Source: Variovorax paradoxus (GTDB lineage Bacteria; Pseudomonadota; Gammaproteobacteria; Burkholderiales; Burkholderiaceae_C). Taken from it: 64,000 nucleotides of DNA. Below, piece by piece: positions 1 to 64,000 of the stretch. Location: positions 744,001 through 808,000 of the forward strand of contig NZ_JAUSRN010000001.1 of NCBI RefSeq assembly GCF_030811855.1, in the 5' to 3' direction. A model generated the notes under the pieces. The model was not told the origin of the DNA. It saw only the letters and a list, made by a program, of their open reading frames with translations, and did not search any database. A program made the translations under genes and the position numbers. Positions within the stretch are counted from its first letter, which is position 1, and each line of letters begins with the position of its first letter.

Positions 1-98
1 ACGGTGTCGAGGAATGTCTTGCCGTCGCGCACGTTCGCAAACATGCGCCAGTGAATGCCCAGAAGAATGACGAAGGAGATCTTCCTAATGCAGTACAC
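1..98 (-). CDS. Possible 5' part of an unidentified gene running off the left edge
   Basis: A minus-strand frame stays open from about position 150 to the window edge. Read from a GTG at 98-96 it gives about 32 residues, including VILLGIHWRMFANVRDGKTF, with G or C in most third positions. A strong AGGAGG lies just downstream of the stop of the neighbouring lipoprotein (about 145-150), which suggests translation continues into another gene of the same operon. No start codon sits at ideal spacing from that site, so the start is uncertain. I do not recognise the product. It could also be a chance open frame. Confidence 0.3.
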   Translation of the reverse strand, partial: MYCIRKISFVILLGIHWRMFANVRDGKTFLDT

Positions 99-150
99 GA
101 AACTCGGGTCGAAGCAAGCCTCGAACTGGGTAAGAAGCTCGCGACCTCCT

Positions 151-711
151 TCACAGTTCTCCGAGCTTCGCTGCGTCCACTGGCTTTTGCAGCCACTTGG
201 CGATGTCACCGCCCAGCGCATAGGTCACCACGCCCACCATGCTGCAGGTGCTGCGTGGAATGCCGAAGTACATGAACATCTGGCGCTGCGCCGTGAACTG
301 GGCTGGCGCGGCGCCGGGGCGGTCCAGCACGCCGTTCAGCTGAACGATCTTGGGGCCGCCGTAGAGCCCGCCGGCATTGGCCAGGATGTCCGTGATCTCG
401 ATGCGCAGGGTCGGTGCGCCGGTCAGGTTGGCCGACGGTGACGGCACTGCGAACTCGTACGGCGCCAGCAATTGGTCCTGGATGGCCTGATTCAGCGATG
501 CGGGAACATCGCATGCATCGTCGGCCTTCGTCAGTTGCACGCCCTTGGTGGTCTTGCCGTAGCTGATGGCGGGCAGGATCACCGCATTGCGGTCATTGGC
601 CGTGGGCTCCGGCGGTTCGGCTTCGGCAACCCTGGGGCCGCGAGAACCACAGGCGGTGAGCGCTGCGGTGGCCAAGGCGGCAATGACGAAGACGTGTTTG
701 CGGGGACTCAT
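151..711 (-). CDS. Predicted lipoprotein of unknown function
   Basis: The product has 186 residues. It begins MSPRKHVFVIAALATAALTA, followed by Cys, a lipoprotein signal peptide with a TAAC-like lipobox, so it should be a lipid-anchored envelope protein. The mature part contains APTLRIEITDILANAGGLYG and a segment on an Arg-Ser-Thr-Cys turn, which looks like a small beta-rich domain, but I do not recognise the family. The ATG at 711 is chosen because AGGAAA precedes it and it places the signal peptide at the N-terminus; a longer upstream frame has no signal. It lies 61 bp downstream of another lipoprotein gene on the same strand, probably one transcript. Confidence 0.75.
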   Translation of the reverse strand: MSPRKHVFVIAALATAALTACGSRGPRVAEAEPPEPTANDRNAVILPAISYGKTTKGVQLTKADDACDVPASLNQAIQDQLLAPYEFAVPSPSANLTGAPTLRIEITDILANAGGLYGGPKIVQLNGVLDRPGAAPAQFTAQRQMFMYFGIPRSTCSMVGVVTYALGGDIAKWLQKPVDAAKLGEL

Positions 712-772
712 GAATTTTCCTGTTGAGAGTTGGACTCGACACGCGGGTCGCGCATGGCCGGGTGTCCTTAGA

Positions 773-1435
773 TCAAATGGTCGAAGCAGGGAGCGGCGCG
801 TCCGTTGATTGCGCCGCTCGTTTGATCCGCGGGCCGAGGCGAGCGAGTACGTCTTCGGTGGCGAACGTCTGCGCGTCCATGTTCTGGAGATCGGACCGCA
901 GCTCGACCAGTACCGACCGCGCTGGCAGCGCAGGTCCCGCTCCGCCGGAAGGTATGTAGATGAACGTAGGGGCCTGGCCCTTGACCATTGGCGCGCGAGG
1001 TGGCGCCCGGAAGACCGGCATGGTGCCTGCCATTCGCTGCAGGTAGGGCGCATGGGCACTGGCGACGCGGTCACCATCGATCTGCGACCCTCGGCTCATC
1101 TGGCTCACCTCCACATCTGCGAGCGGACTCCCTTGCCCAAAGACGTCGTCGCCCGTGAGCACTGTGGCGTCAATGGTGCCCTCGACGATCTTGAACGCGG
1201 GAGCGCCAGCCTCTTTCGCGACTTGTGCGCTGCGGTAGAGCACGAACGCATCGACCCAGCGTAATGGCGTGCGGGTCGACCCCGTGAAGCGCACGCGGTA
1301 GAGCTGGTCGGAGAGCTTGCTGCTGGCATGACCGAAGTTGTTGCCCTCGGCACCTGCGGCCCGGTACGGTGTTGGCCTCACACAGGCAGTCAGCGCAGCC
1401 GCTGCGATCAGCGTTGCGATTGTCTTTGTGAACAT
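773..1435 (-). CDS. CC0125/CC1285-type lipoprotein
   Basis: The protein has 220 residues from the ATG at 1435, with AGGAAGAA as ribosome site. The N-terminus MFTKTIATLIAAAALTAC is a clear lipoprotein signal with the lipobox Cys near residue 18. The following region, with YRVRFTGSTRTPLRWVDAF and LYRSAQVAKEAGAPAFKIVE, matches what I remember of the CC0125/CC1285 lipoprotein family: a G-hinged beta strand, then a helix carrying LYR-A and a closing strand. The family's function is not known; it is periplasmic or outer-membrane anchored. The C-terminal 90 residues are less family-like. It is first of a two-gene lipoprotein pair. Confidence 0.72.
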   Translation of the reverse strand: MFTKTIATLIAAAALTACVRPTPYRAAGAEGNNFGHASSKLSDQLYRVRFTGSTRTPLRWVDAFVLYRSAQVAKEAGAPAFKIVEGTIDATVLTGDDVFGQGSPLADVEVSQMSRGSQIDGDRVASAHAPYLQRMAGTMPVFRAPPRAPMVKGQAPTFIYIPSGGAGPALPARSVLVELRSDLQNMDAQTFATEDVLARLGPRIKRAAQSTDAPLPASTI

Positions 1436-1602
1436 GAGATTCTTCCTGGTCGTTGAGCGCACGGGGTGGGCCTGCGCCGTTTCTGCTTGGATGGGATGCT
1501 TGCCTTGGCGTCGCCGATCAGGCGCGCGCTTTTCGCGCCATGCAGGCGCCGCCAGATCGAACGCCGAGCGTTCTGCCTGGAGGCTCGGGCTCCGTCAGCC
1601 CA

Positions 1603-2577
1603 TCAAGGCTGCAGCCGCAAGGCGTCCGTCAGCGTGGCCCCGGTGCTCGTACGGGCCAGGAAGGAGAGATAGCGGAAGTAGCCGTTGCTGGTGTAGATGC
1701 CGGCCGGCAAGAAAACGATGGCGCTCGGCCCGGTGTAGCTCCCGGTGGTCTCCAGCTTGCAGGCGTCGCTGGCGCTGGGACTGGCCGCCGCGTTGACCGC
1801 ATTCAGGGTGAGGCCATACATGTTCTTGGCGGTCCCGGGTTCCGACAGGGCGACGGTTCCGGACAGGGTGCACGAGCCGATCTGGACGCCGGAGGTGGTG
1901 CCGGTGAAGGCGCCGGAAGGATCAACCGTGAGGGAGATCCCTATGCCTAGGGTGTCGCTGGCCGTCCAGGTGCCGGCCACGCTGGCCTGCGAGACGGCCA
2001 ATGCGTTCGCGGTGCTGTAGCTGACGGGCCCGAACGGGGCTGGCGATCCGCCCCCCTTTGCGTAGGTGCCGTCCATCGACGTCTTAGGCGTAAAGGTGCC
2101 CGAGCCGGTGGTCGGGGACGCCGTCACGAACAGGAACTCGGTGCCGGGATTGAAGACCCAGTTCAGGCCCGTGACCGCGATCGACCCGAAGAGCGAGCCG
2201 ACAGTGAACTTGCGCGCGATGGAACCGTCGGCGCCGACGTAGGTGTAGCCGAACATCGATTCGTAGATGCCTTCGTTGCCACCCACCGCGGCGGTCGATC
2301 CCGCTTGAGGCGACGCGAGCGAGGGCCCGGCTTCGCTACCGGCCACCGGCGCCCGGGACGATGGTGCAGGCGCCGGAGACGGAGCGGGTGCGGGTGCGGG
2401 TGCTGGAGATGGCGCGGGGGCCGGAGTCGGCGCCGGGGCGGGCGTCTGGTCCGTGGCCCCGGCGACCAGCGGCAGCGCGATGCCGCCGCCACCACCGCTG
2501 CCTCCTCCCCCTCCACAGGCGCTCAGCGCACCGAGCGCGAGCAATGCCACTGCATGGGCGATGATGTTCTTGTTCAT
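1603..2577 (-). CDS. Gly/Pro-rich lipoprotein of unknown function
   Basis: The product has 324 residues from the ATG at 2577, preceded at good spacing by AGGAAGG. The signal MNKNIIAHAVALLALGALSA ends in Cys and is followed by a glycine run. A Pro-Ala repeat linker (APAPTPAPAPSPAPAP and similar, about residues 45-75) joins it to a C-terminal domain of about 240 residues that looks beta-rich, with alternating Gly/Ser/Thr. Such a build is usual for a surface lipoprotein on a stalk. The frame is open upstream to 2766 and encodes an ESPR-like leader (annotated separately), so a longer product is possible. Function is not recognisable. Confidence 0.7.
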   Translation of the reverse strand: MNKNIIAHAVALLALGALSACGGGGGSGGGGGIALPLVAGATDQTPAPAPTPAPAPSPAPAPAPAPSPAPAPSSRAPVAGSEAGPSLASPQAGSTAAVGGNEGIYESMFGYTYVGADGSIARKFTVGSLFGSIAVTGLNWVFNPGTEFLFVTASPTTGSGTFTPKTSMDGTYAKGGGSPAPFGPVSYSTANALAVSQASVAGTWTASDTLGIGISLTVDPSGAFTGTTSGVQIGSCTLSGTVALSEPGTAKNMYGLTLNAVNAAASPSASDACKLETTGSYTGPSAIVFLPAGIYTSNGYFRYLSFLARTSTGATLTDALRLQP

Positions 2578-2736
2578 TCTTCTGGTCCTTCCTGGGTTAA
2601 AAATTGGAGATGAGGCTGAAGCCGCTCGTGACTTTGGCGGTGCAGTAGCCTTGCCGACGCTGGTCGCCGCCTCAGGAACGGCGAGCCGCATCGCGCGCGC
2701 CGCGCTCCAGATCACCCTGAAAAAATTCTTGTTCAT
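2578..2736 (-). other. ESPR-like secretion leader, in frame upstream of the lipoprotein
   Basis: From an ATG at 2736, with AGGGA at a usable distance, this segment encodes MNKNFFRVIWSAARAM followed by RLAVPEAATSVGKA. That fits the extended signal peptide region of type V secreted proteins: MNK, aromatic/RVIW, small residues, AV.E.A, GK. A normal ESPR runs straight into a hydrophobic signal core. Here about 23 residues intervene before the second MNKN that starts the lipoprotein signal. It may be the relic of an autotransporter or adhesin whose passenger was replaced, or an alternative long start. Nothing else was seen in 2737-2948 apart from AT-poor spacer. Confidence 0.5.
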
Positions 2737-2948
2737 CTCGTTCCCTGATCGCCCATGTGACAGCAAGGGGATTCTGGGATCGAGGGGCAGAAATAAACGT
2801 CAACAAACTGTGGCGCGCACAGATTCAGGCCGAGGACGCGGCTTATGTCACACCCTCAGTTTTTGTGATGAATGCTTAGGTTTACCGCCGGCGCATTCGG
2901 GTGTTGGGCGGCTGCTACGGTTTGGGCCGGTAGCCCATGCCCACCGTC

Positions 2949-4220
2949 TCAGCGCACCAGATCCCACCCCATCATCAGCGCCGCAAACCCCATCAACGCC
3001 GTGCCGCCCCAGCCGAGCCAGCGCGTGCGCCGTCCCGAAGTGAACACGCCCATCACCTTCTCGCGCGTCACCAGCACCATCATGGCCGCCATGATCGGTA
3101 CCGCGACCACGCCATTGATGACGGCGCTCCAGTAGAGCGCCTTCATCGGGTCGATGGGCGTGAAGTCGAGCGCGGTGCCGACGAGCGTGGCGACCGCGAT
3201 GATTCCGTAGAACTCCTTGGCCTCGCGCCAATGCCGCTCAAGCCCCTCTTCCCACCCGAAGGCCTCGGCCACGGCATAGGCGGCTGAAGACGCCAGCACA
3301 GGAACGGCCAGTAGGCCGGTGGCAATGATCCCTCCGGCAAACAGCCAGAACGCGAAGTCGCCGGCCAGCGGCCGCAGCGCCTCGGCCGCTTGCGCCGCCG
3401 ACGTTACGTCATGCACGCCTGCCGCAAACAGTACCGACGCCCCGACCACCATCACGAAGAACGCGATCAGGTTGGAAAAAGTCATGCCGATCCAGGTATC
3501 GAGCCGCACACGACGCAGGTCGCGCCGCACGTCGCTCTCGGTGCCGCGCTGTCCGCCCTTCAGCCGCAGTTCCTCGACTTCCTGCGAGGCCTGCCAGAAG
3601 AACAGGTAGGGCGAGATCGTGGTGCCGAGCAGCGCCACGATCATCATCCAGTAGTCCCCGCTCCACTGCAGCCGGGGCACGACCAGGTCGTGCAGCACCC
3701 GCCCCCACTCCACCTGCACCGAGAACACCGCCGCCACGTAGGCAAACAGCGTGAGCGTCAGCCACTTGAGGATGTGAGCCAGCTTCCGGTAGGGCACGAA
3801 CACCTGCAGCAGCACCGTGATCACGCCGAAGACCAGCGAATAAAAGTGCGCGCCGCCGCCCGCCACCAGTTGCATGGCCTCGCCCATTGCAGAAATGTCG
3901 GCCGCGATGTTGATGGTGTTGGCCGCCACCAGCAGCGCCACCAGCACAGCCAGGAAGCCGCGCGGCATGTGCTCGCGCATGTTGGCGGCCACCCCCTTGC
4001 CCGTGACCCGGCCGATGCGCGCCGACACCAGCTGGATCGCCACCATGAAGGGCAGCGAAAGAAACACGGTCCAGAGCAGGCCGGTGCCGAACTGCGCCCC
4101 CGCCTGCGTGTAGGTGGCGATGCCCGACGGGTCGTCGTCCGCCGCACCGGTGACGACACCGGGACCTACGTGGCGCAGAAAGGAGGGAATGCGTTTCTTC
4201 ATGGGCGGCGATGGTGGCAT
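2949..4220 (-). CDS. Nramp-family divalent metal transporter, divergent subtype
   Basis: The protein has 423 residues from the ATG at 4220; an internal ATG at 4202 is equally usable and neither has a strong ribosome site. About eleven hydrophobic segments and the Nramp order of helices are visible. In helix 1 the usual DPGN motif reads DPSG (about residues 30-33). In helix 6 the usual MPH reads SPY within GTTISPYLFFWQ. These positions supply the Asn and Met metal ligands of manganese/iron Nramps, so selectivity is probably different, as in the Nramp-related magnesium transporters. It follows a LysR gene by 35 bp on the same strand. The family is secure; the substrate is inference. Confidence 0.8.
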   Translation of the reverse strand: MPPSPPMKKRIPSFLRHVGPGVVTGAADDDPSGIATYTQAGAQFGTGLLWTVFLSLPFMVAIQLVSARIGRVTGKGVAANMREHMPRGFLAVLVALLVAANTINIAADISAMGEAMQLVAGGGAHFYSLVFGVITVLLQVFVPYRKLAHILKWLTLTLFAYVAAVFSVQVEWGRVLHDLVVPRLQWSGDYWMMIVALLGTTISPYLFFWQASQEVEELRLKGGQRGTESDVRRDLRRVRLDTWIGMTFSNLIAFFVMVVGASVLFAAGVHDVTSAAQAAEALRPLAGDFAFWLFAGGIIATGLLAVPVLASSAAYAVAEAFGWEEGLERHWREAKEFYGIIAVATLVGTALDFTPIDPMKALYWSAVINGVVAVPIMAAMMVLVTREKVMGVFTSGRRTRWLGWGGTALMGFAALMMGWDLVR

Positions 4221-4255
4221 CCGAGCCTGACCGCTGCATGAACGGGGGTCCGGCT

Positions 4256-5170
4256 TCACGAACGCTCCGAGAACAGTGCCGTGATCACCTGGCGCAGCCA
4301 TCGATTCGCCGGGTCGGCCTCAAAGCGCTTGCTCCAGTGCAGCGACACCGTGAAGTCGCGCAGCGGAAAGGGCGGCTCGACGATGGCATAACCGCCCTCT
4401 TCCGCGAAGCCGTGCGCGATGTTGCGCGGCATCACCACGGCTAGATCGGTGGCACGCACGATGGCCGGCAGCACCATGAAGTGTTCGGTCGTGAGGCGCA
4501 GCCGGTCTTCCAGGTTCAGCAGCTGCAGGATGCGCAGCGTGTCGGCATGCGTGCGCACCGCCACGTAGTCGAGCTCGTGCAGCGCCTCGAGCAGCGCCTG
4601 CCCGCTGCGCCGCCGCTTCGCGAAGGGATGCCCCTTGCGCAGCAGCACGATGTAGCGGTCTTTCAGCAGCTGGGCGCGCTGCGTGTCCTTCACCTGGGGC
4701 AGGAAACCGAAGGCGAAGTCGACCCGGCCGCTGTCGAGCGCCGCGGCAACGTCGCCGGTGGCCAGCGGCATCGTCTCGATCCGCACGCCCGGCGCCAGTT
4801 CGCGCAGCCGTGCCATCAGCGCCGGCAGGAATCTGCCCTCGCCGATGTCGCTCATGTGGATGCGGAACAGCTTGCGCGACGTGGCCGGGTCGAAGCGCTC
4901 GGGTTCCGCGAGCGCCTGCTGCAGCATCGCCAGCGCCGCCTGCACCGGCACCGCCAGCCGCTCGGCCCGCGGCGTGGGCGCCACGCCCCCGGGGGTGCGC
5001 GTGAAGAGCGCATCGCCCAGCAGCAGGCGCAGGCGCGTGAGGCCGTGGCTGGCCGCCGGCTGCGTGAGGCCCAGGGCCTCGGCCGCACGGCTGACGCTGC
5101 GGGCCCTGAAGACCGCATCGAAGAGCCGCAGCAGGTTGAGGTCCAACTTTTCAATATGCATGGCATTCAT
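4256..5170 (-). CDS. LysR-family transcriptional regulator (likely ior regulator)
   Basis: The protein has 304 residues from ATG 5170 (ATG 5161, MHIEKL, is an alternative). The winged helix-turn-helix fills residues 5-65, with SVSRAAEALGLTQPAASHGL as the recognition region, followed by a co-inducer-binding domain with GVRIETMPLATGDVAAALDS. The DLNLLRLFDAVF start places it in the NodD/LinR/SyrM-like branch that often controls aromatic catabolism. It is transcribed divergently from iorA across a 79-bp promoter region, so control of the ior operon is the most likely role. It may also be cotranscribed with the Nramp gene 35 bp downstream. Confidence 0.85.
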   Translation of the reverse strand: MNAMHIEKLDLNLLRLFDAVFRARSVSRAAEALGLTQPAASHGLTRLRLLLGDALFTRTPGGVAPTPRAERLAVPVQAALAMLQQALAEPERFDPATSRKLFRIHMSDIGEGRFLPALMARLRELAPGVRIETMPLATGDVAAALDSGRVDFAFGFLPQVKDTQRAQLLKDRYIVLLRKGHPFAKRRRSGQALLEALHELDYVAVRTHADTLRILQLLNLEDRLRLTTEHFMVLPAIVRATDLAVVMPRNIAHGFAEEGGYAIVEPPFPLRDFTVSLHWSKRFEADPANRWLRQVITALFSERS

Positions 5171-5249
5171 GTCGCATAGCTTGCTTATTTTATTGATGTA
5201 TGGCGACGCGGCGACCACACTGCGCAACCCCCAGAACAAAAGAGACACG
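5171..5249. promoter_or_regulatory. Divergent promoter between LysR gene and iorA
   Basis: This 79-bp gap contains the only AT-rich stretch nearby (TAGCTTGCTTATTTTATTGA, about 5177-5196). It must hold promoters for both directions and the LysR binding site. The ATAGC...GATGTAT arrangement could be a loose T-N11-A box, but no clear palindrome is visible. Confidence 0.4.
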
Positions 5250-7409
5250 ATGGAAGTTTCATTCAGCAAGGAAGTCGAGTTGCTGCGCCTCGGCGCCGGC
5301 GACACCTTCCACGGCGAGGGCATCCTCGCCATCACCAAGGGCTTGTTGCAGTCCGGCGTGGCCTACGTGGGCGGCTACCAGGGCGCGCCGGTGTCTCACC
5401 TGCTCGACGTGATGGTCCAGGGCAAGGCCTACATGGACGAACTCGGCGTGCATGTGGAGGCCTGCTCCAACGAGGCCTCGGCTGCGGCGATGCTCGGCGC
5501 GTCAATCCACTATCCGCTGCGCGGCGCCGTGACGTGGAAATCGATCGTCGGCACCAACGTGGCGGCCGATGCGCTCTCCAACCTGTCGTCGCCGGGCGTG
5601 ACCGGCGGCGTGCTGGTGGTGGTGGGCGAGGACTACGGCGAAGGTGCCAGTGTGATCCAGGAGCGCACGCATGCCTATGCGCTCAAGTCGAGCATGTGCC
5701 TGCTCGATCCGCGGCCCGACCTGGGCGTGATGGTGCGCATGGTCGAACACGGCTTCCGGCTTTCCGAGGCCTCGAACATGCCTTGCCTGATGGAGCTGCG
5801 CATCCGCACCTGCCACGTGCGCGGCAGCTTCGAATGCAAGGACAACATCGCGCCTGCGGTGTCGACCCGCGCACTGATGAACGAGCCCGCAGGCTTCGAC
5901 TACATGCGGCTTGCGCACCCGCCTGTCACATTCCGGCACGAAAAGCTCAAGGGCGACGAGCGCATTCCCGCGGCGCGGCGCTACATCGTCGAACAAGGGC
6001 TCAACGAGCTGATCCCGGGCGGTCGGCATGCCGACCTTGGCATCGTCGTGCAGGGCGGGCTCTACAACGCGCTTGTCCGCAGCCTGCAGCAGCAGGGCCT
6101 CGCCGATGCGTTCGGCGAGACGGACATTCCGATCCTGGTGCTCAACGTGACCTACCCGCTGGTGCCCGAACAGGTGGCCGACTTCTGCGTGGGCAAGCGC
6201 GCGGTGCTGGTGGTGGAAGAGGGCCAGCCCGAATACATCGAGCAGGACATTGCCACCCTGCTGCGCCGGCGCGACATCCAGACGCCGCTGCACGGCAAGG
6301 ACTTGCTGCCTTCGGCCGGCGAATACGGCGTCGAGGTGCTCTCGGGCGGCATCGGCACGTTCGCGGCAAAGTACATTGAAGTCGGCGAAGCCTTGTCGTC
6401 CGCGAAGGCCTGGCTGGCCGGCAACCGCGAGCGCCGCGAGGCGGTGGCACGGCAACTCTCGACGGCCTTGCCCAACCGGCCGCCGAGCTTCTGCGTGGGC
6501 TGTCCCGAACGGCCGGTATTCTCGGCCCTGAAGCTCGCGCAGCAGGAGACCGGGCCGGTGCACATCGCGGCCGACATCGGCTGCCATGCCTTCGGCACCT
6601 TCGAGCCGTTCTCGATGGGACATTCGATCCTGGGCTACGGAATGAGCCTGGCGAGCCGCGCGGGCGTGGCGCCGATGATGAACCGCCGCACACTGTCGAT
6701 CATGGGCGACGGCGGTTTCTGGCACAACGGACTTCTCACAGGCGTGCAGAGCGCGCTCTTCAACGACGACGACGCGGTACTGCTCATCTTCAAGAACGGC
6801 TACACCTCGGCCACGGGCACGCAGGACATCATCTCCACGCCCGACGACGAAACGAAGGAACGCGCGGTCGACAAGCAGCAGAGCCTGGTCGACAAGAACC
6901 AGACCATCGAGGCCACGCTCACCGGCCTGGGCGTGAAGTGGATGCGCACCGTGACCACCTACGACGTGGAGCGCATGCGCAAGACGCTGACCGAGGCGCT
7001 CACCAGCGACTTCAACGGCCTCAAGGTAGTGATTGCCGAAGGCGAATGCCAGCTCGAGCGCCAGCGCCGCATCAAGCCGTGGATTGCCAGCCTCTTGAAA
7101 AAAGGCGAGCGCGTGGTGCGCGTGAAATACGGCGTCGACGAAGACGTGTGCAACGGCGACCACGCCTGCATCCGCCTCTCGGGGTGCCCCACGCTCACGC
7201 TCAAGGACAACCCCGACCCGCTCAAGGTCGACCCGGTGGCCACCGTGATCGACGGCTGCGTGGGCTGCGGCCTGTGCGGCGAGAACGCGCACGCGGCCAC
7301 GCTGTGCCCGAGCTTCTATCGCGCGGAGGTGGTGCAGAACCCGAAGTGGCACGAGCGCCTGCTGCATTCGCTGCGCGGCGCATTCGTGCGAGCCCTGCAA
7401 CCCGCATGA
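5250..7409 (+). CDS. iorA: Indolepyruvate ferredoxin oxidoreductase, alpha subunit
   Basis: The protein has 719 residues from the ATG at 5250; the frame is open much further upstream but that part is antisense to the LysR gene. It should oxidatively decarboxylate aryl pyruvates to aryl-acetyl-CoA, passing electrons to ferredoxin. The N-terminal 2-oxoacid oxidoreductase domain is followed by the thiamine-diphosphate core: GDGGFWHNGLL starts near residue 486, and the distal Asn-Gly lies in FKNGYTSATGTQ. A C-terminal two-cluster ferredoxin-like domain starts near residue 632. Its first motif is spaced C-x5-C-x5-CP, and its second is the classical CVGCGLCGENAHAATLCP. It overlaps or abuts iorB by ATGA, showing translational coupling. 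Confidence 0.9.
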   Translation: MEVSFSKEVELLRLGAGDTFHGEGILAITKGLLQSGVAYVGGYQGAPVSHLLDVMVQGKAYMDELGVHVEACSNEASAAAMLGASIHYPLRGAVTWKSIVGTNVAADALSNLSSPGVTGGVLVVVGEDYGEGASVIQERTHAYALKSSMCLLDPRPDLGVMVRMVEHGFRLSEASNMPCLMELRIRTCHVRGSFECKDNIAPAVSTRALMNEPAGFDYMRLAHPPVTFRHEKLKGDERIPAARRYIVEQGLNELIPGGRHADLGIVVQGGLYNALVRSLQQQGLADAFGETDIPILVLNVTYPLVPEQVADFCVGKRAVLVVEEGQPEYIEQDIATLLRRRDIQTPLHGKDLLPSAGEYGVEVLSGGIGTFAAKYIEVGEALSSAKAWLAGNRERREAVARQLSTALPNRPPSFCVGCPERPVFSALKLAQQETGPVHIAADIGCHAFGTFEPFSMGHSILGYGMSLASRAGVAPMMNRRTLSIMGDGGFWHNGLLTGVQSALFNDDDAVLLIFKNGYTSATGTQDIISTPDDETKERAVDKQQSLVDKNQTIEATLTGLGVKWMRTVTTYDVERMRKTLTEALTSDFNGLKVVIAEGECQLERQRRIKPWIASLLKKGERVVRVKYGVDEDVCNGDHACIRLSGCPTLTLKDNPDPLKVDPVATVIDGCVGCGLCGENAHAATLCPSFYRAEVVQNPKWHERLLHSLRGAFVRALQPA

Positions 7410-7420
7410 AGGGCGAAGAT

Positions 7421-9037
7421 ATGGAACGCAACCGTCCCATCACCCTCCTCGTCTGCGCCCTGGGCGGCGAAGGCGGCGGCGTGCTCACCGAATGGCTGGT
7501 CGACATCGCCCGCCATGCCGGCTATGCGGCGCAGAGCACGTCGATTCCGGGCGTGGCGCAGCGCACCGGCGCCACCACCTACTACATCGAGGTGTTCCCC
7601 GTGCCGCTCGCGCAGCTCGGCGGCAGGCGCCCGGTGTTCAGCCTGAGCCCGGTGCCGGGCGCGCTGGACGCCATCGTGTCGTCGGAGCTGCTCGAGACCG
7701 CGCGGCAGATCGGCAATGGCATGAGCGCGCCGCTTCGCACGCTGGTCATCAGCTCGTCGGCGCGCACCCTCACCACGGCCGAGCGTATGCAGCCCGGCGA
7801 CGGCCGCGCCGATGCGCAGCAACTGCTCGACGTGGTCAAGGCCTTCAGCCGAGAGCACCATGTGTTCGACATGAATGCCGTCGCACGCGAGGCCGGCACG
7901 GTGGTCAGCGCGGTGATGCTCGGCGCCATCGCGGGCAGCGGCTTGTTCCCGTTCCCGCGCGCGGCCTACGAGCATGTGGTGCGCGGCGGCGACACCAGCG
8001 CGCCCGAGAAGCTGAACAGGATGGCCGCGGCGAGCCTGCGCGGCTTTGCCGCAGCCTTCGACGCCGTGAGCGCGCCGCGCGCACAGGCCGCCTTCGTGAG
8101 CAGCGTGATGGCCGGCGACACGCACGACGCGCCTCCGCCGGCGCGTGCTCTCTCCAGCGAACTGGCACAGCGCTTCCCGCCCGCCGTGCACGACATGCTC
8201 GCGCTCGGCCATGCACGCGTGCTCGACTACCAGGACGCCGCCTACGCCGAACTCTACGCCGCGCGGCTGACCAAGGTGCTCGAGGCCGAGCGTGCCGCCG
8301 ACCCGGCCGGCGCCCAAGGCTTTGCCGTCACCCGCGAAACCGCGCGCTGGCTCGCGCTATGGATGGCCTTCGACGACATCGTGCGCGTGGCCGCGCTCAA
8401 GGGCCGCGCCAGTCGTGCGCAGCGTGTGCGGCACGAAGTGCGCGCGGCCGACGAAGACATCGTGAAGGTCTACGACCACTTCAAACCCGGCACGGCCGAG
8501 TTCGCCGCCCTGCTGCCGCCGAGCCTCGCGCGCCGCGTGACGACCTGGGACCGGCGGCGCCAGGCGCGCGGCCGTGAGCCCTGGGCGCTGCCGCTCAAGG
8601 TGGGCAGCCACTCGGTGTTCGGTATGGCGTCGCTGCGACTGCTGTCCTCGCTCAAATGGCTGCGCCGCCGCGGCCAGCGCTTTGCCGAGGAACAAGCGTT
8701 GATCGAACGCTGGCTCGCGGCCGTGGAAACCGGCACGCGCGAAGCCTGGGCACTGGGCCGCGAGCTGGCGCTGTGCGGGCGGCTCATCAAGGGCTACGGC
8801 AGCACCAACGAGCGCGGCAAGCACAACCTGCTGCACGTGATCCACGAACTCGCGGGCCGCACGGCCTTGCCGGCGCCCATGCGCGCCGACGCGATCGCCG
8901 CGGCGCGCGAAGCGGCCCTGGCGGACGAAGGCGGCAAGGCGCTCGACGCCGCGCTGGTCCACCACGGCGCCGCGCCGCGGCCGGTACAGGCTCAGCCGAT
9001 ACGCTGGATGAAGCGGCCACCCTCCACCACCGCCTGA
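7421..9037 (+). CDS. iorB: Indolepyruvate oxidoreductase, beta subunit with C-terminal DUF6537-like domain
   Basis: The product has 538 residues from ATG 7421, which has AAGG 8-12 bases upstream; ATG 7406, overlapping the iorA stop, is an alternative. Residues 8-200 are the gamma-type 2-oxoacid oxidoreductase domain, with ALGGEGGGVLTEWLVDIA and SIPGVAQRTGATTYYIEVFP. The remaining 330 residues form the helical extension seen in proteobacterial IorB proteins, which I recall as DUF6537. The archaeal subunit is only about 200 residues, so this is the long bacterial form. It partners IorA. The C-terminal domain's role is unknown. Confidence 0.87.
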   Translation: MERNRPITLLVCALGGEGGGVLTEWLVDIARHAGYAAQSTSIPGVAQRTGATTYYIEVFPVPLAQLGGRRPVFSLSPVPGALDAIVSSELLETARQIGNGMSAPLRTLVISSSARTLTTAERMQPGDGRADAQQLLDVVKAFSREHHVFDMNAVAREAGTVVSAVMLGAIAGSGLFPFPRAAYEHVVRGGDTSAPEKLNRMAAASLRGFAAAFDAVSAPRAQAAFVSSVMAGDTHDAPPPARALSSELAQRFPPAVHDMLALGHARVLDYQDAAYAELYAARLTKVLEAERAADPAGAQGFAVTRETARWLALWMAFDDIVRVAALKGRASRAQRVRHEVRAADEDIVKVYDHFKPGTAEFAALLPPSLARRVTTWDRRRQARGREPWALPLKVGSHSVFGMASLRLLSSLKWLRRRGQRFAEEQALIERWLAAVETGTREAWALGRELALCGRLIKGYGSTNERGKHNLLHVIHELAGRTALPAPMRADAIAAAREAALADEGGKALDAALVHHGAAPRPVQAQPIRWMKRPPSTTA

Positions 9038-9074
9038 CTGCCGATTTTCATAACAACCAAGGAGACACAACACC

Positions 9075-10064
9075 ATGCCCCACTCCACCCTTGCCTGGCG
9101 CCGAAGCTTGCTGGTCGCCGCCGTCTGCGCGCTGCTGCCATCCGCGCACGCACAGGCGCAGGCCACCCCGTGGCCCACCAAGCCGATCAAGATGGTCGTC
9201 AACTTCCCGCCGGGCGGCGCCGCCGACCAGATCGCACGCGCGGTCTCCCAGCCGCTGCAAGAATTTCTCAAGCAGCCGGTGGTGGTCGAGAACCGCGCGG
9301 GCGCCAACGGCAACGTCGGCGGCGAGGCCGTGGCGCGCGCCCCGGCCGACGGCTACACGCTGCTCATGAGTTCGGGCGGCATGGTGTCTGTGAACCCGCA
9401 CCTGTATGCGCGCATGAGCTTCGACCCCACCAAGGACCTGATGCCGGTGGCCGCCGCTGCGCGCGTGCTGGTGTTCCTGGTGACCCGGCCTTCGCTGCCG
9501 CCCACCAACGTGCGCGAATTCATCACCTACCTGAAGGCGAATCCGGGCAAGCTCTCTTACGGCTCGCCGGGCAACGGCAGCTCGCCGCACCTGGCGGGCG
9601 AAATGTTCAAGAGCCAGGCCGGTGTCTTCGCGCTGCACGTGCCCTACCGCGGCGCCGCCCCCGCACTTCAAGACCTTCTGGCGGGCCAGATCGACTACGC
9701 CTTCGATCCCGGCATCGGCCTGCAGCAGGTGCGCGCTGGCAAGCTCCGGCTGCTTGCGGTGGGGAGTCCGCATCGCTCGCCGCAGTTCCCCGACGTGCCC
9801 ACGCTCGACGAAGCGGGTTTGCGCGGCTTTGATGCCGATACGGTGTTCGGCTTCTACGCGCCCGCGGGCACACCGCCCGAGGTGGTGGCGCAGCTCAATG
9901 CGCAGATCAACCGCGCGCTCGCGCTGCCGGCCGTGAAGGAACGCATCGCCGCGCTCGGCGGCGAAGCGGTACCGGGCTCGCCGGCCGAATTCCACCAGCG
10001 CGCCGCGGCCGATTCGCAGCGCTTCGGTGCGGTGATCCGCGACCGCAAGATCAGTGCGGACTGA
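9075..10064 (+). CDS. Bug/TctC-family periplasmic solute-binding protein
   Basis: The protein has 329 residues with a signal peptide ending near AHAQAQA, about residue 28. AAGGAGACA lies upstream of the ATG. Family hallmarks follow in order: WPTKPIKMVVNFPPGGAADQ, a VVENRAGANGNVGGEAVA motif, ADGYTLL and PDVPTLDEAG. Bug proteins bind small carboxylates, often for a TctAB permease; none is encoded here, so it is an orphan receptor like most Bug proteins. It sits 37 bp after iorB in the same operon, which suggests an aryl or carboxylic acid linked to the Ior reaction as ligand. That link is inference. Confidence 0.88.
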   Translation: MPHSTLAWRRSLLVAAVCALLPSAHAQAQATPWPTKPIKMVVNFPPGGAADQIARAVSQPLQEFLKQPVVVENRAGANGNVGGEAVARAPADGYTLLMSSGGMVSVNPHLYARMSFDPTKDLMPVAAAARVLVFLVTRPSLPPTNVREFITYLKANPGKLSYGSPGNGSSPHLAGEMFKSQAGVFALHVPYRGAAPALQDLLAGQIDYAFDPGIGLQQVRAGKLRLLAVGSPHRSPQFPDVPTLDEAGLRGFDADTVFGFYAPAGTPPEVVAQLNAQINRALALPAVKERIAALGGEAVPGSPAEFHQRAAADSQRFGAVIRDRKISAD

Positions 10065-10108
10065 GCGCAAGCTTCGCTCCAGCACTGATTGCCGACGAAA
10101 ATGAGTCC

Positions 10109-10528
10109 ATGAGCAGCAGCAAAGAAGTTACCTACACCGCACGCGTCGAGTTCGGCGATTGCGACCCCGCCGGCATCGTCTGGTTCCCCAACTTCTTCCG
10201 CTGGATCGATGCGGCCTCGCGCCACTTCTTCGCGGAATGCGGCGTGCCGCGCTGGGAAGAAACAGCAGAGACGCTTGGCGTCATCGGCACGCCGCTGGTC
10301 GACACGCACACGCGCTTCGTCAAGGCCGCGAGCTACGGTGACACGCTGCAGATTGCGGTGCGCATCACCGAGTGGCGCGACAAGAGCTTCGTGCAGACCT
10401 ACCGCGTGGCGCGCGGCGAGGATCTGATCCTCGAATGCGAAGAGGTGCGGATCTTTGCCGCCAAGCGCGAGGGCGGCGGCATTCGCGCGGTGCCGATTCC
10501 CCCATCCATTCGCGCGCTCTGCGAATAG
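10109..10528 (+). CDS. 4-hydroxybenzoyl-CoA thioesterase-like hot-dog protein
   Basis: The protein has 139 residues, the usual length for a single hot-dog thioesterase. The N-terminal helix motif EFGDCDPAGIVWFPNFFRWI closely resembles the 4-hydroxybenzoyl-CoA thioesterase of Pseudomonas, whose catalytic Asp corresponds to Asp19 here. It should hydrolyse an aromatic acyl-CoA in the cytoplasm. It follows the Bug gene by 44 bp and closes the ior operon. Since IorAB makes aryl-acetyl-CoA, a natural reading is release of the free aryl acetate from the CoA ester. Substrate assignment is inference from the neighbourhood. Confidence 0.85.
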   Translation: MSSSKEVTYTARVEFGDCDPAGIVWFPNFFRWIDAASRHFFAECGVPRWEETAETLGVIGTPLVDTHTRFVKAASYGDTLQIAVRITEWRDKSFVQTYRVARGEDLILECEEVRIFAAKREGGGIRAVPIPPSIRALCE

Positions 10529-10550
10529 GCCTCGGTCTTAGAATGAACCG

Positions 10551-10754
10551 ATGAACTGGCGCACCCTTCTTCCGCTTGCCTTGCTTGCCACCGGCTGCTC
10601 GTCACCCCCCAACGAGGTGGTCCCGTTCCGCGATGGGGTCCTGCGTGCCCCCAGCTACACCCAGGCTGCCGACCATTGCAGCGCCAAGGGCGCAACGCCG
10701 CGCTGGCTCGGCAGGGCACCCGCCGAATCCGGCGTGCTGTTCCAGTGCTACTGA
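10551..10754 (+). CDS. Small lipoprotein, 67 residues
   Basis: The sequence MNWRTLLPLALLATGCSSPP is a very short lipoprotein signal with Cys near residue 16, followed by about 50 residues that keep two more Cys (CSAKG and the C-terminal FQCY). The pair of Cys may form a disulfide in the periplasm. It is 22 bp after the thioesterase and may be carried on the same transcript. The family is not recognised. Third-position GC bias and the exact signal make it a likely real gene. Confidence 0.6.
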   Translation: MNWRTLLPLALLATGCSSPPNEVVPFRDGVLRAPSYTQAADHCSAKGATPRWLGRAPAESGVLFQCY

Positions 10755-10820
10755 GCTTCGCGACTCGCCGCGAGGTCTTGAGCACCGCGCCAAAGCCCTG
10801 CGCAATGCCGAGACAAAGGG

Positions 10821-10850
10821 TTGACGGCCCTCGTGACGCAGTGCAACAAT
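10821..10850 (+). promoter_or_regulatory. Candidate sigma-70 promoter for the 70-residue small protein
   Basis: TTGACG at 10821-10826 is separated by 17 bases from CAACAAT at 10844-10850. The -35 is good and the -10 is poor. It would start a transcript running through the folded leader described next. Confidence 0.3.
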
Positions 10851-11111
10851 CCCGTATCTTTACTTCGGAGCCCCGTGCGTGGACAGTGCCAGTTGGATCA
10901 GTGACAAGACGCGTGCCTCGGCAGGCGTGACACATCCGGCCCTCTAGCGCAGGCTCTTTGCGCTGCGGCCGCCGTGCACGCAGCGTGACCCGTTCGCCAT
11001 TCAGGCAAAACGGTTCTCCCCTTCCGAATCCCGTCGTTCTCCGTCACTGACTTATTCCGTCAGCTTGCGTGTGTCCGTGCACGAGGCCCTTCATCGCGAA
11101 GGAGCCTTGCC
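10851..11111 (+). other. Non-coding stretch with overlapping hairpins, candidate structured leader
   Basis: No gene is seen here. Reading plus-strand RNA, AGCGCA (10946-10951) can pair with TGCGCT (10959-10964), while CGCTGCG (10961-10967) can pair with CGCAGCG (10979-10985). The two share bases 10961-10964 and so exclude each other, the usual arrangement of an attenuator or riboswitch switch helix. A further GCCT/AGGC hairpin lies before them. The region ends at AAGGAG before the small ORF at 11112. No known riboswitch class was identified, and the function is open. Confidence 0.35.
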
Positions 11112-11324
11112 ATGCGTCAATTCGAATCTCGTCAGCAGCAGCAACAGCAATCGGTGCAGGACTCCACTCGCCCGCAGGCGCACGTGTCCGCACGCACGGC
11201 GGCCACGAAGCAGGACCTCGAGAACGAGATGCTGGACCGTGCGGCCGCGCTCTGGACCACGCGGCGCATCCGCAGCTTCTTTCTTCTGCTCGATCCACCG
11301 TCCCGCACGACCACGCAACGCTGA
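11112..11324 (+). CDS. Small Gln-rich protein of unknown function
   Basis: The frame encodes 70 residues starting MRQFESRQQQQQQSVQDST, preceded by AAGGAG seven bases before the ATG. The first third is a Gln run; the second half is charged and probably helical (TKQDLENEMLDRAAALWTTR), ending in an RIRSFFLLL patch. There is no signal peptide or metal motif. It stands alone after a long, foldable upstream region and is closed by a strong bidirectional terminator. The good ribosome site and the terminator support it as real; the family is unknown. Confidence 0.55.
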   Translation: MRQFESRQQQQQQSVQDSTRPQAHVSARTAATKQDLENEMLDRAAALWTTRRIRSFFLLLDPPSRTTTQR

Positions 11325-11353
11325 AGGGTCGCTGCTGAAGGCAGCGATCAAAT

Positions 11354-11391
11354 AAAAAAGCGGCATCGCGATGAAGCGATGCCGCTTTTTT
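11354..11391. terminator. Bidirectional intrinsic terminator
   Basis: AGCGGCATCGC (11359-11369) pairs perfectly with GCGATGCCGCT (11376-11386) around a six-base loop. Runs of A before it and T after it give a U-tract on both strands. It lies between the convergent small protein gene and the aldehyde dehydrogenase gene and should end both transcripts. Confidence 0.9.
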
Positions 11392-11418
11392 TTGAGCGGG
11401 CTGTTCGGACTGCGTGTC

Positions 11419-12861
11419 TTACACGCTCATGATCGAAACAGCCTTGGTGTTCAGGTAAGCCTCGAGTGCCTCCGGGCCGCCTTCTGAGCCGTAGCCTGAA
11501 TCCTTCACGCCGCCGAACGGCATTTCCGGCGAAGGCGCGGCGGGCTGGTTGATCCACAGCATGCCGAGTTCGAGCTTCTGGCTCAACAGGTGCGCGTTCT
11601 TGATCGACTTGGTGAAAGCGTAGCCGGCGAGGCCGAACGGCAGGCGGTTGGCTTCGGCGATGGCTTCTTCGAGCGTGTCGAAGCCGCGGATCGCGGCGAT
11701 CGGGCCGAAGGGTTCGTTGTTGAACACGTCGGCATCGAGCGGCACGTCGGTCAGCACCGTGGGCGCGAAGAAGTTGCCCGTGTCGCCGATACGTTCGCCG
11801 CCGGCGGCCACCGTGGCGCCCTTCTTGCGCGCATCGTCCAGCACGTGGGCCATGGCCGTGAGGCGGCGTGCGTTGGCGAGCGGGCCGAGCGTCGTACCCT
11901 CGGCCAGGCCGTCGCCGAGCTTCAGGCCTTCGGTGTACTTGACCAGCGTGCGGGCGAATTCTTCGCGCAGGCTGTTGTGCACCAGGAAGCGGGTGGGCGA
12001 AATGCAGACCTGGCCCGCGTTGCGGAACTTGGCGGCGCCCGCGGCCTTCACGGCCAGTGCCACGTCGGCGTCTTCGGCCACGATGACCGGCGCGTGGCCA
12101 CCCAGTTCCATGGTGACGCGCTTCATGTGCGAGCCGGCCAACGCGGCCAACTGCTTGCCGACCGGCGTGGAACCCGTGAAGGTCACCTTGCGGATGATCG
12201 GATGCGAGATCAGGTAGTTCGAAATTTCAGCCGGGTTGCCGAACACCAGGCCCACGGTACCGGGCGGAATGCCGGCATCGACAAAAGCCTGCAGCAGCGC
12301 GGCGGGCGATGCCGGGGTTTCCTCGGGCGCCTTCACCAGGAACGAGCAGCCGGTGGCCAGCGCCGCGCCGAGCTTGCGCACGATCTGGTTGATGGGGAAG
12401 TTCCACGGCGTGAACGCGGCGACGGGGCCCAGTGGCTCCTTGATCACCAGCTGCTGCGCGGCCAGGTTGCGCGAGGGCACGATGCGGCCGTAGACGCGGC
12501 GGCCTTCGTCGGCAAACCATTCGATGATGTCGGCCGCGGCCAGCGTTTCGCCCTTGGCTTCGGCCAGCGGCTTGCCCTGTTCCTGCGTGAGCAGCTTGGC
12601 GATTTCGGGGGCACGTTCGCGGATCAGGCCAGCGGCACGGCGCATCACGGCGGCGCGCTCGTTGGCGGGGGTGTTGCGCCACTTTTCAAAGCCGCGCTGG
12701 GCGGCGGCCAGGGCACGATCCAGGTCGGCGATGCTGGCATGCGCCACCTTGCCGATGGCCTTGCCGGTGGCCGGGTTGACGACGTCCAGCGTCTTGCCCC
12801 CGGTGGCGTCGACCCATTCGTTGTCGATCAGCAGGCGGGTGTCGGTGTAGGTGGCGGTCAT
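11419..12861 (-). CDS. NAD(P)-dependent aldehyde dehydrogenase, succinate-semialdehyde type
   Basis: The product has 480 residues from the ATG at 12861. The Rossmann fold and substrate motifs of the aldehyde dehydrogenase superfamily are complete: [31 protein letters not shown], the general-base Glu in [11 protein letters not shown] and the nucleophile Cys in [13 protein letters not shown]. The C-terminal [17 protein letters not shown] is typical of the GabD/semialdehyde subgroup. Succinate semialdehyde or 2-oxoglutarate semialdehyde are the likeliest substrates. It lies 172 bp downstream of glycerate kinase on the same strand; a shared pathway (hydroxy-acid or sugar-acid use) is possible but not shown. 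Symbol withheld because subgroup members differ. Confidence 0.85.
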
Positions 12862-13033
12862 GCGAACTTTTCCTTCGAGGACTGGATGATGGTGAAAAGG
12901 GGGAAATCTGGATGCGCGGCGCGGCACCCCGGAGGGTGCGCTTTGCGACAGCGGCGGCAATTTGCCGCCGGGTGCATAGATTAACCCGAGTTCACGAAGG
13001 CCGTCGGAGCCGGGATTCCGGCCCCTCCTGCTG

Positions 13034-14374
13034 CTACAGGATCAGGAGCGCGCGGAAGTCGTTGACGTTGGTGTTCGTGGGGCCGGTCACGAAGAGGTCG
13101 CCGATGGCATCGAAGTAGCCGTACGCGTCGTTGCGGTCCAGGTGGTCCGACAGCTTCTTGCCCGCGGCGCTGGCGCGGGCCAGCGTGTCAGGCGCAACGA
13201 AGGCGCCGGCGTTGTCTTCCACGCCGTCGATGCCGTCGGTGTCGGCGGCCAGCGCCCACACCTGCGGCTGGCCCATGAGTGCGCCGGCCAGCCCCATGCA
13301 CAGCTCGCCAGCACGGCCGCCGCGGCCCTTGGCCTGGCCCGGCTGGCGCGGCCGGATGGTGACGGTGGTTTCGCCTCCCGAAAGAATGACGCAGGGCCGC
13401 GCGAACGGCTGGCCCCGGTGCGCCACGGCGCGCGCCAATGCGGCATGCACCTTGCCGACTTCGCGCGATTCGCCTTCGATCTCGTCGCTGAGGATGTGCG
13501 CTTCGATGCCGGCCTCGCGTGCCACCTTGGCCGCGGCTTCGAGCGATTGCTGCGGCGTGGCGATCATGTGGACTTCGTGGCCCGCGAACACCGCGTCGTC
13601 CGGCTTCGGGGTTTCGAGTTTGCCGCTTTCCAGTTGGGCGCGCACCGGCGCCGGCACCTCGATGCCGTAACGGTCGAGGATGGCGAGCGCGTCAGCGCAG
13701 GTCGTGGCGTCGGACACCGTGGGGCCACTCGCAATGACGGCCGCGTCGTCGCCCGGCACGTCGCTGATGGTGAGCGTCACCACGCGCGCCGGGGCGCAGG
13801 CCGCAGCCAGCCGGCCGCCCTTGATGCGCGACAGGTGTTTGCGCACGCAGTTCATCTCGCCGATGCCGGCACCGCTGTCGAGCAGTTGCTTGTTGATGCG
13901 CTGCTTGTCGGCCAGCGTGAGGCCTTCGGCCGGCAGCACCAGCAACGACGAGCCGCCGCCCGAGATCAGGCACAGCACGAGGTCGTCGGCCGTGAGGCCC
14001 TGGGTCAACGCGAGGATGCGCTCCGCAGCCTGCTGCCCGGCCGCGTCGGGCACCGGATGCGCGGCTTCCACGAGTTCGATGCGCTGCGGCACGCCTTCGG
14101 GGCGCGGCGGAATGTGGTCGTAGCGCGTGACGACCAGGCCCGACAGCGGCGCATCGGCCGGCCAGAGGGCTTCGAGCGCCTGCACCATCGAGCCGCCTGC
14201 CTTGCCGGCGCCGAGCACCAGCGTGCGGCCCTTGGGCGGCGGCGGCAGGTGGGCGCCCAGCGTGGACAGCGGCAGGGCGCGGTCCACCGCCACGCGGTAG
14301 AGATGTTCGAGGAAGGCGCGCGGCGTTTCGCGCGGATCGGGTACGGGGCCGAGAGAAAGGTTCGATGCGGTCAT
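13034..14374 (-). CDS. Glycerate 2-kinase, MOFRL family (GckA/TtuD type)
   Basis: The enzyme has 446 residues from ATG 14374, which has GGAG eight bases upstream; an ATG six codons earlier lacks a site. It should phosphorylate D-glycerate to 2-phosphoglycerate. The N-terminal part holds [17 protein letters not shown] and [15 protein letters not shown], which form the nucleotide and glycerate site. The C-terminal MOFRL domain is marked by [33 protein letters not shown] and [13 protein letters not shown]. It feeds carbon from tartrate, glyoxylate or serine into glycolysis. Ureide breakdown next door yields glyoxylate, which could reach glycerate through tartronate semialdehyde, though those genes are absent here. 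Confidence 0.88.
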
Positions 14375-14443
14375 TGCTTGCTTTGTCTCCATCCGGCAAT
14401 TGTGCGGCGAACGGCGGCCCGCTCTGTTGACCGCGGTCTACCC

Positions 14444-14709
14444 AGGGCCTGTTAACGCTGTGGAAGGGGATCGCGTTGCTTCGTCAAGGGGCTGTATGCA
14501 AGGCGCCCGGGCGCAGCAAGGCTTTGGCCTTGCAAGCGCGGGCAACGCCGCAGACGGCCCCTTGACGAAGCAACCCGCAGGGAAGCTCGCCACAGCCCGC
14601 CCCTCGGCGTTGCGCTCCTTGTGCGTGCGGACGCACGCACGGCGTCACGCGCCTTGATGGGCGGGCTGTGGCGAGCTTCGCGACCCCTTCCATAGCGTTA
14701 ACAGGCCCT
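14444..14709. repeat. 266-bp composite palindromic element with terminal and internal inverted repeats
   Basis: The ends AGGGCCTGTTAACGCT (14444-14459) and its exact complement (14694-14709) extend inward to about 30 of 32 matched bases. Inside are two further long hairpins: GTTGCTTCGTCAAGGGGC (14475-14492) with 14557-14574, perfect over 18 bases, and a roughly 27-base GCTCGCCACAGCCCGCCC arm near 14584-14601 with 14662-14680. Each encloses smaller stem-loops. The whole can fold into a cruciform. It starts one base beyond the puuD stop codon. It resembles a non-autonomous repeat such as a REP-type or MITE element, and no ORF of its own is credible. No other copy was noticed in the window. Confidence 0.75.
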
Positions 14710-14710
14710 A

Positions 14711-15916
14711 CTAGTTCGTCTTGGCGCCGGACTGGAACCAGCGGCCGATCAGTGCGCGTTCTTCTTCGGTGATGCCGGTTGCATTGTTCATCGGCATGAT
14801 CTTTGTCACTACCACCTGCTGGTAGATGGCCTGGGCATGCGCCGCCACCTGATCGGGCGTGTCGACCCGCACGTTCTTCATCTGCACGGCCGCGCCGTGG
14901 CACATGAAGCAGCGCTGCTCGAGCACCTTCTGCACGTCCTTGAACGCCACGGCGGGCACCGCTGCGGCCGCCGCGGGCGCAGCCGCCGGCTCGGGCTTCA
15001 TCCAGACGATGGTGAGCCCCAGCACCACGATGCCGATCAGCGCATAGGGCAGCGGATTGCGTGCGTTGCCGAGCTTGAACCGATGCCGCACCACGAAGAA
15101 CTGGCGAATGGCCGCGCCGCCCAACATGATGAGCAGCAACACGACCCAGTTGTACTTGTGCGTGTAGGTAAAGCTGTAGTGGTTGCTCAGCATCGCGAAC
15201 AGCACCGGCAGCGTGAAGTAGGTGTTGTGCACGCTGCGCTGCTTGCCGCGCTGCCCATGCACCGGATCGACCGGCCGGCCTTCGCGCAGTGCCTTCACGT
15301 TCTTGCGCTGGCCAGGAATGATCCAGAAGAACACGTTGCCGCTCATGGTCGTGGCCATCATGGCGCCCACGAGCAAGAAGGCCGCGCGGCCGGCGAACCA
15401 CTGGCAGGCGAGCCATGTCGCGAACACGATGAAGACGGCAATCAGAACGCCGACGATGGTGTCGCCGTTCTTGCGGCGGCCGAAGATCTGGCAGATGCCG
15501 TCGTACACCATCCAAAACACGACGAAGAACGCCAGCGCCACGCCGATGGCGGCGCCCGGCTGCCAGTCCATCTTCGTCTTGTCGATGAGGTAGGTGCTGG
15601 CGTTCCAGAGGTACGACATCGTGAAGAGCGCAAAGCCCGTGAGCCAAGTGCTGTAGCTCTCCCAATACGACCAGTGAAGGTGGTCCGGCAGCTTCTTGGG
15701 CGCGAGCGCGTACTTCTGCATGTTGTAGAAGCCGCCACCGTGCACGGCCCATTGCTCGCCGCCCACGCCCTTGTCGATCGACTCGGGGTCCTGCGGCTTC
15801 TCGAGGCTGTTGTCCAGCATCACGAAGTAGAAGGAGGCGCCAATCCAGGCGATGGCGGTGATGACGTGGACCCAACGCAGCAGCAGGTTGGCCCAGTCGA
15901 GGTAGTAGCTTTCCAT
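14711..15916 (-). CDS. puuD: Membrane urate oxidase PuuD with C-terminal cytochrome c domain
   Basis: The protein has 401 residues. It begins with MESYYLDWANLLLRWVHVIT and carries about eight membrane helices with conserved His, including WVHVITAIAWIGASFYFVML and HNTYFTLPVLFAML. An Ala-Pro linker leads to a C-terminal c-type haem domain with CFMCHG near residue 335 and a later MPMNNATG offering the axial Met. This is the PuuD layout: urate is oxidised to 5-hydroxyisourate and electrons leave through the fused cytochrome c rather than making peroxide. The start at 15916 follows GAGAGAGCACC. It lacks linked purine genes on its own transcript but shares a GTATAC operator with the hiuH/gntR promoter. 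Confidence 0.92.
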   Translation of the reverse strand: MESYYLDWANLLLRWVHVITAIAWIGASFYFVMLDNSLEKPQDPESIDKGVGGEQWAVHGGGFYNMQKYALAPKKLPDHLHWSYWESYSTWLTGFALFTMSYLWNASTYLIDKTKMDWQPGAAIGVALAFFVVFWMVYDGICQIFGRRKNGDTIVGVLIAVFIVFATWLACQWFAGRAAFLLVGAMMATTMSGNVFFWIIPGQRKNVKALREGRPVDPVHGQRGKQRSVHNTYFTLPVLFAMLSNHYSFTYTHKYNWVVLLLIMLGGAAIRQFFVVRHRFKLGNARNPLPYALIGIVVLGLTIVWMKPEPAAAPAAAAAVPAVAFKDVQKVLEQRCFMCHGAAVQMKNVRVDTPDQVAAHAQAIYQQVVVTKIMPMNNATGITEEERALIGRWFQSGAKTN

Positions 15917-16189
15917 GTGGTGCTCTCTCTCATCAGATTTGAATGAACCTACTGCGCGTCCCGATCTCGCATCTGCGGTCCTCACCGTACGGGAGTACGG
16001 TTCCGGTCCTCGACGCGACCTCGGGTCGCTCGCTACGGTTCCTTCACATCTGCGTAGCTCTCGTGGCGCGTGGGGCGCCAACGAGGGGTTTCAGCCTGCT
16101 CACCACTGCGGGCGCTGTAAGCAGAGAAAGTGCCGCGAACGCAGGCTCCATGGACTGGGCCTCGCTCCGCTGCGGCTTGTTGTGGACCG
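15917..16189 (-). other. Long puuD leader with strong hairpins
   Basis: No gene is supported in this 273-bp stretch between the operator and puuD. ACCGTAC (15984-15990) pairs with GTACGGT (15995-16001) around a four-base loop. GCGACC (16015-16020) pairs with GGTCGC (16024-16029). The sequence TACGGTTCC occurs twice, and ATCTGCG occurs on either side of the hairpins. A short open frame of about 35 codons starting MEPAFAALSLL also lies here on the minus strand. If transcription begins at the GTATAC site, this is an unusually long, structured 5' UTR. A purine-sensing RNA is possible, but no known class was matched. Confidence 0.35.
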
Positions 16190-16204
16190 AAAGTGTATAC
16201 AGTT
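16190..16204. promoter_or_regulatory. GTATAC operator upstream of puuD
   Basis: AAAGTGTATACAGTT at 16190-16204 is identical over all 15 bases to a site at 18034-18048 between hiuH and the GntR gene. The core TGTATACA is palindromic, as expected for a GntR/FCD dimer. It lies 274 bp before the puuD start and 54 bp after the xdhC stop, so puuD is the likely target. Confidence 0.6.
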
Positions 16205-16258
16205 TTGGCAAGAGGCGGGATGCTTTTTTTTGAGTCGTTGCCAGCGGGAAAACCCAGG

Positions 16259-17065
16259 TCAACTCAGCGATTGCAACAACTGTGCCGCCACCGCGACGGC
16301 GATCACTTCGGGCTCCTTGCCCGTGATGCCAGGCACGCCGATCGGGCAGGTGATGCGCGCCAACTCATCGGTCTTGAAGCCTCGCGCCTCGAGCCGGTGG
16401 CTGAAGGTGGCCCACTTGGTCTTGCTGCCGATCAGGCCGATGTACGGCAAGTCGTCGTGCGCGCGAAGACGCTTCAGGCAGGCGATGACGATATCGAGGT
16501 CTTCGGCGTGGCTGAAGCTCATGATCAGCACCCGGCTGCCCGGCGCAAGCGCGGCCACGGCGTCCTGCACGGGCTCGGAATGCTCGGTGTCGATCTGCGC
16601 CGGCAGCGCCTCGGGGAACACCCCGTCGCGGCTGTCGATCCAGCGCACGCTGAACGGCAGGCTCGCCAGAAGCCGCGCGAGTGCGGCACCCACGTGACCG
16701 CCGCCGAAGAGCGCCACCGGCCTGAGCTGCGCGACCAATTCGCGCTGCAGCGCCGGCGCATCCGAGGCCGTGATGCGGCGGTACGAGAGAAACACCACGC
16801 CGCCGCAGCATTGGCCCAGGCTCGGGCCGAGCGGATAGCGCCGGATGCCGTCGAAGGCGCTCTGGCCAGCGAGCAGCTCGCGCGCTTCCTGCGTGGCCTG
16901 GAACTCGAGTTGGCCGCCACCGATGGTGCCCGTGAGCCCTTCGGCCCACACGGCCATCCACGTGCCCGCCTCGCGCGGCGCCGACCCCTGCGTCGACTCG
17001 ACGCGCACCAGCACCGCGTCTTCGTGTGCGAGACGGGACAGCAGCTGATCGACAAAGCCGTTCAT
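16259..17065 (-). CDS. xdhC: Xanthine dehydrogenase accessory protein XdhC
   Basis: The protein has 268 residues. The N-terminal domain carries TQGSAPREAGTWMAV and the IGGGQLEFQA motif (residues 49-57), then GQCCGG at 84-89, the Cys pair that helps hold molybdenum cofactor. A Rossmann domain follows with GGGHVG at 121-126 and IGLIGSKTKWATF near residue 212. XdhC binds Moco, supports its sulfuration and delivers it to xanthine dehydrogenase. The dehydrogenase subunits XdhA/XdhB are not in this window, although XdhC usually follows them. Placement next to puuD and hiuH fits hypoxanthine-xanthine-urate degradation. It is divergent from a lipoprotein gene. Confidence 0.9.
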   Translation of the reverse strand: MNGFVDQLLSRLAHEDAVLVRVESTQGSAPREAGTWMAVWAEGLTGTIGGGQLEFQATQEARELLAGQSAFDGIRRYPLGPSLGQCCGGVVFLSYRRITASDAPALQRELVAQLRPVALFGGGHVGAALARLLASLPFSVRWIDSRDGVFPEALPAQIDTEHSEPVQDAVAALAPGSRVLIMSFSHAEDLDIVIACLKRLRAHDDLPYIGLIGSKTKWATFSHRLEARGFKTDELARITCPIGVPGITGKEPEVIAVAVAAQLLQSLS

Positions 17066-17114
17066 TTCCGATACCTTCGATTGCGGGTATGCACAAGACT
17101 CACGGTATAACTCG

Positions 17115-17624
17115 ATGATGAAACGTCAGCTTACGCCGCACCGCCTTGCATTGGCGGTGACCGCACTTTCTTCCGCCCTCTGGCTCGCCGGGTGCGGCGG
17201 CCCCAAGGCCGTTCCTGGCCAATTGAGCGAAGTCAAGACCGAACCGGCGGGGCCGGCGGCCATCATCGGTCCCGCGGCGCGCGCATCGAATGCGGCCACC
17301 GCGCGCGAGTACCGCCGCGACGCTGCTCGCCACATCTACGATGCCAACAAGGCCCGCATCTACAACGGCCAGTTGCCGCCCATGCTCTACGCCGTGGGCA
17401 CGCTGGAGGTGCACCTCGATGCCGGCGGCAAGGTGGTGTCGCTGCACTGGATGCGTGCGCCCAAGCATGCGCCCGAGGTCATCGCCGAAATCGAGCGCTT
17501 CGTGTTGCAGGCTTCGCCCTTCCCGCGCGCCACGCGCCTCGGTGCGGTCACCTGGACGGACACCTGGCTCTGGGACAAGAGCGGGCGCTTCCAGCTCGAC
17601 ACGCTCACCGAAGGCCAACAGTAG
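17115..17624 (+). CDS. Lipoprotein with a TonB C-terminal-like domain
   Basis: The product has 169 residues (ATG 17115; a second ATG follows at once). A lipoprotein signal ends at ALWLAGC, Cys near residue 27. After a 45-residue spacer, the segment VGTLEVHLDAGGKVVSLHWM through EIERFVLQASPFPR has the beta-alpha-beta pattern of TonB C-terminal or energy-transducer domains. A true TonB would have an N-terminal membrane helix rather than a lipid anchor, so coupling to outer-membrane receptors is unproven. TATAAC lies just before the start and may be a -10. It is convergent with hiuH, with only 10 bp between the two stops. Confidence 0.7.
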   Translation: MMKRQLTPHRLALAVTALSSALWLAGCGGPKAVPGQLSEVKTEPAGPAAIIGPAARASNAATAREYRRDAARHIYDANKARIYNGQLPPMLYAVGTLEVHLDAGGKVVSLHWMRAPKHAPEVIAEIERFVLQASPFPRATRLGAVTWTDTWLWDKSGRFQLDTLTEGQQ

Positions 17625-17634
17625 GCGCACTGGT

Positions 17635-17985
17635 TCAAGACCCGCGGTAGGTGGAGTAGCTCCACGGGCTCACGAGCAGCGGCACGTGGTAGTGCTGGTC
17701 CGTGTGCGCCACACCGAAGTCCAGCGCCACCTTGTTCAGGAAGTTGGGCTCGGGCAGCTTCACGCCGCGCGACTTGAAATAACCAGCTACGTCGAACACC
17801 AGCCGGTAGGTGCCGACCTTGAGCGTGTCGTTGTCGTAGAGCGGCCCGTCACTGCGGCCGTCCGAATTCAACGTGAAGCGTTTCACCAGCGTGGCGTCGT
17901 CGCCCACGGTGGTGTAAAGCGCCACCTCCATGCCGGCCGCGGGGCCGCCGTGCATCGTGTCGAGTACGTGGGTGCTCAGGCCCAT
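17635..17985 (-). CDS. hiuH: 5-hydroxyisourate hydrolase (transthyretin-like)
   Basis: The protein has 116 residues, the standard length of the cytoplasmic form. It starts MGLSTHVLDTMHGGPAAGM, the family's first catalytic-His motif, and ends with the diagnostic YRGS tetrapeptide. VAHTDQHYHVPLLVSPWSY provides the other active-site His. It hydrolyses 5-hydroxyisourate, the PuuD product, to OHCU, which the UraD domain at 19718 decarboxylates. AAGGAG precedes the ATG at 17985. It is divergent from the GntR gene across an 81-bp region that carries the GTATAC operator, so both should be controlled together. Confidence 0.94.
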   Translation of the reverse strand: MGLSTHVLDTMHGGPAAGMEVALYTTVGDDATLVKRFTLNSDGRSDGPLYDNDTLKVGTYRLVFDVAGYFKSRGVKLPEPNFLNKVALDFGVAHTDQHYHVPLLVSPWSYSTYRGS

Positions 17986-18033
17986 GGTGCGCTCCTTCGT
18001 CAAAACAAACAGTGCGGGAAATTCCGGTGGACA

Positions 18034-18048
18034 AAAGTGTATACAGTT
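18034..18048. promoter_or_regulatory. GTATAC operator between hiuH and the GntR gene
   Basis: AAAGTGTATACAGTT matches the puuD upstream site exactly. It lies 49 bp before hiuH and 19 bp before the regulator's ATG, a position suited to repressing both promoters. GTGGAC also precedes both copies at nearly the same distance. The likely binder is the GntR/FCD protein encoded immediately downstream. Confidence 0.65.
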
Positions 18049-18066
18049 CCTGGCTTTGGGTCTATC

Positions 18067-18741
18067 ATGAAAAACATGGAGTCCTCCACCACCCGTTCGA
18101 TCGTCGACGCGCTGACCAAGGCGATCGTCGAGCACCGGCTTCAGCCCGGCACCAAGCTGGCTGAGCAAAAGCTGGCCGACCACTTCGGTGTGTCGCGCAC
18201 GCTGGTGCGTCAGGCGCTGTTCCAGCTGTCGCAGAACAAGCTCATCCGGCTCGAACCCGCGCGCGGCGCGTTCGTGGCGGCGCCGGCGGTCGACGAGGCC
18301 CGGCAGGTGTTCAAGGTGCGGCGCATGCTCGAAGCCGAGATGACGCGCGAATTCGTGCGCACCGTCACGCCCGGGAAGATCAAGGCGTTGAAGGACCACG
18401 TGTCGCTCGAAAAATCGGCCGTGTCGGGCGAAGACATCTCGGGCCGCACCGAGCTGCTCGGCGACTTCCACGTTCGCATGGCCGAGCTCATGGGCAACCA
18501 GGTGCTGGCGCAAATACTCGGCGAGCTGATCTCGCGCTGCGCGCTCATCACGCTCATGTACCAGAGCACCAGCGCGGCCGAGCACTCCAACGACGAGCAT
18601 GCGGACATCGTGAAGGCGCTGGCCGCGCGCGACGAAGAGCGCGCCGTGCGCCTCATGACCGAACACCTGGAACACGTCGAGGCCAACCTGACCTTCGACC
18701 GCAAGGTTCCCACAAACGACATTTCCCTGGCGCTGTCCTGA
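18067..18741 (+). CDS. GntR-family (FCD/FadR subgroup) regulator of purine-ureide genes
   Basis: The protein has 224 residues from ATG 18067; ATG 18076 is possible. The winged helix-turn-helix spans residues 10-70, with KLAEQKLADHFGVSRTLVRQ. An all-helical FCD ligand domain follows (about 85-215), with metal-site candidates in LLGDFHVRMAELMGN and EHADIVKALAARDEERA. Its position between hiuH and puuE, 8 bp before puuE, and the palindromic site in its own promoter make it the probable autoregulated repressor of urate and allantoin use. The effector, perhaps allantoin or urate, cannot be read from sequence. Confidence 0.87.
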   Translation: MKNMESSTTRSIVDALTKAIVEHRLQPGTKLAEQKLADHFGVSRTLVRQALFQLSQNKLIRLEPARGAFVAAPAVDEARQVFKVRRMLEAEMTREFVRTVTPGKIKALKDHVSLEKSAVSGEDISGRTELLGDFHVRMAELMGNQVLAQILGELISRCALITLMYQSTSAAEHSNDEHADIVKALAARDEERAVRLMTEHLEHVEANLTFDRKVPTNDISLALS

Positions 18742-18749
18742 TCCACACC

Positions 18750-19721
18750 ATGACCGTCTACGACACCACCCTGCCCTACCCGCGCGACCTCGTCGGCTAT
18801 GGCCGCAACCCGCCGCATGCCCAGTGGCCCGGCGGCGCGCGCATCGCGGTGCAGTTCGTCCTCAACTACGAAGAGGGCGGCGAGAACGCCACGCTGCACG
18901 GCGACGCGGGCTCCGAACAATTCCTCTCCGAGATGTTCAACCCGGCCAGCTTTCCGGACCGGCACATCAGCATGGAAGGCATCTACGAATACGGCTCGCG
19001 CGCCGGCGTGTGGCGCATCCTGCGCGAGTTCGAAAAGCGCGGCCTGCCGCTCACCGTCTTCGGCGTGGGCATGGCACTGGAACGCTACCCCGAACTGGCC
19101 GCCGCCTTCAAGGAACTGGGCCATGAGATCGCCTGCCACGGCTGGCGCTGGATCCATTACCAGAACCTGGACGAAGCCACCGAGCGCGAGCACATGCGCA
19201 TGGGCATGGAAGCCATCGAAAAGCTCACGGGCGAACGCGCGCTGGGCTGGTACACCGGCCGCGACAGCCCCCGCACGCGCCGCCTCGTGGCCGACTACGG
19301 CGGCTTCGAATACGACAGCGACTACTACGGCGACGACCTGCCGTTCTGGATGAAGGTGCAAAAGACCGACGGCACGGTGGTGCCCCAGCTCATCGTGCCC
19401 TATACGCTCGACTGCAACGACATGCGCTTTGCGCTGCCGCAGGGCTATTCGCACGCCGACCCGTTCTTCCAGTACATGAAGGACACCTTCGACGCGCTCT
19501 ATGCCGAAGGCGATCCGCAAGGCGACAACAGCCCCAAGATGATGAGCATCGGCATGCACTGCCGCCTGCTCGGGCGGCCTGGCCGCATCACGGCGCTGCA
19601 GCGCTTTCTCGACCACATCGGCCAGCACGAGAACGTGTGGGTCTGCCGGCGCCTGGACATCGCGCGCCACTGGAAGCAGGCGCACCCGTTCGACGCTGCC
19701 GCCACAGGGAACCAGACATGA
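18750..19721 (+). CDS. puuE: Allantoinase PuuE, polysaccharide-deacetylase fold
   Basis: The enzyme has 323 residues, close to other PuuE proteins. It begins MTVYDTTLPYPRDLVGYGRN, with the family's YPRDLVGYG start, and continues with RIAVQFVLNYEEGGENA, SRAGVWRILREFEKRGLPLT, and the deacetylase-like HEIACHGWRWIHYQ and GWYTGRDSPRTRRL. It opens the hydantoin ring of allantoin to allantoate. It is not related to the amidohydrolase-fold allantoinase AllB. Its stop overlaps the next gene by ATGA, so the fused UraD-amidohydrolase is translationally coupled to it. Confidence 0.93.
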   Translation: MTVYDTTLPYPRDLVGYGRNPPHAQWPGGARIAVQFVLNYEEGGENATLHGDAGSEQFLSEMFNPASFPDRHISMEGIYEYGSRAGVWRILREFEKRGLPLTVFGVGMALERYPELAAAFKELGHEIACHGWRWIHYQNLDEATEREHMRMGMEAIEKLTGERALGWYTGRDSPRTRRLVADYGGFEYDSDYYGDDLPFWMKVQKTDGTVVPQLIVPYTLDCNDMRFALPQGYSHADPFFQYMKDTFDALYAEGDPQGDNSPKMMSIGMHCRLLGRPGRITALQRFLDHIGQHENVWVCRRLDIARHWKQAHPFDAAATGNQT

Positions 19722-21496
19722 CCCTCACCATCGAACAACTCAACGCCGCCGCGCCCGAAGAAGCCGTGGCGCTGCTCGACGGCACCTACGAGCATTCGCC
19801 CTGGATCGCGCAGCGCGCGCTGGCAGCGCGGCCCTTCCGCTCGCTTGCGCACCTGAAGCATGCGCTGGTGAAGGTGGTGGGAGCGGCCTCGGCCGACGAG
19901 CAGCTGGGCCTCATCCGCGCCCACCCGGAGCTCGCGGGCAAGGCCATGGTCAGCAAGACGCTCACGGCCGAGTCGACCAATGAGCAAAGCAAGGCCGGCC
20001 TGACCGACTGCACGTCCGAGGAGTTCGCGAAGATCCAGCAACTCAATGCCGGCTACAACGCGAAATTCGGCTTTCCGTTCATCCTCGCGGTGCGCGGTCC
20101 GCGCGGTACCGGGCTCTCGAAGCGCGAGATCATCGACACCTTCGAGCGCCGGCTGCATCACCATCCGGACTTCGAGCTTGGCGAGGCACTGCGCAACATC
20201 CATCGCATTGCCGAGATCCGGCTCGACGACAAGTTCGGCGCCGACGTTTCGCTCGGCAACGACGTCTGGGACTGGCAGGAGGCACTCTCCGTGCACACCG
20301 ATCCCGGCTATGCCGAAAAGGGCCAGCTCACCGTCACCTACCTGACCGATGCGCACCGCGCCTGCGCCGCGCAAATCTCCGGCCTGATGCGCGAGTGCGG
20401 CTTCGACTCGGTGCACATCGATGCGGTGGGCAACGTGGTGGGGCGCTACGAGGGGGCCACGCCGGGTGCGAAGGCCCTGCTCACCGGCTCGCACTACGAC
20501 ACCGTGCGCAACGGCGGCAAGTACGACGGCCGCCTGGGCATCTTCGTGCCGATGGCCTGCGTGCGAGAGCTCAAGCGGCAAGGCAAGCGCCTGCCCTTCG
20601 CCTTCGAGGTGGTGGGTTTTGCCGAAGAAGAAGGCCAGCGCTACAAGGCCACCTTTCTCGGATCGGGCGCGCTCATCGGCCACTTCGATCCGCGCTGGCT
20701 CGACCAGAAGGACGCCGATGGCATCACCATGCGCGAAGCCATGCAGCGCGCGGGCCTGAACGAGGCCGACATCCCGAAGATCCAGCGAGACCCGGCCCGC
20801 TACCTCGGCTTCGTCGAGGTGCACATCGAGCAGGGCCCGGTGCTTACCGAACTCGATCTTCCACTCGGCATCGTCACGTCCATCAACGGCAGCGTGCGTT
20901 ACGTCGGCGAAGTGATCGGCATGGCCAGCCACGCCGGCACCACCCCCATGGACCGCCGCCGCGACGCGGCCGCCGCGGTGGCCGAGCTCATTCTCTACAC
21001 CGAGCGCCGCGCCGCGAAAGACGGCGATTCGGTCGGCACCGTGGGCATGCTCGAAGTGCCCAGCGGCTCGATCAACGTGGTGCCGGGCCGCTGCAAGTTC
21101 AGCCTCGACCTGCGCGCGCCCAACAACGCGCAGCGCGATGGGCTGGACGCCGACGTGGTCGCCGAACTGAAAGCCATCTGCGAGCGCCGCGGCTTGCGCT
21201 ACGAGTTGGAGGAGACCATGCGCGCCGCCGCTGCGCCGAGCGCACCCGACTGGCAGCAGCGCTGGGAGAAGGCCGTCGACGCGCTCGGCATTCCGCTCTT
21301 TCGCATGCCCAGCGGCGCCGGCCACGACGCGATGAAGCTGCACGAGGTGATGCCGCAAGCCATGCTCTTCGTGCGTGGGATCAACTCGGGCATCAGCCAC
21401 AACCCGCTCGAATCGAGCACCAACGACGACATTCAATTGGCCGTGCAGGCCTTCCAGCACCTGCTGAACGGCCTCGCAGCCGAACAAGCTCACTGA
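19718..21496 (+). CDS. Fusion of OHCU decarboxylase (UraD) and allantoate amidohydrolase
   Basis: A single frame of 592 residues carries two enzymes. Residues 1-175 are UraD: HPELAGK, STNEQSKAGL and FGFPFILAVRG, with an IHRIAEIRLDDKFG end supplying the Arg; this part makes S-allantoin from OHCU. Residues 180-590 are an M20 hydantoinase/carbamoylase-type amidohydrolase: GSHYDTVRNGGKYDG, VVGFAEEEGQRYKATFLGS, HIEQGPVL, MPSGAGHDAM and ISHNPLESS hold the metal and substrate residues; this part hydrolyses allantoate. PuuE acts between the two halves. The start at 19718 overlaps the puuE stop. No frameshift or stop is seen at the junction near 20250, so the fusion is genuine in this sequence. Confidence 0.9.
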   Translation: MTLTIEQLNAAAPEEAVALLDGTYEHSPWIAQRALAARPFRSLAHLKHALVKVVGAASADEQLGLIRAHPELAGKAMVSKTLTAESTNEQSKAGLTDCTSEEFAKIQQLNAGYNAKFGFPFILAVRGPRGTGLSKREIIDTFERRLHHHPDFELGEALRNIHRIAEIRLDDKFGADVSLGNDVWDWQEALSVHTDPGYAEKGQLTVTYLTDAHRACAAQISGLMRECGFDSVHIDAVGNVVGRYEGATPGAKALLTGSHYDTVRNGGKYDGRLGIFVPMACVRELKRQGKRLPFAFEVVGFAEEEGQRYKATFLGSGALIGHFDPRWLDQKDADGITMREAMQRAGLNEADIPKIQRDPARYLGFVEVHIEQGPVLTELDLPLGIVTSINGSVRYVGEVIGMASHAGTTPMDRRRDAAAAVAELILYTERRAAKDGDSVGTVGMLEVPSGSINVVPGRCKFSLDLRAPNNAQRDGLDADVVAELKAICERRGLRYELEETMRAAAAPSAPDWQQRWEKAVDALGIPLFRMPSGAGHDAMKLHEVMPQAMLFVRGINSGISHNPLESSTNDDIQLAVQAFQHLLNGLAAEQAH

Positions 21497-21507
21497 AAAG
21501 AAAAAAC

Positions 21508-22734
21508 ATGACCGACTACGCCAAGCTCGACGCCTGGATCGACGCCCACTTCGACGAGGAAGTGCAGTTTTTGCAGCAGCTGGTGCGCGTGCCCACCGAC
21601 ACGCCACCCGGCATCAACGCGCCGCATGCCGAGCGCACGGCCGAGCTGCTGAAGGACTTCGGCCTCGACGCGGAGAAGCACGCGGTACCTGAGCAAGAGG
21701 TCAAGGAATACGGCCTCGAATCGATCACCAACCTGATCGTGCGCCGCCAATACGGCAGCGGAGGCCGCACCGTGGCGCTCAACGCGCATGGCGACGTGGT
21801 GCCCCCGGGCGAAGGCTGGACGCACGACCCCTATGGTGGAGAAATTGCAGAGGGCCGCCTCTACGGCCGCGCCGCCGCCGTGAGCAAGAGCGACTTCGCG
21901 AGCTTCACCTTCGCGCTGCGCGCGCTCGAGGCCGCGGCCAAGCCTACCAAGGGCAGCGTCGAGCTGCACTTCACCTACGACGAGGAATTCGGCGGCATCC
22001 TCGGCCCGGGCTGGCTGCTGAAGCAGGGCCTCACCAAGCCCGACCTGATGATCGCGGCCGGCTTCAGCTACGAGGTGGTCACGGCCCACAACGGCTGCCT
22101 GCAGATGGAAGTGACGGTGCACGGCAAGATGGCGCATGCGGCCATCCCCACCACGGGCGTCGATGCCTTGCAGGGCGCCGTCAAGATCCTCAATGCGCTC
22201 TATGCGCAGAACACGCTCTACCAGCAGGTGACGTCGAAGGTCGAGGGCATCACGCACCCGTACCTCAACGTAGGCCGCATCGAAGGCGGCACCAACACCA
22301 ACGTGGTCCCGGGCAAGGTGGTGTTCAAGCTCGACCGCCGCATGATCCCCGAAGAGAACCCGGTCGAGGTCGAAGCGACGATCCGCCAGGTGATCGCCGA
22401 TGCGGCTGCGGAAAGCGCCGGCATCACGGTGGAGATCAAACGCCTGCTGCTCGCCAATTCGATGAAGCCGCTGGCCGGCAACAAGCCGCTGGTCGATGCC
22501 ATCCAGACGCATGGCCAGGCGGTGTTCGGCGAACCGATCAAGGCCATGGGCACGCCGCTCTACACCGACGTGCGCCTGTACGGCGAAGCCGGCATTCCGG
22601 GCGTCATCTACGGCGCTGGCCCGCGCACCGTGCTCGAGTCGCACGCCAAGCGCAGCGACGAGCGCGTGGTGCTCGAAGACCTGCGCCGCGCCACCAAGGT
22701 GATTGCGCGCACGCTGAGCGACCTGCTGGCTTGA
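21508..22734 (+). CDS. M20-family metallohydrolase (ArgE/DapE-like)
   Basis: The protein has 408 residues, starting 11 bp after the fusion gene. M20 ligands are visible in LNAHGDVVPPGEGWTHDPYG and FTYDEEFGGILGPGWL, and the dimerisation insert holds VHGKMAHAAIPTTGVDAL and NVGRIEGGTNTNVVPGKV. ArgE/DapE relatives cleave N-acyl or amide bonds. As last gene of the ureide operon it may act on ureidoglycolate, ureidoglycine or another N-carbamoyl compound, but sequence alone does not show which. One unusual point is AVSKSDF where many relatives have a G-SDMKG motif. Confident on family, not on substrate. Confidence 0.82.
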   Translation: MTDYAKLDAWIDAHFDEEVQFLQQLVRVPTDTPPGINAPHAERTAELLKDFGLDAEKHAVPEQEVKEYGLESITNLIVRRQYGSGGRTVALNAHGDVVPPGEGWTHDPYGGEIAEGRLYGRAAAVSKSDFASFTFALRALEAAAKPTKGSVELHFTYDEEFGGILGPGWLLKQGLTKPDLMIAAGFSYEVVTAHNGCLQMEVTVHGKMAHAAIPTTGVDALQGAVKILNALYAQNTLYQQVTSKVEGITHPYLNVGRIEGGTNTNVVPGKVVFKLDRRMIPEENPVEVEATIRQVIADAAAESAGITVEIKRLLLANSMKPLAGNKPLVDAIQTHGQAVFGEPIKAMGTPLYTDVRLYGEAGIPGVIYGAGPRTVLESHAKRSDERVVLEDLRRATKVIARTLSDLLA

Positions 22735-22742
22735 GCTGATGA

Positions 22743-22768
22743 TCGGATGTCCCCGTTGGGGCGTCCGA
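22743..22768 (+). terminator. Hairpin after the ureide operon, possible terminator
   Basis: TCGGATGTCCCC can pair with GGGGCGTCCGA around a three-base loop, with one bulge. There is no T run after it, so an intrinsic terminator is only possible. It separates the ureide operon from the next hydrolase gene. Confidence 0.3.
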
Positions 22769-22827
22769 CTGGGCAAGTCAATCGCGACCTACAGCAGCGC
22801 GGCGGATTGGGCATGCAGCATGGCTGC

Positions 22828-23766
22828 ATGACCGAACGCACATTTTTCAAACCATCCACGCCCCCACACGCTGCCTCCCCGCTGACCGTCGACTCCGGCG
22901 CGGTCAAGCACCGCTTCACCGATGTCGACGGAATGCGGATCTTCTACCGCGAAGCCGGCCCGGTTAACGCGCCGGTGCTGCTGCTGCCGCACGGGTACCC
23001 GTGCTCGTCGTTCCAGTACCGCCGGCTCATGCCGGCACTGGCCGATCAATGGCGCCTCGTCGCGCCGGACTATCCCGGCTTCGGCCTGAGCGACACGCCG
23101 CCCGCTGATACTTTCGGCTTCGACTTCGATGCCTATGCAGGCTTTCTTGAAGCCTTCTGCGACAAGCTTGCACTTGATCGGTACGCGCTCTATCTGCACG
23201 ACTACGGTTCGCAGATCGGCTTGCGCCTGGCGATCCGCCGCCCTGAGCGCGTGACCGCGGTGATCATCCAGAACGGCGACATCTACGAAGACACGCTCGG
23301 CCCCAAGTACCGGGCCATTCAGGAATACTGGCGCGATCCATCGGCCAAGCATCGCGCGGTGCTCGAAGAGGCCGTGAGCGAAGACGGCTTTCGCGCCGAG
23401 TTCGTCGGCGAGGTTTCCGCCGCACAGGCCCCCCAGATTCCGCCCGACCTGTGGAAGCTGCACTGGCCCTTGATGGACACGCCGCCGCGTCGCAAGCTCT
23501 CGCTCAAGCTGATGGAGGGGCTGAAGAAAAACCTCGAATGGTTTCCGCGCTACCAGGCCTATCTGCGCGAGCACCAGCCGCCGGCGCTCATCGTCTGGGG
23601 ACCCAACGATGGCTACATGCCCGAGGCCTCCGCCCGCGCTTACTTGCGCGACCTTCCGAAGGCCGAGCTGGTGCTGACGGACGGCGGCCACTGGCTGCTC
23701 GAGACGCACCTCGAGCAGGTGGTCCCGGTCATCCGGCGGTTCCTGTCCGCAGCCCATTCCCGCTGA
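22828..23766 (+). CDS. Alpha/beta hydrolase with Asp nucleophile (epoxide hydrolase/dehalogenase-like)
   Basis: The product has 312 residues from ATG 22828; ATG 22813 is an alternative and neither has a good ribosome site. The oxyanion motif HGYP lies at 55-58. The nucleophile elbow reads LHDYGSQIG, with Asp125 where serine hydrolases have Ser. The catalytic His is in DGGHWLLETH near residue 292. An Asp nucleophile marks epoxide hydrolases, haloalkane dehalogenases and haloacetate dehalogenases. No signal peptide is present. Its stop lies 38 bp inside the convergent aminotransferase gene, so the two 3' ends overlap. Confidence 0.8.
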   Translation: MTERTFFKPSTPPHAASPLTVDSGAVKHRFTDVDGMRIFYREAGPVNAPVLLLPHGYPCSSFQYRRLMPALADQWRLVAPDYPGFGLSDTPPADTFGFDFDAYAGFLEAFCDKLALDRYALYLHDYGSQIGLRLAIRRPERVTAVIIQNGDIYEDTLGPKYRAIQEYWRDPSAKHRAVLEEAVSEDGFRAEFVGEVSAAQAPQIPPDLWKLHWPLMDTPPRRKLSLKLMEGLKKNLEWFPRYQAYLREHQPPALIVWGPNDGYMPEASARAYLRDLPKAELVLTDGGHWLLETHLEQVVPVIRRFLSAAHSR

Positions 23767-25045
23767 CGGCAATCTCCTGCGTCACCCGGAGAAATTTCTC
23801 CACGTCGGCGATCGAGTGGCAGTGCAGCGGCGACACCCGCACCGTGCCTTCAAGGCCAAAGGAATCGAGCATGCGCTTCGAGTAGATGCTGCTGGCCACG
23901 CGCTCGTAGACCGTGACGCCGCGCTTGCCGTACTCGACCACCGCCTGCGTGCAGTCGAGCTGCGCAAAGCCGATGCCGATGATGAGGTCGCGCTTCGTCA
24001 GGTCCGGGTGATCGAGGAAGACCTTCACGCCTTCGATCTGGCGCAAGCCCCTGGCCTTGCCGCTGCCGTCCAGCAACGCCGCGAGCAAGGCGCGCTCGTG
24101 CAGCTCGATGTGCGCGATGCCGGCCACGAACAGCGCGCGGCGCTCGGTCGCGTCCGAAAAATGGCCGCCGAGCCAGCACACGTAGTCGACGACTTCGGTG
24201 AGCACCGCAAACTGCCACGGCGCGGAGCTGCCCAGGTCCCAGAAGTCGGGCTTCTTGCCCGCGAGCTTGTGGTGCGGCAGCAGCGCCGCGCGCTCCGACA
24301 CCCATGAGAGGCCCGAGCCCCGGCAACCGAAGAACTTGTACGGCGCCATGTTGATGCCGTCGACGGGCGTCTTCTCAAGGTCGATCAGGCCGTGCGGCGC
24401 ATGCTGCACGGCATCCACCACGATGTAGAGATCGGGCTTGATTTCCTTCGCGCGTCGGACGATCTGTTCCATGTCGAGCTTGGCGCCCGAGATGTTCGAT
24501 GCATAGATCACGTTGAGCAGGCAGGTGTTCTTGTCCACCAACCGCACGATCTCGTCGGCATCGACACCGCCGGTCTCAGGGTTGCTCCTCGCCACTCGCA
24601 GTTCACGGCCGGTCTTGCCCGCATAGAGGCTCATGGCGTCGAAAGACGAGGGGTGCTCGAGCACGGTCGTGACCATGTTCGTGCCCGGCACGTTCTCGGC
24701 CACTGCGCGCACCATGTCGAACATCGCGCCCGATGCCGTGAGCGACGCATAGACGCTACCGCCGCGCGCGTTGAGGATGGTGCGCAGGTCGGCCCCGGCC
24801 CTGGCCTGGATCTGCTGCAGCTCGACGGCGGTGGCGTGAATGCGCTCCGCGTTGTCGGGGATGGCATCGACCTGCATGAAACGCTCGGCCGCGGCCTTCA
24901 GCCGGAACGAGCCGCCAGCGTTGTCGAAGTAGAGGCGTTCGCGCCCGTGGTGGTCGTGGTCGACATGGAGAAAGCGCTGCTTCACCTCGCGCATCAGCGC
25001 GTCCGGGAACGCCATCCCCTTGGCGTGGTGTGTATTGACCGACAT
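23729..25045 (-). CDS. Class V PLP aminotransferase (cysteine-desulfurase-like fold)
   Basis: The protein has 438 residues from ATG 25045. Fold type I class V features are clear: RLYFDNAGGSFRL near the start, NMVTTVLEHPSSFDAM, VVDAVQHAPHGLIDLEK with the cofactor Asp, and the PLP lysine in MAPYKFFGCRGSG near residue 235. The C-terminus has GTVRVSPLHCHSIADVEKF, the usual RVS-x-Y/H-N-T region. Members include cysteine desulfurases, isopenicillin-N epimerase-like enzymes and ureidoglycine-glyoxylate transaminase. It follows the amino-acid binding protein by 2 bp, so an amino acid delivered by that protein is the likely substrate. Confidence 0.82.
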   Translation of the reverse strand: MSVNTHHAKGMAFPDALMREVKQRFLHVDHDHHGRERLYFDNAGGSFRLKAAAERFMQVDAIPDNAERIHATAVELQQIQARAGADLRTILNARGGSVYASLTASGAMFDMVRAVAENVPGTNMVTTVLEHPSSFDAMSLYAGKTGRELRVARSNPETGGVDADEIVRLVDKNTCLLNVIYASNISGAKLDMEQIVRRAKEIKPDLYIVVDAVQHAPHGLIDLEKTPVDGINMAPYKFFGCRGSGLSWVSERAALLPHHKLAGKKPDFWDLGSSAPWQFAVLTEVVDYVCWLGGHFSDATERRALFVAGIAHIELHERALLAALLDGSGKARGLRQIEGVKVFLDHPDLTKRDLIIGIGFAQLDCTQAVVEYGKRGVTVYERVASSIYSKRMLDSFGLEGTVRVSPLHCHSIADVEKFLRVTQEIAVSGNGLRTGTAG

Positions 25046-25047
25046 CC

Positions 25048-25941
25048 TCAAACGCCTTTGTTGTTGGGGTTCTTGTAGACCTCGCGCACGGCGTCGGACA
25101 TCGGGAAGTTGAGGTTCACGTTGCGCGGCGGAATGGGTGTCATGAACCACTTGGTGTAGAGCTTGTCGATGGCGCCGGACTTCATCATCTCGGTCACGGT
25201 CTGGTCGACGATGGCCTTGAACTCGGGGTCGTCCTTGCGCATCATGATGCCGTAGGGTTCTTGCCGCAGCACGTCTTTCAGCAGCTTGTAGTCGGAGGCG
25301 TTGGGCTGATTGGCGATCAGGCCGGCCAGCTGCACGTCGTCGAGCACATAAGCCACGGCGCGGTCGCTCGCGAGCAGCAGGAAGGCGTCGGCCGTGTCCT
25401 TGCCCGCGATTTCCTGCACCTCGATGTTCTCGGTCTTGCGGAAGCCGCGCAGCAGCTGCATGGACGTGCTGCCGGCCACCGTGGCCACGGTCTTGCCCTG
25501 CAGGTCGGCGATCGAGTTGATGCCCGAGTTCTTCTTTACCGCGGCGGTGATGTTGGTGACGAAATGGCTCGGCGCAAAGTCGACCTGCTGCTGGCGCTGC
25601 ACCGTGTTGGTGGTGGTCGCGCAGTCGAGGTCGACCGTGCCGTTTTGCACCAGCGGAATGCGGTTGGTCGAATTGAGCAGCGTGTAGCGCACCTCGATCT
25701 TCTGAAGGCCGAGCTTGGCCTTGATCGCATCGACCACCTTCAGGCAGATTTCGTTGGTGAAGCCGATCGGCGCGCTCTCGGCGCCGGTCTTGTAAGAGAA
25801 CGGAATCTGCGTGTCGCGGCTGCCGATCTGCACCGTGCCGGTTTCCTTGATCTTGCGCAGCGTCGGGCTCTCTTGCGCGAAGGCAGCACCGCAGAGCAGC
25901 GCGATGCTGGCGCCGAGCGCGAGGGACTGTTTGAGGTTCAT
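25048..25941 (-). CDS. Amino-acid ABC transporter periplasmic binding protein (GltI-like)
   Basis: The protein has 297 residues with a signal peptide ending at CGAAFAQ (about residue 23). Type II binding-protein motifs are present: TLRKIKETGTVQIGSRDTQI, PIGFTNEICLKVVDAIKAKL, VDLDCATTTNTVQRQQQVDF and GKTVATVAGSTSMQLL. This is the glutamate/aspartate GltI subgroup. No permease or ATPase gene accompanies it, so it must work with components encoded elsewhere. It is first gene of a two-gene operon with the class V aminotransferase and is divergent from a LysR gene. Confidence 0.87.
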   Translation of the reverse strand: MNLKQSLALGASIALLCGAAFAQESPTLRKIKETGTVQIGSRDTQIPFSYKTGAESAPIGFTNEICLKVVDAIKAKLGLQKIEVRYTLLNSTNRIPLVQNGTVDLDCATTTNTVQRQQQVDFAPSHFVTNITAAVKKNSGINSIADLQGKTVATVAGSTSMQLLRGFRKTENIEVQEIAGKDTADAFLLLASDRAVAYVLDDVQLAGLIANQPNASDYKLLKDVLRQEPYGIMMRKDDPEFKAIVDQTVTEMMKSGAIDKLYTKWFMTPIPPRNVNLNFPMSDAVREVYKNPNNKGV

Positions 25942-26079
25942 GGAATGTTCCTTTGAAAATGAGGCAGGAAGTACACGGGCAGGACCGGAGCGAATCTTCT
26001 GCGCACCTTCAAATTTCTAAAAGCGATTTTTTGTGATCGAATAACATGAATAAAAGGATTCAATATAAGGGCACGCACC
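25942..26079. promoter_or_regulatory. Divergent promoter region, amino-acid binding protein / LysR
   Basis: This 138-bp gap is notably AT-rich (TTCAAATTTCTAAAAGCGAT and a later TGAATAAAAGGATTCAATAT). It should hold both promoters and a LysR site. Clear symmetry was not found. Confidence 0.4.
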
Positions 26080-27003
26080 GTGATGACTTTCAAGCAACTC
26101 GAAGCCCTGTACTGGATCGCCAAGCTCGGCGGTTTCGCCCAGGCGGCCAACCAGCTTCACACCTCGCAGTCGGCCGTGTCCAAACGGGTGCATGAACTCG
26201 AGCTGCTGTTCGACACGGAGCTTTTCGACCGCAGCCAGCGCACCGCGCGCCTGACTGAAAAGGGCGAGGAGATGTTCGTGCTCGCGACCCGGCTGCTCGA
26301 GCAGCGCGATGCCGCGGTCGAGCAATTCAGCAAGCCGGGCGTGGTAGAGCGCCGGTTGCGCATCGGCGTGACCGAGCTCACGGCGATGACATGGCTGCCG
26401 CGGCTCGTCGGCCTGATCCAGCGGCACTACCCGAAGGTCATTCTCGAGCCCGATGTCGACGACAGCCTGCAGTTGCGCGACAAGCTCTTGGCCGACGAGC
26501 TCGACCTCGTGATCGTGCCCGACACCTTTGCCGATGCGCGCATGCAGAACAAGACCATCGGCCAAGTGAAAAGTGCCTGGATGTGCAAGCCCGGTGTGGT
26601 GCAGGCCACCGGCCGCATGCGGCTGCACGAGCTTGCGCGGCATCGCATGCTGGTGCAGGGCAAGAGCTCTGGCACCGGCCGCGCCTATGACGCCTGGATG
26701 AAGGACCAGGGCGTGCAGCCTTCCGACACCATCGTGGTGAGCAACCTCGTGGCGCTGACCGGTCTCACCGTGTCGGGCCTGGGCGTGAGCTATCTTCCGC
26801 GCCAGTGCCTGGAACCTCTGGTTGCGGCCGGCATGCTGGCCGTAATCGACGTGGTGCCCGCCCTGCCCGTGGTGCGCTACGTGGCCATGCACAAGGGCGA
26901 GCACCGCAGCGCTCTCACCTCGTCCATCGTCATGCTCGCGCAGGAATGCTGCGATTTCACGCGCATGTTCCAGGCCCAGTCCGACGAAGAGTCGGACGCT
27001 TGA
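26080..27003 (+). CDS. LysR-family transcriptional regulator
   Basis: The protein has 307 residues (ATG 26080 or the adjacent ATG 26083). The N-terminal helix-turn-helix contains GGFAQAANQLHTSQSAVSKR, and the effector domain begins at RRLRIGVTELTAMTWLPRLV. It resembles CysB/GltC-like members and has no unusual features. It is divergent from the GltI-like binding protein and class V aminotransferase operon, which it probably controls. Downstream, the SET gene starts 61 bp after its stop on the same strand. Confidence 0.85.
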   Translation: MMTFKQLEALYWIAKLGGFAQAANQLHTSQSAVSKRVHELELLFDTELFDRSQRTARLTEKGEEMFVLATRLLEQRDAAVEQFSKPGVVERRLRIGVTELTAMTWLPRLVGLIQRHYPKVILEPDVDDSLQLRDKLLADELDLVIVPDTFADARMQNKTIGQVKSAWMCKPGVVQATGRMRLHELARHRMLVQGKSSGTGRAYDAWMKDQGVQPSDTIVVSNLVALTGLTVSGLGVSYLPRQCLEPLVAAGMLAVIDVVPALPVVRYVAMHKGEHRSALTSSIVMLAQECCDFTRMFQAQSDEESDA

Positions 27004-27064
27004 GCGCACGGCTGGTGCACACTTGCACACTCGCCTGTCCCGCAACTCCTCGGCTCTTTCGCAC

Positions 27065-27526
27065 ATGAAACCCCGCAAGCAAACCTCGTCCACACCCAAC
27101 ATCCGGGTCGCGCCCAGCGGAGTGCACGGACTCGGTGCGTTTGCGACGCGCGATCTGCCGGCCGAGGCATTTCTCGGCCTCTACGAAGGCCGGCGCTACA
27201 CGCCGCAGCAGATCGCCGCCAAGTCGTGGGACGACCAGCTCACCTATCTGTTCACGCTCTCCAACCACGAGACGATCGACGGCGCCAAGGGCGGCAACGG
27301 CACGCGCCACCTGAACCACGCCTGCGACCCCAACTGCGAGGCGGTCGAGGAATACGATGAAGCGGGCGAGTTGCTGCTGAAGTTTCAAACCCTTGTGCCG
27401 GTCGATGAGGGCGACGAGTTGTTCATCGACTACTCGCTGACCGCGGACGACGGTTCGCCGGCTGAAAATTACCCTTGCCGTTGCGGCTCGCCGAATTGCC
27501 GCGGGACGATGCTGGCGCCGGCCTAG
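27065..27526 (+). CDS. SET-domain protein, putative protein-lysine methyltransferase
   Basis: The protein has 153 residues, essentially a bare SET domain. GVHGLGAFATRDLPA is the opening SAM-binding strand (residues 19-33). RHLNHACDPNC at 81-91 is the NHxCxPN signature, and GDELFIDYS at 116-124 carries the catalytic Tyr region. A post-SET Cys cluster, CRCGSPNC (138-145), closes the domain. This is the complete eukaryotic-like set of motifs, known in scattered bacteria. The methylated protein is unknown. Its last four bases overlap the convergent debranching-enzyme gene. Confidence 0.83.
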   Translation: MKPRKQTSSTPNIRVAPSGVHGLGAFATRDLPAEAFLGLYEGRRYTPQQIAAKSWDDQLTYLFTLSNHETIDGAKGGNGTRHLNHACDPNCEAVEEYDEAGELLLKFQTLVPVDEGDELFIDYSLTADDGSPAENYPCRCGSPNCRGTMLAPA

Positions 27527-29667
27527 AGCTGCAGGTTCACCGCCACCCTCGGCCCCCCTGGCGACGATTGCGCCACCACCACGATCCGATCTTCCAGCCG
27601 CTGGAAATGCAGGTCCACCCGCGCGTCGCCCACGCGCAAATGCCGCACGTGCAGATGGTCGATGTCGGCCGGCAGCCTCGGGTGCACGATGGTCACCTGG
27701 CGCCGGATGCCGTCGACCTGGAGGCCCAGGCAGGCTTGCAGCAGCATGAAGGCCGATCCCGCTGCCCATGCTTGCGGCAGGCAGGCCACGGGATAGGCGA
27801 TCGGCGACTGCCCCGGCTGCCGGTCGAAGCCGCAGAACAACTCGGGCAGGCGCATGCCGAAGTGCGCGGCCGACTCGAACAGGTTGTCGAGGATGCGCAC
27901 CACGCCCTCGCGTTCGCCATAGCGCGCCATGCCGGCCGCGCACAGCGCAGCATCATGCGGCCATACCGATCCGTTGTGATACGACATCGGATTGAAGCGC
28001 ACCGCTTCGATGGGCAGGGTGCGGATACCCCAGCCGGAGGCAAAGGCCGGCGACAGCAGCTGCCGGCCCACCGCGACGGCGCGCTCGACGATCGGCAGGC
28101 CGGTGAACAGGAGATGCCCTGCATTGGACGCGCGCACGCGGCAGGGCTGATTGCTGCCGTCGATGGCCAGCGCATAGAACTGCAGGTCGTCGAGCCAGAA
28201 GCGGTTCTCGACCGCGACGCGCATGGCCGCCGCACGCTGGCGCCAGTGGGCAGCACCCGAGTCGACGCGCCACTCGGCGATCGACGCCATCGCAAGGAAG
28301 GCCGCATACACATAGCCCTGCACTTCGACCAGCGCGATCGGCCCCTCGGGGGTCCGGCCATCGACATGGAAGATGGAGTCGTGGCTGTCCTTCCAGCCCT
28401 GGTTGACGAGCCCGCTGGTTTCGCCGCGCTGGTAGGCAAGGAGGCCGTCGGGGTGGCGCGCCATGTTGCGCTCCATCCACTCGCAAGCCGCGAGCAGCGC
28501 GGGCCAGATCCGGTCGATGGTGGCGTGGTCCGCGGTGCGCTGCGCATAGGCACCTGCCAACGCGACGAAGAGCGGCGTAGTGTCGACCCCGCCGTAGTAC
28601 TGGCCAAAGGGCAGTTCGTCGACCGCGGCCATCTCGCCCTTGCGGGTCTCGTGCATGATTTTTCCGGGCTCCGCATCGCGGAAGCTCGAGGTCTGGCGCG
28701 ACTGCCTCGCCGCAAGAAATTCGAGCACGCCCTGCGCAAGCCGGGGGTCGATCCACAGCGTCTGGAAGGCCGTCACGATGGCGTCGCGGCCGAAGGGCGT
28801 CGAGAACCACGGAATGCCGGCGTACGGATAAGGGCCGGTCGGCAGGTCGGTGGTGAGCAACGCAAGATCGGCGCGCGAGCGGTCGAGCCACGCCTGAAAC
28901 AGGCGACCCGAACTCTCCAGCCGCGAGCCGCGCCGCTGCCGGGCGCGCATGCGCCACCGCGCGAGCACGCCGGCGTCCCTGAAACGCTCGGGACCGGGCC
29001 GCGCGGGCTCCATTCCCACTTCGATGTGCAGCGTCCATTCGCCGTGCGCCGCGAGCGGCACGCTGAAGCTGGCGGTGCCGGCGTCCAGATGCCGCGGCAC
29101 CTGTGAGAAGCCGATGCAGGCCCGCCGCAGCACGGTGTCGAGCCCCTCGTAGCGCAGCTCCACGGCCTGCACACCCACCTCGGGCGCATCGAACTCGCCG
29201 CGCCGTGCGCGCTGCTGGCCGCGCACTTCGAACATGTCGCGGAAGTCGGCACCGAACTGCAGCGTGAGCGGCGCCTCCGCCGGCTGGTCGCTGTAGTTCA
29301 CGAGCCGCAGGCGCTCGAACAGCCGCGCGCCCCAGAGAAAGCGCTTGCGCTCGAGATGGATCACGCCCTGCGGCATCGACGTGGAGCCGAGCACCGGCAG
29401 CGGGTGGTTGGTGAGGTTGGCGGTGAAGAACACGTTGTCCTGGCTGACGCCGCTGGACAGCAGCGAGGGCCGCGCGCCGTTCAGCCGCAGCACGAAGGTC
29501 GACAGCATGCGCGTGTCGTTGTGAAAGAGGCCGTCCACGCCGCCGCCCACGTCGCCATGCGCATCCATCACGAAGTAGGTGTCGCCCTCCTTGAGCACGA
29601 AGGCGTGCTGCACCGCGCGTTCGGTCGCCGGCTCCGCCTGTTCGGTCGCGGGCACATCCTCGCTCAT
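27523..29667 (-). CDS. Glycogen-debranching-like amylo-alpha-1,6-glucosidase
   Basis: The protein has 714 residues and no signal peptide. Residues 20-215 form the N-terminal bacterial debranching domain, with GDTYFVMDAHGDVGGGVDGL and FHNDTRMLSTFVLRLNG. The rest is an (alpha/alpha)6 barrel with PWFSTPFGRDAIVTAFQTLW, HETRKGEMA, NQGWKDSHDSI and YHNGSVWPHDAAL, which carry the acidic active-site residues of amylo-1,6-glucosidase/GH63-like enzymes. It should remove alpha-1,6 branches from an alpha-glucan or act on a related glucoside. It starts 2 bp after the GT4 glycosyltransferase, and such pairs recur in bacteria, often as stress or osmolyte genes. Confidence 0.83.
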   Translation of the reverse strand: MSEDVPATEQAEPATERAVQHAFVLKEGDTYFVMDAHGDVGGGVDGLFHNDTRMLSTFVLRLNGARPSLLSSGVSQDNVFFTANLTNHPLPVLGSTSMPQGVIHLERKRFLWGARLFERLRLVNYSDQPAEAPLTLQFGADFRDMFEVRGQQRARRGEFDAPEVGVQAVELRYEGLDTVLRRACIGFSQVPRHLDAGTASFSVPLAAHGEWTLHIEVGMEPARPGPERFRDAGVLARWRMRARQRRGSRLESSGRLFQAWLDRSRADLALLTTDLPTGPYPYAGIPWFSTPFGRDAIVTAFQTLWIDPRLAQGVLEFLAARQSRQTSSFRDAEPGKIMHETRKGEMAAVDELPFGQYYGGVDTTPLFVALAGAYAQRTADHATIDRIWPALLAACEWMERNMARHPDGLLAYQRGETSGLVNQGWKDSHDSIFHVDGRTPEGPIALVEVQGYVYAAFLAMASIAEWRVDSGAAHWRQRAAAMRVAVENRFWLDDLQFYALAIDGSNQPCRVRASNAGHLLFTGLPIVERAVAVGRQLLSPAFASGWGIRTLPIEAVRFNPMSYHNGSVWPHDAALCAAGMARYGEREGVVRILDNLFESAAHFGMRLPELFCGFDRQPGQSPIAYPVACLPQAWAAGSAFMLLQACLGLQVDGIRRQVTIVHPRLPADIDHLHVRHLRVGDARVDLHFQRLEDRIVVVAQSSPGGPRVAVNLQL

Positions 29668-29669
29668 GC

Positions 29670-30740
29670 TCAGGCCGCCTCGGGGTACAGCTCGCCCTGG
29701 GGGGGCAGCACACTGCCGCCCGCCAGCCGCTCATACTGCTCAACATAGGCACTGGCCATCGCATGCGCCGAGAACCGCCGGTCGAAGCACTGCCGCACGC
29801 GGCGGCGGTCGAGCGCGCCGATGGCCTGCACCGCTTCGACGGCCTGCGCCTCGTCGTCGACGATGAGACCGCTCACGCCATGCTCGATAACTTCGGGCAC
29901 CGAGCCGCAGCGCCATCCGATCACCGGCGTGCCGCAGGCCATGGCCTCGATCATCACGAGGCCGAAGGGTTCGGGCCAGTCGATCGGGAAAAGCAGCGCC
30001 CGCGCACCGCCGAGAAACGCGGCCTTGTCGGCATCGCCGATTTCGCCGATGAATTCGACCAGCGGGTTGTCCAGCAGCGGCCGGATCTCCTGCGCGAAGT
30101 AGCGCGCATCGACCGCATCGACCTTGGCCGCGATCCTGAGCGGCATGCCGGCCTTGGTCGCGATCGCAATGGCGCGGTCGGGCCGCTTTTCGGGCGAGAT
30201 GCGTCCGAGGAAGGCCAGGTAGCTGCCGGGATTCGGCTCGAAGGCATAGGGCGTCTCGTCGAGCCCGTGCGAAATGTTTGCGAGCCAATTGGCAAACGGC
30301 AGCGGCCTGCGCTGGTGCCGCGAGATGGAAACCAGCGGGTACTGCTTCCAGCGCATGTAGGCGCCGGGCAGGTCGGCAATGTCGAGGCGGCCGTGAAGCG
30401 TGGTGAGGGTGCGGCCCGCCATGTCCTCGAAGAACGGGAAGTGCAGCAGGTCGACATGGAAATGGAGCACGTCGAATTCATTCGCCCGCCGTCGCACCTC
30501 GTGCAGCATGTTCATGTGGCTGGCCAGGTCGGACTTCAGGGGCGCCGGGTCCAGGCGCAGAGCCTGTGCCCGGGTGGGCGCCAGTTGGGCCCGAGTCTGC
30601 GTGTCCGCGGAGGCGAACAGCGTGACCTCATGGCCCTGATCGACCAGCGCGTTGGCCAGGTGAGCGACCACCCTTTCGGTGCCGCCATAAAACCGTGGCG
30701 GCACGGCTTCGTACAACGGGGCAATCTGCGCGATCTTCAT
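29670..30740 (-). CDS. GT4-family glycosyltransferase
   Basis: The protein has 356 residues from ATG 30740 (AGGAG is 12 bases upstream; a TTG at 30746 is nearer). The first Rossmann domain begins MKIAQIAPLYEAVPPRFYGG with TERVVAHLANALVDQGHEVT. The second starts at YLAFLGRISPEKRPDRAIAI, and the donor site reads PIDWPEPFGLVMIEAMACGT, the E-x7-E motif. It transfers sugar from a nucleotide donor with retention. The acceptor is unknown. It is translated just before the debranching-like enzyme, so both probably build or trim the same glucan or glucoside. Confidence 0.86.
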   Translation of the reverse strand: MKIAQIAPLYEAVPPRFYGGTERVVAHLANALVDQGHEVTLFASADTQTRAQLAPTRAQALRLDPAPLKSDLASHMNMLHEVRRRANEFDVLHFHVDLLHFPFFEDMAGRTLTTLHGRLDIADLPGAYMRWKQYPLVSISRHQRRPLPFANWLANISHGLDETPYAFEPNPGSYLAFLGRISPEKRPDRAIAIATKAGMPLRIAAKVDAVDARYFAQEIRPLLDNPLVEFIGEIGDADKAAFLGGARALLFPIDWPEPFGLVMIEAMACGTPVIGWRCGSVPEVIEHGVSGLIVDDEAQAVEAVQAIGALDRRRVRQCFDRRFSAHAMASAYVEQYERLAGGSVLPPQGELYPEAA

Positions 30741-31024
30741 CGTCAACACAGTCTCCTCGAAAGGAAATCAATGAACAAGGAATGAGAGCGAAGAAATGGA
30801 ACGAAGGCCGGCTTCCTTGCAACCATTTTTTCCGGATTGCAAGAGCCGCGGTGTCAGCCAAAGCCGCTTGCACGCGGGGAGCGCCTGCCCTTTGCTCGGC
30901 GGGCTCCTGAAAGAATCCGTCACAAAAAAAGCTGGGCGGCAACCTCTTGCAAAGCGCTGCAGGCCATGGCGCCGGCGCACAGGTCCACGCCGGCCGCCGG
31001 CATGGACCTGTGCGTTGTCCTGAA
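30741..31024. other. Intergenic stretch with an inverted repeat, no gene
   Basis: No credible coding frame was found. GCACAGGTCCA (30977-30987) and TGGACCTGTGC (31003-31013) form an 11-bp perfect inverted repeat, with CGCCGGC and its complement stacked inside the loop. It could be a second transcription-stop hairpin for the DUF3883 gene or a protein-binding site. The promoter for the glycosyltransferase operon must also lie in the left part. Confidence 0.4.
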
Positions 31025-31065
31025 GCAAAAAAAGCGGCGTCCGACTGCGGGACGCCGCTTTTTCT
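31025..31065 (-). terminator. Intrinsic terminator after the DUF3883 gene
   Basis: AAGCGGCGTCC (31032-31042) pairs with GGACGCCGCTT (31050-31060). Read on the minus strand the stem ends in a run of seven T residues. It lies 25-65 bp after the stop of the gene at 31090 and could also act on rightward transcripts, which end in TTTTTC. Confidence 0.85.
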
Positions 31066-31089
31066 TGAAGCCGAGGCGGTTGCTGCCCG

Positions 31090-32007
31090 CTAGCCCACCG
31101 TATCGAAGCCCGGCGCCTGCGCCATTTCGGAGGCCTTGTAGATCTTGTGTTGCGCCGTTGGGCCGAGCGCGTCGGAGACCACCAGCAGGCGCCAGAGCGG
31201 CTCGCCCGCCGAAGCGGCGCGTTCTTCGCCCGTGAGCTGGAACGCAGGCAGGCCGGTGGCGGTACCCTTCACCACGACCCGCAGAAGCGTCGCGCCCTTG
31301 GCATTCGACACCTCGATGTCGTAGCCGCGGCCCTGGCTGCTCACGTCCTCGGCGTTGTAGCCGTAGCCCTTGAAGTGGCGCATCACGTAGGCCGCGGCGG
31401 CGGCCTGTACCTCTTCGCGCGAGACCTGTCCGGAGCCCGGCTGGCTTTCCGCCGCGGTGTCGGGAACGCTGCCTCGGGCCCTGGAGGCCTTGATTTCGGC
31501 TTCGTCGGGAACCCAGCCGCGCGGGCCGCGGACCAGCACCGCGAGCTTTCGCACCGGCTCCCAGAGGGCGACATGCCATTCGCTCTCGTCGCGCACCCGC
31601 GTCGACACTTTCGCGCTCTTGTTGCTTTCGAGTTCGGCGATCGGCACCCGGTTCGTCTGCAGCACGGCGCGAAAGCCCTGCTCCGCATCGAAGGTGCGCT
31701 TGAGCAGCGCCAGCCGATCCTTGGCACGCTGGATCTGGTAGGGGGTGCGTTCGGCGCCGTCCGGCCGATGGTGCGTGTCCAGCGACTCGAGACAGAACCA
31801 GCGCCCCCCTGCACCCACGCTCACATATTCCGCCCAGATGGTCGCAATGACGTTGTCGCCGGTCGCCAGCCAGGCCTGCTCGAACGGCTTTTCGCGCGCG
31901 TCGAACACGCCCATCTTGGCGACGATTTCGACCGGCGTGAGCCTCGGTCCTGACAGGCGCATCTCGTCGATGACGGCGAGTACGGGGGGATCGACTTCCT
32001 TGTCCAT
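31090..32007 (-). CDS. DUF3883-domain protein of unknown function
   Basis: The product has 305 residues and no signal peptide. The C-terminal part, with AAAYVMRHFKGYGYNAEDVS, then QGRGYDIEVSNAKGATLLRV, matches DUF3883: the YD-I-E and later V-VKG strands follow the restriction-endonuclease-like pattern seen in NO VEIN and some restriction or defence proteins. The N-terminal 180 residues are unrecognised. Neighbours give no functional hint; it stands alone and ends at a strong terminator. It could be nuclease-related, but this is inference. Confidence 0.65.
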   Translation of the reverse strand: MDKEVDPPVLAVIDEMRLSGPRLTPVEIVAKMGVFDAREKPFEQAWLATGDNVIATIWAEYVSVGAGGRWFCLESLDTHHRPDGAERTPYQIQRAKDRLALLKRTFDAEQGFRAVLQTNRVPIAELESNKSAKVSTRVRDESEWHVALWEPVRKLAVLVRGPRGWVPDEAEIKASRARGSVPDTAAESQPGSGQVSREEVQAAAAAYVMRHFKGYGYNAEDVSSQGRGYDIEVSNAKGATLLRVVVKGTATGLPAFQLTGEERAASAGEPLWRLLVVSDALGPTAQHKIYKASEMAQAPGFDTVG

Positions 32008-32176
32008 GCAGCGGGGGGTTTTGGCGAATAGGGGGGTGGGAGTATGCCGTATCGGTGCTCGCCCTTTTTGAGATGGCCGGCCATTCGCACACCTGTTACG
32101 GCGGCCCTACATTGTTTCGCTTGCCGCAAGGGTACTCATCGGCCCAAGGCAGAATTCCGGCAAAGGCGTACCGCAT

Positions 32177-32833
32177 ATGAATACCCCGACCCCGACCCCG
32201 CTCCCCATCCTCCAGCTCGACGACGTGGGCTTCGCCTACCCTGGCCAGCCGGCGCTGGCATCCGGCTGGTGCGCCTCCATCGGCGAAGGCGTCGCGCTGC
32301 TGTATGGCGACACGGGCAGCGGAAAGTCGACCCTGCTGCGCGTGATCGCCGGCACGCTGCCTGCTTCCGGCCGACTGGCACTGTCAGGCGCACGCCTGGG
32401 CGCGGAGCCCAACGCCTACAAGAGCCAGGTGTTCTACTGCGACCCGGCCACGGATGCCTTCGACCAAGTGACCGCGCGTGCCTGCACGGCCGCCCTGGGC
32501 GAGGGCGATGCGGGTTTCGACGCGGCGCTGTGGCAAACACTCGTCGAGGGCTTCTCGCTGCTGCCGCACATCGACAAGCCGATGTACATGCTCTCGACCG
32601 GATCGAAACGCAAGGTGTGGCTTGCGGCCGCCCTGGCTTCCGGCCGGCCGCTGGTGCTGCTCGACGAGCCCGAAGTCGCGCTCGACGCGCGGTCGATCGG
32701 CTGCCTGTGGAAGACCATCGAATCGCTCGCGGCGCGGCCGGGCCATGCGATCGTCATTGCGAGCAGCGCCCGCCTCGAACACGTTCCGCAGATTCAACTC
32801 GCCGGCTGCATCGAGCTGCCGCTTCGTTGTTGA
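32177..32833 (+). CDS. Stand-alone ABC-type ATPase with degenerate signature motif
   Basis: The protein has 218 residues. Walker A is GDTGSGKST near residues 44-52, and Walker B is LVLLDEPEVALD near 158-169. The ABC signature, normally LSGGQ, reads LSTGSKRK, and the D-loop is VALD. There is no membrane domain in the protein, nor a permease gene on the same strand. Short one-domain ATPases of this kind often serve haem-exporter-like (CcmA) or unknown systems. It converges with the sugar ABC operon, leaving 19 bp between stops, but the strands differ so it is not part of it. Confidence 0.7.
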   Translation: MNTPTPTPLPILQLDDVGFAYPGQPALASGWCASIGEGVALLYGDTGSGKSTLLRVIAGTLPASGRLALSGARLGAEPNAYKSQVFYCDPATDAFDQVTARACTAALGEGDAGFDAALWQTLVEGFSLLPHIDKPMYMLSTGSKRKVWLAAALASGRPLVLLDEPEVALDARSIGCLWKTIESLAARPGHAIVIASSARLEHVPQIQLAGCIELPLRC

Positions 32834-32852
32834 ACGCGGCGCCCGCCCCGGC

Positions 32853-33980
32853 TTATTTGCCCCAGATCCGCTTGTAGGCGTCCCGATAGCCGTTGCCGGG
32901 ATCGAAGCTGTTGTTCGGACCGCCATCGTTCGCGATGTTCTCGGCCGTGACCAGATGCACCGGCGTCGAGTAGCCGCTCGGCGGCTGGCTGCCGAGTGCG
33001 CGGTTGATCTCGTCGACCATCTGCCAGCCATGCAGGCTCAGCGGCTCGGGCACGGTGCCGGCCTGGAAGCGCTTGCTGCGGATGCGCTGGTAGGCCGACT
33101 CCGAGCCATCGCCACCGGAGAGGTTCTGCAGGTTCTTTGCCATGCCGCCGGCGGATTGCAAGGTCGGCCCCATGAAGTCGAAGTAGAGATCGTTGATGCC
33201 CAGCGAATAGGTCCACTTGGCGCCATGGCGCTGGATCAGCGAGGTGGTCAGCTGCGGCATGCGGGTCGACGTATCGGCGAGCGGCGTGTCCTCCACGCCC
33301 AGCAAGGTGCAGCCGCCGCATTTCTTGATGACCTCGGCCATGGCGTTCGACTTGGCAATGGCCACCGCGTAGGCCGAATCGGTGAAGACCACCACGCCGG
33401 CCTTGCCTTCGGACTTGGCGACCGCGTAGAGCGCGGCGATTTCCGCCACGTCCTGCGCATTGGTCGTCACGTTGAAGAAGAGGCCGTCAACGGCGCCGGA
33501 TTCCTTCGCGGCATGCCAGCCGACCACGGGGATCTTGGCCTCCGCCGCCTTCTTGACGCTGGTGGCCTGCTCCTTGGCGTCGAAGCCGCCAAGGAGGATG
33601 CCGGCCGGCTTGAGCGCCATCGCCTGGTTGAAGGCCGCGGTGCGGCCTTGCACTGTCCCCTGTCCATCGAGCACGCGCACCTTCCAGCCGATGACCTTGG
33701 TGGCCTCTTCCACGCCCTTGGAGACGCCGAGCACGCCGCCGTTGCGCATGTCGGATGCGACGAACACGATGGTCTTGTCGGCCGCGGCCTTGGGGCCGGT
33801 GGTGGGGCCGTCCCACTTGGTCTTCGGCGCGGTGGCGGCAGCAACCTTGGTCTTGGCGAGCTCCAGAAAATCGTCGGCCATGGCGTGGCCCGACAGGGCG
33901 GCAAGGCTCGCGGCCAGGGCGGCGGCGAACACCGTGCGGCGTGCACGGTGCAGGGATGCATGGAAGAAGGCTGTTGTCAT
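32853..33980 (-). CDS. Sugar ABC transporter periplasmic binding protein (type I)
   Basis: The protein has 375 residues with a signal peptide ending at GHAMADD (about residue 35). The fold is that of ribose/xylose-type binding proteins: DKTIVFVASDMRNGGVLGVS, KGVEEATKVIGWKVRVLDGQ, ALKPAGILLGGFDA and a hinge at SLGINDLYFDFMGP. It is longer than RbsB (about 300) and carries a KKCGGCTLL Cys pair rare in this family, near residue 220. It is the last gene of a five-gene operon, 43 bp after the permease. The ligand is likely a sugar or sugar lactone, given the lactonase upstream. Confidence 0.85.
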   Translation of the reverse strand: MTTAFFHASLHRARRTVFAAALAASLAALSGHAMADDFLELAKTKVAAATAPKTKWDGPTTGPKAAADKTIVFVASDMRNGGVLGVSKGVEEATKVIGWKVRVLDGQGTVQGRTAAFNQAMALKPAGILLGGFDAKEQATSVKKAAEAKIPVVGWHAAKESGAVDGLFFNVTTNAQDVAEIAALYAVAKSEGKAGVVVFTDSAYAVAIAKSNAMAEVIKKCGGCTLLGVEDTPLADTSTRMPQLTTSLIQRHGAKWTYSLGINDLYFDFMGPTLQSAGGMAKNLQNLSGGDGSESAYQRIRSKRFQAGTVPEPLSLHGWQMVDEINRALGSQPPSGYSTPVHLVTAENIANDGGPNNSFDPGNGYRDAYKRIWGK

Positions 33981-34023
33981 GTTTGTCTCTCGTTGCTCTG
34001 GTTGGTGGTGGGAAAAGGGAACC

Positions 34024-35120
34024 TCAGGACTCCGCAGGCAGCTTCGGAGCGCCGGTGGCGGGATGCGAGGCGATCTGCTGCTCGGCGATGCGGCGCTTGA
34101 TCGACTGGCCGCGCTTGCGTTGCGCATAGCCCGCGATGCCGATGGACACCAGCAGCGTGATGCCGTTGAACAGCGGCTCGACGAAGAACGCGCCGCCGAA
34201 CTGCTGGATGCCCGAGATGCCCACGGCAAGGATCGCCACGCCGACCAGGGTGCCCCAGATGTTCACGCGCCCAGGCCGGATGGTGGTGGAGCCGAGGAAG
34301 GCGCCGACCAGCGCCGGCAGCAGAAACTCGAGCCCGACGCCGGCCTGGCCGATCTGCAGCCGCGAGGCCAGCACCACACCCGCAAAGGCCGACAGCGTCC
34401 CCGATGCGACGAACGCGCCCATCACGCACTTCTGCAGCGGAATGCCGTTGAGCACGGCGGCCTTCGGGTTGGAGCCGATCACGTAGAACGCGCGTCCGAT
34501 CGGCGTGTGCTCGCTCACCAGCCACAGCACCACCGCCAGCGCCATCACGTAGAACGCCGTCACCGGCAGGCCGAAGAGATCGGCGCCCGCGATGTTCACG
34601 AAACCATCGGGCAGGCTGCCGATCACCTGGCGCCCGCCGCTGTGCCACATGGCGATGGCGTACAGCACGGTGCCGGTGCCCAGCGTGGCAATGAACGAGT
34701 CGATCTGCGCCTGCTCCACCAGCACGCCATTGAGTACGCCGAAGAGCGCACCGCACAGCAGCACCACGGCCACAGCCGCGGGCCACGAGAGCCCGAACTG
34801 GGTCTGCAGACTGATCGCGAGGATGTGCCACAGCACGATGCCGTAGCCGACCGTGAGATCGATCTTGCCGGTCATCATCGGGATGGTCGCGGCCAGCGCG
34901 AGCAAGGCGATCACCGACTTGTCGCTGAGGATCGAGCGCAGGTTGAACAGTGTCGGAAAGCTCTGCGGCAGCAGGATCGAGAACAGCACGATGAGGCCGA
35001 TGGTCAGCACCGGCAGGCCGTAGACCGGCATCTGCCGACCCATGCGGCCCAAGAGGCCCAGCGTGTGGGCGGTGTCGAAGGACGGATCGGGTTCGAGCGC
35101 GGTGGCCCGGATGGAAGTGG

Positions 35121-35124
<4 letters not shown>
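34024..35124 (-). CDS. Sugar ABC transporter permease (RbsC-like)
   Basis: The protein has 366 residues with about nine or ten hydrophobic segments. It begins with a 30-residue cytoplasmic tail, then VYGLPVLTIGLIVLFSILLP. Family motifs are TGKIDLTVGYGIVLWHILAI (the GGIDLS region of RbsC, here GKIDLTVG) and GSNPKAAVLNGIP, the coupling helix. FLGSTTIRPGRVNIWGTLVG lies in the C-terminal half. Its ATG overlaps the ATPase stop by four bases (ATGA), so both are translated together. A homodimer with the ATPase is expected in the inner membrane. Confidence 0.89.
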
Positions 35125-36679
<1,555 letters not shown>

Positions 36680-36698
<19 letters not shown>

Positions 36699-37609
36699 GA
36701 CACGTCCGGCTCGCGCTGGGTCGCGATGAAGCGTTCGAAAGCCAGCGTCTCCATGTTGAAGTAGCCGAGCTTGTCGTTGTCCTGGCTGACGAAGGCAAGC
36801 GGGCGGGTGGGGTGGAAGCTCAGCGCGATCGGCCGCGCTTCCATCGGAATGCGGGCCAGTTCCTCCAGGCTTGCCGAATCGACCACCGAGAGGCTGCGCT
36901 CGCCATAGTTGGTGACCACCAGCCGCCCGTCGCGGTACAGGTACAGGCGCGTCGGGTCGTCGCGCGAAGGGGCTTCGCGCAGCACCTTCATGCTCGCGGT
37001 GTCGATGGCCGCGAACGTGTTGCTCCAGCGGTTAGTGACGTAGAGCGTCTTCTCGTCGGCCGAGAGCGCATAGCCCTCGGGCTTCTCGCCGGGCGAGCAG
37101 GACACCGGCGCCATCGTGGCGTCGTGCGGCCGCACCTTGGTCACGGTGTGCGAGAGCAGGTTCATCACGTAGGCCGTCTGTCCATCGCGCGTCAGCGCGA
37201 ACAGGTGGCTCTTGATGCCGCCGGCGGGCACGGCGCGACGCGGTGCGGGGTCGGTCTCGGGGCGGTCGAGCACCACCAGCTGCGCGCGGTCCTCGCTCAA
37301 TGCATAGAGACGTCCCTTTTCGTCCATCTGCATGCCGTGCAGCCGGTTGAAAGGCGCGATGTCGATGGTGCGCGCAAGCTTGCGCGCGGCAAGGTCGATC
37401 TGGAAGATGCGCGTGCCGCCATGGCCCAGGTGGCCCGAGGTCTCGACACCGTAGTGGCCCACGTAGGCGAAACGCTTCGCCGTGTCCACCACGAACTCAT
37501 GCGGAAACTCTTCGAGCTGGATGCTGTGCAGTCGCTCGCCACTCGCTACGTCGTAGTAGCTGAAGCAGTGGCTGCACTTTTCCACCAGGAGCAAGATTTC
37601 TTGTGTCAT
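36680..37609 (-). CDS. YncE-like beta-propeller protein of a sugar operon
   Basis: The protein has 309 residues without a signal peptide, so it looks cytoplasmic. Repeated blades of about 42 residues are visible, for example RFAYVGHYGVETSGHLGHGG, GRLYALSEDRAQLVVLDRPE and KTLYVTNRWSNTFAAIDTAS, which is the YncE/lactonase-like propeller pattern. A CSHC pair sits at residues 12-15, and CSPGE occurs later. Its gene overlaps both neighbours, the lactonase (ATGA) and the ATPase, so it is part of the uptake operon. It may be a lactonase or a sugar-binding propeller; the reaction is unknown. Confidence 0.75.
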
Positions 37610-38610
37610 GGACGCTGGATTCCTTCCGTTCGAAGCGTGATGCGATAGAGCGAGGTGCTCGCTGCGATGTAGAGCTGGTTGCGCAGGGCGCCGCCGAAGC
37701 TGAGGTTGCCCACCTTCTCGGGCACATGGATCTTGCCGAGCAGGCTGCCGTCGGGGTGATAGACCTGCACGCTGTCCAGGCTGCTGGTGTAGAGCCAACC
37801 CTGCGCATCGAGGCGAAAGCCGTCGGGCAGGCCGGGGTTCACCTCGGCAAAGACGCGCGGGTTCGAGAGCCCGCCGGCATCCACGTCGAACACCATCAGG
37901 TGGTGGCGTCCGCCGCCCTCGCCGCGCATCGCGGCCGAGGTGTCGCTCACGTAGAGCAGCGATTCGTCGGGCGAGAACGCAAGGCCGTTGGGTTCCTCGA
38001 CCGCATCGGTCATGGCGTCGAGCCGGCCGTTGGCCGGGTCGAAGCGGAACACGAAGTTGGCGGCCTGCTCGCGCTCGGCGCGGTGGCCTTCGCGGTCGCT
38101 CGCAATGCCGTAGGGCGGATCGGTGAACCAGATCGTGCCGTCGCGCTTCACGACGATGTCGTTGGGCGAATTGAGGCGCTTGCCGAGATAGCGGTCGACC
38201 ACGATCTCGTCCGGCGTGCCGGCATGCACACCACCGGGCGAAGCCCGCGTGCGCACGATGGCGCGCAGTCCGTGCGAGCAGTGCAGCAGATCGCCGTTCA
38301 GGTCGCGCGTGTGACCATTGGTGAACTCGACGCCGCCGCGCCAGACCGCCATGCCGCCCTGCGCACTCCAGCGCAGCATGCGGTTGTTGGGAATGTCGCT
38401 CCAGAGCACGGCGTCGTCCTCGTGCATCCAGACCGGGCCTTCGCTCCACTCGGCGCCGGTGCAGAGGTGCTCGAGACGGGCGCCTTCGACCACCGGGGAT
38501 AGCCGAGAATCGAAGATGTCGATGCGCGTGTCCACGTGGAGAGCTTCGGCGCTGTCCGCGTCGAGCCGAGTCCATCCCTTAGCCGTCGCGGCCATGAGCG
38601 TTCTTTCCAT
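37606..38610 (-). CDS. SMP-30/gluconolactonase-family protein
   Basis: The protein has 334 residues and begins after GGAGACAAGCAG. SMP-30 motifs are in order: LCTGAEWSEGPVWMHEDDAV with the metal Glu, FTNGHTRDLNGDLLHCSHGL, GKRLNSPNDIVVKRDGTIWF with the metal Asn, and EPNGLAFSPDESLLYVSDTS with the Asn-x-Asp pair. The family hydrolyses sugar lactones with a divalent metal. It is first gene of the operon with the propeller protein and the ABC importer, which points to uptake and ring-opening of a sugar acid or its lactone. No regulator gene is adjacent. Confidence 0.87.
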   Translation of the reverse strand: MERTLMAATAKGWTRLDADSAEALHVDTRIDIFDSRLSPVVEGARLEHLCTGAEWSEGPVWMHEDDAVLWSDIPNNRMLRWSAQGGMAVWRGGVEFTNGHTRDLNGDLLHCSHGLRAIVRTRASPGGVHAGTPDEIVVDRYLGKRLNSPNDIVVKRDGTIWFTDPPYGIASDREGHRAEREQAANFVFRFDPANGRLDAMTDAVEEPNGLAFSPDESLLYVSDTSAAMRGEGGGRHHLMVFDVDAGGLSNPRVFAEVNPGLPDGFRLDAQGWLYTSSLDSVQVYHPDGSLLGKIHVPEKVGNLSFGGALRNQLYIAASTSLYRITLRTEGIQRP

Positions 38611-38689
38611 CTGCTTGTCTCCGACTGTTTTGCGGGAATCGTTGGCGGCAATCGTAGGCAGGCGATTGATCCCCGTAAATTGAAAGCTC

Positions 38690-38701
38690 TTGATCGATCA
38701 A
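38690..38701. promoter_or_regulatory. Perfect palindrome upstream of the sugar-uptake operon
   Basis: TTGATCGATCAA is a perfect 12-bp palindrome, 80 bp before the lactonase start, in an otherwise featureless 247-bp gap. GTGATCAAAG and GCGATTGATC half-site-like copies lie on either side. It is a candidate operator for an unlinked regulator. Confidence 0.4.
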
Positions 38702-38857
38702 TAACCGGAGGTGATCAAAGAAGAGCATCGTCCGCGGACGTGCGAGGGCGCACGAGGGCCCCTCCACGCAGTGGAGCCAAGGCAGAGTCGAAGTCGGTCG
38801 AAAGAGGCAAGCACGGGCGCACCCGAGGCAGGCGCGCCCGAGCGGTGCCGTGCAGGC

Positions 38858-40639
38858 TCAGGCCACGAGCACCTGAAGGTTGCTGGCGCCCGGCAGCACG
38901 CGCAGCGTGGCGGCCAGCCGCACCGAATAGTCGCGGCTGAACACCGTGCTGATCTCGATGTATTCGCAGCGCGCTTCGGCCGTTGTCAGGGTCAGCACGG
39001 CATAGCCGCGCTTGCTGGTCTCGGCGTAGCGCAGGTCGTCGACCATGCGCTTGAAGCCATCGGACAGCAGGTCGTTGGCGATCAGCGGCAGCGCCCGTTC
39101 GAAACCGGGGGAGGACACCGAGGAGGTGCCGAATTCCACCCCCACCCGCTGGCCCGAGGAATCGGTGAGGTTCCCGGACCAGGCATTGTGCGTGTCGCCG
39201 GCCAGCGAGATCAGGTTCTTGCCCTGGCTGCGCGCCATGGCCAGCACGGCATCGCGCGCAGCCGGGTAGCCGTCCCACGCATCGAGGTTGTAGGGCACCT
39301 TCTGCTGCGCAATCAGGGCGCGCTGGCTTTCGCTGCGTGCGGACTCCGGGAGCGCCAGCGCCGCGAGGTATTCGGTCAGCGTCTCCAGGCTGAAGTTGGC
39401 CGCAACGCTCAGGGGAATGTGCATGCGCATCATGAGCACTTGCTGCCCGAGCACCTGCCAGGTGCAAGGCGATGCGGCGATGCGTCCGGACAGCCAGTCG
39501 ACCTGCGGCTGGCCCAGCAGCTGACGCGTGGGCGCGGAGGCCTCGCCGGCGAGGTATTGGCTGAGCGTGACCTGCTTTTCGCGGCCGATCAGGCGGGTGT
39601 CGAGCATGTGCATCGATGCCAGCGTGCCGATGTCGAACGAGCGATAGATCCGCAGCGGGTTGGCCGGGTCGGGCAGCCGCGTCGGCAGCCACTCGTGGTA
39701 GGCCTGCACGGCAGCCGCGCGCCGTGCGGCAAAGCTGCCTTCGGTCGAATCGTCGTGGTTCTCGGCGCCGCCCGACCACGCATCGTCGGCCACGTCGTGG
39801 TCGTCCCACACGGCAATCATGGGCAGCCGCGCATGCAGGGCGCGAAGGTCGTTGTCGGTGCGGTACTGCGCATGGCGCAGGCGATAGTCCGTGAGTGACA
39901 GGAGCTCGTGGTCGGGGTTCGACTCGCGGTCGATGGCAATGGCGAGCTGCGAGGCATAGCCCACCCGGCCGTACTCGTAGATGTAGTCGCCCAGGTGCAG
40001 CACCACGTCGATGTCGGTGCGCTTGGCGATTTCGGCATAGACGTTGAAGTAGCCGCTCGGGAAGTTGGAGCACGACACCACCGCCAGCTTGGCCTGCGAC
40101 ACACCGCCCACCGGCAGCGTCTTCGTGCGGCCGACGGGCGAGTTGTCGTTGCCTATGGCAAAACGATAGAAGTAGGTGCTGGCCGGCTGAAGGCCGGTGA
40201 CGTCCACCTTGACCGTGTAGTCGCGCTCGGCCCCCGTGCTGGCGGTGCCGCGCGCGATGATGATGCCGAAGCGGTCATCGCTTGCCACTTCCCAGTCGAC
40301 ATTGATGGTGCCCGGCGCGAGCGCCGTCACGCGCGTCCAGATGATCACGCGGTCGGACAACGGATCGCCGCTGGCGATGCCGTGCTTGAACACCGAGCTG
40401 GAACCATCTGGCGGCCTGCCGCCGCCCACGCCGCCACCGAAGCCCCCTCCTCCCCCGTGACCGCCGCCGCCACCCCCGCACGCGGTCAGGCCGATGCCGC
40501 CGCTCGAGAACATCGCGAACAGCACGGCGCTCCGCAAGAGCGATCGTCGGGTGGTGCCTGTCAGGCCTTGCTGGGGATCGATGCCGCCGTCGTCGGCGAT
40601 GGGGCTTGTCTGGTCATTCTTCTTGTCGTCAGTGCGCAT
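38858..40639 (-). CDS. PhoD-like alkaline phosphatase/phosphodiesterase, probable Tat lipoprotein
   Basis: The protein has 593 residues from ATG 40639 (AGGAGACAGCC upstream). TRRSLLRSAVLFAMFSSGGI looks like a twin-Arg signal, and it runs into LTAC followed by a Gly/His-Gly stretch of about 27 residues, so a Tat-exported lipoprotein is likely. PhoD landmarks follow: SGDPLSDRVIIWTRV, VVSCSNFPSGYFNVY, LHLGDYIYEYG, WDDHDVADDAW and SLAGDTHNAWSGNL, which together supply the metal and phosphate ligands. It would release phosphate from phosphodiesters or monoesters in the envelope. No Pho-box was looked for successfully. Confidence 0.87.
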   Translation of the reverse strand: MRTDDKKNDQTSPIADDGGIDPQQGLTGTTRRSLLRSAVLFAMFSSGGIGLTACGGGGGGHGGGGGFGGGVGGGRPPDGSSSVFKHGIASGDPLSDRVIIWTRVTALAPGTINVDWEVASDDRFGIIIARGTASTGAERDYTVKVDVTGLQPASTYFYRFAIGNDNSPVGRTKTLPVGGVSQAKLAVVSCSNFPSGYFNVYAEIAKRTDIDVVLHLGDYIYEYGRVGYASQLAIAIDRESNPDHELLSLTDYRLRHAQYRTDNDLRALHARLPMIAVWDDHDVADDAWSGGAENHDDSTEGSFAARRAAAVQAYHEWLPTRLPDPANPLRIYRSFDIGTLASMHMLDTRLIGREKQVTLSQYLAGEASAPTRQLLGQPQVDWLSGRIAASPCTWQVLGQQVLMMRMHIPLSVAANFSLETLTEYLAALALPESARSESQRALIAQQKVPYNLDAWDGYPAARDAVLAMARSQGKNLISLAGDTHNAWSGNLTDSSGQRVGVEFGTSSVSSPGFERALPLIANDLLSDGFKRMVDDLRYAETSKRGYAVLTLTTAEARCEYIEISTVFSRDYSVRLAATLRVLPGASNLQVLVA

Positions 40640-40831
40640 GGCTGTCTCCTGGTCCGCCGACGGTGAGACGCACCGCACGCCTCAATCCCCTTTCGACGTC
40701 GGCGCCATTGAATGTGAAGAATTTCCATTTTTTCGTAGGCTTGCGCCGACGCCCGTGTCAGTCGCAAGCGCACGGCGTGCTTGCCGCAATTCTTTCGAAC
40801 GGTGCAGAGGATGGCGGGCTTTTCCGCACCA

Positions 40832-42031
40832 TCAGCGCACTGCGTTGGGCGCAATGGAAGTGGCAGTGGCAGCCGCAGACTGGCGATCCGCGCGCGCGAT
40901 GCGTTGCTGCGCCCACTCGGCAACGAACAGCGCCACCGCAATGAAGGCCGCACCGACAAGGCCAAGAAAATGGCTGTCGAACCACGCGAGCGCCGCGCCG
41001 CCCGCGAGCCCCGAGATCGATACGCCCACATAGACCGCCGCCGAGTTCAGCCCCAGCAGCAGCGGCGCCGCGCTCGGCGTGATGCTGATCAGCCGATGCT
41101 GCTGCGGCACAAGCAGGCCCCAGCCGCACACGCCCCAGACGATCAGCGCGGGCACGGCCGTCGCAAGCGAAGCCGAGCTCCAGGGCAGCAGCGCAAAGTC
41201 GAGCGCCAACAGCGCGATGGCCACGTTGATGATGCGGCGGCTGCCGAAGCGGTCGGTCAGTCGGCCGGCGGCCAGGTTGCCCGCCGTTGCCGCCACGCCC
41301 CAGAGCAGCAGCAGACCGGCCAGCACGCGCGCGTCGCCGCCCGTTGCGCGGTCGAAGCTCGAACCGATGTAGGTGTAGACCAAAAAGAGGCCCGCATACA
41401 CCAGCCACGTGGTCAGGAGCGTGAGCAGCACGCGCGCATCGCCCAGCGGTGCCAGACGTCGCGCGAGGCTGACGGCCGGCGGGTTGGGAATGTTGGGCAG
41501 GCGCCAGGCCACGCCGACTGCCGCGATCGTGCCGACGATGGCAACGAACCACATCGTCGCGCGCCAGTCCAGCCAGCCTCCAATGAAGGTGCCCAGCGGT
41601 GCCCCCAATGCCGTCGCGCTGGACAGCCCCGCAATGACGATGGCGAGCGCGCGTCCGCGCTGCTCGGGCGGCACCAGCGAGGCACCGGTGGCGGTGGCCG
41701 TCGGGCTGAACATGGCCGCGCCAAGCCCAGCCAGCAGCCGGCTGGCCAGCACCAGCTCGATGTTCGGCGCCACCGCGGTGATCACATTGCCGACCACGAA
41801 CACCGCGAGACCCGCGAGCAGCAGCCGCTTGCGCGGCCAGTGCGCGGCCGTCGCCGCGATGACCGGCGACAGCAGCGCATAGCTCAGGGCATAGAGCGTG
41901 ACCATCTGGCCAGCCAATGCGATGGACACATCAAGTGAAGAAGACACCTGGCCCAGCACGCCGGCCACGACGAAGCTGTCGGTGCCGATCGCAAACATGC
42001 CGGAGGCCAGAACGAGTAGGCGTTTGTCCAT
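40832..42031 (-). CDS. MFS transporter, DHA1-type efflux family
   Basis: The protein has 399 residues and twelve hydrophobic segments. It opens MDKRLLVLASGMFAIGTDSF. The loop 2-3 motif of MFS proteins is weak (AATAAHWPRKRLL), and helix 5 has GLSSATALGAPLGTFIGGWL, which is antiporter motif C of drug and arabinose exporters (AraJ/YdhP/Cml). Export of a toxic or aromatic compound is likely. It is divergent from an HxlR regulator through a region with two strong palindromes, an arrangement typical of substrate-induced efflux. Confidence 0.86.
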   Translation of the reverse strand: MDKRLLVLASGMFAIGTDSFVVAGVLGQVSSSLDVSIALAGQMVTLYALSYALLSPVIAATAAHWPRKRLLLAGLAVFVVGNVITAVAPNIELVLASRLLAGLGAAMFSPTATATGASLVPPEQRGRALAIVIAGLSSATALGAPLGTFIGGWLDWRATMWFVAIVGTIAAVGVAWRLPNIPNPPAVSLARRLAPLGDARVLLTLLTTWLVYAGLFLVYTYIGSSFDRATGGDARVLAGLLLLWGVAATAGNLAAGRLTDRFGSRRIINVAIALLALDFALLPWSSASLATAVPALIVWGVCGWGLLVPQQHRLISITPSAAPLLLGLNSAAVYVGVSISGLAGGAALAWFDSHFLGLVGAAFIAVALFVAEWAQQRIARADRQSAAATATSIAPNAVR

Positions 42032-42084
42032 GAGGAACTCCTGAGGAAGCCGGGCCTGGGACCGGGCGAGACGAAAACGAAGAT

Positions 42085-42102
42085 AGTTGCGTGACGAAAC
42101 TT
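42085..42102. promoter_or_regulatory. HxlR operator candidate, distal copy
   Basis: AGTTGCGTGACGAAACTT is an imperfect copy of the perfect palindrome 32 bp to the right, differing from symmetry by one base. It lies 54 bp before the MFS start. Confidence 0.55.
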
Positions 42103-42116
42103 GAATGTAGCCGGTT

Positions 42117-42135
42117 AAGTTGCGTCACGCAACTT
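42117..42135. promoter_or_regulatory. HxlR operator candidate, perfect palindrome
   Basis: AAGTTGCGTCACGCAACTT has nine-base arms that are exact complements around a central C. It ends 19 bp before the HxlR start codon and 85 bp before the MFS start. Two centres 32 bp apart are about three helical turns, which suits two dimers on one face. Confidence 0.75.
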
Positions 42136-42154
42136 ATGAAGTTAGAATGGCCCC

Positions 42155-42652
42155 ATGTACCGAAAGACCTTTGAGGGCATGAACTGCTCGATTGCGCGCG
42201 CGCTCGACGAGGTCGGCGAGTGGTGGAGCCTGCTCGTCGTGCGCGAGTGCACACTGGGCACCACGCGCTTCGACGACTTCCAGCGCCGCCTGGGCATTGC
42301 GCGTAATGTGCTCACGGCCCGCTTGAACAGCCTCGTCGAACACGGCGTGCTGGAGAAGGTGCTGACTGAAGGCAGCGAGCGGCGCAGCGAATACCGGCTG
42401 ACCGAAAAGGGCGAGGCGCTCTACCCAGCGCTCGTTGCGTTGATGCATTGGGGCGACCAGTGGTGCGGGCACGATGCACCGTTGCAGCTCGTCGAGCACG
42501 CAAGCGGCCAGCCGGTCGAGCCGGTGGGCCTGCGCGTGGGAAAGCGCAGCCTCGGGCTGCACGACGTGCGCCTCGAAGCCGGCCCGGGCGCGACCGCAAA
42601 GACGAAGGACGTCATCGAGGTGCGCAACCGGGCCATCCTCGGCGTGGGCTGA
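42155..42652 (+). CDS. HxlR-family transcriptional regulator
   Basis: The protein has 165 residues. The opening MNCSIARALDEVGEWWSLLV, close to the start, holds the family's CSIARAL and W-LL-VRE segment. The winged helix follows in TRFDDFQRRLGIARNVLTAR and LNSLVEHGVLEKV, with the beta-wing at RSEYRLTEKGEAL. The Cys in CSIARAL is the redox or electrophile-sensing position of several members. The C-terminal 65 residues form an extra dimer or tail region. It very likely represses itself and the divergent MFS exporter through the two palindromes. Confidence 0.87.
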   Translation: MYRKTFEGMNCSIARALDEVGEWWSLLVVRECTLGTTRFDDFQRRLGIARNVLTARLNSLVEHGVLEKVLTEGSERRSEYRLTEKGEALYPALVALMHWGDQWCGHDAPLQLVEHASGQPVEPVGLRVGKRSLGLHDVRLEAGPGATAKTKDVIEVRNRAILGVG

Positions 42653-42706
42653 GGTGCAGCCGGCGCACCGAATGCTTCTGCGCCGCCTACGCCAATCGGC
42701 GCCTCG

Positions 42707-43069
42707 TCAGTCGCATTCTTGAAAGCGCTTGCACTCCGGAGTGACGCGGATCGACGTCAACGTGTTCTCGCCGTCGATGTGCTTCGCGGTGAACCTCACC
42801 CATGAGCCCTCGGCGATACCTTCCAGAAGTGTGCGGTCCCTCACCCTGAAGGCCTGGACCGTAAAGGGAAGCTTCGCCCTCGGGATCAACTTCAGCCGAA
42901 CGTAAAGCTTGCCGTCTGGCTCCTCCTTGAAGGAGGTAAGGCGCGCGTAGGTGGTCACCGGCTTCACGGCCTCGACGGCCCCTTCGACAACCTTCGGTTC
43001 AGCCGAGTGAGCAGGCGCCGCCATCGCCATGGCAAGGCTCGACACGATCACGAGAACGAAGCGCAGCAT
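42707..43069 (-). CDS. Secreted CusF-like small protein lacking metal ligands
   Basis: The product has 120 residues from ATG 43069 with a signal ending at APAHSAEP (about residue 22). The mature part, VEGAVEAVKPVTTYARLTSF and FTVQAFRVRDRTLLEGIAEG, then SWVRFTAKH, follows the OB-fold layout of CusF periplasmic copper chaperones. The His and the MxMxF pattern that bind copper in CusF are replaced (PFTVQAFRV), so copper transfer is doubtful. A structural homologue with other ligand is more likely. It lies 38 bp after the 2H phosphoesterase gene on the same strand. Confidence 0.65.
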   Translation of the reverse strand: MLRFVLVIVSSLAMAMAAPAHSAEPKVVEGAVEAVKPVTTYARLTSFKEEPDGKLYVRLKLIPRAKLPFTVQAFRVRDRTLLEGIAEGSWVRFTAKHIDGENTLTSIRVTPECKRFQECD

Positions 43070-43107
43070 AGGGATCGATGAAGTGAAGCTGTCTCCGATT
43101 CTGCCAA

Positions 43108-43671
43108 CTACCCGCGCCGACCCACTTCGCCAGCGTGAGGCGGAAGTTGAAAGCGGTGCAGCTCCTTCCAGCGACCCGTCGAATTTTCGAGCAGCACGAC
43201 CGAGCTGCACTCCGCCTTGATCGGACCGGATGCGCCAAGGCGAAGCCTCAACTCGGCCTCGGCCTCATCGGCTTCAGATGCACTGCCGTGCGCCACCGTA
43301 AGGTGCGGAACGATCTCTTGGTGCTCGCTCCCATACGGCGGGAAATCCGGAAACGCTTCCACCAATGCCATAGTCATTTCGACGAACGGTGCCGAAGGTT
43401 CGGGCGAGAGATAGGCCGTCGTCGGGAACCGAGCGACTTTCACGAGCGAGAACGAAAACGCGGCAACTTTCGCAAGCGCGTGCTGCGTCCCGTCGAGAAC
43501 TTCGGGTGTGATGTGCCGCGGGTCCATGAAGGGAACCAGCAACGTGATGTGCGCCGGCACACCGAGTTGGGCAGTCGCATCGAACCGCTGGCGCAGTTCG
43601 GCGACAAGGGATTCAGCGGCGGGCACCTGGACAACCAATGCGGATATGGGCATGAGCGGGATGATATTCAT
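43108..43671 (-). CDS. 2'-5' RNA ligase/2H phosphoesterase family protein
   Basis: The protein has 187 residues with the two family motifs HITLLVPF (about residue 41) and HLTVAHG (about residue 122), each H-x-T/V. The region between is the usual two-lobe fold with VPAAESLVAELRQRFDATAQ and VARFPTTAYLSPEPSAPFVE. Family members hydrolyse 2',3'-cyclic or 2'-5' phosphodiester bonds in RNA or nucleotides. No signal peptide is present. It may be cotranscribed with the CusF-like gene, which would be an odd pairing, so a functional link is not proposed. Confidence 0.83.
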   Translation of the reverse strand: MNIIPLMPISALVVQVPAAESLVAELRQRFDATAQLGVPAHITLLVPFMDPRHITPEVLDGTQHALAKVAAFSFSLVKVARFPTTAYLSPEPSAPFVEMTMALVEAFPDFPPYGSEHQEIVPHLTVAHGSASEADEAEAELRLRLGASGPIKAECSSVVLLENSTGRWKELHRFQLPPHAGEVGRRG

Positions 43672-43882
43672 CGCCGAGCGTCAGGACCTGCTTCACCACC
43701 CACGACTCGATCCTGGCTCCCTGGAGCGACATCAACTCATCCATAAGGGCCAATGCTCTTGACAGGGCCGTTCTATGCCAACCGGCCAGGTACACCGAAG
43801 AGTTACTTAAGGCTACATTCAGAAAACCAAAAAGGGGCCGGCTTTTTTTGACTGCGTCAGATGCCGGCAATTGGAGGAATGA

Positions 43883-44161
43883 ATGCCGCTCTTGTTCCTG
43901 ATGAGATTGCAGCACACGCCGCTGCCGGTCCGTGTCGTCCAGCCCAAGGAGATCCGCAATGTCTCGGTGCTGGTTGCCACAGGGTTGATCGAAGCCGAGA
44001 TCTTCCCTCTCAAGCCGACCGACCCGTATGCCGCATCGCGCATGGCGACGGTGATGCGCATCACCGAGGAGGGCTTGGCCGAGATCGCGAAGATGGGCGA
44101 GCTTCCCAAGTTCGCGAAAACCTCGATGCGATTTGCGCGGGGATCGCGGTTGATGTCGTGA
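43883..44161 (+). CDS. Small protein with winged-helix-like segment
   Basis: The frame encodes 92 residues from ATG 43883, with GGAGG five bases upstream. The middle, EIRNVSVLVATGLIEAEIFP, then TVMRITEEGLAEIAKMG, has the helix-turn/wing spacing of small winged-helix proteins (a recognition helix leading to the LIEA strand, then a second wing strand). It is probably a small DNA-binding or regulatory protein. No name is justified. It is convergent with the DUF-type gene at 44214. The 211 bp before it hold no gene. Confidence 0.5.
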   Translation: MPLLFLMRLQHTPLPVRVVQPKEIRNVSVLVATGLIEAEIFPLKPTDPYAASRMATVMRITEEGLAEIAKMGELPKFAKTSMRFARGSRLMS

Positions 44162-44213
44162 GCTTCCGCGTGCGCCGCGTCGCTATCGAACGGTGCGGCC
44201 CGGCGTCCGCTCA

Positions 44214-44447
44214 TCAGTCTGGAGCACGTGAGCCGACGATCTCGAAAACGTCGCCGTTGGTGGGCGTTGCGTTTTCGTGATAGATGTCATAGAGGTACTG
44301 CGCAAGCTCTGCGCCAGTGACATCGGACGGAATCGCAAGCTGTACCTTCCGGCGCTTTCCGTCCGGCCCCATCAAGTAGCTCTGCCACCGATCGTCGGTC
44401 ATCTCGATGGCCATGATCTGGCCGAACACGTTGAACAAATGGCGCAT
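44214..44447 (-). CDS. Small conserved protein, DUF7661-like
   Basis: The protein has 77 residues with AAGGAG at proper spacing before the ATG at 44447. It begins MRHLFNVFGQIMAIEMTDDR and continues with W-Y-GPDGKRR and IPSDVTGAELAQYLYDIYHE. FNVFG, GKRR and a YL-D-HE-A helix are the shared pattern of the family I recall as DUF7661. There are no known functions. It is divergent from the phosphotransferase gene and shares its short upstream region. Confidence 0.65.
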   Translation of the reverse strand: MRHLFNVFGQIMAIEMTDDRWQSYLMGPDGKRRKVQLAIPSDVTGAELAQYLYDIYHENATPTNGDVFEIVGSRAPD

Positions 44448-44505
44448 GCCTGATCTCCTTGTACGCCATCAAAGCATAATCTCGCCCTTTTTCCTTGGAG
44501 ATCCA

Positions 44506-45507
44506 TTGGAATTCGAGATCGCGCAATCCACACCCACTGCAGCCAGCGTGGCCATGCTCGTGCAGGCGCACTACAACCTGGGGGAAGTGGTCGAGAGCGA
44601 ATTCCTGCGGCGCAGCTTCAACCAGGTCTACGGGCTGGGCTTTTCCAGCGGACAACGGGTGGTCGCGCGCCTCTGCGCCGAACGTCCGCGCGGCGGCCCC
44701 AATGCGTTGTTCGAGGCCGCTGCGCTGGAACATTGGGCACGCCGCGGATGCCGCGTCGCTCGTTGCGTGCCGTCGGCAAGCGGCGAGATCGCCATACAGG
44801 TCCCGTTGCCCGAAGGCCTTCGGGCGCTGATGCTTTTCGAACATCTGGATGGCGAGGCCACGAGCGATTCGGCCGAGGACATCGAGGCCCTGGCACGTGG
44901 CCTGGCCGCGCTGCACACGGCCGGCGAAAGTTTCCAAGGACTGGACAGCATCTATCGCCTGGATCTGGACTATCTGCTGGTGAAGCCGCTGCAGGGCCTG
45001 CTGCGCGCCCCCACCATGACCTCCGAACTGCGTGCGCAGTTCGAGCAACTGGGCCAGCACCTGCATGACGACATCATTGCGCTGGGCGAGCTCAGCCGGG
45101 TCCTGTGCCACGGCGATGTGCATGGCAGCAACAACTTCGTCGTTTCCGGTGCAAGGGGCCAGCGTGAGGCGGTGTTCTTCGACTTCGACGAGGTAGGCCC
45201 CGGCTACCTTGCTTACGAATTGGCGGTGTATCCATGGAGCCTCTACCCGCGTGCACCCGAGGTCGCGCCGAGCGACAAGGTGAAGACGCAGTGGCGGCGC
45301 TTCATTTCCGCCTACCGCGAGGCGCGACCCGTCGCCGACGCCGACCTTGCCGCCATCGCGCGCTTCATGGCGGTGCGGCAGTTCTGGCTGCTGGGAGAGT
45401 ACGCCGGGCGTGTGCCCGTGTGGGGCTCCCAGGCCATTTCGACCGACTACCTGCGACGGCAGGTCAGCATGCTTCGCGCTTGGGAAACGCTGGAGCTGCC
45501 GCTGTAG
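44506..45507 (+). CDS. Aminoglycoside-phosphotransferase-fold kinase (TTG start)
   Basis: The protein has 333 residues from a TTG at 44506 with GGAG five bases before; no ATG is near, and the next in frame starts 16 codons later. The frame is open further upstream but without a site there. The catalytic loop HGDVHGSNNF lies near residue 202 and the metal DFD motif (FFDFDEVGPG) near 225, as in the APH and choline-kinase family. The N-lobe has SFNQVYGLGFSSGQRVVARL. It may phosphorylate a small alcohol or amine (homoserine, choline, or a drug). There is no signal and no neighbour to indicate substrate. Confidence 0.77.
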   Translation: MEFEIAQSTPTAASVAMLVQAHYNLGEVVESEFLRRSFNQVYGLGFSSGQRVVARLCAERPRGGPNALFEAAALEHWARRGCRVARCVPSASGEIAIQVPLPEGLRALMLFEHLDGEATSDSAEDIEALARGLAALHTAGESFQGLDSIYRLDLDYLLVKPLQGLLRAPTMTSELRAQFEQLGQHLHDDIIALGELSRVLCHGDVHGSNNFVVSGARGQREAVFFDFDEVGPGYLAYELAVYPWSLYPRAPEVAPSDKVKTQWRRFISAYREARPVADADLAAIARFMAVRQFWLLGEYAGRVPVWGSQAISTDYLRRQVSMLRAWETLELPL

Positions 45508-45674
45508 GTCTGCTTCGAGCCACAGTTGCACGCGCCATCCATGGGTTGAATGAAGGAACGTGAAACGTACTGTGTGGATTCCTTGCGCCGATACAGAGGC
45601 ATACGTGATGTGCATCCAACAGGCTGCACGCGCCTGAAGATCCGGACATCGATCAAGCGCATCAAGGAAACACA

Positions 45675-46139
45675 GTGACATCCCTCTTCAGACCTCTTGC
45701 CATCGCCGCGGCAGGCATTGTTTTCGGCGCCTCCGCCTGGGCGCAAGCTGCCACCGACATCGGCCGCCCGGCGGCGGTCATTCCGCTGGCATCGGAGGCG
45801 CCGGCCAAGCTCGTCGTGTATCCACCGCTGGCCGAACCCCTGGCGCGCGGCGTGGTCATCGTGCAGTACCTGACCGAGAACCTGCGCATCATCCCGGTGT
45901 TCGGCAAGGCCGCCGTCGATGTCTCGCCGCGGGTCGGCCACTTGCACGTGACTGTCGATGACCGACCCGGCACCTGGGCCCACACGAGCGGCGATCCGAT
46001 CATCGTCGTCGGATTGAAGCCTGGCTTGCACAAGATGCTGATCGAGCTTGCCGATCCCGGCCACAAGATCCTGGGCAGTGAAACAGTCTCGGTGAGTGTT
46101 CCGGAGCCAAAGGCTTCCTCGGAATCCCACGCGCACTGA
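45675..46139 (+). CDS. DUF6130-like secreted protein (GTG start)
   Basis: The product has 154 residues from GTG 45675 with AAGGAA upstream. A signal peptide ends near SAWAQA (residue 24). The mature part, with RVGHLHVTVDDRPGTWAHTS and IIVVGLKPGLHKMLIELADP, then GHKILGSETVSVSVP, matches the DUF6130 family as I recall it: a beta-sandwich with conserved His residues (HLHV, AHTSG, GLHK). The His cluster might bind metal. It ends EPKASSESHAH. No functional neighbours are on this strand; the next gene is convergent. Confidence 0.65.
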   Translation: MTSLFRPLAIAAAGIVFGASAWAQAATDIGRPAAVIPLASEAPAKLVVYPPLAEPLARGVVIVQYLTENLRIIPVFGKAAVDVSPRVGHLHVTVDDRPGTWAHTSGDPIIVVGLKPGLHKMLIELADPGHKILGSETVSVSVPEPKASSESHAH

Positions 46140-46166
46140 CCAACAATCGGGCGGCCGACTGCCGGC

Positions 46167-47165
46167 CTACTCGATCGTGACCTTGCCGTCTTTCACGAGC
46201 TTGGCGAACTTGGTGGTCTCTTCGCGGATGCGGGCCGCCATGTCGGCCGGGCTGTCGCCGATCGCATCGGCGCCAATCGCGCGCATCCGCTCTCCGAAGT
46301 CGGGCGACTTGATGATCTTGACCATCTCGGCGTTGAGCTTCGCGACCATGTCCTTCGGCGTGCCCGCAGGCGCCAGCACGCCGAACCAGGTTCCGATGTC
46401 GAAGCCCTTGAGCCCGGCCTCTTCGAGCGTTGGCACATCTGGCAGAACGGCGGAGCGCTTGGCCGTTGTCACAGCCAGCGCGCGCAGCTTTCCGCCTTTG
46501 ATGTGCTGCAGCACGGGCGTGATGGTGTCGAAGGACATGGCCACCTGTCCGCCGAGCAGGTCGGTGGTGAGCGGGCCGCTGCCCTTGTAGGGCACATGCA
46601 GCAGACTGACGCCGGTGCTGGCCTGGAACTGCGTGCCGATCAGATGCTGCGCCGTGCCGTTGCCGTTGGAGCCGTAGGCCAGCTCCTTGGGCGACGACTT
46701 GGCGAGCGCGATCAACTCGGCGACCGACTTGGCCGGCGTGAACGATGCGTTGACCACCAGCACATTCGGCACCATCGCCACCGTGGTGATCGGCGCCAGG
46801 TCCTTCTGGAAGTCGTACGGAAGCTTCTTGTAGACGCTGGTCGCAATGGTGTGGTGCACCGCGCCCATCAGCAGCGTGTGGCCGTCCGGCTTGGCCTTGG
46901 CAACGTAGTCGGCGCCTAGCGTGGCGCCTGCGCCCGGCTTGCTTTCCACGATCACGGGCTGGCCCAGGCTCTTGGACAACGCGTCGGCCAGCGCGCGGGC
47001 CAGCACGTCGGTGGTGCCCCCCGATGGAAACGGCACGACCAGACTGATCGGCTTGGCCGGCCACTTCTCCTGCGCGGCGGCCCAGGGCGCGATGCAAAGG
47101 CCGAGCGCTGCAATGGCGGTGGCCGCGAGGGCGCGGCGCCCGATGGCGGATTGTCGGGTCGTCAT
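46167..47165 (-). CDS. Bug/TctC-family periplasmic solute-binding protein (tartrate locus)
   Basis: The protein has 332 residues with a signal ending at APWAAAQ (residue 31). Family marks are KPISLVVPFPSGGTTDVLAR, VESKPGAGATLGADYVAK, YGSNGNGTAQHLIGTQF and PDVPTLEEAGLKGFDIGTWF. It lies 63 bp downstream of tartrate dehydrogenase on the same strand, so tartrate, malate or a similar hydroxy-diacid is the expected ligand. No TctA/TctB permease genes are here. A Lys/Glu-rich tail (KLVKDGKVTIE) is normal for the family. Confidence 0.87.
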   Translation of the reverse strand: MTTRQSAIGRRALAATAIAALGLCIAPWAAAQEKWPAKPISLVVPFPSGGTTDVLARALADALSKSLGQPVIVESKPGAGATLGADYVAKAKPDGHTLLMGAVHHTIATSVYKKLPYDFQKDLAPITTVAMVPNVLVVNASFTPAKSVAELIALAKSSPKELAYGSNGNGTAQHLIGTQFQASTGVSLLHVPYKGSGPLTTDLLGGQVAMSFDTITPVLQHIKGGKLRALAVTTAKRSAVLPDVPTLEEAGLKGFDIGTWFGVLAPAGTPKDMVAKLNAEMVKIIKSPDFGERMRAIGADAIGDSPADMAARIREETTKFAKLVKDGKVTIE

Positions 47166-47228
47166 GATGTGTGTTGTCTCCAGGTTGCCGGTCTGCGCCG
47201 TACCTCTTGCGGGCTTGTATGTGAATCT

Positions 47229-48320
47229 CTAGGCGGCCTGGCGCTGCCGCTCGGCCGACGCGAGCTGCGTGCACATGGCCTGCGTGACCTGTGCGGTGGT
47301 GGCGCTGCCGCCCAGGTCCCGCGTGTGGAGCGCCGGGTCGGCGGTCACGGCCTCCACGGCCTTCATGACGCGCCGTGCGGCCTCGGCCTCGCCCAGGTGC
47401 TCCAGCAGCATCACCACCGACCAGAAGGTGCCGACCGGATTGGCCAGGCCCTTGCCCATGATGTCGAAGGCCGAGCCGTGGATCGGCTCGAACATCGAGG
47501 GGTAGCGGCGCTCGGGGTCGATGTTGCCGGTCGGTGCGATGCCCAGGCTGCCCGCGAGTGCGGCGGCCAGGTCGCTGAGGATGTCCGCATGCAGGTTGGT
47601 GGCCACGATGGTGTCGAGCGACGCCGGGCGGTTGATCATCCGCGCGGTCGATGCGTCGACCAGTTCCTTGTCCCATGTGACGTCCGGAAACTCCTTTGAG
47701 ATCTGCAGCGCGATCTCGTCCCACATCACCATGGCATGGCGCTGCGCATTGCTCTTGGTGATGACTGTCAGGAGCTTGCGGGGCCGCGACTGCGCCAGCT
47801 TGAAGGCGAAGCGCATGATGCGTTCCACGCCGGCGCGCGTCATCATCGACACGTCGGTCGCGGCTTCGATCGGATGGCCCTGGTGCACGCGGCCGCCGAC
47901 ACCGGCGTACTCGCCTTCGGAGTTCTCGCGCACGATCACCCAGTTGAGGTCGTCCGGTCCGCAGCGTTTCAGGGGCCCGTCGATGCCGGGGAGGATGCGC
48001 GTCGGACGCACGTTGGCGTACTGGTCGAAGCCCTGGCAGATCTTCAGGCGCAAGCCCCACAGCGTGATGTGATCGGGAATGTGCGGATCGCCCGCCGACC
48101 CGAACAGGATCGCGTCTTTGTCGCGCAGCGCGTCGAGGCCGTCGTTGGGCATCATCACGCCGTGCTTGCGGAAATAGTCGCCGCCCCAATCGAAGTTCTC
48201 GAACTCGAACTTGAAGCTGCTGCCGGCCGAGGCCAGCGCTTCCAGCACCTCTTGGCCTGCGGGCACCACTTCCTTGCCAATGCCGTCTCCGGGGATGGTT
48301 GCGATCTTGTACGTCTTCAT
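47229..48320 (-). CDS. ttuC: Tartrate dehydrogenase/D-malate decarboxylating dehydrogenase
   Basis: The enzyme has 363 residues. It belongs to the isocitrate/isopropylmalate dehydrogenase family: KIATIPGDGIGKEVVPAGQE, LFGSAGDPHIPDHITLWGLR, ENSEGEYAGVGGR, ITKSNAQRHAM and FEPIHGSAFDIMGKGLANPV. The ITLWGLRLK loop and absence of the LeuB SGSL type mark the tartrate/D-malate subgroup. It oxidises tartrate or decarboxylates D-malate with NAD and a divalent metal. It is divergent from a LysR gene and precedes a Bug protein gene. Glycerate 2-kinase at 13034, which handles tartrate-derived glycerate, is in the same window but far away. Confidence 0.88.
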   Translation of the reverse strand: MKTYKIATIPGDGIGKEVVPAGQEVLEALASAGSSFKFEFENFDWGGDYFRKHGVMMPNDGLDALRDKDAILFGSAGDPHIPDHITLWGLRLKICQGFDQYANVRPTRILPGIDGPLKRCGPDDLNWVIVRENSEGEYAGVGGRVHQGHPIEAATDVSMMTRAGVERIMRFAFKLAQSRPRKLLTVITKSNAQRHAMVMWDEIALQISKEFPDVTWDKELVDASTARMINRPASLDTIVATNLHADILSDLAAALAGSLGIAPTGNIDPERRYPSMFEPIHGSAFDIMGKGLANPVGTFWSVVMLLEHLGEAEAARRVMKAVEAVTADPALHTRDLGGSATTAQVTQAMCTQLASAERQRQAA

Positions 48321-48431
48321 TTGCGGCTGCGTCCTGTGATGGGGTTGAGCCAATTCTGTCGGTTGCAACCCGTGGCACCGCACGGGTAAAGTGAATCCAT
48401 CTTTAACCGCAAGTCAACAATCAGATCGACC

Positions 48432-49364
48432 ATGAGCCACGGCATCCAGCCTTCGGAACTGGGCTTCTTCGTGCAGATTGCCACCAGCGGCAGCCTGAGC
48501 GCCGCGGCGCGCAATCTGGGTGTGTCCACACCCGCCGTGAGCAAGCGCCTGTCGCAAATGGAGCAGCGCCTGCGCATGCCGCTGGTCAACCGCACCACGC
48601 GCCGTATGAGCCTGACGCCAGAGGGCGAGGTGTTCCTGGAGCATGCGCGGCGCATCCTCGGGGAGCTCGACGACCTCGACCAACTGCTGGCCAAAGGCCG
48701 GGGATCTCCGAAAGGCCTGCTGCGCGTGAATGCAACCCTGGGCTTCGGCCGCATGCATGTGGCGCCGGTGATTTCGCGCTACAGCCGCCTGTGCCCCGAC
48801 GTCGAGGTGCAGCTGCAGCTGTCGGCCGATCCGCCGCCGCTCACCGACGATGCCTTCGATGTCTGCGTGCGCTTCGGCGAGCCGCCGGACGCCAGGGTGA
48901 TCGCCAAGCGCCTGGCGCCGAACCGGCGGCTGCTGTGCGCCTCGCCCAAGTACCTGGCCCAGCGCGGCATGCCGGTGGTGCCAACCGACCTGGCACGCCA
49001 CGACTGCATCGGCATCCGCCAGGGCAACGACGCCTACGGCGTCTGGCGGCTGTCGATCGGAAAGGGCCGCAAGGAACACACCGAGGCCGTCAAGGTGCGC
49101 GGCGCGCTCACCACCAACGACGGAGAGATCGCGGTGCGCTGGGCACTCGATGGACACGGCATCGTGATGCGCGCGGAGTGGGACATCCAACGCTATTTGG
49201 CGAGCGGCCGCCTGGTGCAGGTGCTGCCGCAGTACCGCACGCCGAGCGCCGACATCCATGCCGTCTATGCGCAGCGGCACCAGCTCTCGTCGCGCATCCG
49301 GGTGTTCGTTGATTGCCTGTCGGAGGCTTTTGCACGGCTCGGTGCCGGCAGTGCAGCGAACTGA
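48432..49364 (+). CDS. LysR-family regulator divergent from tartrate dehydrogenase
   Basis: The protein has 310 residues. The helix-turn-helix contains TSGSLSAAARNLGVSTPAVS near residues 18-37, followed by KRLSQMEQRLRMPLVNRTTR. The effector domain starts around GLLRVNATLGFGRMHVAPVI. It is of the AaeR/DsdC-like AaLysR branch often found with hydroxy-acid catabolism (TtuA type). Divergence across 111 bp from ttuC suggests it activates ttuC and the Bug gene, with tartrate or malate as co-inducer; that is inference. Confidence 0.85.
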   Translation: MSHGIQPSELGFFVQIATSGSLSAAARNLGVSTPAVSKRLSQMEQRLRMPLVNRTTRRMSLTPEGEVFLEHARRILGELDDLDQLLAKGRGSPKGLLRVNATLGFGRMHVAPVISRYSRLCPDVEVQLQLSADPPPLTDDAFDVCVRFGEPPDARVIAKRLAPNRRLLCASPKYLAQRGMPVVPTDLARHDCIGIRQGNDAYGVWRLSIGKGRKEHTEAVKVRGALTTNDGEIAVRWALDGHGIVMRAEWDIQRYLASGRLVQVLPQYRTPSADIHAVYAQRHQLSSRIRVFVDCLSEAFARLGAGSAAN

Positions 49365-49487
49365 GGTCGAATGGATTCAGGTTGACCACTGCACGCTTCC
49401 TCGACGAGCATTGACGGTGGCGTCGCACGATGATGCTGGTCGGCACGGTTCGCGGTGCCGGCACTTCCAAGGACCCGGAGACAAACA

Positions 49488-51524
49488 ATGAATAACAAAC
49501 TGGCAGCCCCGGTGCAAGCCTTGCGCTGGCGCATCGCAATCATGGCGGCGGCACTGCTGGCAGGCCTTGCCGGCTGTGCACGGATGATGCCTGCTTCGGG
49601 CGCCCCACCCGCGGTGGTCGAGCAGCTTCTCGTGCGCGAGCGCCAGCCCGCTTTTGGAGGCACTGCTTTCGGCAATGCCGGCCTTTACGAGCGCGTGGTC
49701 GCGCAGGCTCAGGTGGCGCTCGATCCGGCGCATCCGGCCAACCGCGGCATCGTCGACGCGGGGGCGGCCGCATCGGCAGACGGCAAGGTCCGCTACAAGG
49801 CCGACGTCGTCATCCTGCGGCCGCGCGATAGCGCGAGGGCATCGGGAACATGGGTGGTCGAAGTCGCGAACCGCGGCCGCAAGCTGATGCTCGAGATCGT
49901 CAACGGCGGCAGCCTCCAGGCCGACCGCGCCGATGAAGCCGGAACGGGCTGGCTCATGCGCCAGGGCCACACGCTGCTGTGGGTCGGCTGGCAAGGCGAT
50001 ATTCCGGCGGACCCCACCGGCAAGACCGTCGGCATGGTGCTGCCGATCGCGATGCAAGGCGGTCAACCGATCACCGGCACCGCGTTCGAAGAGATCGTGT
50101 TCGATGCGCCCGGTCCGCGCGGCACCCTGCCCTTGAGCTACCCGGCTGCCTCGCTCGATCCGTCCTTGGGCGAACTGAGCGTGCGTGCACGGCCGGAAGC
50201 TGCGCCCACCCTGATCGGTGCCGCGCAGTGGCGCTACAAGGATGCGAACGCGATCGAATTCGAACGCCCCGCCGGCTTCGATGCCGGCGCGATCTACCAG
50301 TTCAGGTACACGGCACGCGACCCGCGCCCGATGGGCCTGGGCATGGCGTCGCTGCGCGACGTCGTGTCGCACCTGAAGACCGGCCTGCCCGATGCGAGCG
50401 GCCAACCAAGCCCGCTGGCCGACCTGAAGCCCAGGGCCACGGTGGCAATCGGCATCTCGCAATCGGGTCGCTTCCTGCGCGACTGGGTGTGGCAAGGCTT
50501 CAATGCCGGCCCGGGTGGCCAGCGCGTGTTCGACGGCATGGTCGCCACCATCGCCGGCTCGCGCAAGACCTACACCAACGTGCGCTGGGCCCAGCCCGGC
50601 CGCTACTCGCGCCAGCACGAGGACCACTTCTTCTACGGCGACCAATTTCCGTTCAGCTATGCAACCACGACCGATCCGCTGAGCGGCCGGCAAGGCGGGC
50701 TGCTCGCGCGCTGCGCTGCCGACCGGACGTGCCCCAAGGTCTTTCAGCTCGACAGCGGCCTCGAGTACTGGCAGGGCCGCGCCGCACTGGTCGTCACCGA
50801 CGGCGCCGGCCGCGACATCGCACTGCCGGGCGACGTGCGCGTGTACCTGATGTCGTCGACGCAGCACGTCACAGCGCGCAACGCGACCTCACCCATCTGC
50901 GAGACGCCCATCAACCCGGCGCAGCAGCAACCGGTGTACCGCGCACTGCTCACGCGCATGATCGAGTGGGCGCGCGACGGCAAGGCCCCGCCGGACAGCC
51001 GCCACCCGACGGTGCGCGATGGCACGTTGGTTCCGGCGACTGCCGCGGCGATGCGCTTTCCCGATCTGTCGCCGCTCGGCATGACGCTGCCGGCGCCCAA
51101 CCTTCTGACGGTGAACGATGACAGCGTGGTGCCTGCAAGGCCCGACGCCATGCGCGCGTACACGGTGCTCGTTCCCAAGACCGATGCCGACGGCAACGAC
51201 TTGGCCGGCATCCGCCTGCCCGACGTGGCCGTTCCGCTGGCCACCTACACCGGCTGGAATCGGCGAAAGGCCGGTTTCGCGCCGGGCCAGTTGTGCGGCC
51301 TCGACGGCAGCTACCTGCCCTTCTCGGCGACCGCCACCGAAGCCGCCGCCAAGCGCGACCCCCGGCTCCCGATTGCGGAACGGTACCCGAGCCGCGAGGC
51401 CTACCTCGCGAAAGTCAAAAGCGCGGTGCAGCGTCTGCAGGCGGAGGGCCTGATGCTCGACGAAGACGCCACACGCTGGATGGACAACGCGGCCAGGGAT
51501 GGACGGATTGCGGTCCTGCCCTAG
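49488..51524 (+). CDS. Large secreted alpha/beta hydrolase, Abhydrolase_10-like lipoprotein
   Basis: The protein has 678 residues from ATG 49488 (CCGGAGACAAACA upstream). MNNKLAAPVQALRWRIAIMA leads through ALLAGLAG to Cys, a lipoprotein signal. The body shows FGNAGLYERVVAQAQVALDP, WVVEVANRGRKLMLEIVNGG and the nucleophile elbow IGISQSGRFLRDWVWQG, G-x-S-x-G. FHRYSRQHEDHF-like segments (RQHEDHFFYGDQFPFSYATT) and STQHVTAR follow. This layout matches the family named for an alpha/beta hydrolase domain I recall as Abhydrolase_10, which is widespread in Comamonadaceae and of unknown substrate. It is monocistronic or leads the GFA gene 35 bp further on. Confidence 0.78.
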   Translation: MNNKLAAPVQALRWRIAIMAAALLAGLAGCARMMPASGAPPAVVEQLLVRERQPAFGGTAFGNAGLYERVVAQAQVALDPAHPANRGIVDAGAAASADGKVRYKADVVILRPRDSARASGTWVVEVANRGRKLMLEIVNGGSLQADRADEAGTGWLMRQGHTLLWVGWQGDIPADPTGKTVGMVLPIAMQGGQPITGTAFEEIVFDAPGPRGTLPLSYPAASLDPSLGELSVRARPEAAPTLIGAAQWRYKDANAIEFERPAGFDAGAIYQFRYTARDPRPMGLGMASLRDVVSHLKTGLPDASGQPSPLADLKPRATVAIGISQSGRFLRDWVWQGFNAGPGGQRVFDGMVATIAGSRKTYTNVRWAQPGRYSRQHEDHFFYGDQFPFSYATTTDPLSGRQGGLLARCAADRTCPKVFQLDSGLEYWQGRAALVVTDGAGRDIALPGDVRVYLMSSTQHVTARNATSPICETPINPAQQQPVYRALLTRMIEWARDGKAPPDSRHPTVRDGTLVPATAAAMRFPDLSPLGMTLPAPNLLTVNDDSVVPARPDAMRAYTVLVPKTDADGNDLAGIRLPDVAVPLATYTGWNRRKAGFAPGQLCGLDGSYLPFSATATEAAAKRDPRLPIAERYPSREAYLAKVKSAVQRLQAEGLMLDEDATRWMDNAARDGRIAVLP

Positions 51525-51559
51525 ACTTTTTCTTCGATGTCCTATGACTTGGAGGTCCT

Positions 51560-51907
51560 ATGAATTACCAAGGTAGCTGCCATTGCGGCCGAATTGCCTT
51601 CGAAGTCGAAGGTGACATCCAAGGTGCGATGGCATGCAATTGCTCGATGTGCCAGCGCAGGGGATCGCTGCTGTGGTTCGTGCCGCACGATCGCCTCACG
51701 CTGAAGACGCCGCCCGAGGACATGAGCACGTACATGTTCAACAAGCATGTGATCTCGCATCGCTTCTGCGCCGTCTGCGGCATTCACACCTTCGGCGAGG
51801 GCACCGATCCGAAGGGCAACAAGACGGCGGCCATCAACATCCGCTGCCTCGAGGGCATTGATCTCGACGCGGTGCCGGTGCAGCATTTCGACGGGCGCTC
51901 GAAGTAA
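51560..51907 (+). CDS. GFA/CENP-V-type zinc protein
   Basis: The protein has 115 residues and starts MNYQGSCHCGRIAFEVEGDI. The zinc motifs are complete: CHCG (residues 7-10), CNCSMCQRRG and FCAVCGIHTF. That is the fold of the glutathione-dependent formaldehyde-activating family, which binds zinc in a beta-tent. Real formaldehyde activity is unproven for most members. Tight spacing (35 bp before, 38 bp after) suggests cotranscription with the hydrolase and the VOC protein. Confidence 0.85.
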   Translation: MNYQGSCHCGRIAFEVEGDIQGAMACNCSMCQRRGSLLWFVPHDRLTLKTPPEDMSTYMFNKHVISHRFCAVCGIHTFGEGTDPKGNKTAAINIRCLEGIDLDAVPVQHFDGRSK

Positions 51908-51945
51908 GTCCGAGGTCCTGTCACCCCCAACCTAGGAGAACCAGG

Positions 51946-52425
51946 ATGACCAGTAAGAACACGATCTGTCTTTGGTACGACGGCACCGCGCTGGATGCCG
52001 CGAAGTTCTACGCCGACATATTCCCCGACAGCGCGGTGGGCGCTGTCCATCGCGCCCCCGGCGACTACCCCGCCGGCAAAGAGGGCGACATCCTGACGGT
52101 CGAGTTCACGGTCATGGGCATTCCGTGTCTCGGCCTGAATGGCGGCCCGGCGTTCAAGCACAACGAGGCTTTTTCATTCCAGGTTGCGACCGACAACCAG
52201 TCCGAGACGGACCGCCTGTGGGACGCGATCATCAAAAACGGCGGCCAGGAAAGCGCCTGCGGCTGGTGCAAGGACAAGTGGGGACTGTCCTGGCAGATCA
52301 CGCCGCGGGCGCTGATAGAGGCAATCGCAGACCCTGATCCCGCAGCGGCCAAGCGCGCGTTCGAAGCCATGATGGAGATGACAAAGATCGACATCGCAAA
52401 GATCGAGGCGGCTCGGCGCGGCTGA
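51946..52425 (+). CDS. VOC-fold protein, PhnB/3-demethylubiquinone-methyltransferase-like
   Basis: The protein has 159 residues. It begins MTSKNTICLWYDGTALDAAK and continues FYADIFPDSAVGAV, with FTVMGIPCLGLNGGPAFKHN, and NEAFSFQVATDNQSETDRLW, then GLSWQITPRALIEAI. This is the PhnB-like VOC family, once called 3-demethylubiquinone-9 3-methyltransferase, which has a betaalphabetabetabeta module and unknown substrates. No metal triad typical of glyoxalase I is obvious. It may be a binding or isomerase-like protein. Confidence 0.82.
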   Translation: MTSKNTICLWYDGTALDAAKFYADIFPDSAVGAVHRAPGDYPAGKEGDILTVEFTVMGIPCLGLNGGPAFKHNEAFSFQVATDNQSETDRLWDAIIKNGGQESACGWCKDKWGLSWQITPRALIEAIADPDPAAAKRAFEAMMEMTKIDIAKIEAARRG

Positions 52426-52471
52426 AACCCAGCTCGCATCAAAAAGCGCTGTACATGCGCTGAAAATATCG

Positions 52472-52490
52472 TATGATACACATCATGCGA
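52472..52490. promoter_or_regulatory. Repeated TATGAT...CATCATGCGA motif at the TetR start
   Basis: TATGATACACATCATGCGA includes the probable start codon of the TetR gene. The same motif, 16 of 19 bases, occurs at 53113-53131 before the oxidoreductase gene. It is a good candidate for the TetR binding site, with autorepression. Confidence 0.5.
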
Positions 52491-53072
52491 ACCGCAAAAC
52501 ACAACGCCAGGACAGCCGCCAAGGAGGCCTCGCACGAGCGCATCGTGTCAGCGGCTGCCCGTGCGATCCGTCGCAGTGGCTACGACGGCACCGGTGTGGC
52601 CGACATCATGAAGGAGGCCGGCCTGACCCACGGCGCCTTCTATGCCCACTTTCCGTCCCGCGAGGCCATGCTGGCCGAAGCAGCGGCCCGGGCTTGCGCC
52701 GAAACAGCCGCCGCGACCGCCGGCGTGGTTTCCCGCGTGCCGGCGGAGCAGGCCTTGAGCTCCATGCTGCGTACCTACCTGTCGCCCGAGCACCTGGCGC
52801 AGGTGGAGCTGGGCTGCCCCCTGGCCGCGCTGGGATCGGAGACGCCCCGCCAAGCGGCGGAAGTACGCCGCGTGACCACGCGGCACATCAAGGAAATGAT
52901 CGATTTCGTCGCCCGCCAATCGCCGGACTGGGGTCAGCCTGCTGCCCACGAACGAGCGCTCGTGACCGTCGCCACCATGGTGGGGACGCTGATGTTGGCG
53001 CGCGCGGTCGATGAACCCGCACTGTCGGCCAGCCTGTGCGAGGCGGCGCTGAAGCACCTGCCCCCGCGTTGA
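52485..53072 (+). CDS. TetR-family regulator
   Basis: The protein has 195 residues from ATG 52485 (MRTAKHNARTAAKEASHER); ATG 52473 is an alternative. The TetR helix-turn-helix is RIVSAAARAIRRSGYDGTGV followed by ADIMKEAGLTHGAFYAHFPS, which is the AcrR-like KEAGLTHGAFYAHF pattern. The ligand domain holds an ELGCPLAALGSE segment with a Cys and an E-A-L-tail. The regulator is followed by an MDR oxidoreductase, an SDR and an alpha/beta hydrolase on the same strand; it probably represses that set in response to a quinone, enone or aldehyde. No clear ribosome site is seen, so its mRNA might be leaderless. Confidence 0.85.
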   Translation: MRTAKHNARTAAKEASHERIVSAAARAIRRSGYDGTGVADIMKEAGLTHGAFYAHFPSREAMLAEAAARACAETAAATAGVVSRVPAEQALSSMLRTYLSPEHLAQVELGCPLAALGSETPRQAAEVRRVTTRHIKEMIDFVARQSPDWGQPAAHERALVTVATMVGTLMLARAVDEPALSASLCEAALKHLPPR

Positions 53073-53112
53073 AGCCAGGTCGTGAAGCAGCGCCATTTTT
53101 TTCGCCCCTAAA

Positions 53113-53131
53113 TATGATGATCATCATGCGA
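53113..53131. promoter_or_regulatory. Second TATGAT...CATCATGCGA motif, upstream of the oxidoreductase
   Basis: TATGATGATCATCATGCGA contains the perfect palindrome ATGATGATCATCAT (53114-53127). It lies 76 bp before the oxidoreductase ATG. Its ATG at 53125 begins a 20-codon frame (MRQRKLAISNRLLRSARKPV) that ends at 53187. It pairs with the site at the TetR start as the probable operator. Confidence 0.6.
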
Positions 53132-53206
53132 CAAAGAAAACTGGCGATATCAAACCGCCTACTGCGATCCGCTCGCAAACCCGTGTAAGCCCCAACAAGG
53201 AAAGAA

Positions 53207-54208
53207 ATGAAAGCGCTCACCTTCAAACGCTACGGCAAGTCGCCCGAGATCGGCTTCACCGACGTTCCCCGTCCCACGCTGAAGCCCGACGAAATGCTGG
53301 TGCAGGTCCACGCAGCGGGCGTGAACCCCATCGACAACATGATTCCGACAGGGCTCTTCAAAGCCGTCGTGAAGTTCGAGTTTCCAGCCACGCTGGGCAG
53401 CGATCTGGCCGGTGTGGTGACCGAGGTCGGCAGCCGCGTGACCCGCTTCAAACCAGGCGATGCGGTCTTTGCCAGCATCTTCGACCTGGGCACGGGCTCG
53501 ATCGCCGAGTTCGCGGTGGTACCGGAGCGCGCTGCCGCGCTGAAGCCGGCCAACCTGGACTTCGTGCAAGCCGCATCGATCCCCATGGTCGGGCTCACCT
53601 CGTGGCAAGCGCTGAAGGAACGCCTGAAGCTTCAAGCCGGCCAGAAGGTGTTCATCCCGGCGGGCTCCGGCGGCATTGGCACCTTTGCGATCCAGCTGGC
53701 CAAGCACCTGGGCGCCAAGGTGGGAACGACCACCAGCACGGGCAATGTCGAACTGGTGCGCAGCCTCGGCGCGGACGAGATCGTCGACTACAAGAAGCAG
53801 GAATTCGAGAACGTGCTGCGCGGCTACGACGCGGTGCTTGGTACGGTCAGAGGTGATGCGATGGAGAAATCTGTCGGCATCCTCAAGCCGCGGGGCGCAA
53901 TGGTTTCGCTGGTCGGGCCGCTTGACGCGCCTTTCGCTCGGGCGCGACGGCTGAACTTCGTCCTGACGTTCGTCTTCGCGATGATGAGCCGAAAAATCAA
54001 GCGCCTGGCGAAAGAGAACGGCGTCACCTACTCGTTTCTCTTTGCCCGCCCCGATGGCAATCAACTCGCCGAGATTGGCGAACTGCTCAAGGCCGAGCGC
54101 ATCCGGCCGGTGATCGACAAGGTGTTTCCGTTCGAGCAAGCCAAGGAAGCACTTGAATACCTCGCCCAGGGACGTTCCAGGGGCAAGGTCGTCGTCAAGG
54201 TGCGATAG
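53207..54208 (+). CDS. NADP-dependent MDR-family oxidoreductase (quinone oxidoreductase-like)
   Basis: The protein has 333 residues. It has MKALTFKRYGKSPEIGFTDV, then HAAGVNPIDNMIPTGLF and the GroES-like TLGSDLAGVVTEVGSRVTRF, and a Rossmann fold with IPAGSGGIGTFAIQLAKHLG. There are no zinc-binding Cys clusters, so it is the zinc-free quinone oxidoreductase/enone reductase branch. It should reduce quinones or alpha,beta-unsaturated carbonyls with NADPH. It stands 76 bp after a palindromic site and is followed by an SDR and a hydrolase, which resembles a detoxification set. Confidence 0.85.
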   Translation: MKALTFKRYGKSPEIGFTDVPRPTLKPDEMLVQVHAAGVNPIDNMIPTGLFKAVVKFEFPATLGSDLAGVVTEVGSRVTRFKPGDAVFASIFDLGTGSIAEFAVVPERAAALKPANLDFVQAASIPMVGLTSWQALKERLKLQAGQKVFIPAGSGGIGTFAIQLAKHLGAKVGTTTSTGNVELVRSLGADEIVDYKKQEFENVLRGYDAVLGTVRGDAMEKSVGILKPRGAMVSLVGPLDAPFARARRLNFVLTFVFAMMSRKIKRLAKENGVTYSFLFARPDGNQLAEIGELLKAERIRPVIDKVFPFEQAKEALEYLAQGRSRGKVVVKVR

Positions 54209-54255
54209 CGGTAAGCGGTATTGGTCCCCCTTTTTCTTTTTATTTGGAGATTCTC

Positions 54256-54960
54256 ATGAAGATCGAAAATTCCGTCGCCCTCGTCACGGGCGCCAATCGC
54301 GGCATCGGCCTGGCATTCGCACGCGATCTGCTCGCTCGCGGTGCCCGCAAGGTCTACGTGGGTGCACGCGACCCCGCGACCGTCACGCAAGCGGGCGTCC
54401 AGGCCCTGCGGCTCGACGTCAACAAGCCGGAAGACGTGGCGGCTGCCGCGGCGCTGGCGACCGACGTGACGCTGGTGATCAACAACGCAGGCATTGCCCA
54501 GCCCGGCGGCTTTCTCGCGGCCGACAGCGAAGAAATCGCACGGCGCATCTTCGAGACCAACTTCTTCGCCGTGCTGCGCGTGAGCAGGGCCTTCGCGCCG
54601 ATTCTCAAGGCCAACGGCGGCGGCGCACTGCTCAACGTCTTGTCGGTTGCGTCATGGGTGAATGGCGGCGAACTGGCCGCCTATTCGGCGAGCAAATCCG
54701 CCGCCTGGTCGCTCACCAATGCGCTTCGCACCGAACTGTCGGCGCAGAAGACCCAGGTGCTCGGGCTGCACATGGCCTATGTCGACACCGACCTCACGCG
54801 CGGCTTTGACGTACCCAAGTCGAGCGCCGAGGACATCGTCGCGCGCGCGCTCGACGGACTCGAAGCCGGCCTCGACGAAGTGCTGGCCGACGAACTGACC
54901 CAGCAGGTCAAGCGCGGGATGACGGCGCCCAGGCCCAGCTATCTGCCGCAGGCGGCCTGA
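54256..54960 (+). CDS. SDR-family oxidoreductase
   Basis: The protein has 234 residues from ATG 54256, with GGAG six bases upstream. The SDR marks are complete: TGANRGIG (residues 10-17), NNAG near residue 76, and YSASKSAAWSLTNALRTELS near 139, with Tyr and Lys. It reduces or oxidises an alcohol/ketone with NAD(P). It is a single-domain classical SDR without a C-terminal extension. The 47-bp spacing to the upstream MDR gene and 29 bp to the hydrolase indicate one operon. Confidence 0.85.
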   Translation: MKIENSVALVTGANRGIGLAFARDLLARGARKVYVGARDPATVTQAGVQALRLDVNKPEDVAAAAALATDVTLVINNAGIAQPGGFLAADSEEIARRIFETNFFAVLRVSRAFAPILKANGGGALLNVLSVASWVNGGELAAYSASKSAAWSLTNALRTELSAQKTQVLGLHMAYVDTDLTRGFDVPKSSAEDIVARALDGLEAGLDEVLADELTQQVKRGMTAPRPSYLPQAA

Positions 54961-54989
54961 ACCGTTCGCGCACCCCTGGAGATCATGCA

Positions 54990-55958
54990 ATGCGTCATTC
55001 GTCCAAAGCCGCCGCGCTCGCTCTCGTGCTAGCGGGATCCACCATTTCGCAGTCGGCGGGGGCCGCCGATGCACCGTCCGACGGCGCGAAGTCCCGTGCG
55101 CCGGTGTCGGACCAGGTGGCGCGCGTCACCTGGGCCAACGTTCCCACGCAATTCATCTCCGCGGGCGGCATCGATTTCGCGTACCGCGAAATGGGAACGC
55201 AGAACGGCGGCACGCCCGTGGTGTTTCTGGTCCACCTGGCCGCCGTGCTGGACAACTGGGACCCGCGCGTCATGGACGGCATTGCGGCCAAGCACCACGT
55301 GATCGCCTTCGACAACCGCGGCGTCGGGGCAACCAGCGGATCGCCGTCCAGTTCGATGGAGCAGATGGCCGACGACGCGATCACCTTCGTCAAGGCGAAG
55401 GGGTTCGAACGGGTCGACCTCTTCGGCTTCTCGATGGGTGGAATGATCGCCCAGGAGATGGTGCTCAAGGAGCCGCGACTCGTGCGCAAGATGATCCTCG
55501 CGGGCACGGGCCCCGCCGGCGGCGAGGGCATCAGCACGGTGGCCCGCATTGCAAACTACGACCTGCTGCGCGGCTTGTTCACCGGCCAGGATCCAAAGCA
55601 ATTCCTGTTCTTCACCCGCACGCCAGGCGGCATCGAAGCGGGCAAGGCTTTTCTCCAGCGGTTGAAGGAACGTTCGGAGAATCGCGACAAGGAGATCACT
55701 CTCAGCGCGTACGCGGCGCAGTTGCGGGCGCTGGGGGCATGGGGCCGGAAGGAACCTGCCGACCTTTCTGTGGTGAAGCAACCCGTGCTCGTCGCCAACG
55801 GCGACGACGACCGGATGGTGCCTACCTCGAACACGCGGGACCTGGCGCGGCGGCTGCCCAACAGCACCCTGGTCATCTATCCCGATGCCGGCCACGGCGG
55901 GGTGTTCCAGTTCCACGCCGAGTTCGTACCCACGGCGCTCGAATTCCTCGCCCGATAG
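54990..55958 (+). CDS. Secreted alpha/beta hydrolase
   Basis: The protein has 322 residues with a signal peptide ending near SAGAAD (residue 26). It shows VFLVHLAAVLDNWDPRVMDG where the usual HG-G oxyanion reads VHLAA, then IAFDNRGVGATSGSPSSSME and the nucleophile elbow FGFSMGGMIAQ (G-x-S-x-G). The acid is in VLVANGDDDRMVP and the His in YPDAGHGGVFQ. A GFSMGG elbow marks typical serine hydrolases/haloperoxidase-like esterases. It ends the TetR-controlled set; export to the periplasm distinguishes it from the other members. Confidence 0.82.
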   Translation: MRHSSKAAALALVLAGSTISQSAGAADAPSDGAKSRAPVSDQVARVTWANVPTQFISAGGIDFAYREMGTQNGGTPVVFLVHLAAVLDNWDPRVMDGIAAKHHVIAFDNRGVGATSGSPSSSMEQMADDAITFVKAKGFERVDLFGFSMGGMIAQEMVLKEPRLVRKMILAGTGPAGGEGISTVARIANYDLLRGLFTGQDPKQFLFFTRTPGGIEAGKAFLQRLKERSENRDKEITLSAYAAQLRALGAWGRKEPADLSVVKQPVLVANGDDDRMVPTSNTRDLARRLPNSTLVIYPDAGHGGVFQFHAEFVPTALEFLAR

Positions 55959-56014
55959 GCCTCCTGGACGCGTCCTCGCCAAGAGCAGGGAATCAAGCGC
56001 GTCGCTTCAACCGC

Positions 56015-57397
56015 TCAAGCGCCGGGCGTGCCGGGCACCCCCGTTATCGCCTTGTTCAACGCAGCAACAGCCTCCGCCCGCTGCGCCGAGGCCGACGCCG
56101 ACCTGTCGTGCTGGATGAGCAGTACCGCGACCATGCCGATGACCGCTGGAATCGCGATGGCGATGAAGTTCTGGTGCAGCGGAAGACTCATGCCCACCAG
56201 CACGCCGATCAGGATGGGGGCGAGGATCGCGCCGCTGCGGCCGACGCCCAACGCCCACCCGAGGCCGGTGGCACGCACGGCCATCGGATAGAACTGCCCA
56301 GCGTAGGCATTGGCCACGATCTGAGTGCCGATGGTCGAGGCACCGGCCAGTCCGATGAGGACGAAGAGCGCAGGCGTCGGCATCTTGTAGCCCAGCAGCG
56401 TGAGCGAAACGGCTGCCAGCGCATACATCCCGGCGAGCACGTACTTGATGTGGAAGCGGTCGGCGAGCCATCCGCCGGCGATGGCGCCAACCATGGCGCC
56501 GACATTCAGCACCAAGACGAAGGTCAGGGCCGAGCCGAGGCTGTAGCCCGCGCTCGCCATGAGCTTGGTGAGCCACGAACTCAGCGCGAAGACCATGAAC
56601 AGGCACATGAAGAACGCGATCCAGAACATCACCGTGCTGAAGCCGCGGCCGTCGTAGAAGAGATGCTTGATCGGCGCGCTGTCGGCCCGGTCCTTCACCG
56701 GCACCACGAAGTTGTCGGTCGCCGATGGTTGATAGTTCGGGTCGAGGCGCGAGACGATTTTCTTGAGTTCTTCGGTGCGGCCCTTGGCCAGCAGGAACGG
56801 CATTGATTCAGGCATCGACTTGAGGATGAGCGGAATCAGCAGCACCGGCAGGCCGGCCGCGAAGAAGACCGATTGCCAGCCGTAGCTCTCGATCAGGCCC
56901 TTGCCGAGGATCGCCGCGATGATGCCCCCGACGGCATAGCCGCTGAACATCAGCGTCACGAGGGTGGACCGGATCTTCTTCGGCGAATACTCGGTCATCT
57001 GCGCCACCACGTTCGGCATCACACCTCCGATGCCGAGCCCGGCCAGGAAGCGCATCGCGCTGAATGCGACGGGGCTCTCGGCCAGCCCTGCGGCAGCGGT
57101 GAAGACGCTGAAGAAGCCCACGCAGATGGCGATCGCCCAGCGGCGGCCAATGCGGTCGGCAATGGTGCCCATGAAGATGGCCCCAAACATCATGCCGAAG
57201 AGCGCGGAGCTGACCATGAACCCGGCATTGGTCGCATCGACGCCCATCTTCTTCATGATCGACGGCAGTGCGATGCCCACCACCGCGAGGTCGTAGCCGT
57301 CGAACACGATGATGAGCGCGCACCAGAGCAGCACCAGGCCGTGGAAGCGGTTGAAGCGGGCATTGTCAGCCAGCTTGTGAAGGTCGATTTGGCGCAT
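56015..57397 (-). CDS. graK: Aromatic acid:H+ symporter (AAHS MFS), probable gamma-resorcylate transporter
   Basis: The protein has 460 residues and twelve hydrophobic segments. It begins MRQIDLHKLADNARFNRFHG, a typical AAHS cytoplasmic start, with the helix-1 signature FDGYDLAVVGIALPSIMKKM. The loop 2-3 motif is MGTIADRIGRRWAI, and DRFHIKYVLAGMYAL is in the loop 8-9 position. AAHS members (PcaK, BenK and relatives) take up hydroxybenzoates with protons. Divergence from graF across 330 bp suggests uptake of 2,6-dihydroxybenzoate; in the Rhizobium gra cluster the transporter is called GraK, hence the symbol. Confidence 0.82.
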   Translation of the reverse strand: MRQIDLHKLADNARFNRFHGLVLLWCALIIVFDGYDLAVVGIALPSIMKKMGVDATNAGFMVSSALFGMMFGAIFMGTIADRIGRRWAIAICVGFFSVFTAAAGLAESPVAFSAMRFLAGLGIGGVMPNVVAQMTEYSPKKIRSTLVTLMFSGYAVGGIIAAILGKGLIESYGWQSVFFAAGLPVLLIPLILKSMPESMPFLLAKGRTEELKKIVSRLDPNYQPSATDNFVVPVKDRADSAPIKHLFYDGRGFSTVMFWIAFFMCLFMVFALSSWLTKLMASAGYSLGSALTFVLVLNVGAMVGAIAGGWLADRFHIKYVLAGMYALAAVSLTLLGYKMPTPALFVLIGLAGASTIGTQIVANAYAGQFYPMAVRATGLGWALGVGRSGAILAPILIGVLVGMSLPLHQNFIAIAIPAVIGMVAVLLIQHDRSASASAQRAEAVAALNKAITGVPGTPGA

Positions 57398-57727
57398 GAC
57401 GCTTGTCTCCGATTCGAATGGCAAAGATGCCTGATGCACCGCCCCTGGTCTCGCAACGGGGAGTTGCACAGCTGTGCGGCGATGTTGGCGATCATGGTCT
57501 TGCCGGCCCGGCGGGTCCAACGCATTTTCCGGATGCCCTTTATGCGGCCTGTGAATGTTGGGGCGGGTCTACCCACGGGTCACGCCCGCTCGGTGCCGAT
57601 GCCGCCCGCCATGCGATCTCCGAATGCGCGCTATCACCGATCTTTGTTGGACCCTTTTCACCCGCTCTCATAGATTGACCGGCAGGTTGAGCGCCGCTGT
57701 GGCGCTGCCCGTACAAAGGAGACAGGT
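57398..57727. promoter_or_regulatory. 330-bp divergent control region, graK / graF
   Basis: No gene is supported here. It must carry promoters for the transporter and for graFBC and binding sites for the LysR or MarR protein of the cluster. AAAGGAGACAGGT before graF (57714-57726) is a strong ribosome site. A few short AT tracts lie near 57605-57680, but no convincing palindrome was found. Confidence 0.45.
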
Positions 57728-58711
57728 ATGCAAGGAAAGATCGGGCTCGAAGAACATTTCGCGATTCCAGAAACGCTGCAGGACTCGGCCGGCTTCGTGC
57801 CCGGCGCGTATTGGCGGGAGCTCAGCATGCGCCTTCTGGACCTTCATGACGTGCGCCTGCGCCAGATGGACGCGAACGGCATGGAGATGATGATCCTCTC
57901 GCTGAACGCGCCCGCCGTGCAGGCGGTGCCGGACCCCAAGAAAGCGTATGAGCTCGCGGTGCGCGCCAATGATTTTCTTGCCGAGCAGGTGGCAAAGCGG
58001 CCCGACCGCTTCCAGGCCTTCGCCGCCCTGCCGATGCAGGACCCCGACAAGGCCACGCAGGAGCTCGAGCGCTGCATGACCGAGCTCGGCTTTCGCGGCG
58101 CGCTGGTCAATGGCTTCTCGCAGGTCGGCACGCCCGACAACGCCGTCTACTACGACGCGCCGCAGTACGCATCGTTCTGGGCCGCGGCGGAACGTCTCGA
58201 CGCGCCCTTCTACCTGCATCCGCGCAATCCGCTCGCAAGCTGGGCGCAGATCTACGAAGGCCATCCATGGCTGCTCGGCCCCACCTGGGCCTTTGCGCAG
58301 GAAACCGCCGTTCACGCGCTGCGCCTGATGGCGAGCGGCCTCTTCGATCGGCATCCGGGCCTCAAGATCATCCTCGGCCACCTGGGCGAAGGGCTGCCCT
58401 ACAACATGTGGCGCGTCGACCACCGCAACGCCTGGGTCGAGGCGCCCAAGGGCTACCCGGCCAAGCGCAAGCTGTGCGACTACTTCAACGAAAACTTCTA
58501 TCTCACGACGTCGGGCAACTTCCGCACCCAGACGCTGATCGATGCGATGCTGGAGATCGGATCGGACCGGATTCTGTTCTCGACCGACTGGCCTTTCGAG
58601 AACATCGACCACGCGTCCAACTGGTTCAACGACACGAGCATCAGCGAGGCCGATCGCAAGAAGATCGGTCGCACCAACGCGCTGTCGCTGTTCAAGCTGC
58701 CGCAATCCTGA
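57728..58711 (+). CDS. graF: Gamma-resorcylate (2,6-dihydroxybenzoate) decarboxylase
   Basis: The enzyme has 327 residues, the usual length of this amidohydrolase-superfamily decarboxylase. It starts MQGKIGLEEHFAIPETLQDS, which is nearly the Rhizobium sequence as I remember it. The metal and catalytic residues all fall at the published positions: Glu8, His10, His164 (FYLHPRNP), His218 (LGHLGEG) and Asp287 (FSTDWPFEN). It splits 2,6-dihydroxybenzoate to resorcinol and CO2 without an organic cofactor. It is first of a tight graF-graB-graC set, with 26 bp to graB. Confidence 0.95.
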   Translation: MQGKIGLEEHFAIPETLQDSAGFVPGAYWRELSMRLLDLHDVRLRQMDANGMEMMILSLNAPAVQAVPDPKKAYELAVRANDFLAEQVAKRPDRFQAFAALPMQDPDKATQELERCMTELGFRGALVNGFSQVGTPDNAVYYDAPQYASFWAAAERLDAPFYLHPRNPLASWAQIYEGHPWLLGPTWAFAQETAVHALRLMASGLFDRHPGLKIILGHLGEGLPYNMWRVDHRNAWVEAPKGYPAKRKLCDYFNENFYLTTSGNFRTQTLIDAMLEIGSDRILFSTDWPFENIDHASNWFNDTSISEADRKKIGRTNALSLFKLPQS

Positions 58712-58737
58712 GCCGCGCCCGAAAGCCAAGGTCATCC

Positions 58738-59607
58738 ATGATCGACATCGACGAGTGGACCATCACCAGCGCCGCGCTCAAGGCGCAAGGCGCAACGCCC
58801 AACCCGCGCCTGAAGACGGTGATGGACAGCCTGGTGCGGCATTTGCACGACTTTGCGCGCGAGGTACAGCTCACCGAAGCCGAGTGGTCGCAGGGCATCG
58901 ACTTTCTCACGGCCGCCGGAAAGATCACCGACGACAAGCGCCAGGAATTCATCCTGCTGTCCGACGTGCTGGGCTTGTCGACGCTCGTCACCGCGCAGTG
59001 CAACCGGCGCCCTTCGGGCTGCACCGAGGCCACGGTGTTCGGGCCCTTCTACGTACCCGATGCGCCGGAGTACGAGCATGGCGACGACATTGCGAACGGA
59101 GCGAGCGGCGAACCCTGCTTCGTCAGCGGAACCATCCGCGGCATCGACGGCGAGCGCATTGCCCATGCAAGCATCGACGTGTGGCAGTCCGACGATGAGG
59201 GCTGGTACGACGTGCAACGCCCCGAGCTGGACCATGCGCAGGGTCGGGGACACCTGACGAGCCTCGAAGACGGGCGCTATAACTTCAAATCGATCGTTGC
59301 CGTGCCCTATGCCATTCCCCATGACGGCCCGGTCGGGCAGTTGCTGGAGCAGCTCGGCCGCCACCCGTGGCGTCCTGCGCACCTGCATTTCATGATCAAG
59401 GCAACAGGCTACGAAACGCTCATCACCCACGTGTTCCGCGCGGGCGGCAGCTATCTGGCCTCGGATGCCGTGTTCGGCGTGCGCTCCTCGCTCATCGCCG
59501 ACTGGAAGCGCCACGAGCCCGGCGTGGCTCCGGACGGAACGCGCATGGACATACCGTTCTACACGCTCGATTACGACTTCGTATTGAACAGCGTGCCGAG
59601 GGACTAG
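58738..59607 (+). CDS. graB: Hydroxyquinol 1,2-dioxygenase
   Basis: The protein has 289 residues and is an intradiol ring-cleavage enzyme. Iron ligands of the family are at Tyr157 (GWYDVQ), Tyr191 (VPYAIP), His215 and His217 (RPAHLHFMI), with the usual spacing. The N-terminal helical dimer domain is KTVMDSLVRHLHDFAREVQL. It cleaves hydroxyquinol (1,2,4-trihydroxybenzene) to maleylacetate. The gene lies between graF and graC, with only 4 bp to graC, which supports hydroxyquinol rather than catechol as substrate. Confidence 0.92.
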   Translation: MIDIDEWTITSAALKAQGATPNPRLKTVMDSLVRHLHDFAREVQLTEAEWSQGIDFLTAAGKITDDKRQEFILLSDVLGLSTLVTAQCNRRPSGCTEATVFGPFYVPDAPEYEHGDDIANGASGEPCFVSGTIRGIDGERIAHASIDVWQSDDEGWYDVQRPELDHAQGRGHLTSLEDGRYNFKSIVAVPYAIPHDGPVGQLLEQLGRHPWRPAHLHFMIKATGYETLITHVFRAGGSYLASDAVFGVRSSLIADWKRHEPGVAPDGTRMDIPFYTLDYDFVLNSVPRD

Positions 59608-59611
59608 AGGC

Positions 59612-60673
59612 ATGGACCGCTTCGTCTACACCGCAAGCGCTTCGCGCATCGTCTTCGGCGCGGACAGCATCGACCAGCTTCCGGCAGAAATCGAGCGCCT
59701 GGGCGCCCGGCGCGCGCTGGTGCTGTGCACGCCCAACCAGCGCGGCCAAGCCGAGGCCATTGCCGACCGGCTTCCCGGCCGCGTCGCATTCATCTTCGAT
59801 GAAGCGGCCATGCACGTACCGATCGAGGTCGCGCGCAAGGCCCGCGCGCTGGCATCGGAGCTGAAGGCGGACTGCGCCCTGGCCGTCGGAGGCGGCTCGA
59901 CCATCGGCCTCGGCAAGGCCATTGCGCTGGAGTCGGGCCTGCCCATCATCGCGGTGCCGACCACCTATGCGGGCAGCGAAGTGACGCCCATCTACGGCAT
60001 CACGGAAAAAGGTTTGAAGAAGACCGGGCGCGATCCACGGGTGCTTCCTGGCGTGGTCGTCTACGACCCCAAGCTCACGCTGTCGCTGCCCCTCGATCTG
60101 ACGGTCACGAGCGCGATCAACGCGATGGCCCATGCGGCGGAAGGCCTGTACGCCCACGACGGAAATCCCGTGATCGCGCTGATGGCCGAAGAGGGAATCC
60201 GCGCGTGCGCTGCATCGCTGCAACCGCTTCGAGACAACCCGCACGATCTGCCGGCACGCAGCCTGGCGCTCTACGGTGCCTGGCTGTGCGGCACGGTGCT
60301 GGGCGCCGTGTCGATGGGCCTGCACCACAAGCTGTGCCACACCTTGGGCGGCAGCTTCGACCTGCCGCATGCCCAGGTGCATACGGTGGTTCTGCCGCAT
60401 GCGCTCAGGTACAACGCCGGCGCTGCTCCCGAAGCCATGGCCCGCATTGCGAGAGCGCTCGGCGCTGCGGATGCGCCGATGGGCTTGTTTGAATTGGCGC
60501 AGGCCCATGGCGCGCCGGTATCGTTGAAGGCGATCGGCATGCCCGCCGACGGGCTTCAAAAAGCGGCCGAACTGGCAGCGTCCAACCAGTATCCGAATCC
60601 GCGCCCGCTCGAGAAGGTGGCATTGCGCGCCCTGCTCGACCGCGCCTTCGAAGGCGCCCCGCCGACCGCTTGA
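59612..60673 (+). CDS. graC: Maleylacetate reductase
   Basis: The enzyme has 353 residues of the iron-type alcohol dehydrogenase family. The nucleotide loop is ALAVGGGSTIGLGKAIALES (near residue 90), followed by VPTTYAGSEVTPIYGITEKG. The metal-binding helix region holds MAHAAEGLYA and GLHHKLCHTLGGSFDLPHAQ with its conserved His. It reduces maleylacetate to 3-oxoadipate with NAD(P)H, completing the lower resorcinol path. Its start is 4 bp after graB. It converges with the LysR gene, with 4 bp between the two stops. Confidence 0.93.
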   Translation: MDRFVYTASASRIVFGADSIDQLPAEIERLGARRALVLCTPNQRGQAEAIADRLPGRVAFIFDEAAMHVPIEVARKARALASELKADCALAVGGGSTIGLGKAIALESGLPIIAVPTTYAGSEVTPIYGITEKGLKKTGRDPRVLPGVVVYDPKLTLSLPLDLTVTSAINAMAHAAEGLYAHDGNPVIALMAEEGIRACAASLQPLRDNPHDLPARSLALYGAWLCGTVLGAVSMGLHHKLCHTLGGSFDLPHAQVHTVVLPHALRYNAGAAPEAMARIARALGAADAPMGLFELAQAHGAPVSLKAIGMPADGLQKAAELAASNQYPNPRPLEKVALRALLDRAFEGAPPTA

Positions 60674-60677
60674 AAAA

Positions 60678-61628
60678 TCAGCTCCGCGTTTGCGACGCGG
60701 AATCGCGGCTCGATCGCTCATGAAAGAGGCCGAATATCAGCTCGCGCAGCCAACGGTTGCCGCTATCCTGATGAAAGCGCTCGTGCCACTGCTGGCGGAT
60801 CTCGAAGGGCCTGACCTCGAAAGGCGCGTCGACGCTGCGCAGGTCGGCGCGCGTCGCCACCATCGCCTTGGCAAGGCGTGCCGGCGCAGTCAGCAGCAGG
60901 CCCGAGGTAGCGACGATCGAGGTCAACCCCAGCGAATGGGCGGCCGTGAGCACGACCCGCCGCCGATCGAGCGCGCCCGCACGGTCCAGGGTTTGCTGAA
61001 GCTGCGAATCGGTCGTTCCCTGGGGTCGGTAGGCGATGTGTTCGGCCGCGAGGTAGTCGTCGAGCTCGATGCGCTCGCGCGCGCCCAGCGGCGACGCCTT
61101 CGACATCAGCACCACGAAGGTCTCGTCGAACAGCCGCTGCTGGTAGAACGACGGCCCCATCGATTCCCAGCTGCCTAACGCGATGTCGATCTGCCCATGC
61201 AGCATCCGCTGCCGCGCGTCGGCCATGGAAACGTCCACGGTTTCGAAGCGAACGCCGGGCGCGATGCCGCGCGCGACCGACAGCAGCTCGGGCATCATGA
61301 CCAGCTGCCCGATGTCGTTGACGGCAAGCCGGAAGATGCGGCTCGATGTCTCCGGCTCGAAGGTACGGCCCTGGTCGACGGCCTGCACTAGGCAGGCGAT
61401 GCCTTCCTCGATGGGCGCGATGAGCCGCTCGGCGACCGGCGTGGGCACCATCCCGTCCGCCGTGCGCACGAACAGCGCATCGTTGAAGCGCTCGCGCATG
61501 CGCTTGAGGGCGTTGCTCACCGCCGATTGCGTCATGCCGAGGCGGTCGCCTGCGAGCGTGACGCTGCGCGTGGCATAGATCGCCTGGAACACCAGGAAAA
61601 GGTTCAGGTCGATGGAGTTGATGTTCAT
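60678..61628 (-). CDS. LysR-family regulator within the gra cluster
   Basis: The protein has 316 residues. It starts MNINSIDLNLFLVFQAIYAT and has the helix-turn-helix RSVTLAGDRLGMTQSAVSNA. The effector domain begins near SSRIFRLAVNDIGQLVMMPE. DLNLFLVF at the start puts it in the NodD/LinR/NahR-like branch, as used for aromatic degradation. It lies between graC and the MarR gene and adds a second regulator to the cluster; the Rhizobium gra cluster as I recall it has only the MarR-type GraR. Which promoter it controls is not visible. Confidence 0.85.
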   Translation of the reverse strand: MNINSIDLNLFLVFQAIYATRSVTLAGDRLGMTQSAVSNALKRMRERFNDALFVRTADGMVPTPVAERLIAPIEEGIACLVQAVDQGRTFEPETSSRIFRLAVNDIGQLVMMPELLSVARGIAPGVRFETVDVSMADARQRMLHGQIDIALGSWESMGPSFYQQRLFDETFVVLMSKASPLGARERIELDDYLAAEHIAYRPQGTTDSQLQQTLDRAGALDRRRVVLTAAHSLGLTSIVATSGLLLTAPARLAKAMVATRADLRSVDAPFEVRPFEIRQQWHERFHQDSGNRWLRELIFGLFHERSSRDSASQTRS

Positions 61629-61652
61629 TGCGCCGCCTTCTTCTCCGAGCCG

Positions 61653-62189
61653 CTACTCGTTGTCCAGCACAGCCAGGTTGTCGTAGACCATTCGCAGCAT
61701 GTCCCGCAGGGACTCGGCCTGTGCCGCGGTGAGCCCGGACAACGAAACGCGCTCGTAAACCTGGGCCAGCGGAATGATCCGCAGCGTGAGATCGCGGCCG
61801 GCTTCGGTCAGGCTCAGCGCGAGCGCGCGGGCATCCTCGTCCGACCGGTCGCGCACCAGGATGCCGCGCTGCAGCAGGCCATCGACCACGCGGGACAGCG
61901 TGGAAGGGTCCGTCGAGGTGTGCAGCGCCAGGTCGGAAAGCCGCTGGTGCGCCTTGTGCTGCAGCGCGACGCACACCCGCCATTCGGTCAGCGAGAGCTT
62001 GAACTGCTTGAGTTCCTTGCTGAACGATTGCCCCATTCGCATGCCTGCGCGTGCAAGCAGGTAGGGAATGGCACGCTCCAGATCGTGGTCTGGCAACTTG
62101 TCTGCAATTGCATTCAATTTGGCGGGTGCATCGGCCCGGGTTCTGCGCATCTGCCGAGGTTCCGGCGCGGGGGATTTTCTTGTTGCCAT
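61653..62189 (-). CDS. graR: MarR-family regulator, probable GraR
   Basis: The protein has 178 residues from ATG 62189 (MATRKSPAPEPRQMRRTRAD). The MarR winged helix is ELKQFKLSLTEWRVCVALQH, HQRLSDLALHTSTDPSTLSR and VVDGLLQRGILVRDRSDEDA, with RALALSLTEAG in the wing. It has a 25-residue basic N-terminal tail. It is divergent from graA across 134 bp, the place of the repressor GraR in the Rhizobium cluster. It probably represses graA/graD until resorcinol or gamma-resorcylate binds. Confidence 0.84.
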   Translation of the reverse strand: MATRKSPAPEPRQMRRTRADAPAKLNAIADKLPDHDLERAIPYLLARAGMRMGQSFSKELKQFKLSLTEWRVCVALQHKAHQRLSDLALHTSTDPSTLSRVVDGLLQRGILVRDRSDEDARALALSLTEAGRDLTLRIIPLAQVYERVSLSGLTAAQAESLRDMLRMVYDNLAVLDNE

Positions 62190-62248
62190 GCCGAATGCTA
62201 CAGGCAGATTTAGCCGCGGATATAGCGTAAACCCCAAGCAGTTATTAG

Positions 62249-62260
62249 TTGCGTTTGCAA
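62249..62260. promoter_or_regulatory. Candidate MarR operator in the graR/graA promoter
   Basis: TTGCGTTTGCAA has four-base inverted arms (TTGC/GCAA) around GTTT, inside the AT-rich TTAGTTGCGTTTGCAAGTTT. It lies 60 bp before the MarR start and 63 bp before graA. MarR sites are often of this size. The evidence is symmetry and position only. Confidence 0.4.
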
Positions 62261-62323
62261 GTTTTATGGACTTCAATCGAGGCCTTCGCTATCGCGTTCC
62301 CCTTAAATTATCCGGAGACCACC

Positions 62324-63589
62324 ATGACTGAAGCCGCGAACCCGTTTGCTCAACTCAACCGCGTCGACTTTCCCGCACCGGGTCGGAAGTCTCCCGTGAA
62401 AGACGTGCCTTCGATCGAAACAATAGCTGCATCTGCAAGCAATTTGGTGCCGATGCTGCGCGAGCGGGCACAACGCACCGAGCAGGACCGCCGCGTTTCC
62501 GAGGCAACCACGCAGGCGTTCCACGACGCGGGCTTCTTCAGGCTGATGCAGCCCGCGCGCTACGGCGGCTACGAGTACGGGTTCACCGCATTCATCGACG
62601 TGGTCAGCGAACTGGCACGCGGCTGCACGTCGTCCTCATGGGGCTGCTCGCTGGGCGCGATTCACCAATGGCTGGTCGCCATCTTTCCGGAAGAGGCGCA
62701 AGACGACGTCTGGCGCAAGGACCCGAGCGCGATCGTCTGCGGCTCGTATGCGCCGGCGACCATGGCCGAGAAAGTCGATGGCGGCTATCTCGTGCAAGGC
62801 AAGTGGCTCTTCGCGTCCAACGTGGACAACTCGCAGTGGGCACTGCTGGGCGTTCAGTTTCCGCCCGAAGAAAAAGGCGCCCCGCCGTCGGCCGGCTTTC
62901 TGCTCGCGCCGCGGTCGGACTGGGCCATCGAGGACAACTGGCACGTGGCCGGCCAGGCGGGCACGGGTTCCAAGGCGATCGTCATCGACAAGCCGGTGTT
63001 CATTCCGGGGCACCGCAAGCTGACCTTCGCGGAAGCCTCGTCCAACAACCCGCCGGGCGCCAAGGTCAACGCGAATCCGATCTACCGCATCCCCTTTCTT
63101 TCGGCGGTGCCTGTCTGCCTCGTGTCGCCAATCATCGGCACCGCACAAGGCGCGGTCGACGAGCTGATCGAGCTGGCCGGCACGCGCGTCACGCGGGGGG
63201 CGGTGGCCGGAGGCGGCAGCAGGTTGAGTGAATTCTTTCCTGTGCAGTCGCGCCTGGCCGAAGCCTCCGCAAGCGTCGACGCGGCGCGGCTCCTGCTTTA
63301 TCGGGACACGGCACAGGTGGAGCAGATGGCGGTCGACGGGCATGTCATCAGCATCGAACAGCGCATCCGCAACCGCCGCGACCATGCCTTTGCCGCGCGC
63401 CTCTCGCGCGATGCGGTCGAGGCGGTGTTCGCCAGCGTGGGAGGCGCGGGCCTCTCGCTGAACCAGCCGATCCAGCGCATGTGGCGCGACACCAATGCGA
63501 TCTCGCGCCACATCAGCCTCAACTGGGACGCGGTATCTTCGATGGTCGGGCAATACCTGCTCGGCCTCGAGCCCAAGGGCCAGTACTGA
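62324..63589 (+). CDS. graA: Resorcinol hydroxylase, oxygenase component (acyl-CoA dehydrogenase fold)
   Basis: The protein has 421 residues from ATG 62324 (CCGGAGACCACC upstream). It has the layout of two-component flavin monooxygenases with the acyl-CoA dehydrogenase fold (HpaB/DszC/HsaA relatives): LRERAQRTEQDRRVSEATTQ, FRLMQPARYGGYEYGFTAFI, CTSSSWGCSLGAIHQWLVAI, and the C-terminal GGAGLSLNQPIQRMWRDTNA followed by ISRHISLNWD. It uses reduced flavin from GraD to hydroxylate resorcinol to hydroxyquinol. It is followed by the flavin reductase 14 bp later, which settles the assignment. Confidence 0.9.
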   Translation: MTEAANPFAQLNRVDFPAPGRKSPVKDVPSIETIAASASNLVPMLRERAQRTEQDRRVSEATTQAFHDAGFFRLMQPARYGGYEYGFTAFIDVVSELARGCTSSSWGCSLGAIHQWLVAIFPEEAQDDVWRKDPSAIVCGSYAPATMAEKVDGGYLVQGKWLFASNVDNSQWALLGVQFPPEEKGAPPSAGFLLAPRSDWAIEDNWHVAGQAGTGSKAIVIDKPVFIPGHRKLTFAEASSNNPPGAKVNANPIYRIPFLSAVPVCLVSPIIGTAQGAVDELIELAGTRVTRGAVAGGGSRLSEFFPVQSRLAEASASVDAARLLLYRDTAQVEQMAVDGHVISIEQRIRNRRDHAFAARLSRDAVEAVFASVGGAGLSLNQPIQRMWRDTNAISRHISLNWDAVSSMVGQYLLGLEPKGQY

Positions 63590-63603
63590 TCGGGGCGCCG
63601 GCC

Positions 63604-64000
63604 ATGTACTCCTGGGCTCTCATTACGGGCGATGCGGCCGAAACGGTCGATGCCCGCCAGCTGCGTCAGGCGCTTGGCGCCTTTCCCACGGGCGTGTGCC
63701 TCGTGACCACCACCACGCCGGACGGCAAGCGTGAGGGCATGACGATCAACTCGTTCGCTTCGGTGTCGCTCGATCCGCCATTGCTTCTTTGGAGCATCCG
63801 CGACGACACGCGCAGCGCCGACGCGTTCCTTGCAACCCGGCCGTTCAACCTCAGCGTGCTGACCGCCGGGCAGCGCGACCTCGCCTGGCACTTCGCCAAG
63901 CCCGCGGCGGACAAGTTCGAGCGTTTTTCCGACGCCTTCGAAACCGCATCCAACGGATGCGCGCGGCTCATCGAGAGCGTGGCCACCTTCGAATGCACGA
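63604..64000 (+). CDS. graD: Flavin reductase component, 5' part (cut by the window edge)
   Basis: The frame runs from ATG 63604 to the right edge without a stop, 132 codons. It encodes MYSWALITGDAAETVDARQL, then the HpaC/flavin-reductase motif ALGAFPTGVCLVTTTTPDGK and MTINSFASVSLDPPLLLWSI, and FNLSVLTAGQRDLAWHFAKP. These are the FMN/FAD and NAD(P)H-binding signatures of short flavin reductases (usually 160-180 residues), so about three quarters of the gene is present. It supplies reduced flavin to GraA. It is 14 bp after graA and clearly cotranscribed. Confidence 0.88.
   Translation, partial: MYSWALITGDAAETVDARQLRQALGAFPTGVCLVTTTTPDGKREGMTINSFASVSLDPPLLLWSIRDDTRSADAFLATRPFNLSVLTAGQRDLAWHFAKPAADKFERFSDAFETASNGCARLIESVATFECT

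Follow-up and report, generated by a model that had tools for sequence, protein, structure and literature searches.

The window, a stretch of 64,000 nucleotides of Variovorax paradoxus DNA, carries beside its puuD-like gene one copy of a non-autonomous element of about 265 bp, which is probably moved in trans by a TA-duplicating transposase and whose fold appears to have been preserved by compensatory change across the phylum. Copies of the element occur at many loci, an empty site is known in which the TA duplicated on insertion is still single, insertion sequences with matching ends exist, and stop codons are a frequent location of the copies. What is new is the inside of the element, that is, one architecture kept by compensatory change.

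The window element and its copies

An earlier note on this DNA had described a 266-bp composite palindrome at 14444–14709 next to puuD, and both its coordinates and its arms were right. The terminal inverted repeats correspond to outer arms at 14444–14469 and 14684–14709 (26 nt, 96% complementary), and the two further hairpins to arms at 14472–14499/14550–14577 (89%) and 14582–14605/14656–14679 (96%). Comparison of the copies places the ends of the element at GGGCCTG (14445) and CAGGCCC (14708), and the window element matches positions 1–266 of the family's covariance model with 252.5 bits. Folded as single-stranded DNA, the segment 14430–14725 reaches -132.4 kcal/mol versus -69.5 +/- 3.6 for 200 dinucleotide shuffles, none of which is as good (z -17.7); folded as RNA, it has a z of -17.3. 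A chance palindrome is ruled out by this comparison and by the existence of a second copy. The TAG stop of the puuD-like gene (CTA at 14711–14713, minus strand) lies two bases from the element, with one TA between them, while the gene on the other side is presumably glycerate-kinase-like (Table 1).

Table 1. Parts of the window element and neighbouring genes, in window positions.
Feature	Positions	Strand	Basis or remark
Whole element, orientation of the family model	14445..14708	+	264 bp; ends from alignment of 21 copies
Outer stem, left arm with terminal inverted repeat GGGCCTGTTAACGC	14445..14474	+	
Hairpin 1, 100 nt, bulge boxes CAAGGCG and CAACGC	14475..14574	+	Fold and box positions
Central mini-hairpin CC-GCA-GG	14575..14581	+	Absent from the earlier note
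Hairpin 2, 98 nt, hairpin 1 boxes on the opposite strand	14582..14679	+	
Outer stem, right arm with terminal repeat GCGTTAACAGGCCC	14680..14708	+	
Right TA	14709..14710	.	Left counterpart 14443–14444 is CA
puuD-like gene, longest frame	14711..16081	-	ORF; Pfam Urate_ox_N 7.3e-130
Next gene, same strand as puuD	13034..14392	-	Pfam DUF4147 and MOFRL

The suggestion that the palindrome is a non-autonomous mobile repeat, to be checked by counting copies, is upheld by further copies in the same genome and in relatives, and by a puuD site that is empty elsewhere: the interval separating puuD from its neighbour lacks the element in all 29 relatives' loci examined (of 61 genomes, 60 gave a match, and the 30 best loci, including the window's own, were read). 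The second full-length copy in this genome, 97% identical, lies on another contig, where the target (site GTAA) was the TAA that ends a gene-like frame. Matches at E <= 1e-10 were found in 14 of 200 genomes of the family (13 of 141 genera), and a right-end pattern recovered at least 115 stretches from Variovorax, Acidovorax, Paracidovorax, Xenophilus, Roseateles, Pelomonas, Castellaniella and others. Length is 263–268 bp in 105 of 115 re-extracted instances, whose extraction was limited to about 240–300 bp and from which instances sharing the same flanks had been dropped. Exact end motifs number 48 in Variovorax sp. MHTC-1; the loci read there contain 24 full-length copies, 92–100% identical to a reference copy, as well as partial copies and a second subfamily. 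So many near-identical copies are a sign of recent spread. With 264 bp, terminal inverted repeats and no coding capacity of its own, the element has the make-up of a miniature inverted-repeat transposable element (MITE).

Dispersed copies, a target-site duplication and an empty site, the further marks of a MITE, come together at one MHTC-1 locus. There the copy is flanked by CTA on the left and TAG on the right, and in a relative whose flanks are 97% identical the site is a simple CTAG, so that the exact empty site identifies insertion into CTAG with duplication of the TA. Target-site duplication, which the earlier note had proposed to look for, is thus clean at the MHTC-1 copy but imperfect at the window copy, where the left TA reads CA; among the relatives' loci inspected, none shows the empty site of the window copy to the exact base. 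Where the MHTC-1 copy lies, a further relative carries an 18-bp stub, CTA-GGGCCTGTTAACGGGCCC-TAG, which we read as the remains after hairpin deletion. Because most copies came from a pattern that demands the right TA, TA frequencies were taken from TA-independent sets; in 12 of 21 copies found without using TA, it is present on both sides.

Smaller sequences accompany the full-length copies in MHTC-1. Palindromes of 28 bp, such as TAGGGCCTGTTATTAATAACAGGCCCTA (L304 365–392, L305 373–400 and L308 373–400), are either what deletions left of larger elements or micro-elements in their own right, and three further loci (L306, L307 and L147) hold internal-deletion derivatives of about 24–55 bp consisting of ends only, a sign of palindrome instability. 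Separately, in genome G240 the gap between puuD and the kinase (L268) contains another, possibly IS630-like insertion of about 1.2 kb, with an open frame beginning near a CTAG by the puuD end.

A phage or plasmid origin was rejected: phage records gave no match, and the one matching plasmid record is a 1.3-Mb Variovorax replicon. Plasmid searches with two deep-relative loci returned short pieces only (Azotobacter, Halomonas, Methylophaga). Elements with the same fold also occur in contigs classed as viral (L204 11136–11402, L208 937–1202, L218 367–629), and prophages may accordingly carry the element between hosts.

The fold and its breadth

The conserved structure was derived from 106 of the 115 instances, from which 28 representatives with pairwise identities of 53–85% were picked and aligned. 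RNAalifold predicts 86 pairs for this alignment, 68 of them with at least one compensatory change. Paired cells amount to 94.3%, versus 70.5% in shuffled and 37–42% in slid alignments, and the covariation score is 0.608, versus 0.166 when shuffled and at most 0.130 when slid; none of 500 shuffles reaches 0.608. Since a structure derived from its own alignment is favoured by it, a fold-free check was made by setting the first 25 against the last 25 letters of 84 elements in fixed register. Watson–Crick pairs account for 1950 of the 2100 positions, with 41 G.T and 39 A.C mismatches, while out of register only 24–29% pair.

Hairpin 1 spans roughly positions 31 to 129, and hairpin 2 starts near position 137 and stops about 29 bases short of the end, a layout that fits 83 of the 84 elements, one folding otherwise. 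Between the hairpins lies CCCnnnGGG in 81 of 84, with a GNA loop or its complement TNC in 69 of those 81 (8 of 64 triplets at random). Two boxes are also conserved, CAAGGC and CAACG, each in 69 of 84. The boxes of hairpin 1 reappear in hairpin 2 on the opposite strand, so that the element closely resembles its reverse complement and the covariance model matches both strands; the model output lists both, and the better one was used for element counts.

The covariance model, built from the 28 representatives, was prompted by a Castellaniella query that gave just 2 matches in 300 genomes of the order. At E <= 1e-5 it has matches in 98 of the 369 genomes drawn class-wide (79 of 272 genera) and in 95 of the 398 drawn phylum-wide; the two draws overlap partly, the E-values of the model are rough, and copy numbers per genome are lower limits because few candidates per genome were scored. 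Other classes contribute 57 of the 95 phylum genomes, 38 of those from one family. Among 56 fetched elements, 47 measure 263–268 bp, and TA is present on both sides in 29 and on at least one side in 46. Their identity to the window element (54–67%, median 61%) is close to that of its own shuffles (average 54%, maximum 60%), and it is chiefly the shared fold, length and boxes, less the identity, that mark the elements as related.

The ends vary more freely than the fold. GGGCCTG is found in 33 of the 56, and the others are compensated variants (GAGCCTG, GGGTCTG, GGGGCTG) or, in a few cases, unrelated. Repeated copies in such genomes have, read by eye, ends of the types GTGTACTGC, GTACTCTTTC, GGGAACC- or GGGAAACACTGATT-like, and several other end types still lie between CTA and TAG, or between CTA and TA. 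Since unrelated ends are found on the same fold, one fold travels with different ends. It is conceivable, if only tentatively, that the elements form a class of mobile DNA, spread through the phylum, that is inherited as a folded shape (outer stem, 100-nt hairpin, mini-hairpin, 100-nt hairpin) and not as a sequence; the shape would be the substrate of mobility, the ends would be swapped to suit the local TA-duplicating transposase, and the dyad-arranged boxes would bind a putative protein.

Covariation could also arise with no selection on the fold, if template switching within the palindromes of an ordinary transposase-driven element copied one arm onto the other. The near-equal G.T and A.C mismatches of the outer stem are strand-symmetric, as such copying would have it, and deletions inside the palindrome do occur, as the footprints indicate. 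Template switching, however, leaves unexplained the conserved boxes, which lie away from perfect stems, as well as the fixed hairpin lengths and the GNA/TNC loops, and we regard it as unlikely.

Stop codons, orientation and the candidate mobiliser

To describe the target, 91 copies were kept (252–270 bp long, with a TA on one side or both and 600 bp of flank each way), 79 of them with TA on both sides; the window copy falls outside the 79, as this set demands both. CTAG is the site of 51 of the 79. The target is the TAG or TAA stop of a gene-like frame in 52, while 8 copies lie inside such a frame and 19 have no such frame. Control sites from the same loci fall at such stops in 27 of 81 cases for CTAG and 276 of 4881 for NTAN. 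Copies in CTAG are thus at stops more often (36 of 51 versus 27 of 81; odds ratio 4.8, p 3.6e-5, the copies being not fully independent), and nine of the target sites serve two frames that converge on them. A wider set assessed by a simpler criterion gave 12 of 29 TA-flanked elements at stops, the controls being 7 of 26 for CTAG and 81 of 1719 for NTAN. Because the element begins with G, the stop is kept as TAG after insertion. Selection against copies that damage genes could account for part of the excess at stop codons.

A position directly behind stop codons, together with the very stable RNA fold, is also what would be seen if the structure terminated transcription or protected mRNA 3' ends, as the earlier note had envisaged for puuD. 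Insertions would then be harmless or useful, which would keep the structure in place. Orientation relative to the abutted gene is nevertheless random (31 to 30), and with copies in both orientations such a role on one strand gains no support, even if the near-dyad form could work both ways. By eye, no T run, the mark of an intrinsic terminator, follows the window copy on either strand. The ratio of G.T to A.C in the folded set, which is biased by the folding step and not decisive as a test of an RNA strand, is 47:18 in hairpin 1, as an RNA role would predict, but is balanced in the outer stem (14:13); in hairpin 2 it is 50:19, with 28 of the 50 G.T contributed by one invariant T.G pair, leaving 22:19. 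The loop gives a similarly divided picture: C-GNA-G is an unusually stable DNA mini-hairpin, while GNA, complemented and extended by one base, becomes UNCG, which forms a stable tetraloop in RNA; the loop alone is thus not decisive between DNA and RNA. Overall, a function of the fold in RNA seems improbable. A known structured RNA was rejected, as no Rfam family covers the element at gathering score in the 24 loci scanned. In that scan, a cobalamin riboswitch match (L390, 1360–1522) overlaps the first 22 bases of one element (1501–1766), and another element (L409, 1501–1766) lies 4 bases from a tRNA match (1771–1851).

We favour instead a role of the fold at the level of DNA, which the dyad symmetry, the lack of orientation bias and the mismatch balance of the outer stem suggest. 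As for the mobilising enzyme, a terminal-repeat scan of the viral contigs revealed two insertion sequences of 818–821 bp with the same ends as the element. The protein of one of them is an IS5-family transposase (NF033580, with DUF4096 and DDE_Tnp_1): against the NF033580 model transpos_IS5_3, with a cut-off of 110, its C-terminal part scores 120.6 bits and its N-terminal part, just under, 109. Relatives of this transposase are present in 26 of 200 genomes of the family. In 13 of 30 transposase loci the ends are paired, starting with GGGCCTGTT or a one-base variant; these insertion sequences measure 805–829 bp in 12 cases and 846 bp in one, 11 have TA on both sides, and two overlapping frames were seen in each of the three whose reading frames were determined. 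The transposase is assigned to the IS5 family by NF033580 and would, by likeness, be a member of the IS427 group. Since IS5-family insertion sequences share the ends and TA flanks of the element, mobilisation in trans by IS427-like transposases is likely.

As is usual for MITEs, the ends match those of autonomous elements, here of the IS5 family, and the two reside together in 3 of the 15 element-bearing genomes: 4 of the 15 carry an IS5_3 transposase that scores above the family cut-off, with matching ends in 3. Across the 200 genomes, element and transposase coincide in three (G004, G030 and G065), about 1.8 being expected by chance; we infer the class of the partner from ends and target, not from co-residence. 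Ends were allowed up to 3 mismatches, the resulting list was inspected by eye and ten places were fetched. A protein and profile search at E <= 1e-5 found no IS5_3 transposase in this genome or in MHTC-1, and an autonomous partner inside either was rejected at that threshold. By that search the transposase is missing from genomes in which copies have recently spread, and it may have been lost from them.

Much the same observations raise the idea of a mobiliser outside the IS5 family, a protein recognising the folded single strand, with the ends serving as mere arms. Folded single strands are recognised by the REP-associated Y1 transposases; no IS5_3 transposase could be recognised in most of the genomes tested that carry the element, and the fold is constant while the ends vary. 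The TA duplication, the preference for CTAG and the ends nearly identical to those of the 805–829-bp insertion sequences nevertheless fit a DDE transposase, as do several of the other end types, found between CTA and TAG or CTA and TA, which makes a single-strand mobiliser the least probable of the explanations considered.

Relation to known elements and proposed mechanism

Palindromic intergenic repeats are familiar from REP/REPIN and ERIC sequences, REPINs consisting of two hairpins in inverted orientation. The element shares this form with them; REP and ERIC sequences are shorter, and REPs are moved by Y1 transposases without TA duplication.

Among described MITEs, the Correia elements of Neisseria have predicted stable stem-loop transcripts (PMC10969869). 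Like them, the element is small, non-autonomous, dispersed and bounded by terminal inverted repeats; unlike the MITEs described in the available part of that source, its core is a fixed four-way fold with covariation across several classes, and its ends differ between lineages. MITEPsy1 of Pseudomonas syringae, 100 nt long with a 4-nt duplication, also has IS5-related ends and inserts at CTAG, or at YTAA, but the available text of that paper reports no composite fold like the one described here (PMC3189936). The insertion sequences with the ends of the element resemble the IS427 group of IS5 in their size, 2-bp flanking repeats and overlapping frames, the group being given as 832–865 bp, mostly with 2-bp repeats and often with two overlapping frames; its members encode a transposase, and a core resembling that of the element was not seen in the part of the source available (PMC3281130). 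Searches of the open-access literature found no description of the element itself. Letters identical to its ends occur in papers with titles on animals, people or yeast and in one bacterial paper, where they are part of a sequencing primer.

Mechanistically, a transposase supplied in trans, most likely from an IS427-like branch of the IS5 family, would use the terminal repeats and insert the element at TA, preferably within CTAG, sites that in these genomes are often stop codons. The outer stem, the two hairpins of about 100 nt and the small central hairpin would meet in a four-way junction. As to why the fold is maintained, we infer that, formed in single-stranded or supercoiled DNA, it may be needed for mobility, which is our preferred reading. 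It would bring both ends together, and the two sets of boxes, inverted with respect to each other, would be candidate sites for protein binding. On this view the element would be passed on as a fold, with the ends acting as an adapter that can be exchanged.

The common view of miniature transposable elements is that they are leftovers of insertion sequences. Here, a complex fold is kept across several classes, in about one quarter of the sampled genomes, with nearly all letters changed, which makes it testable whether a transposable element can inherit a DNA shape. In addition, the analysis reveals a feature that often follows stop codons immediately in these genomes and whose insertion remakes the very stop codon that it hits.
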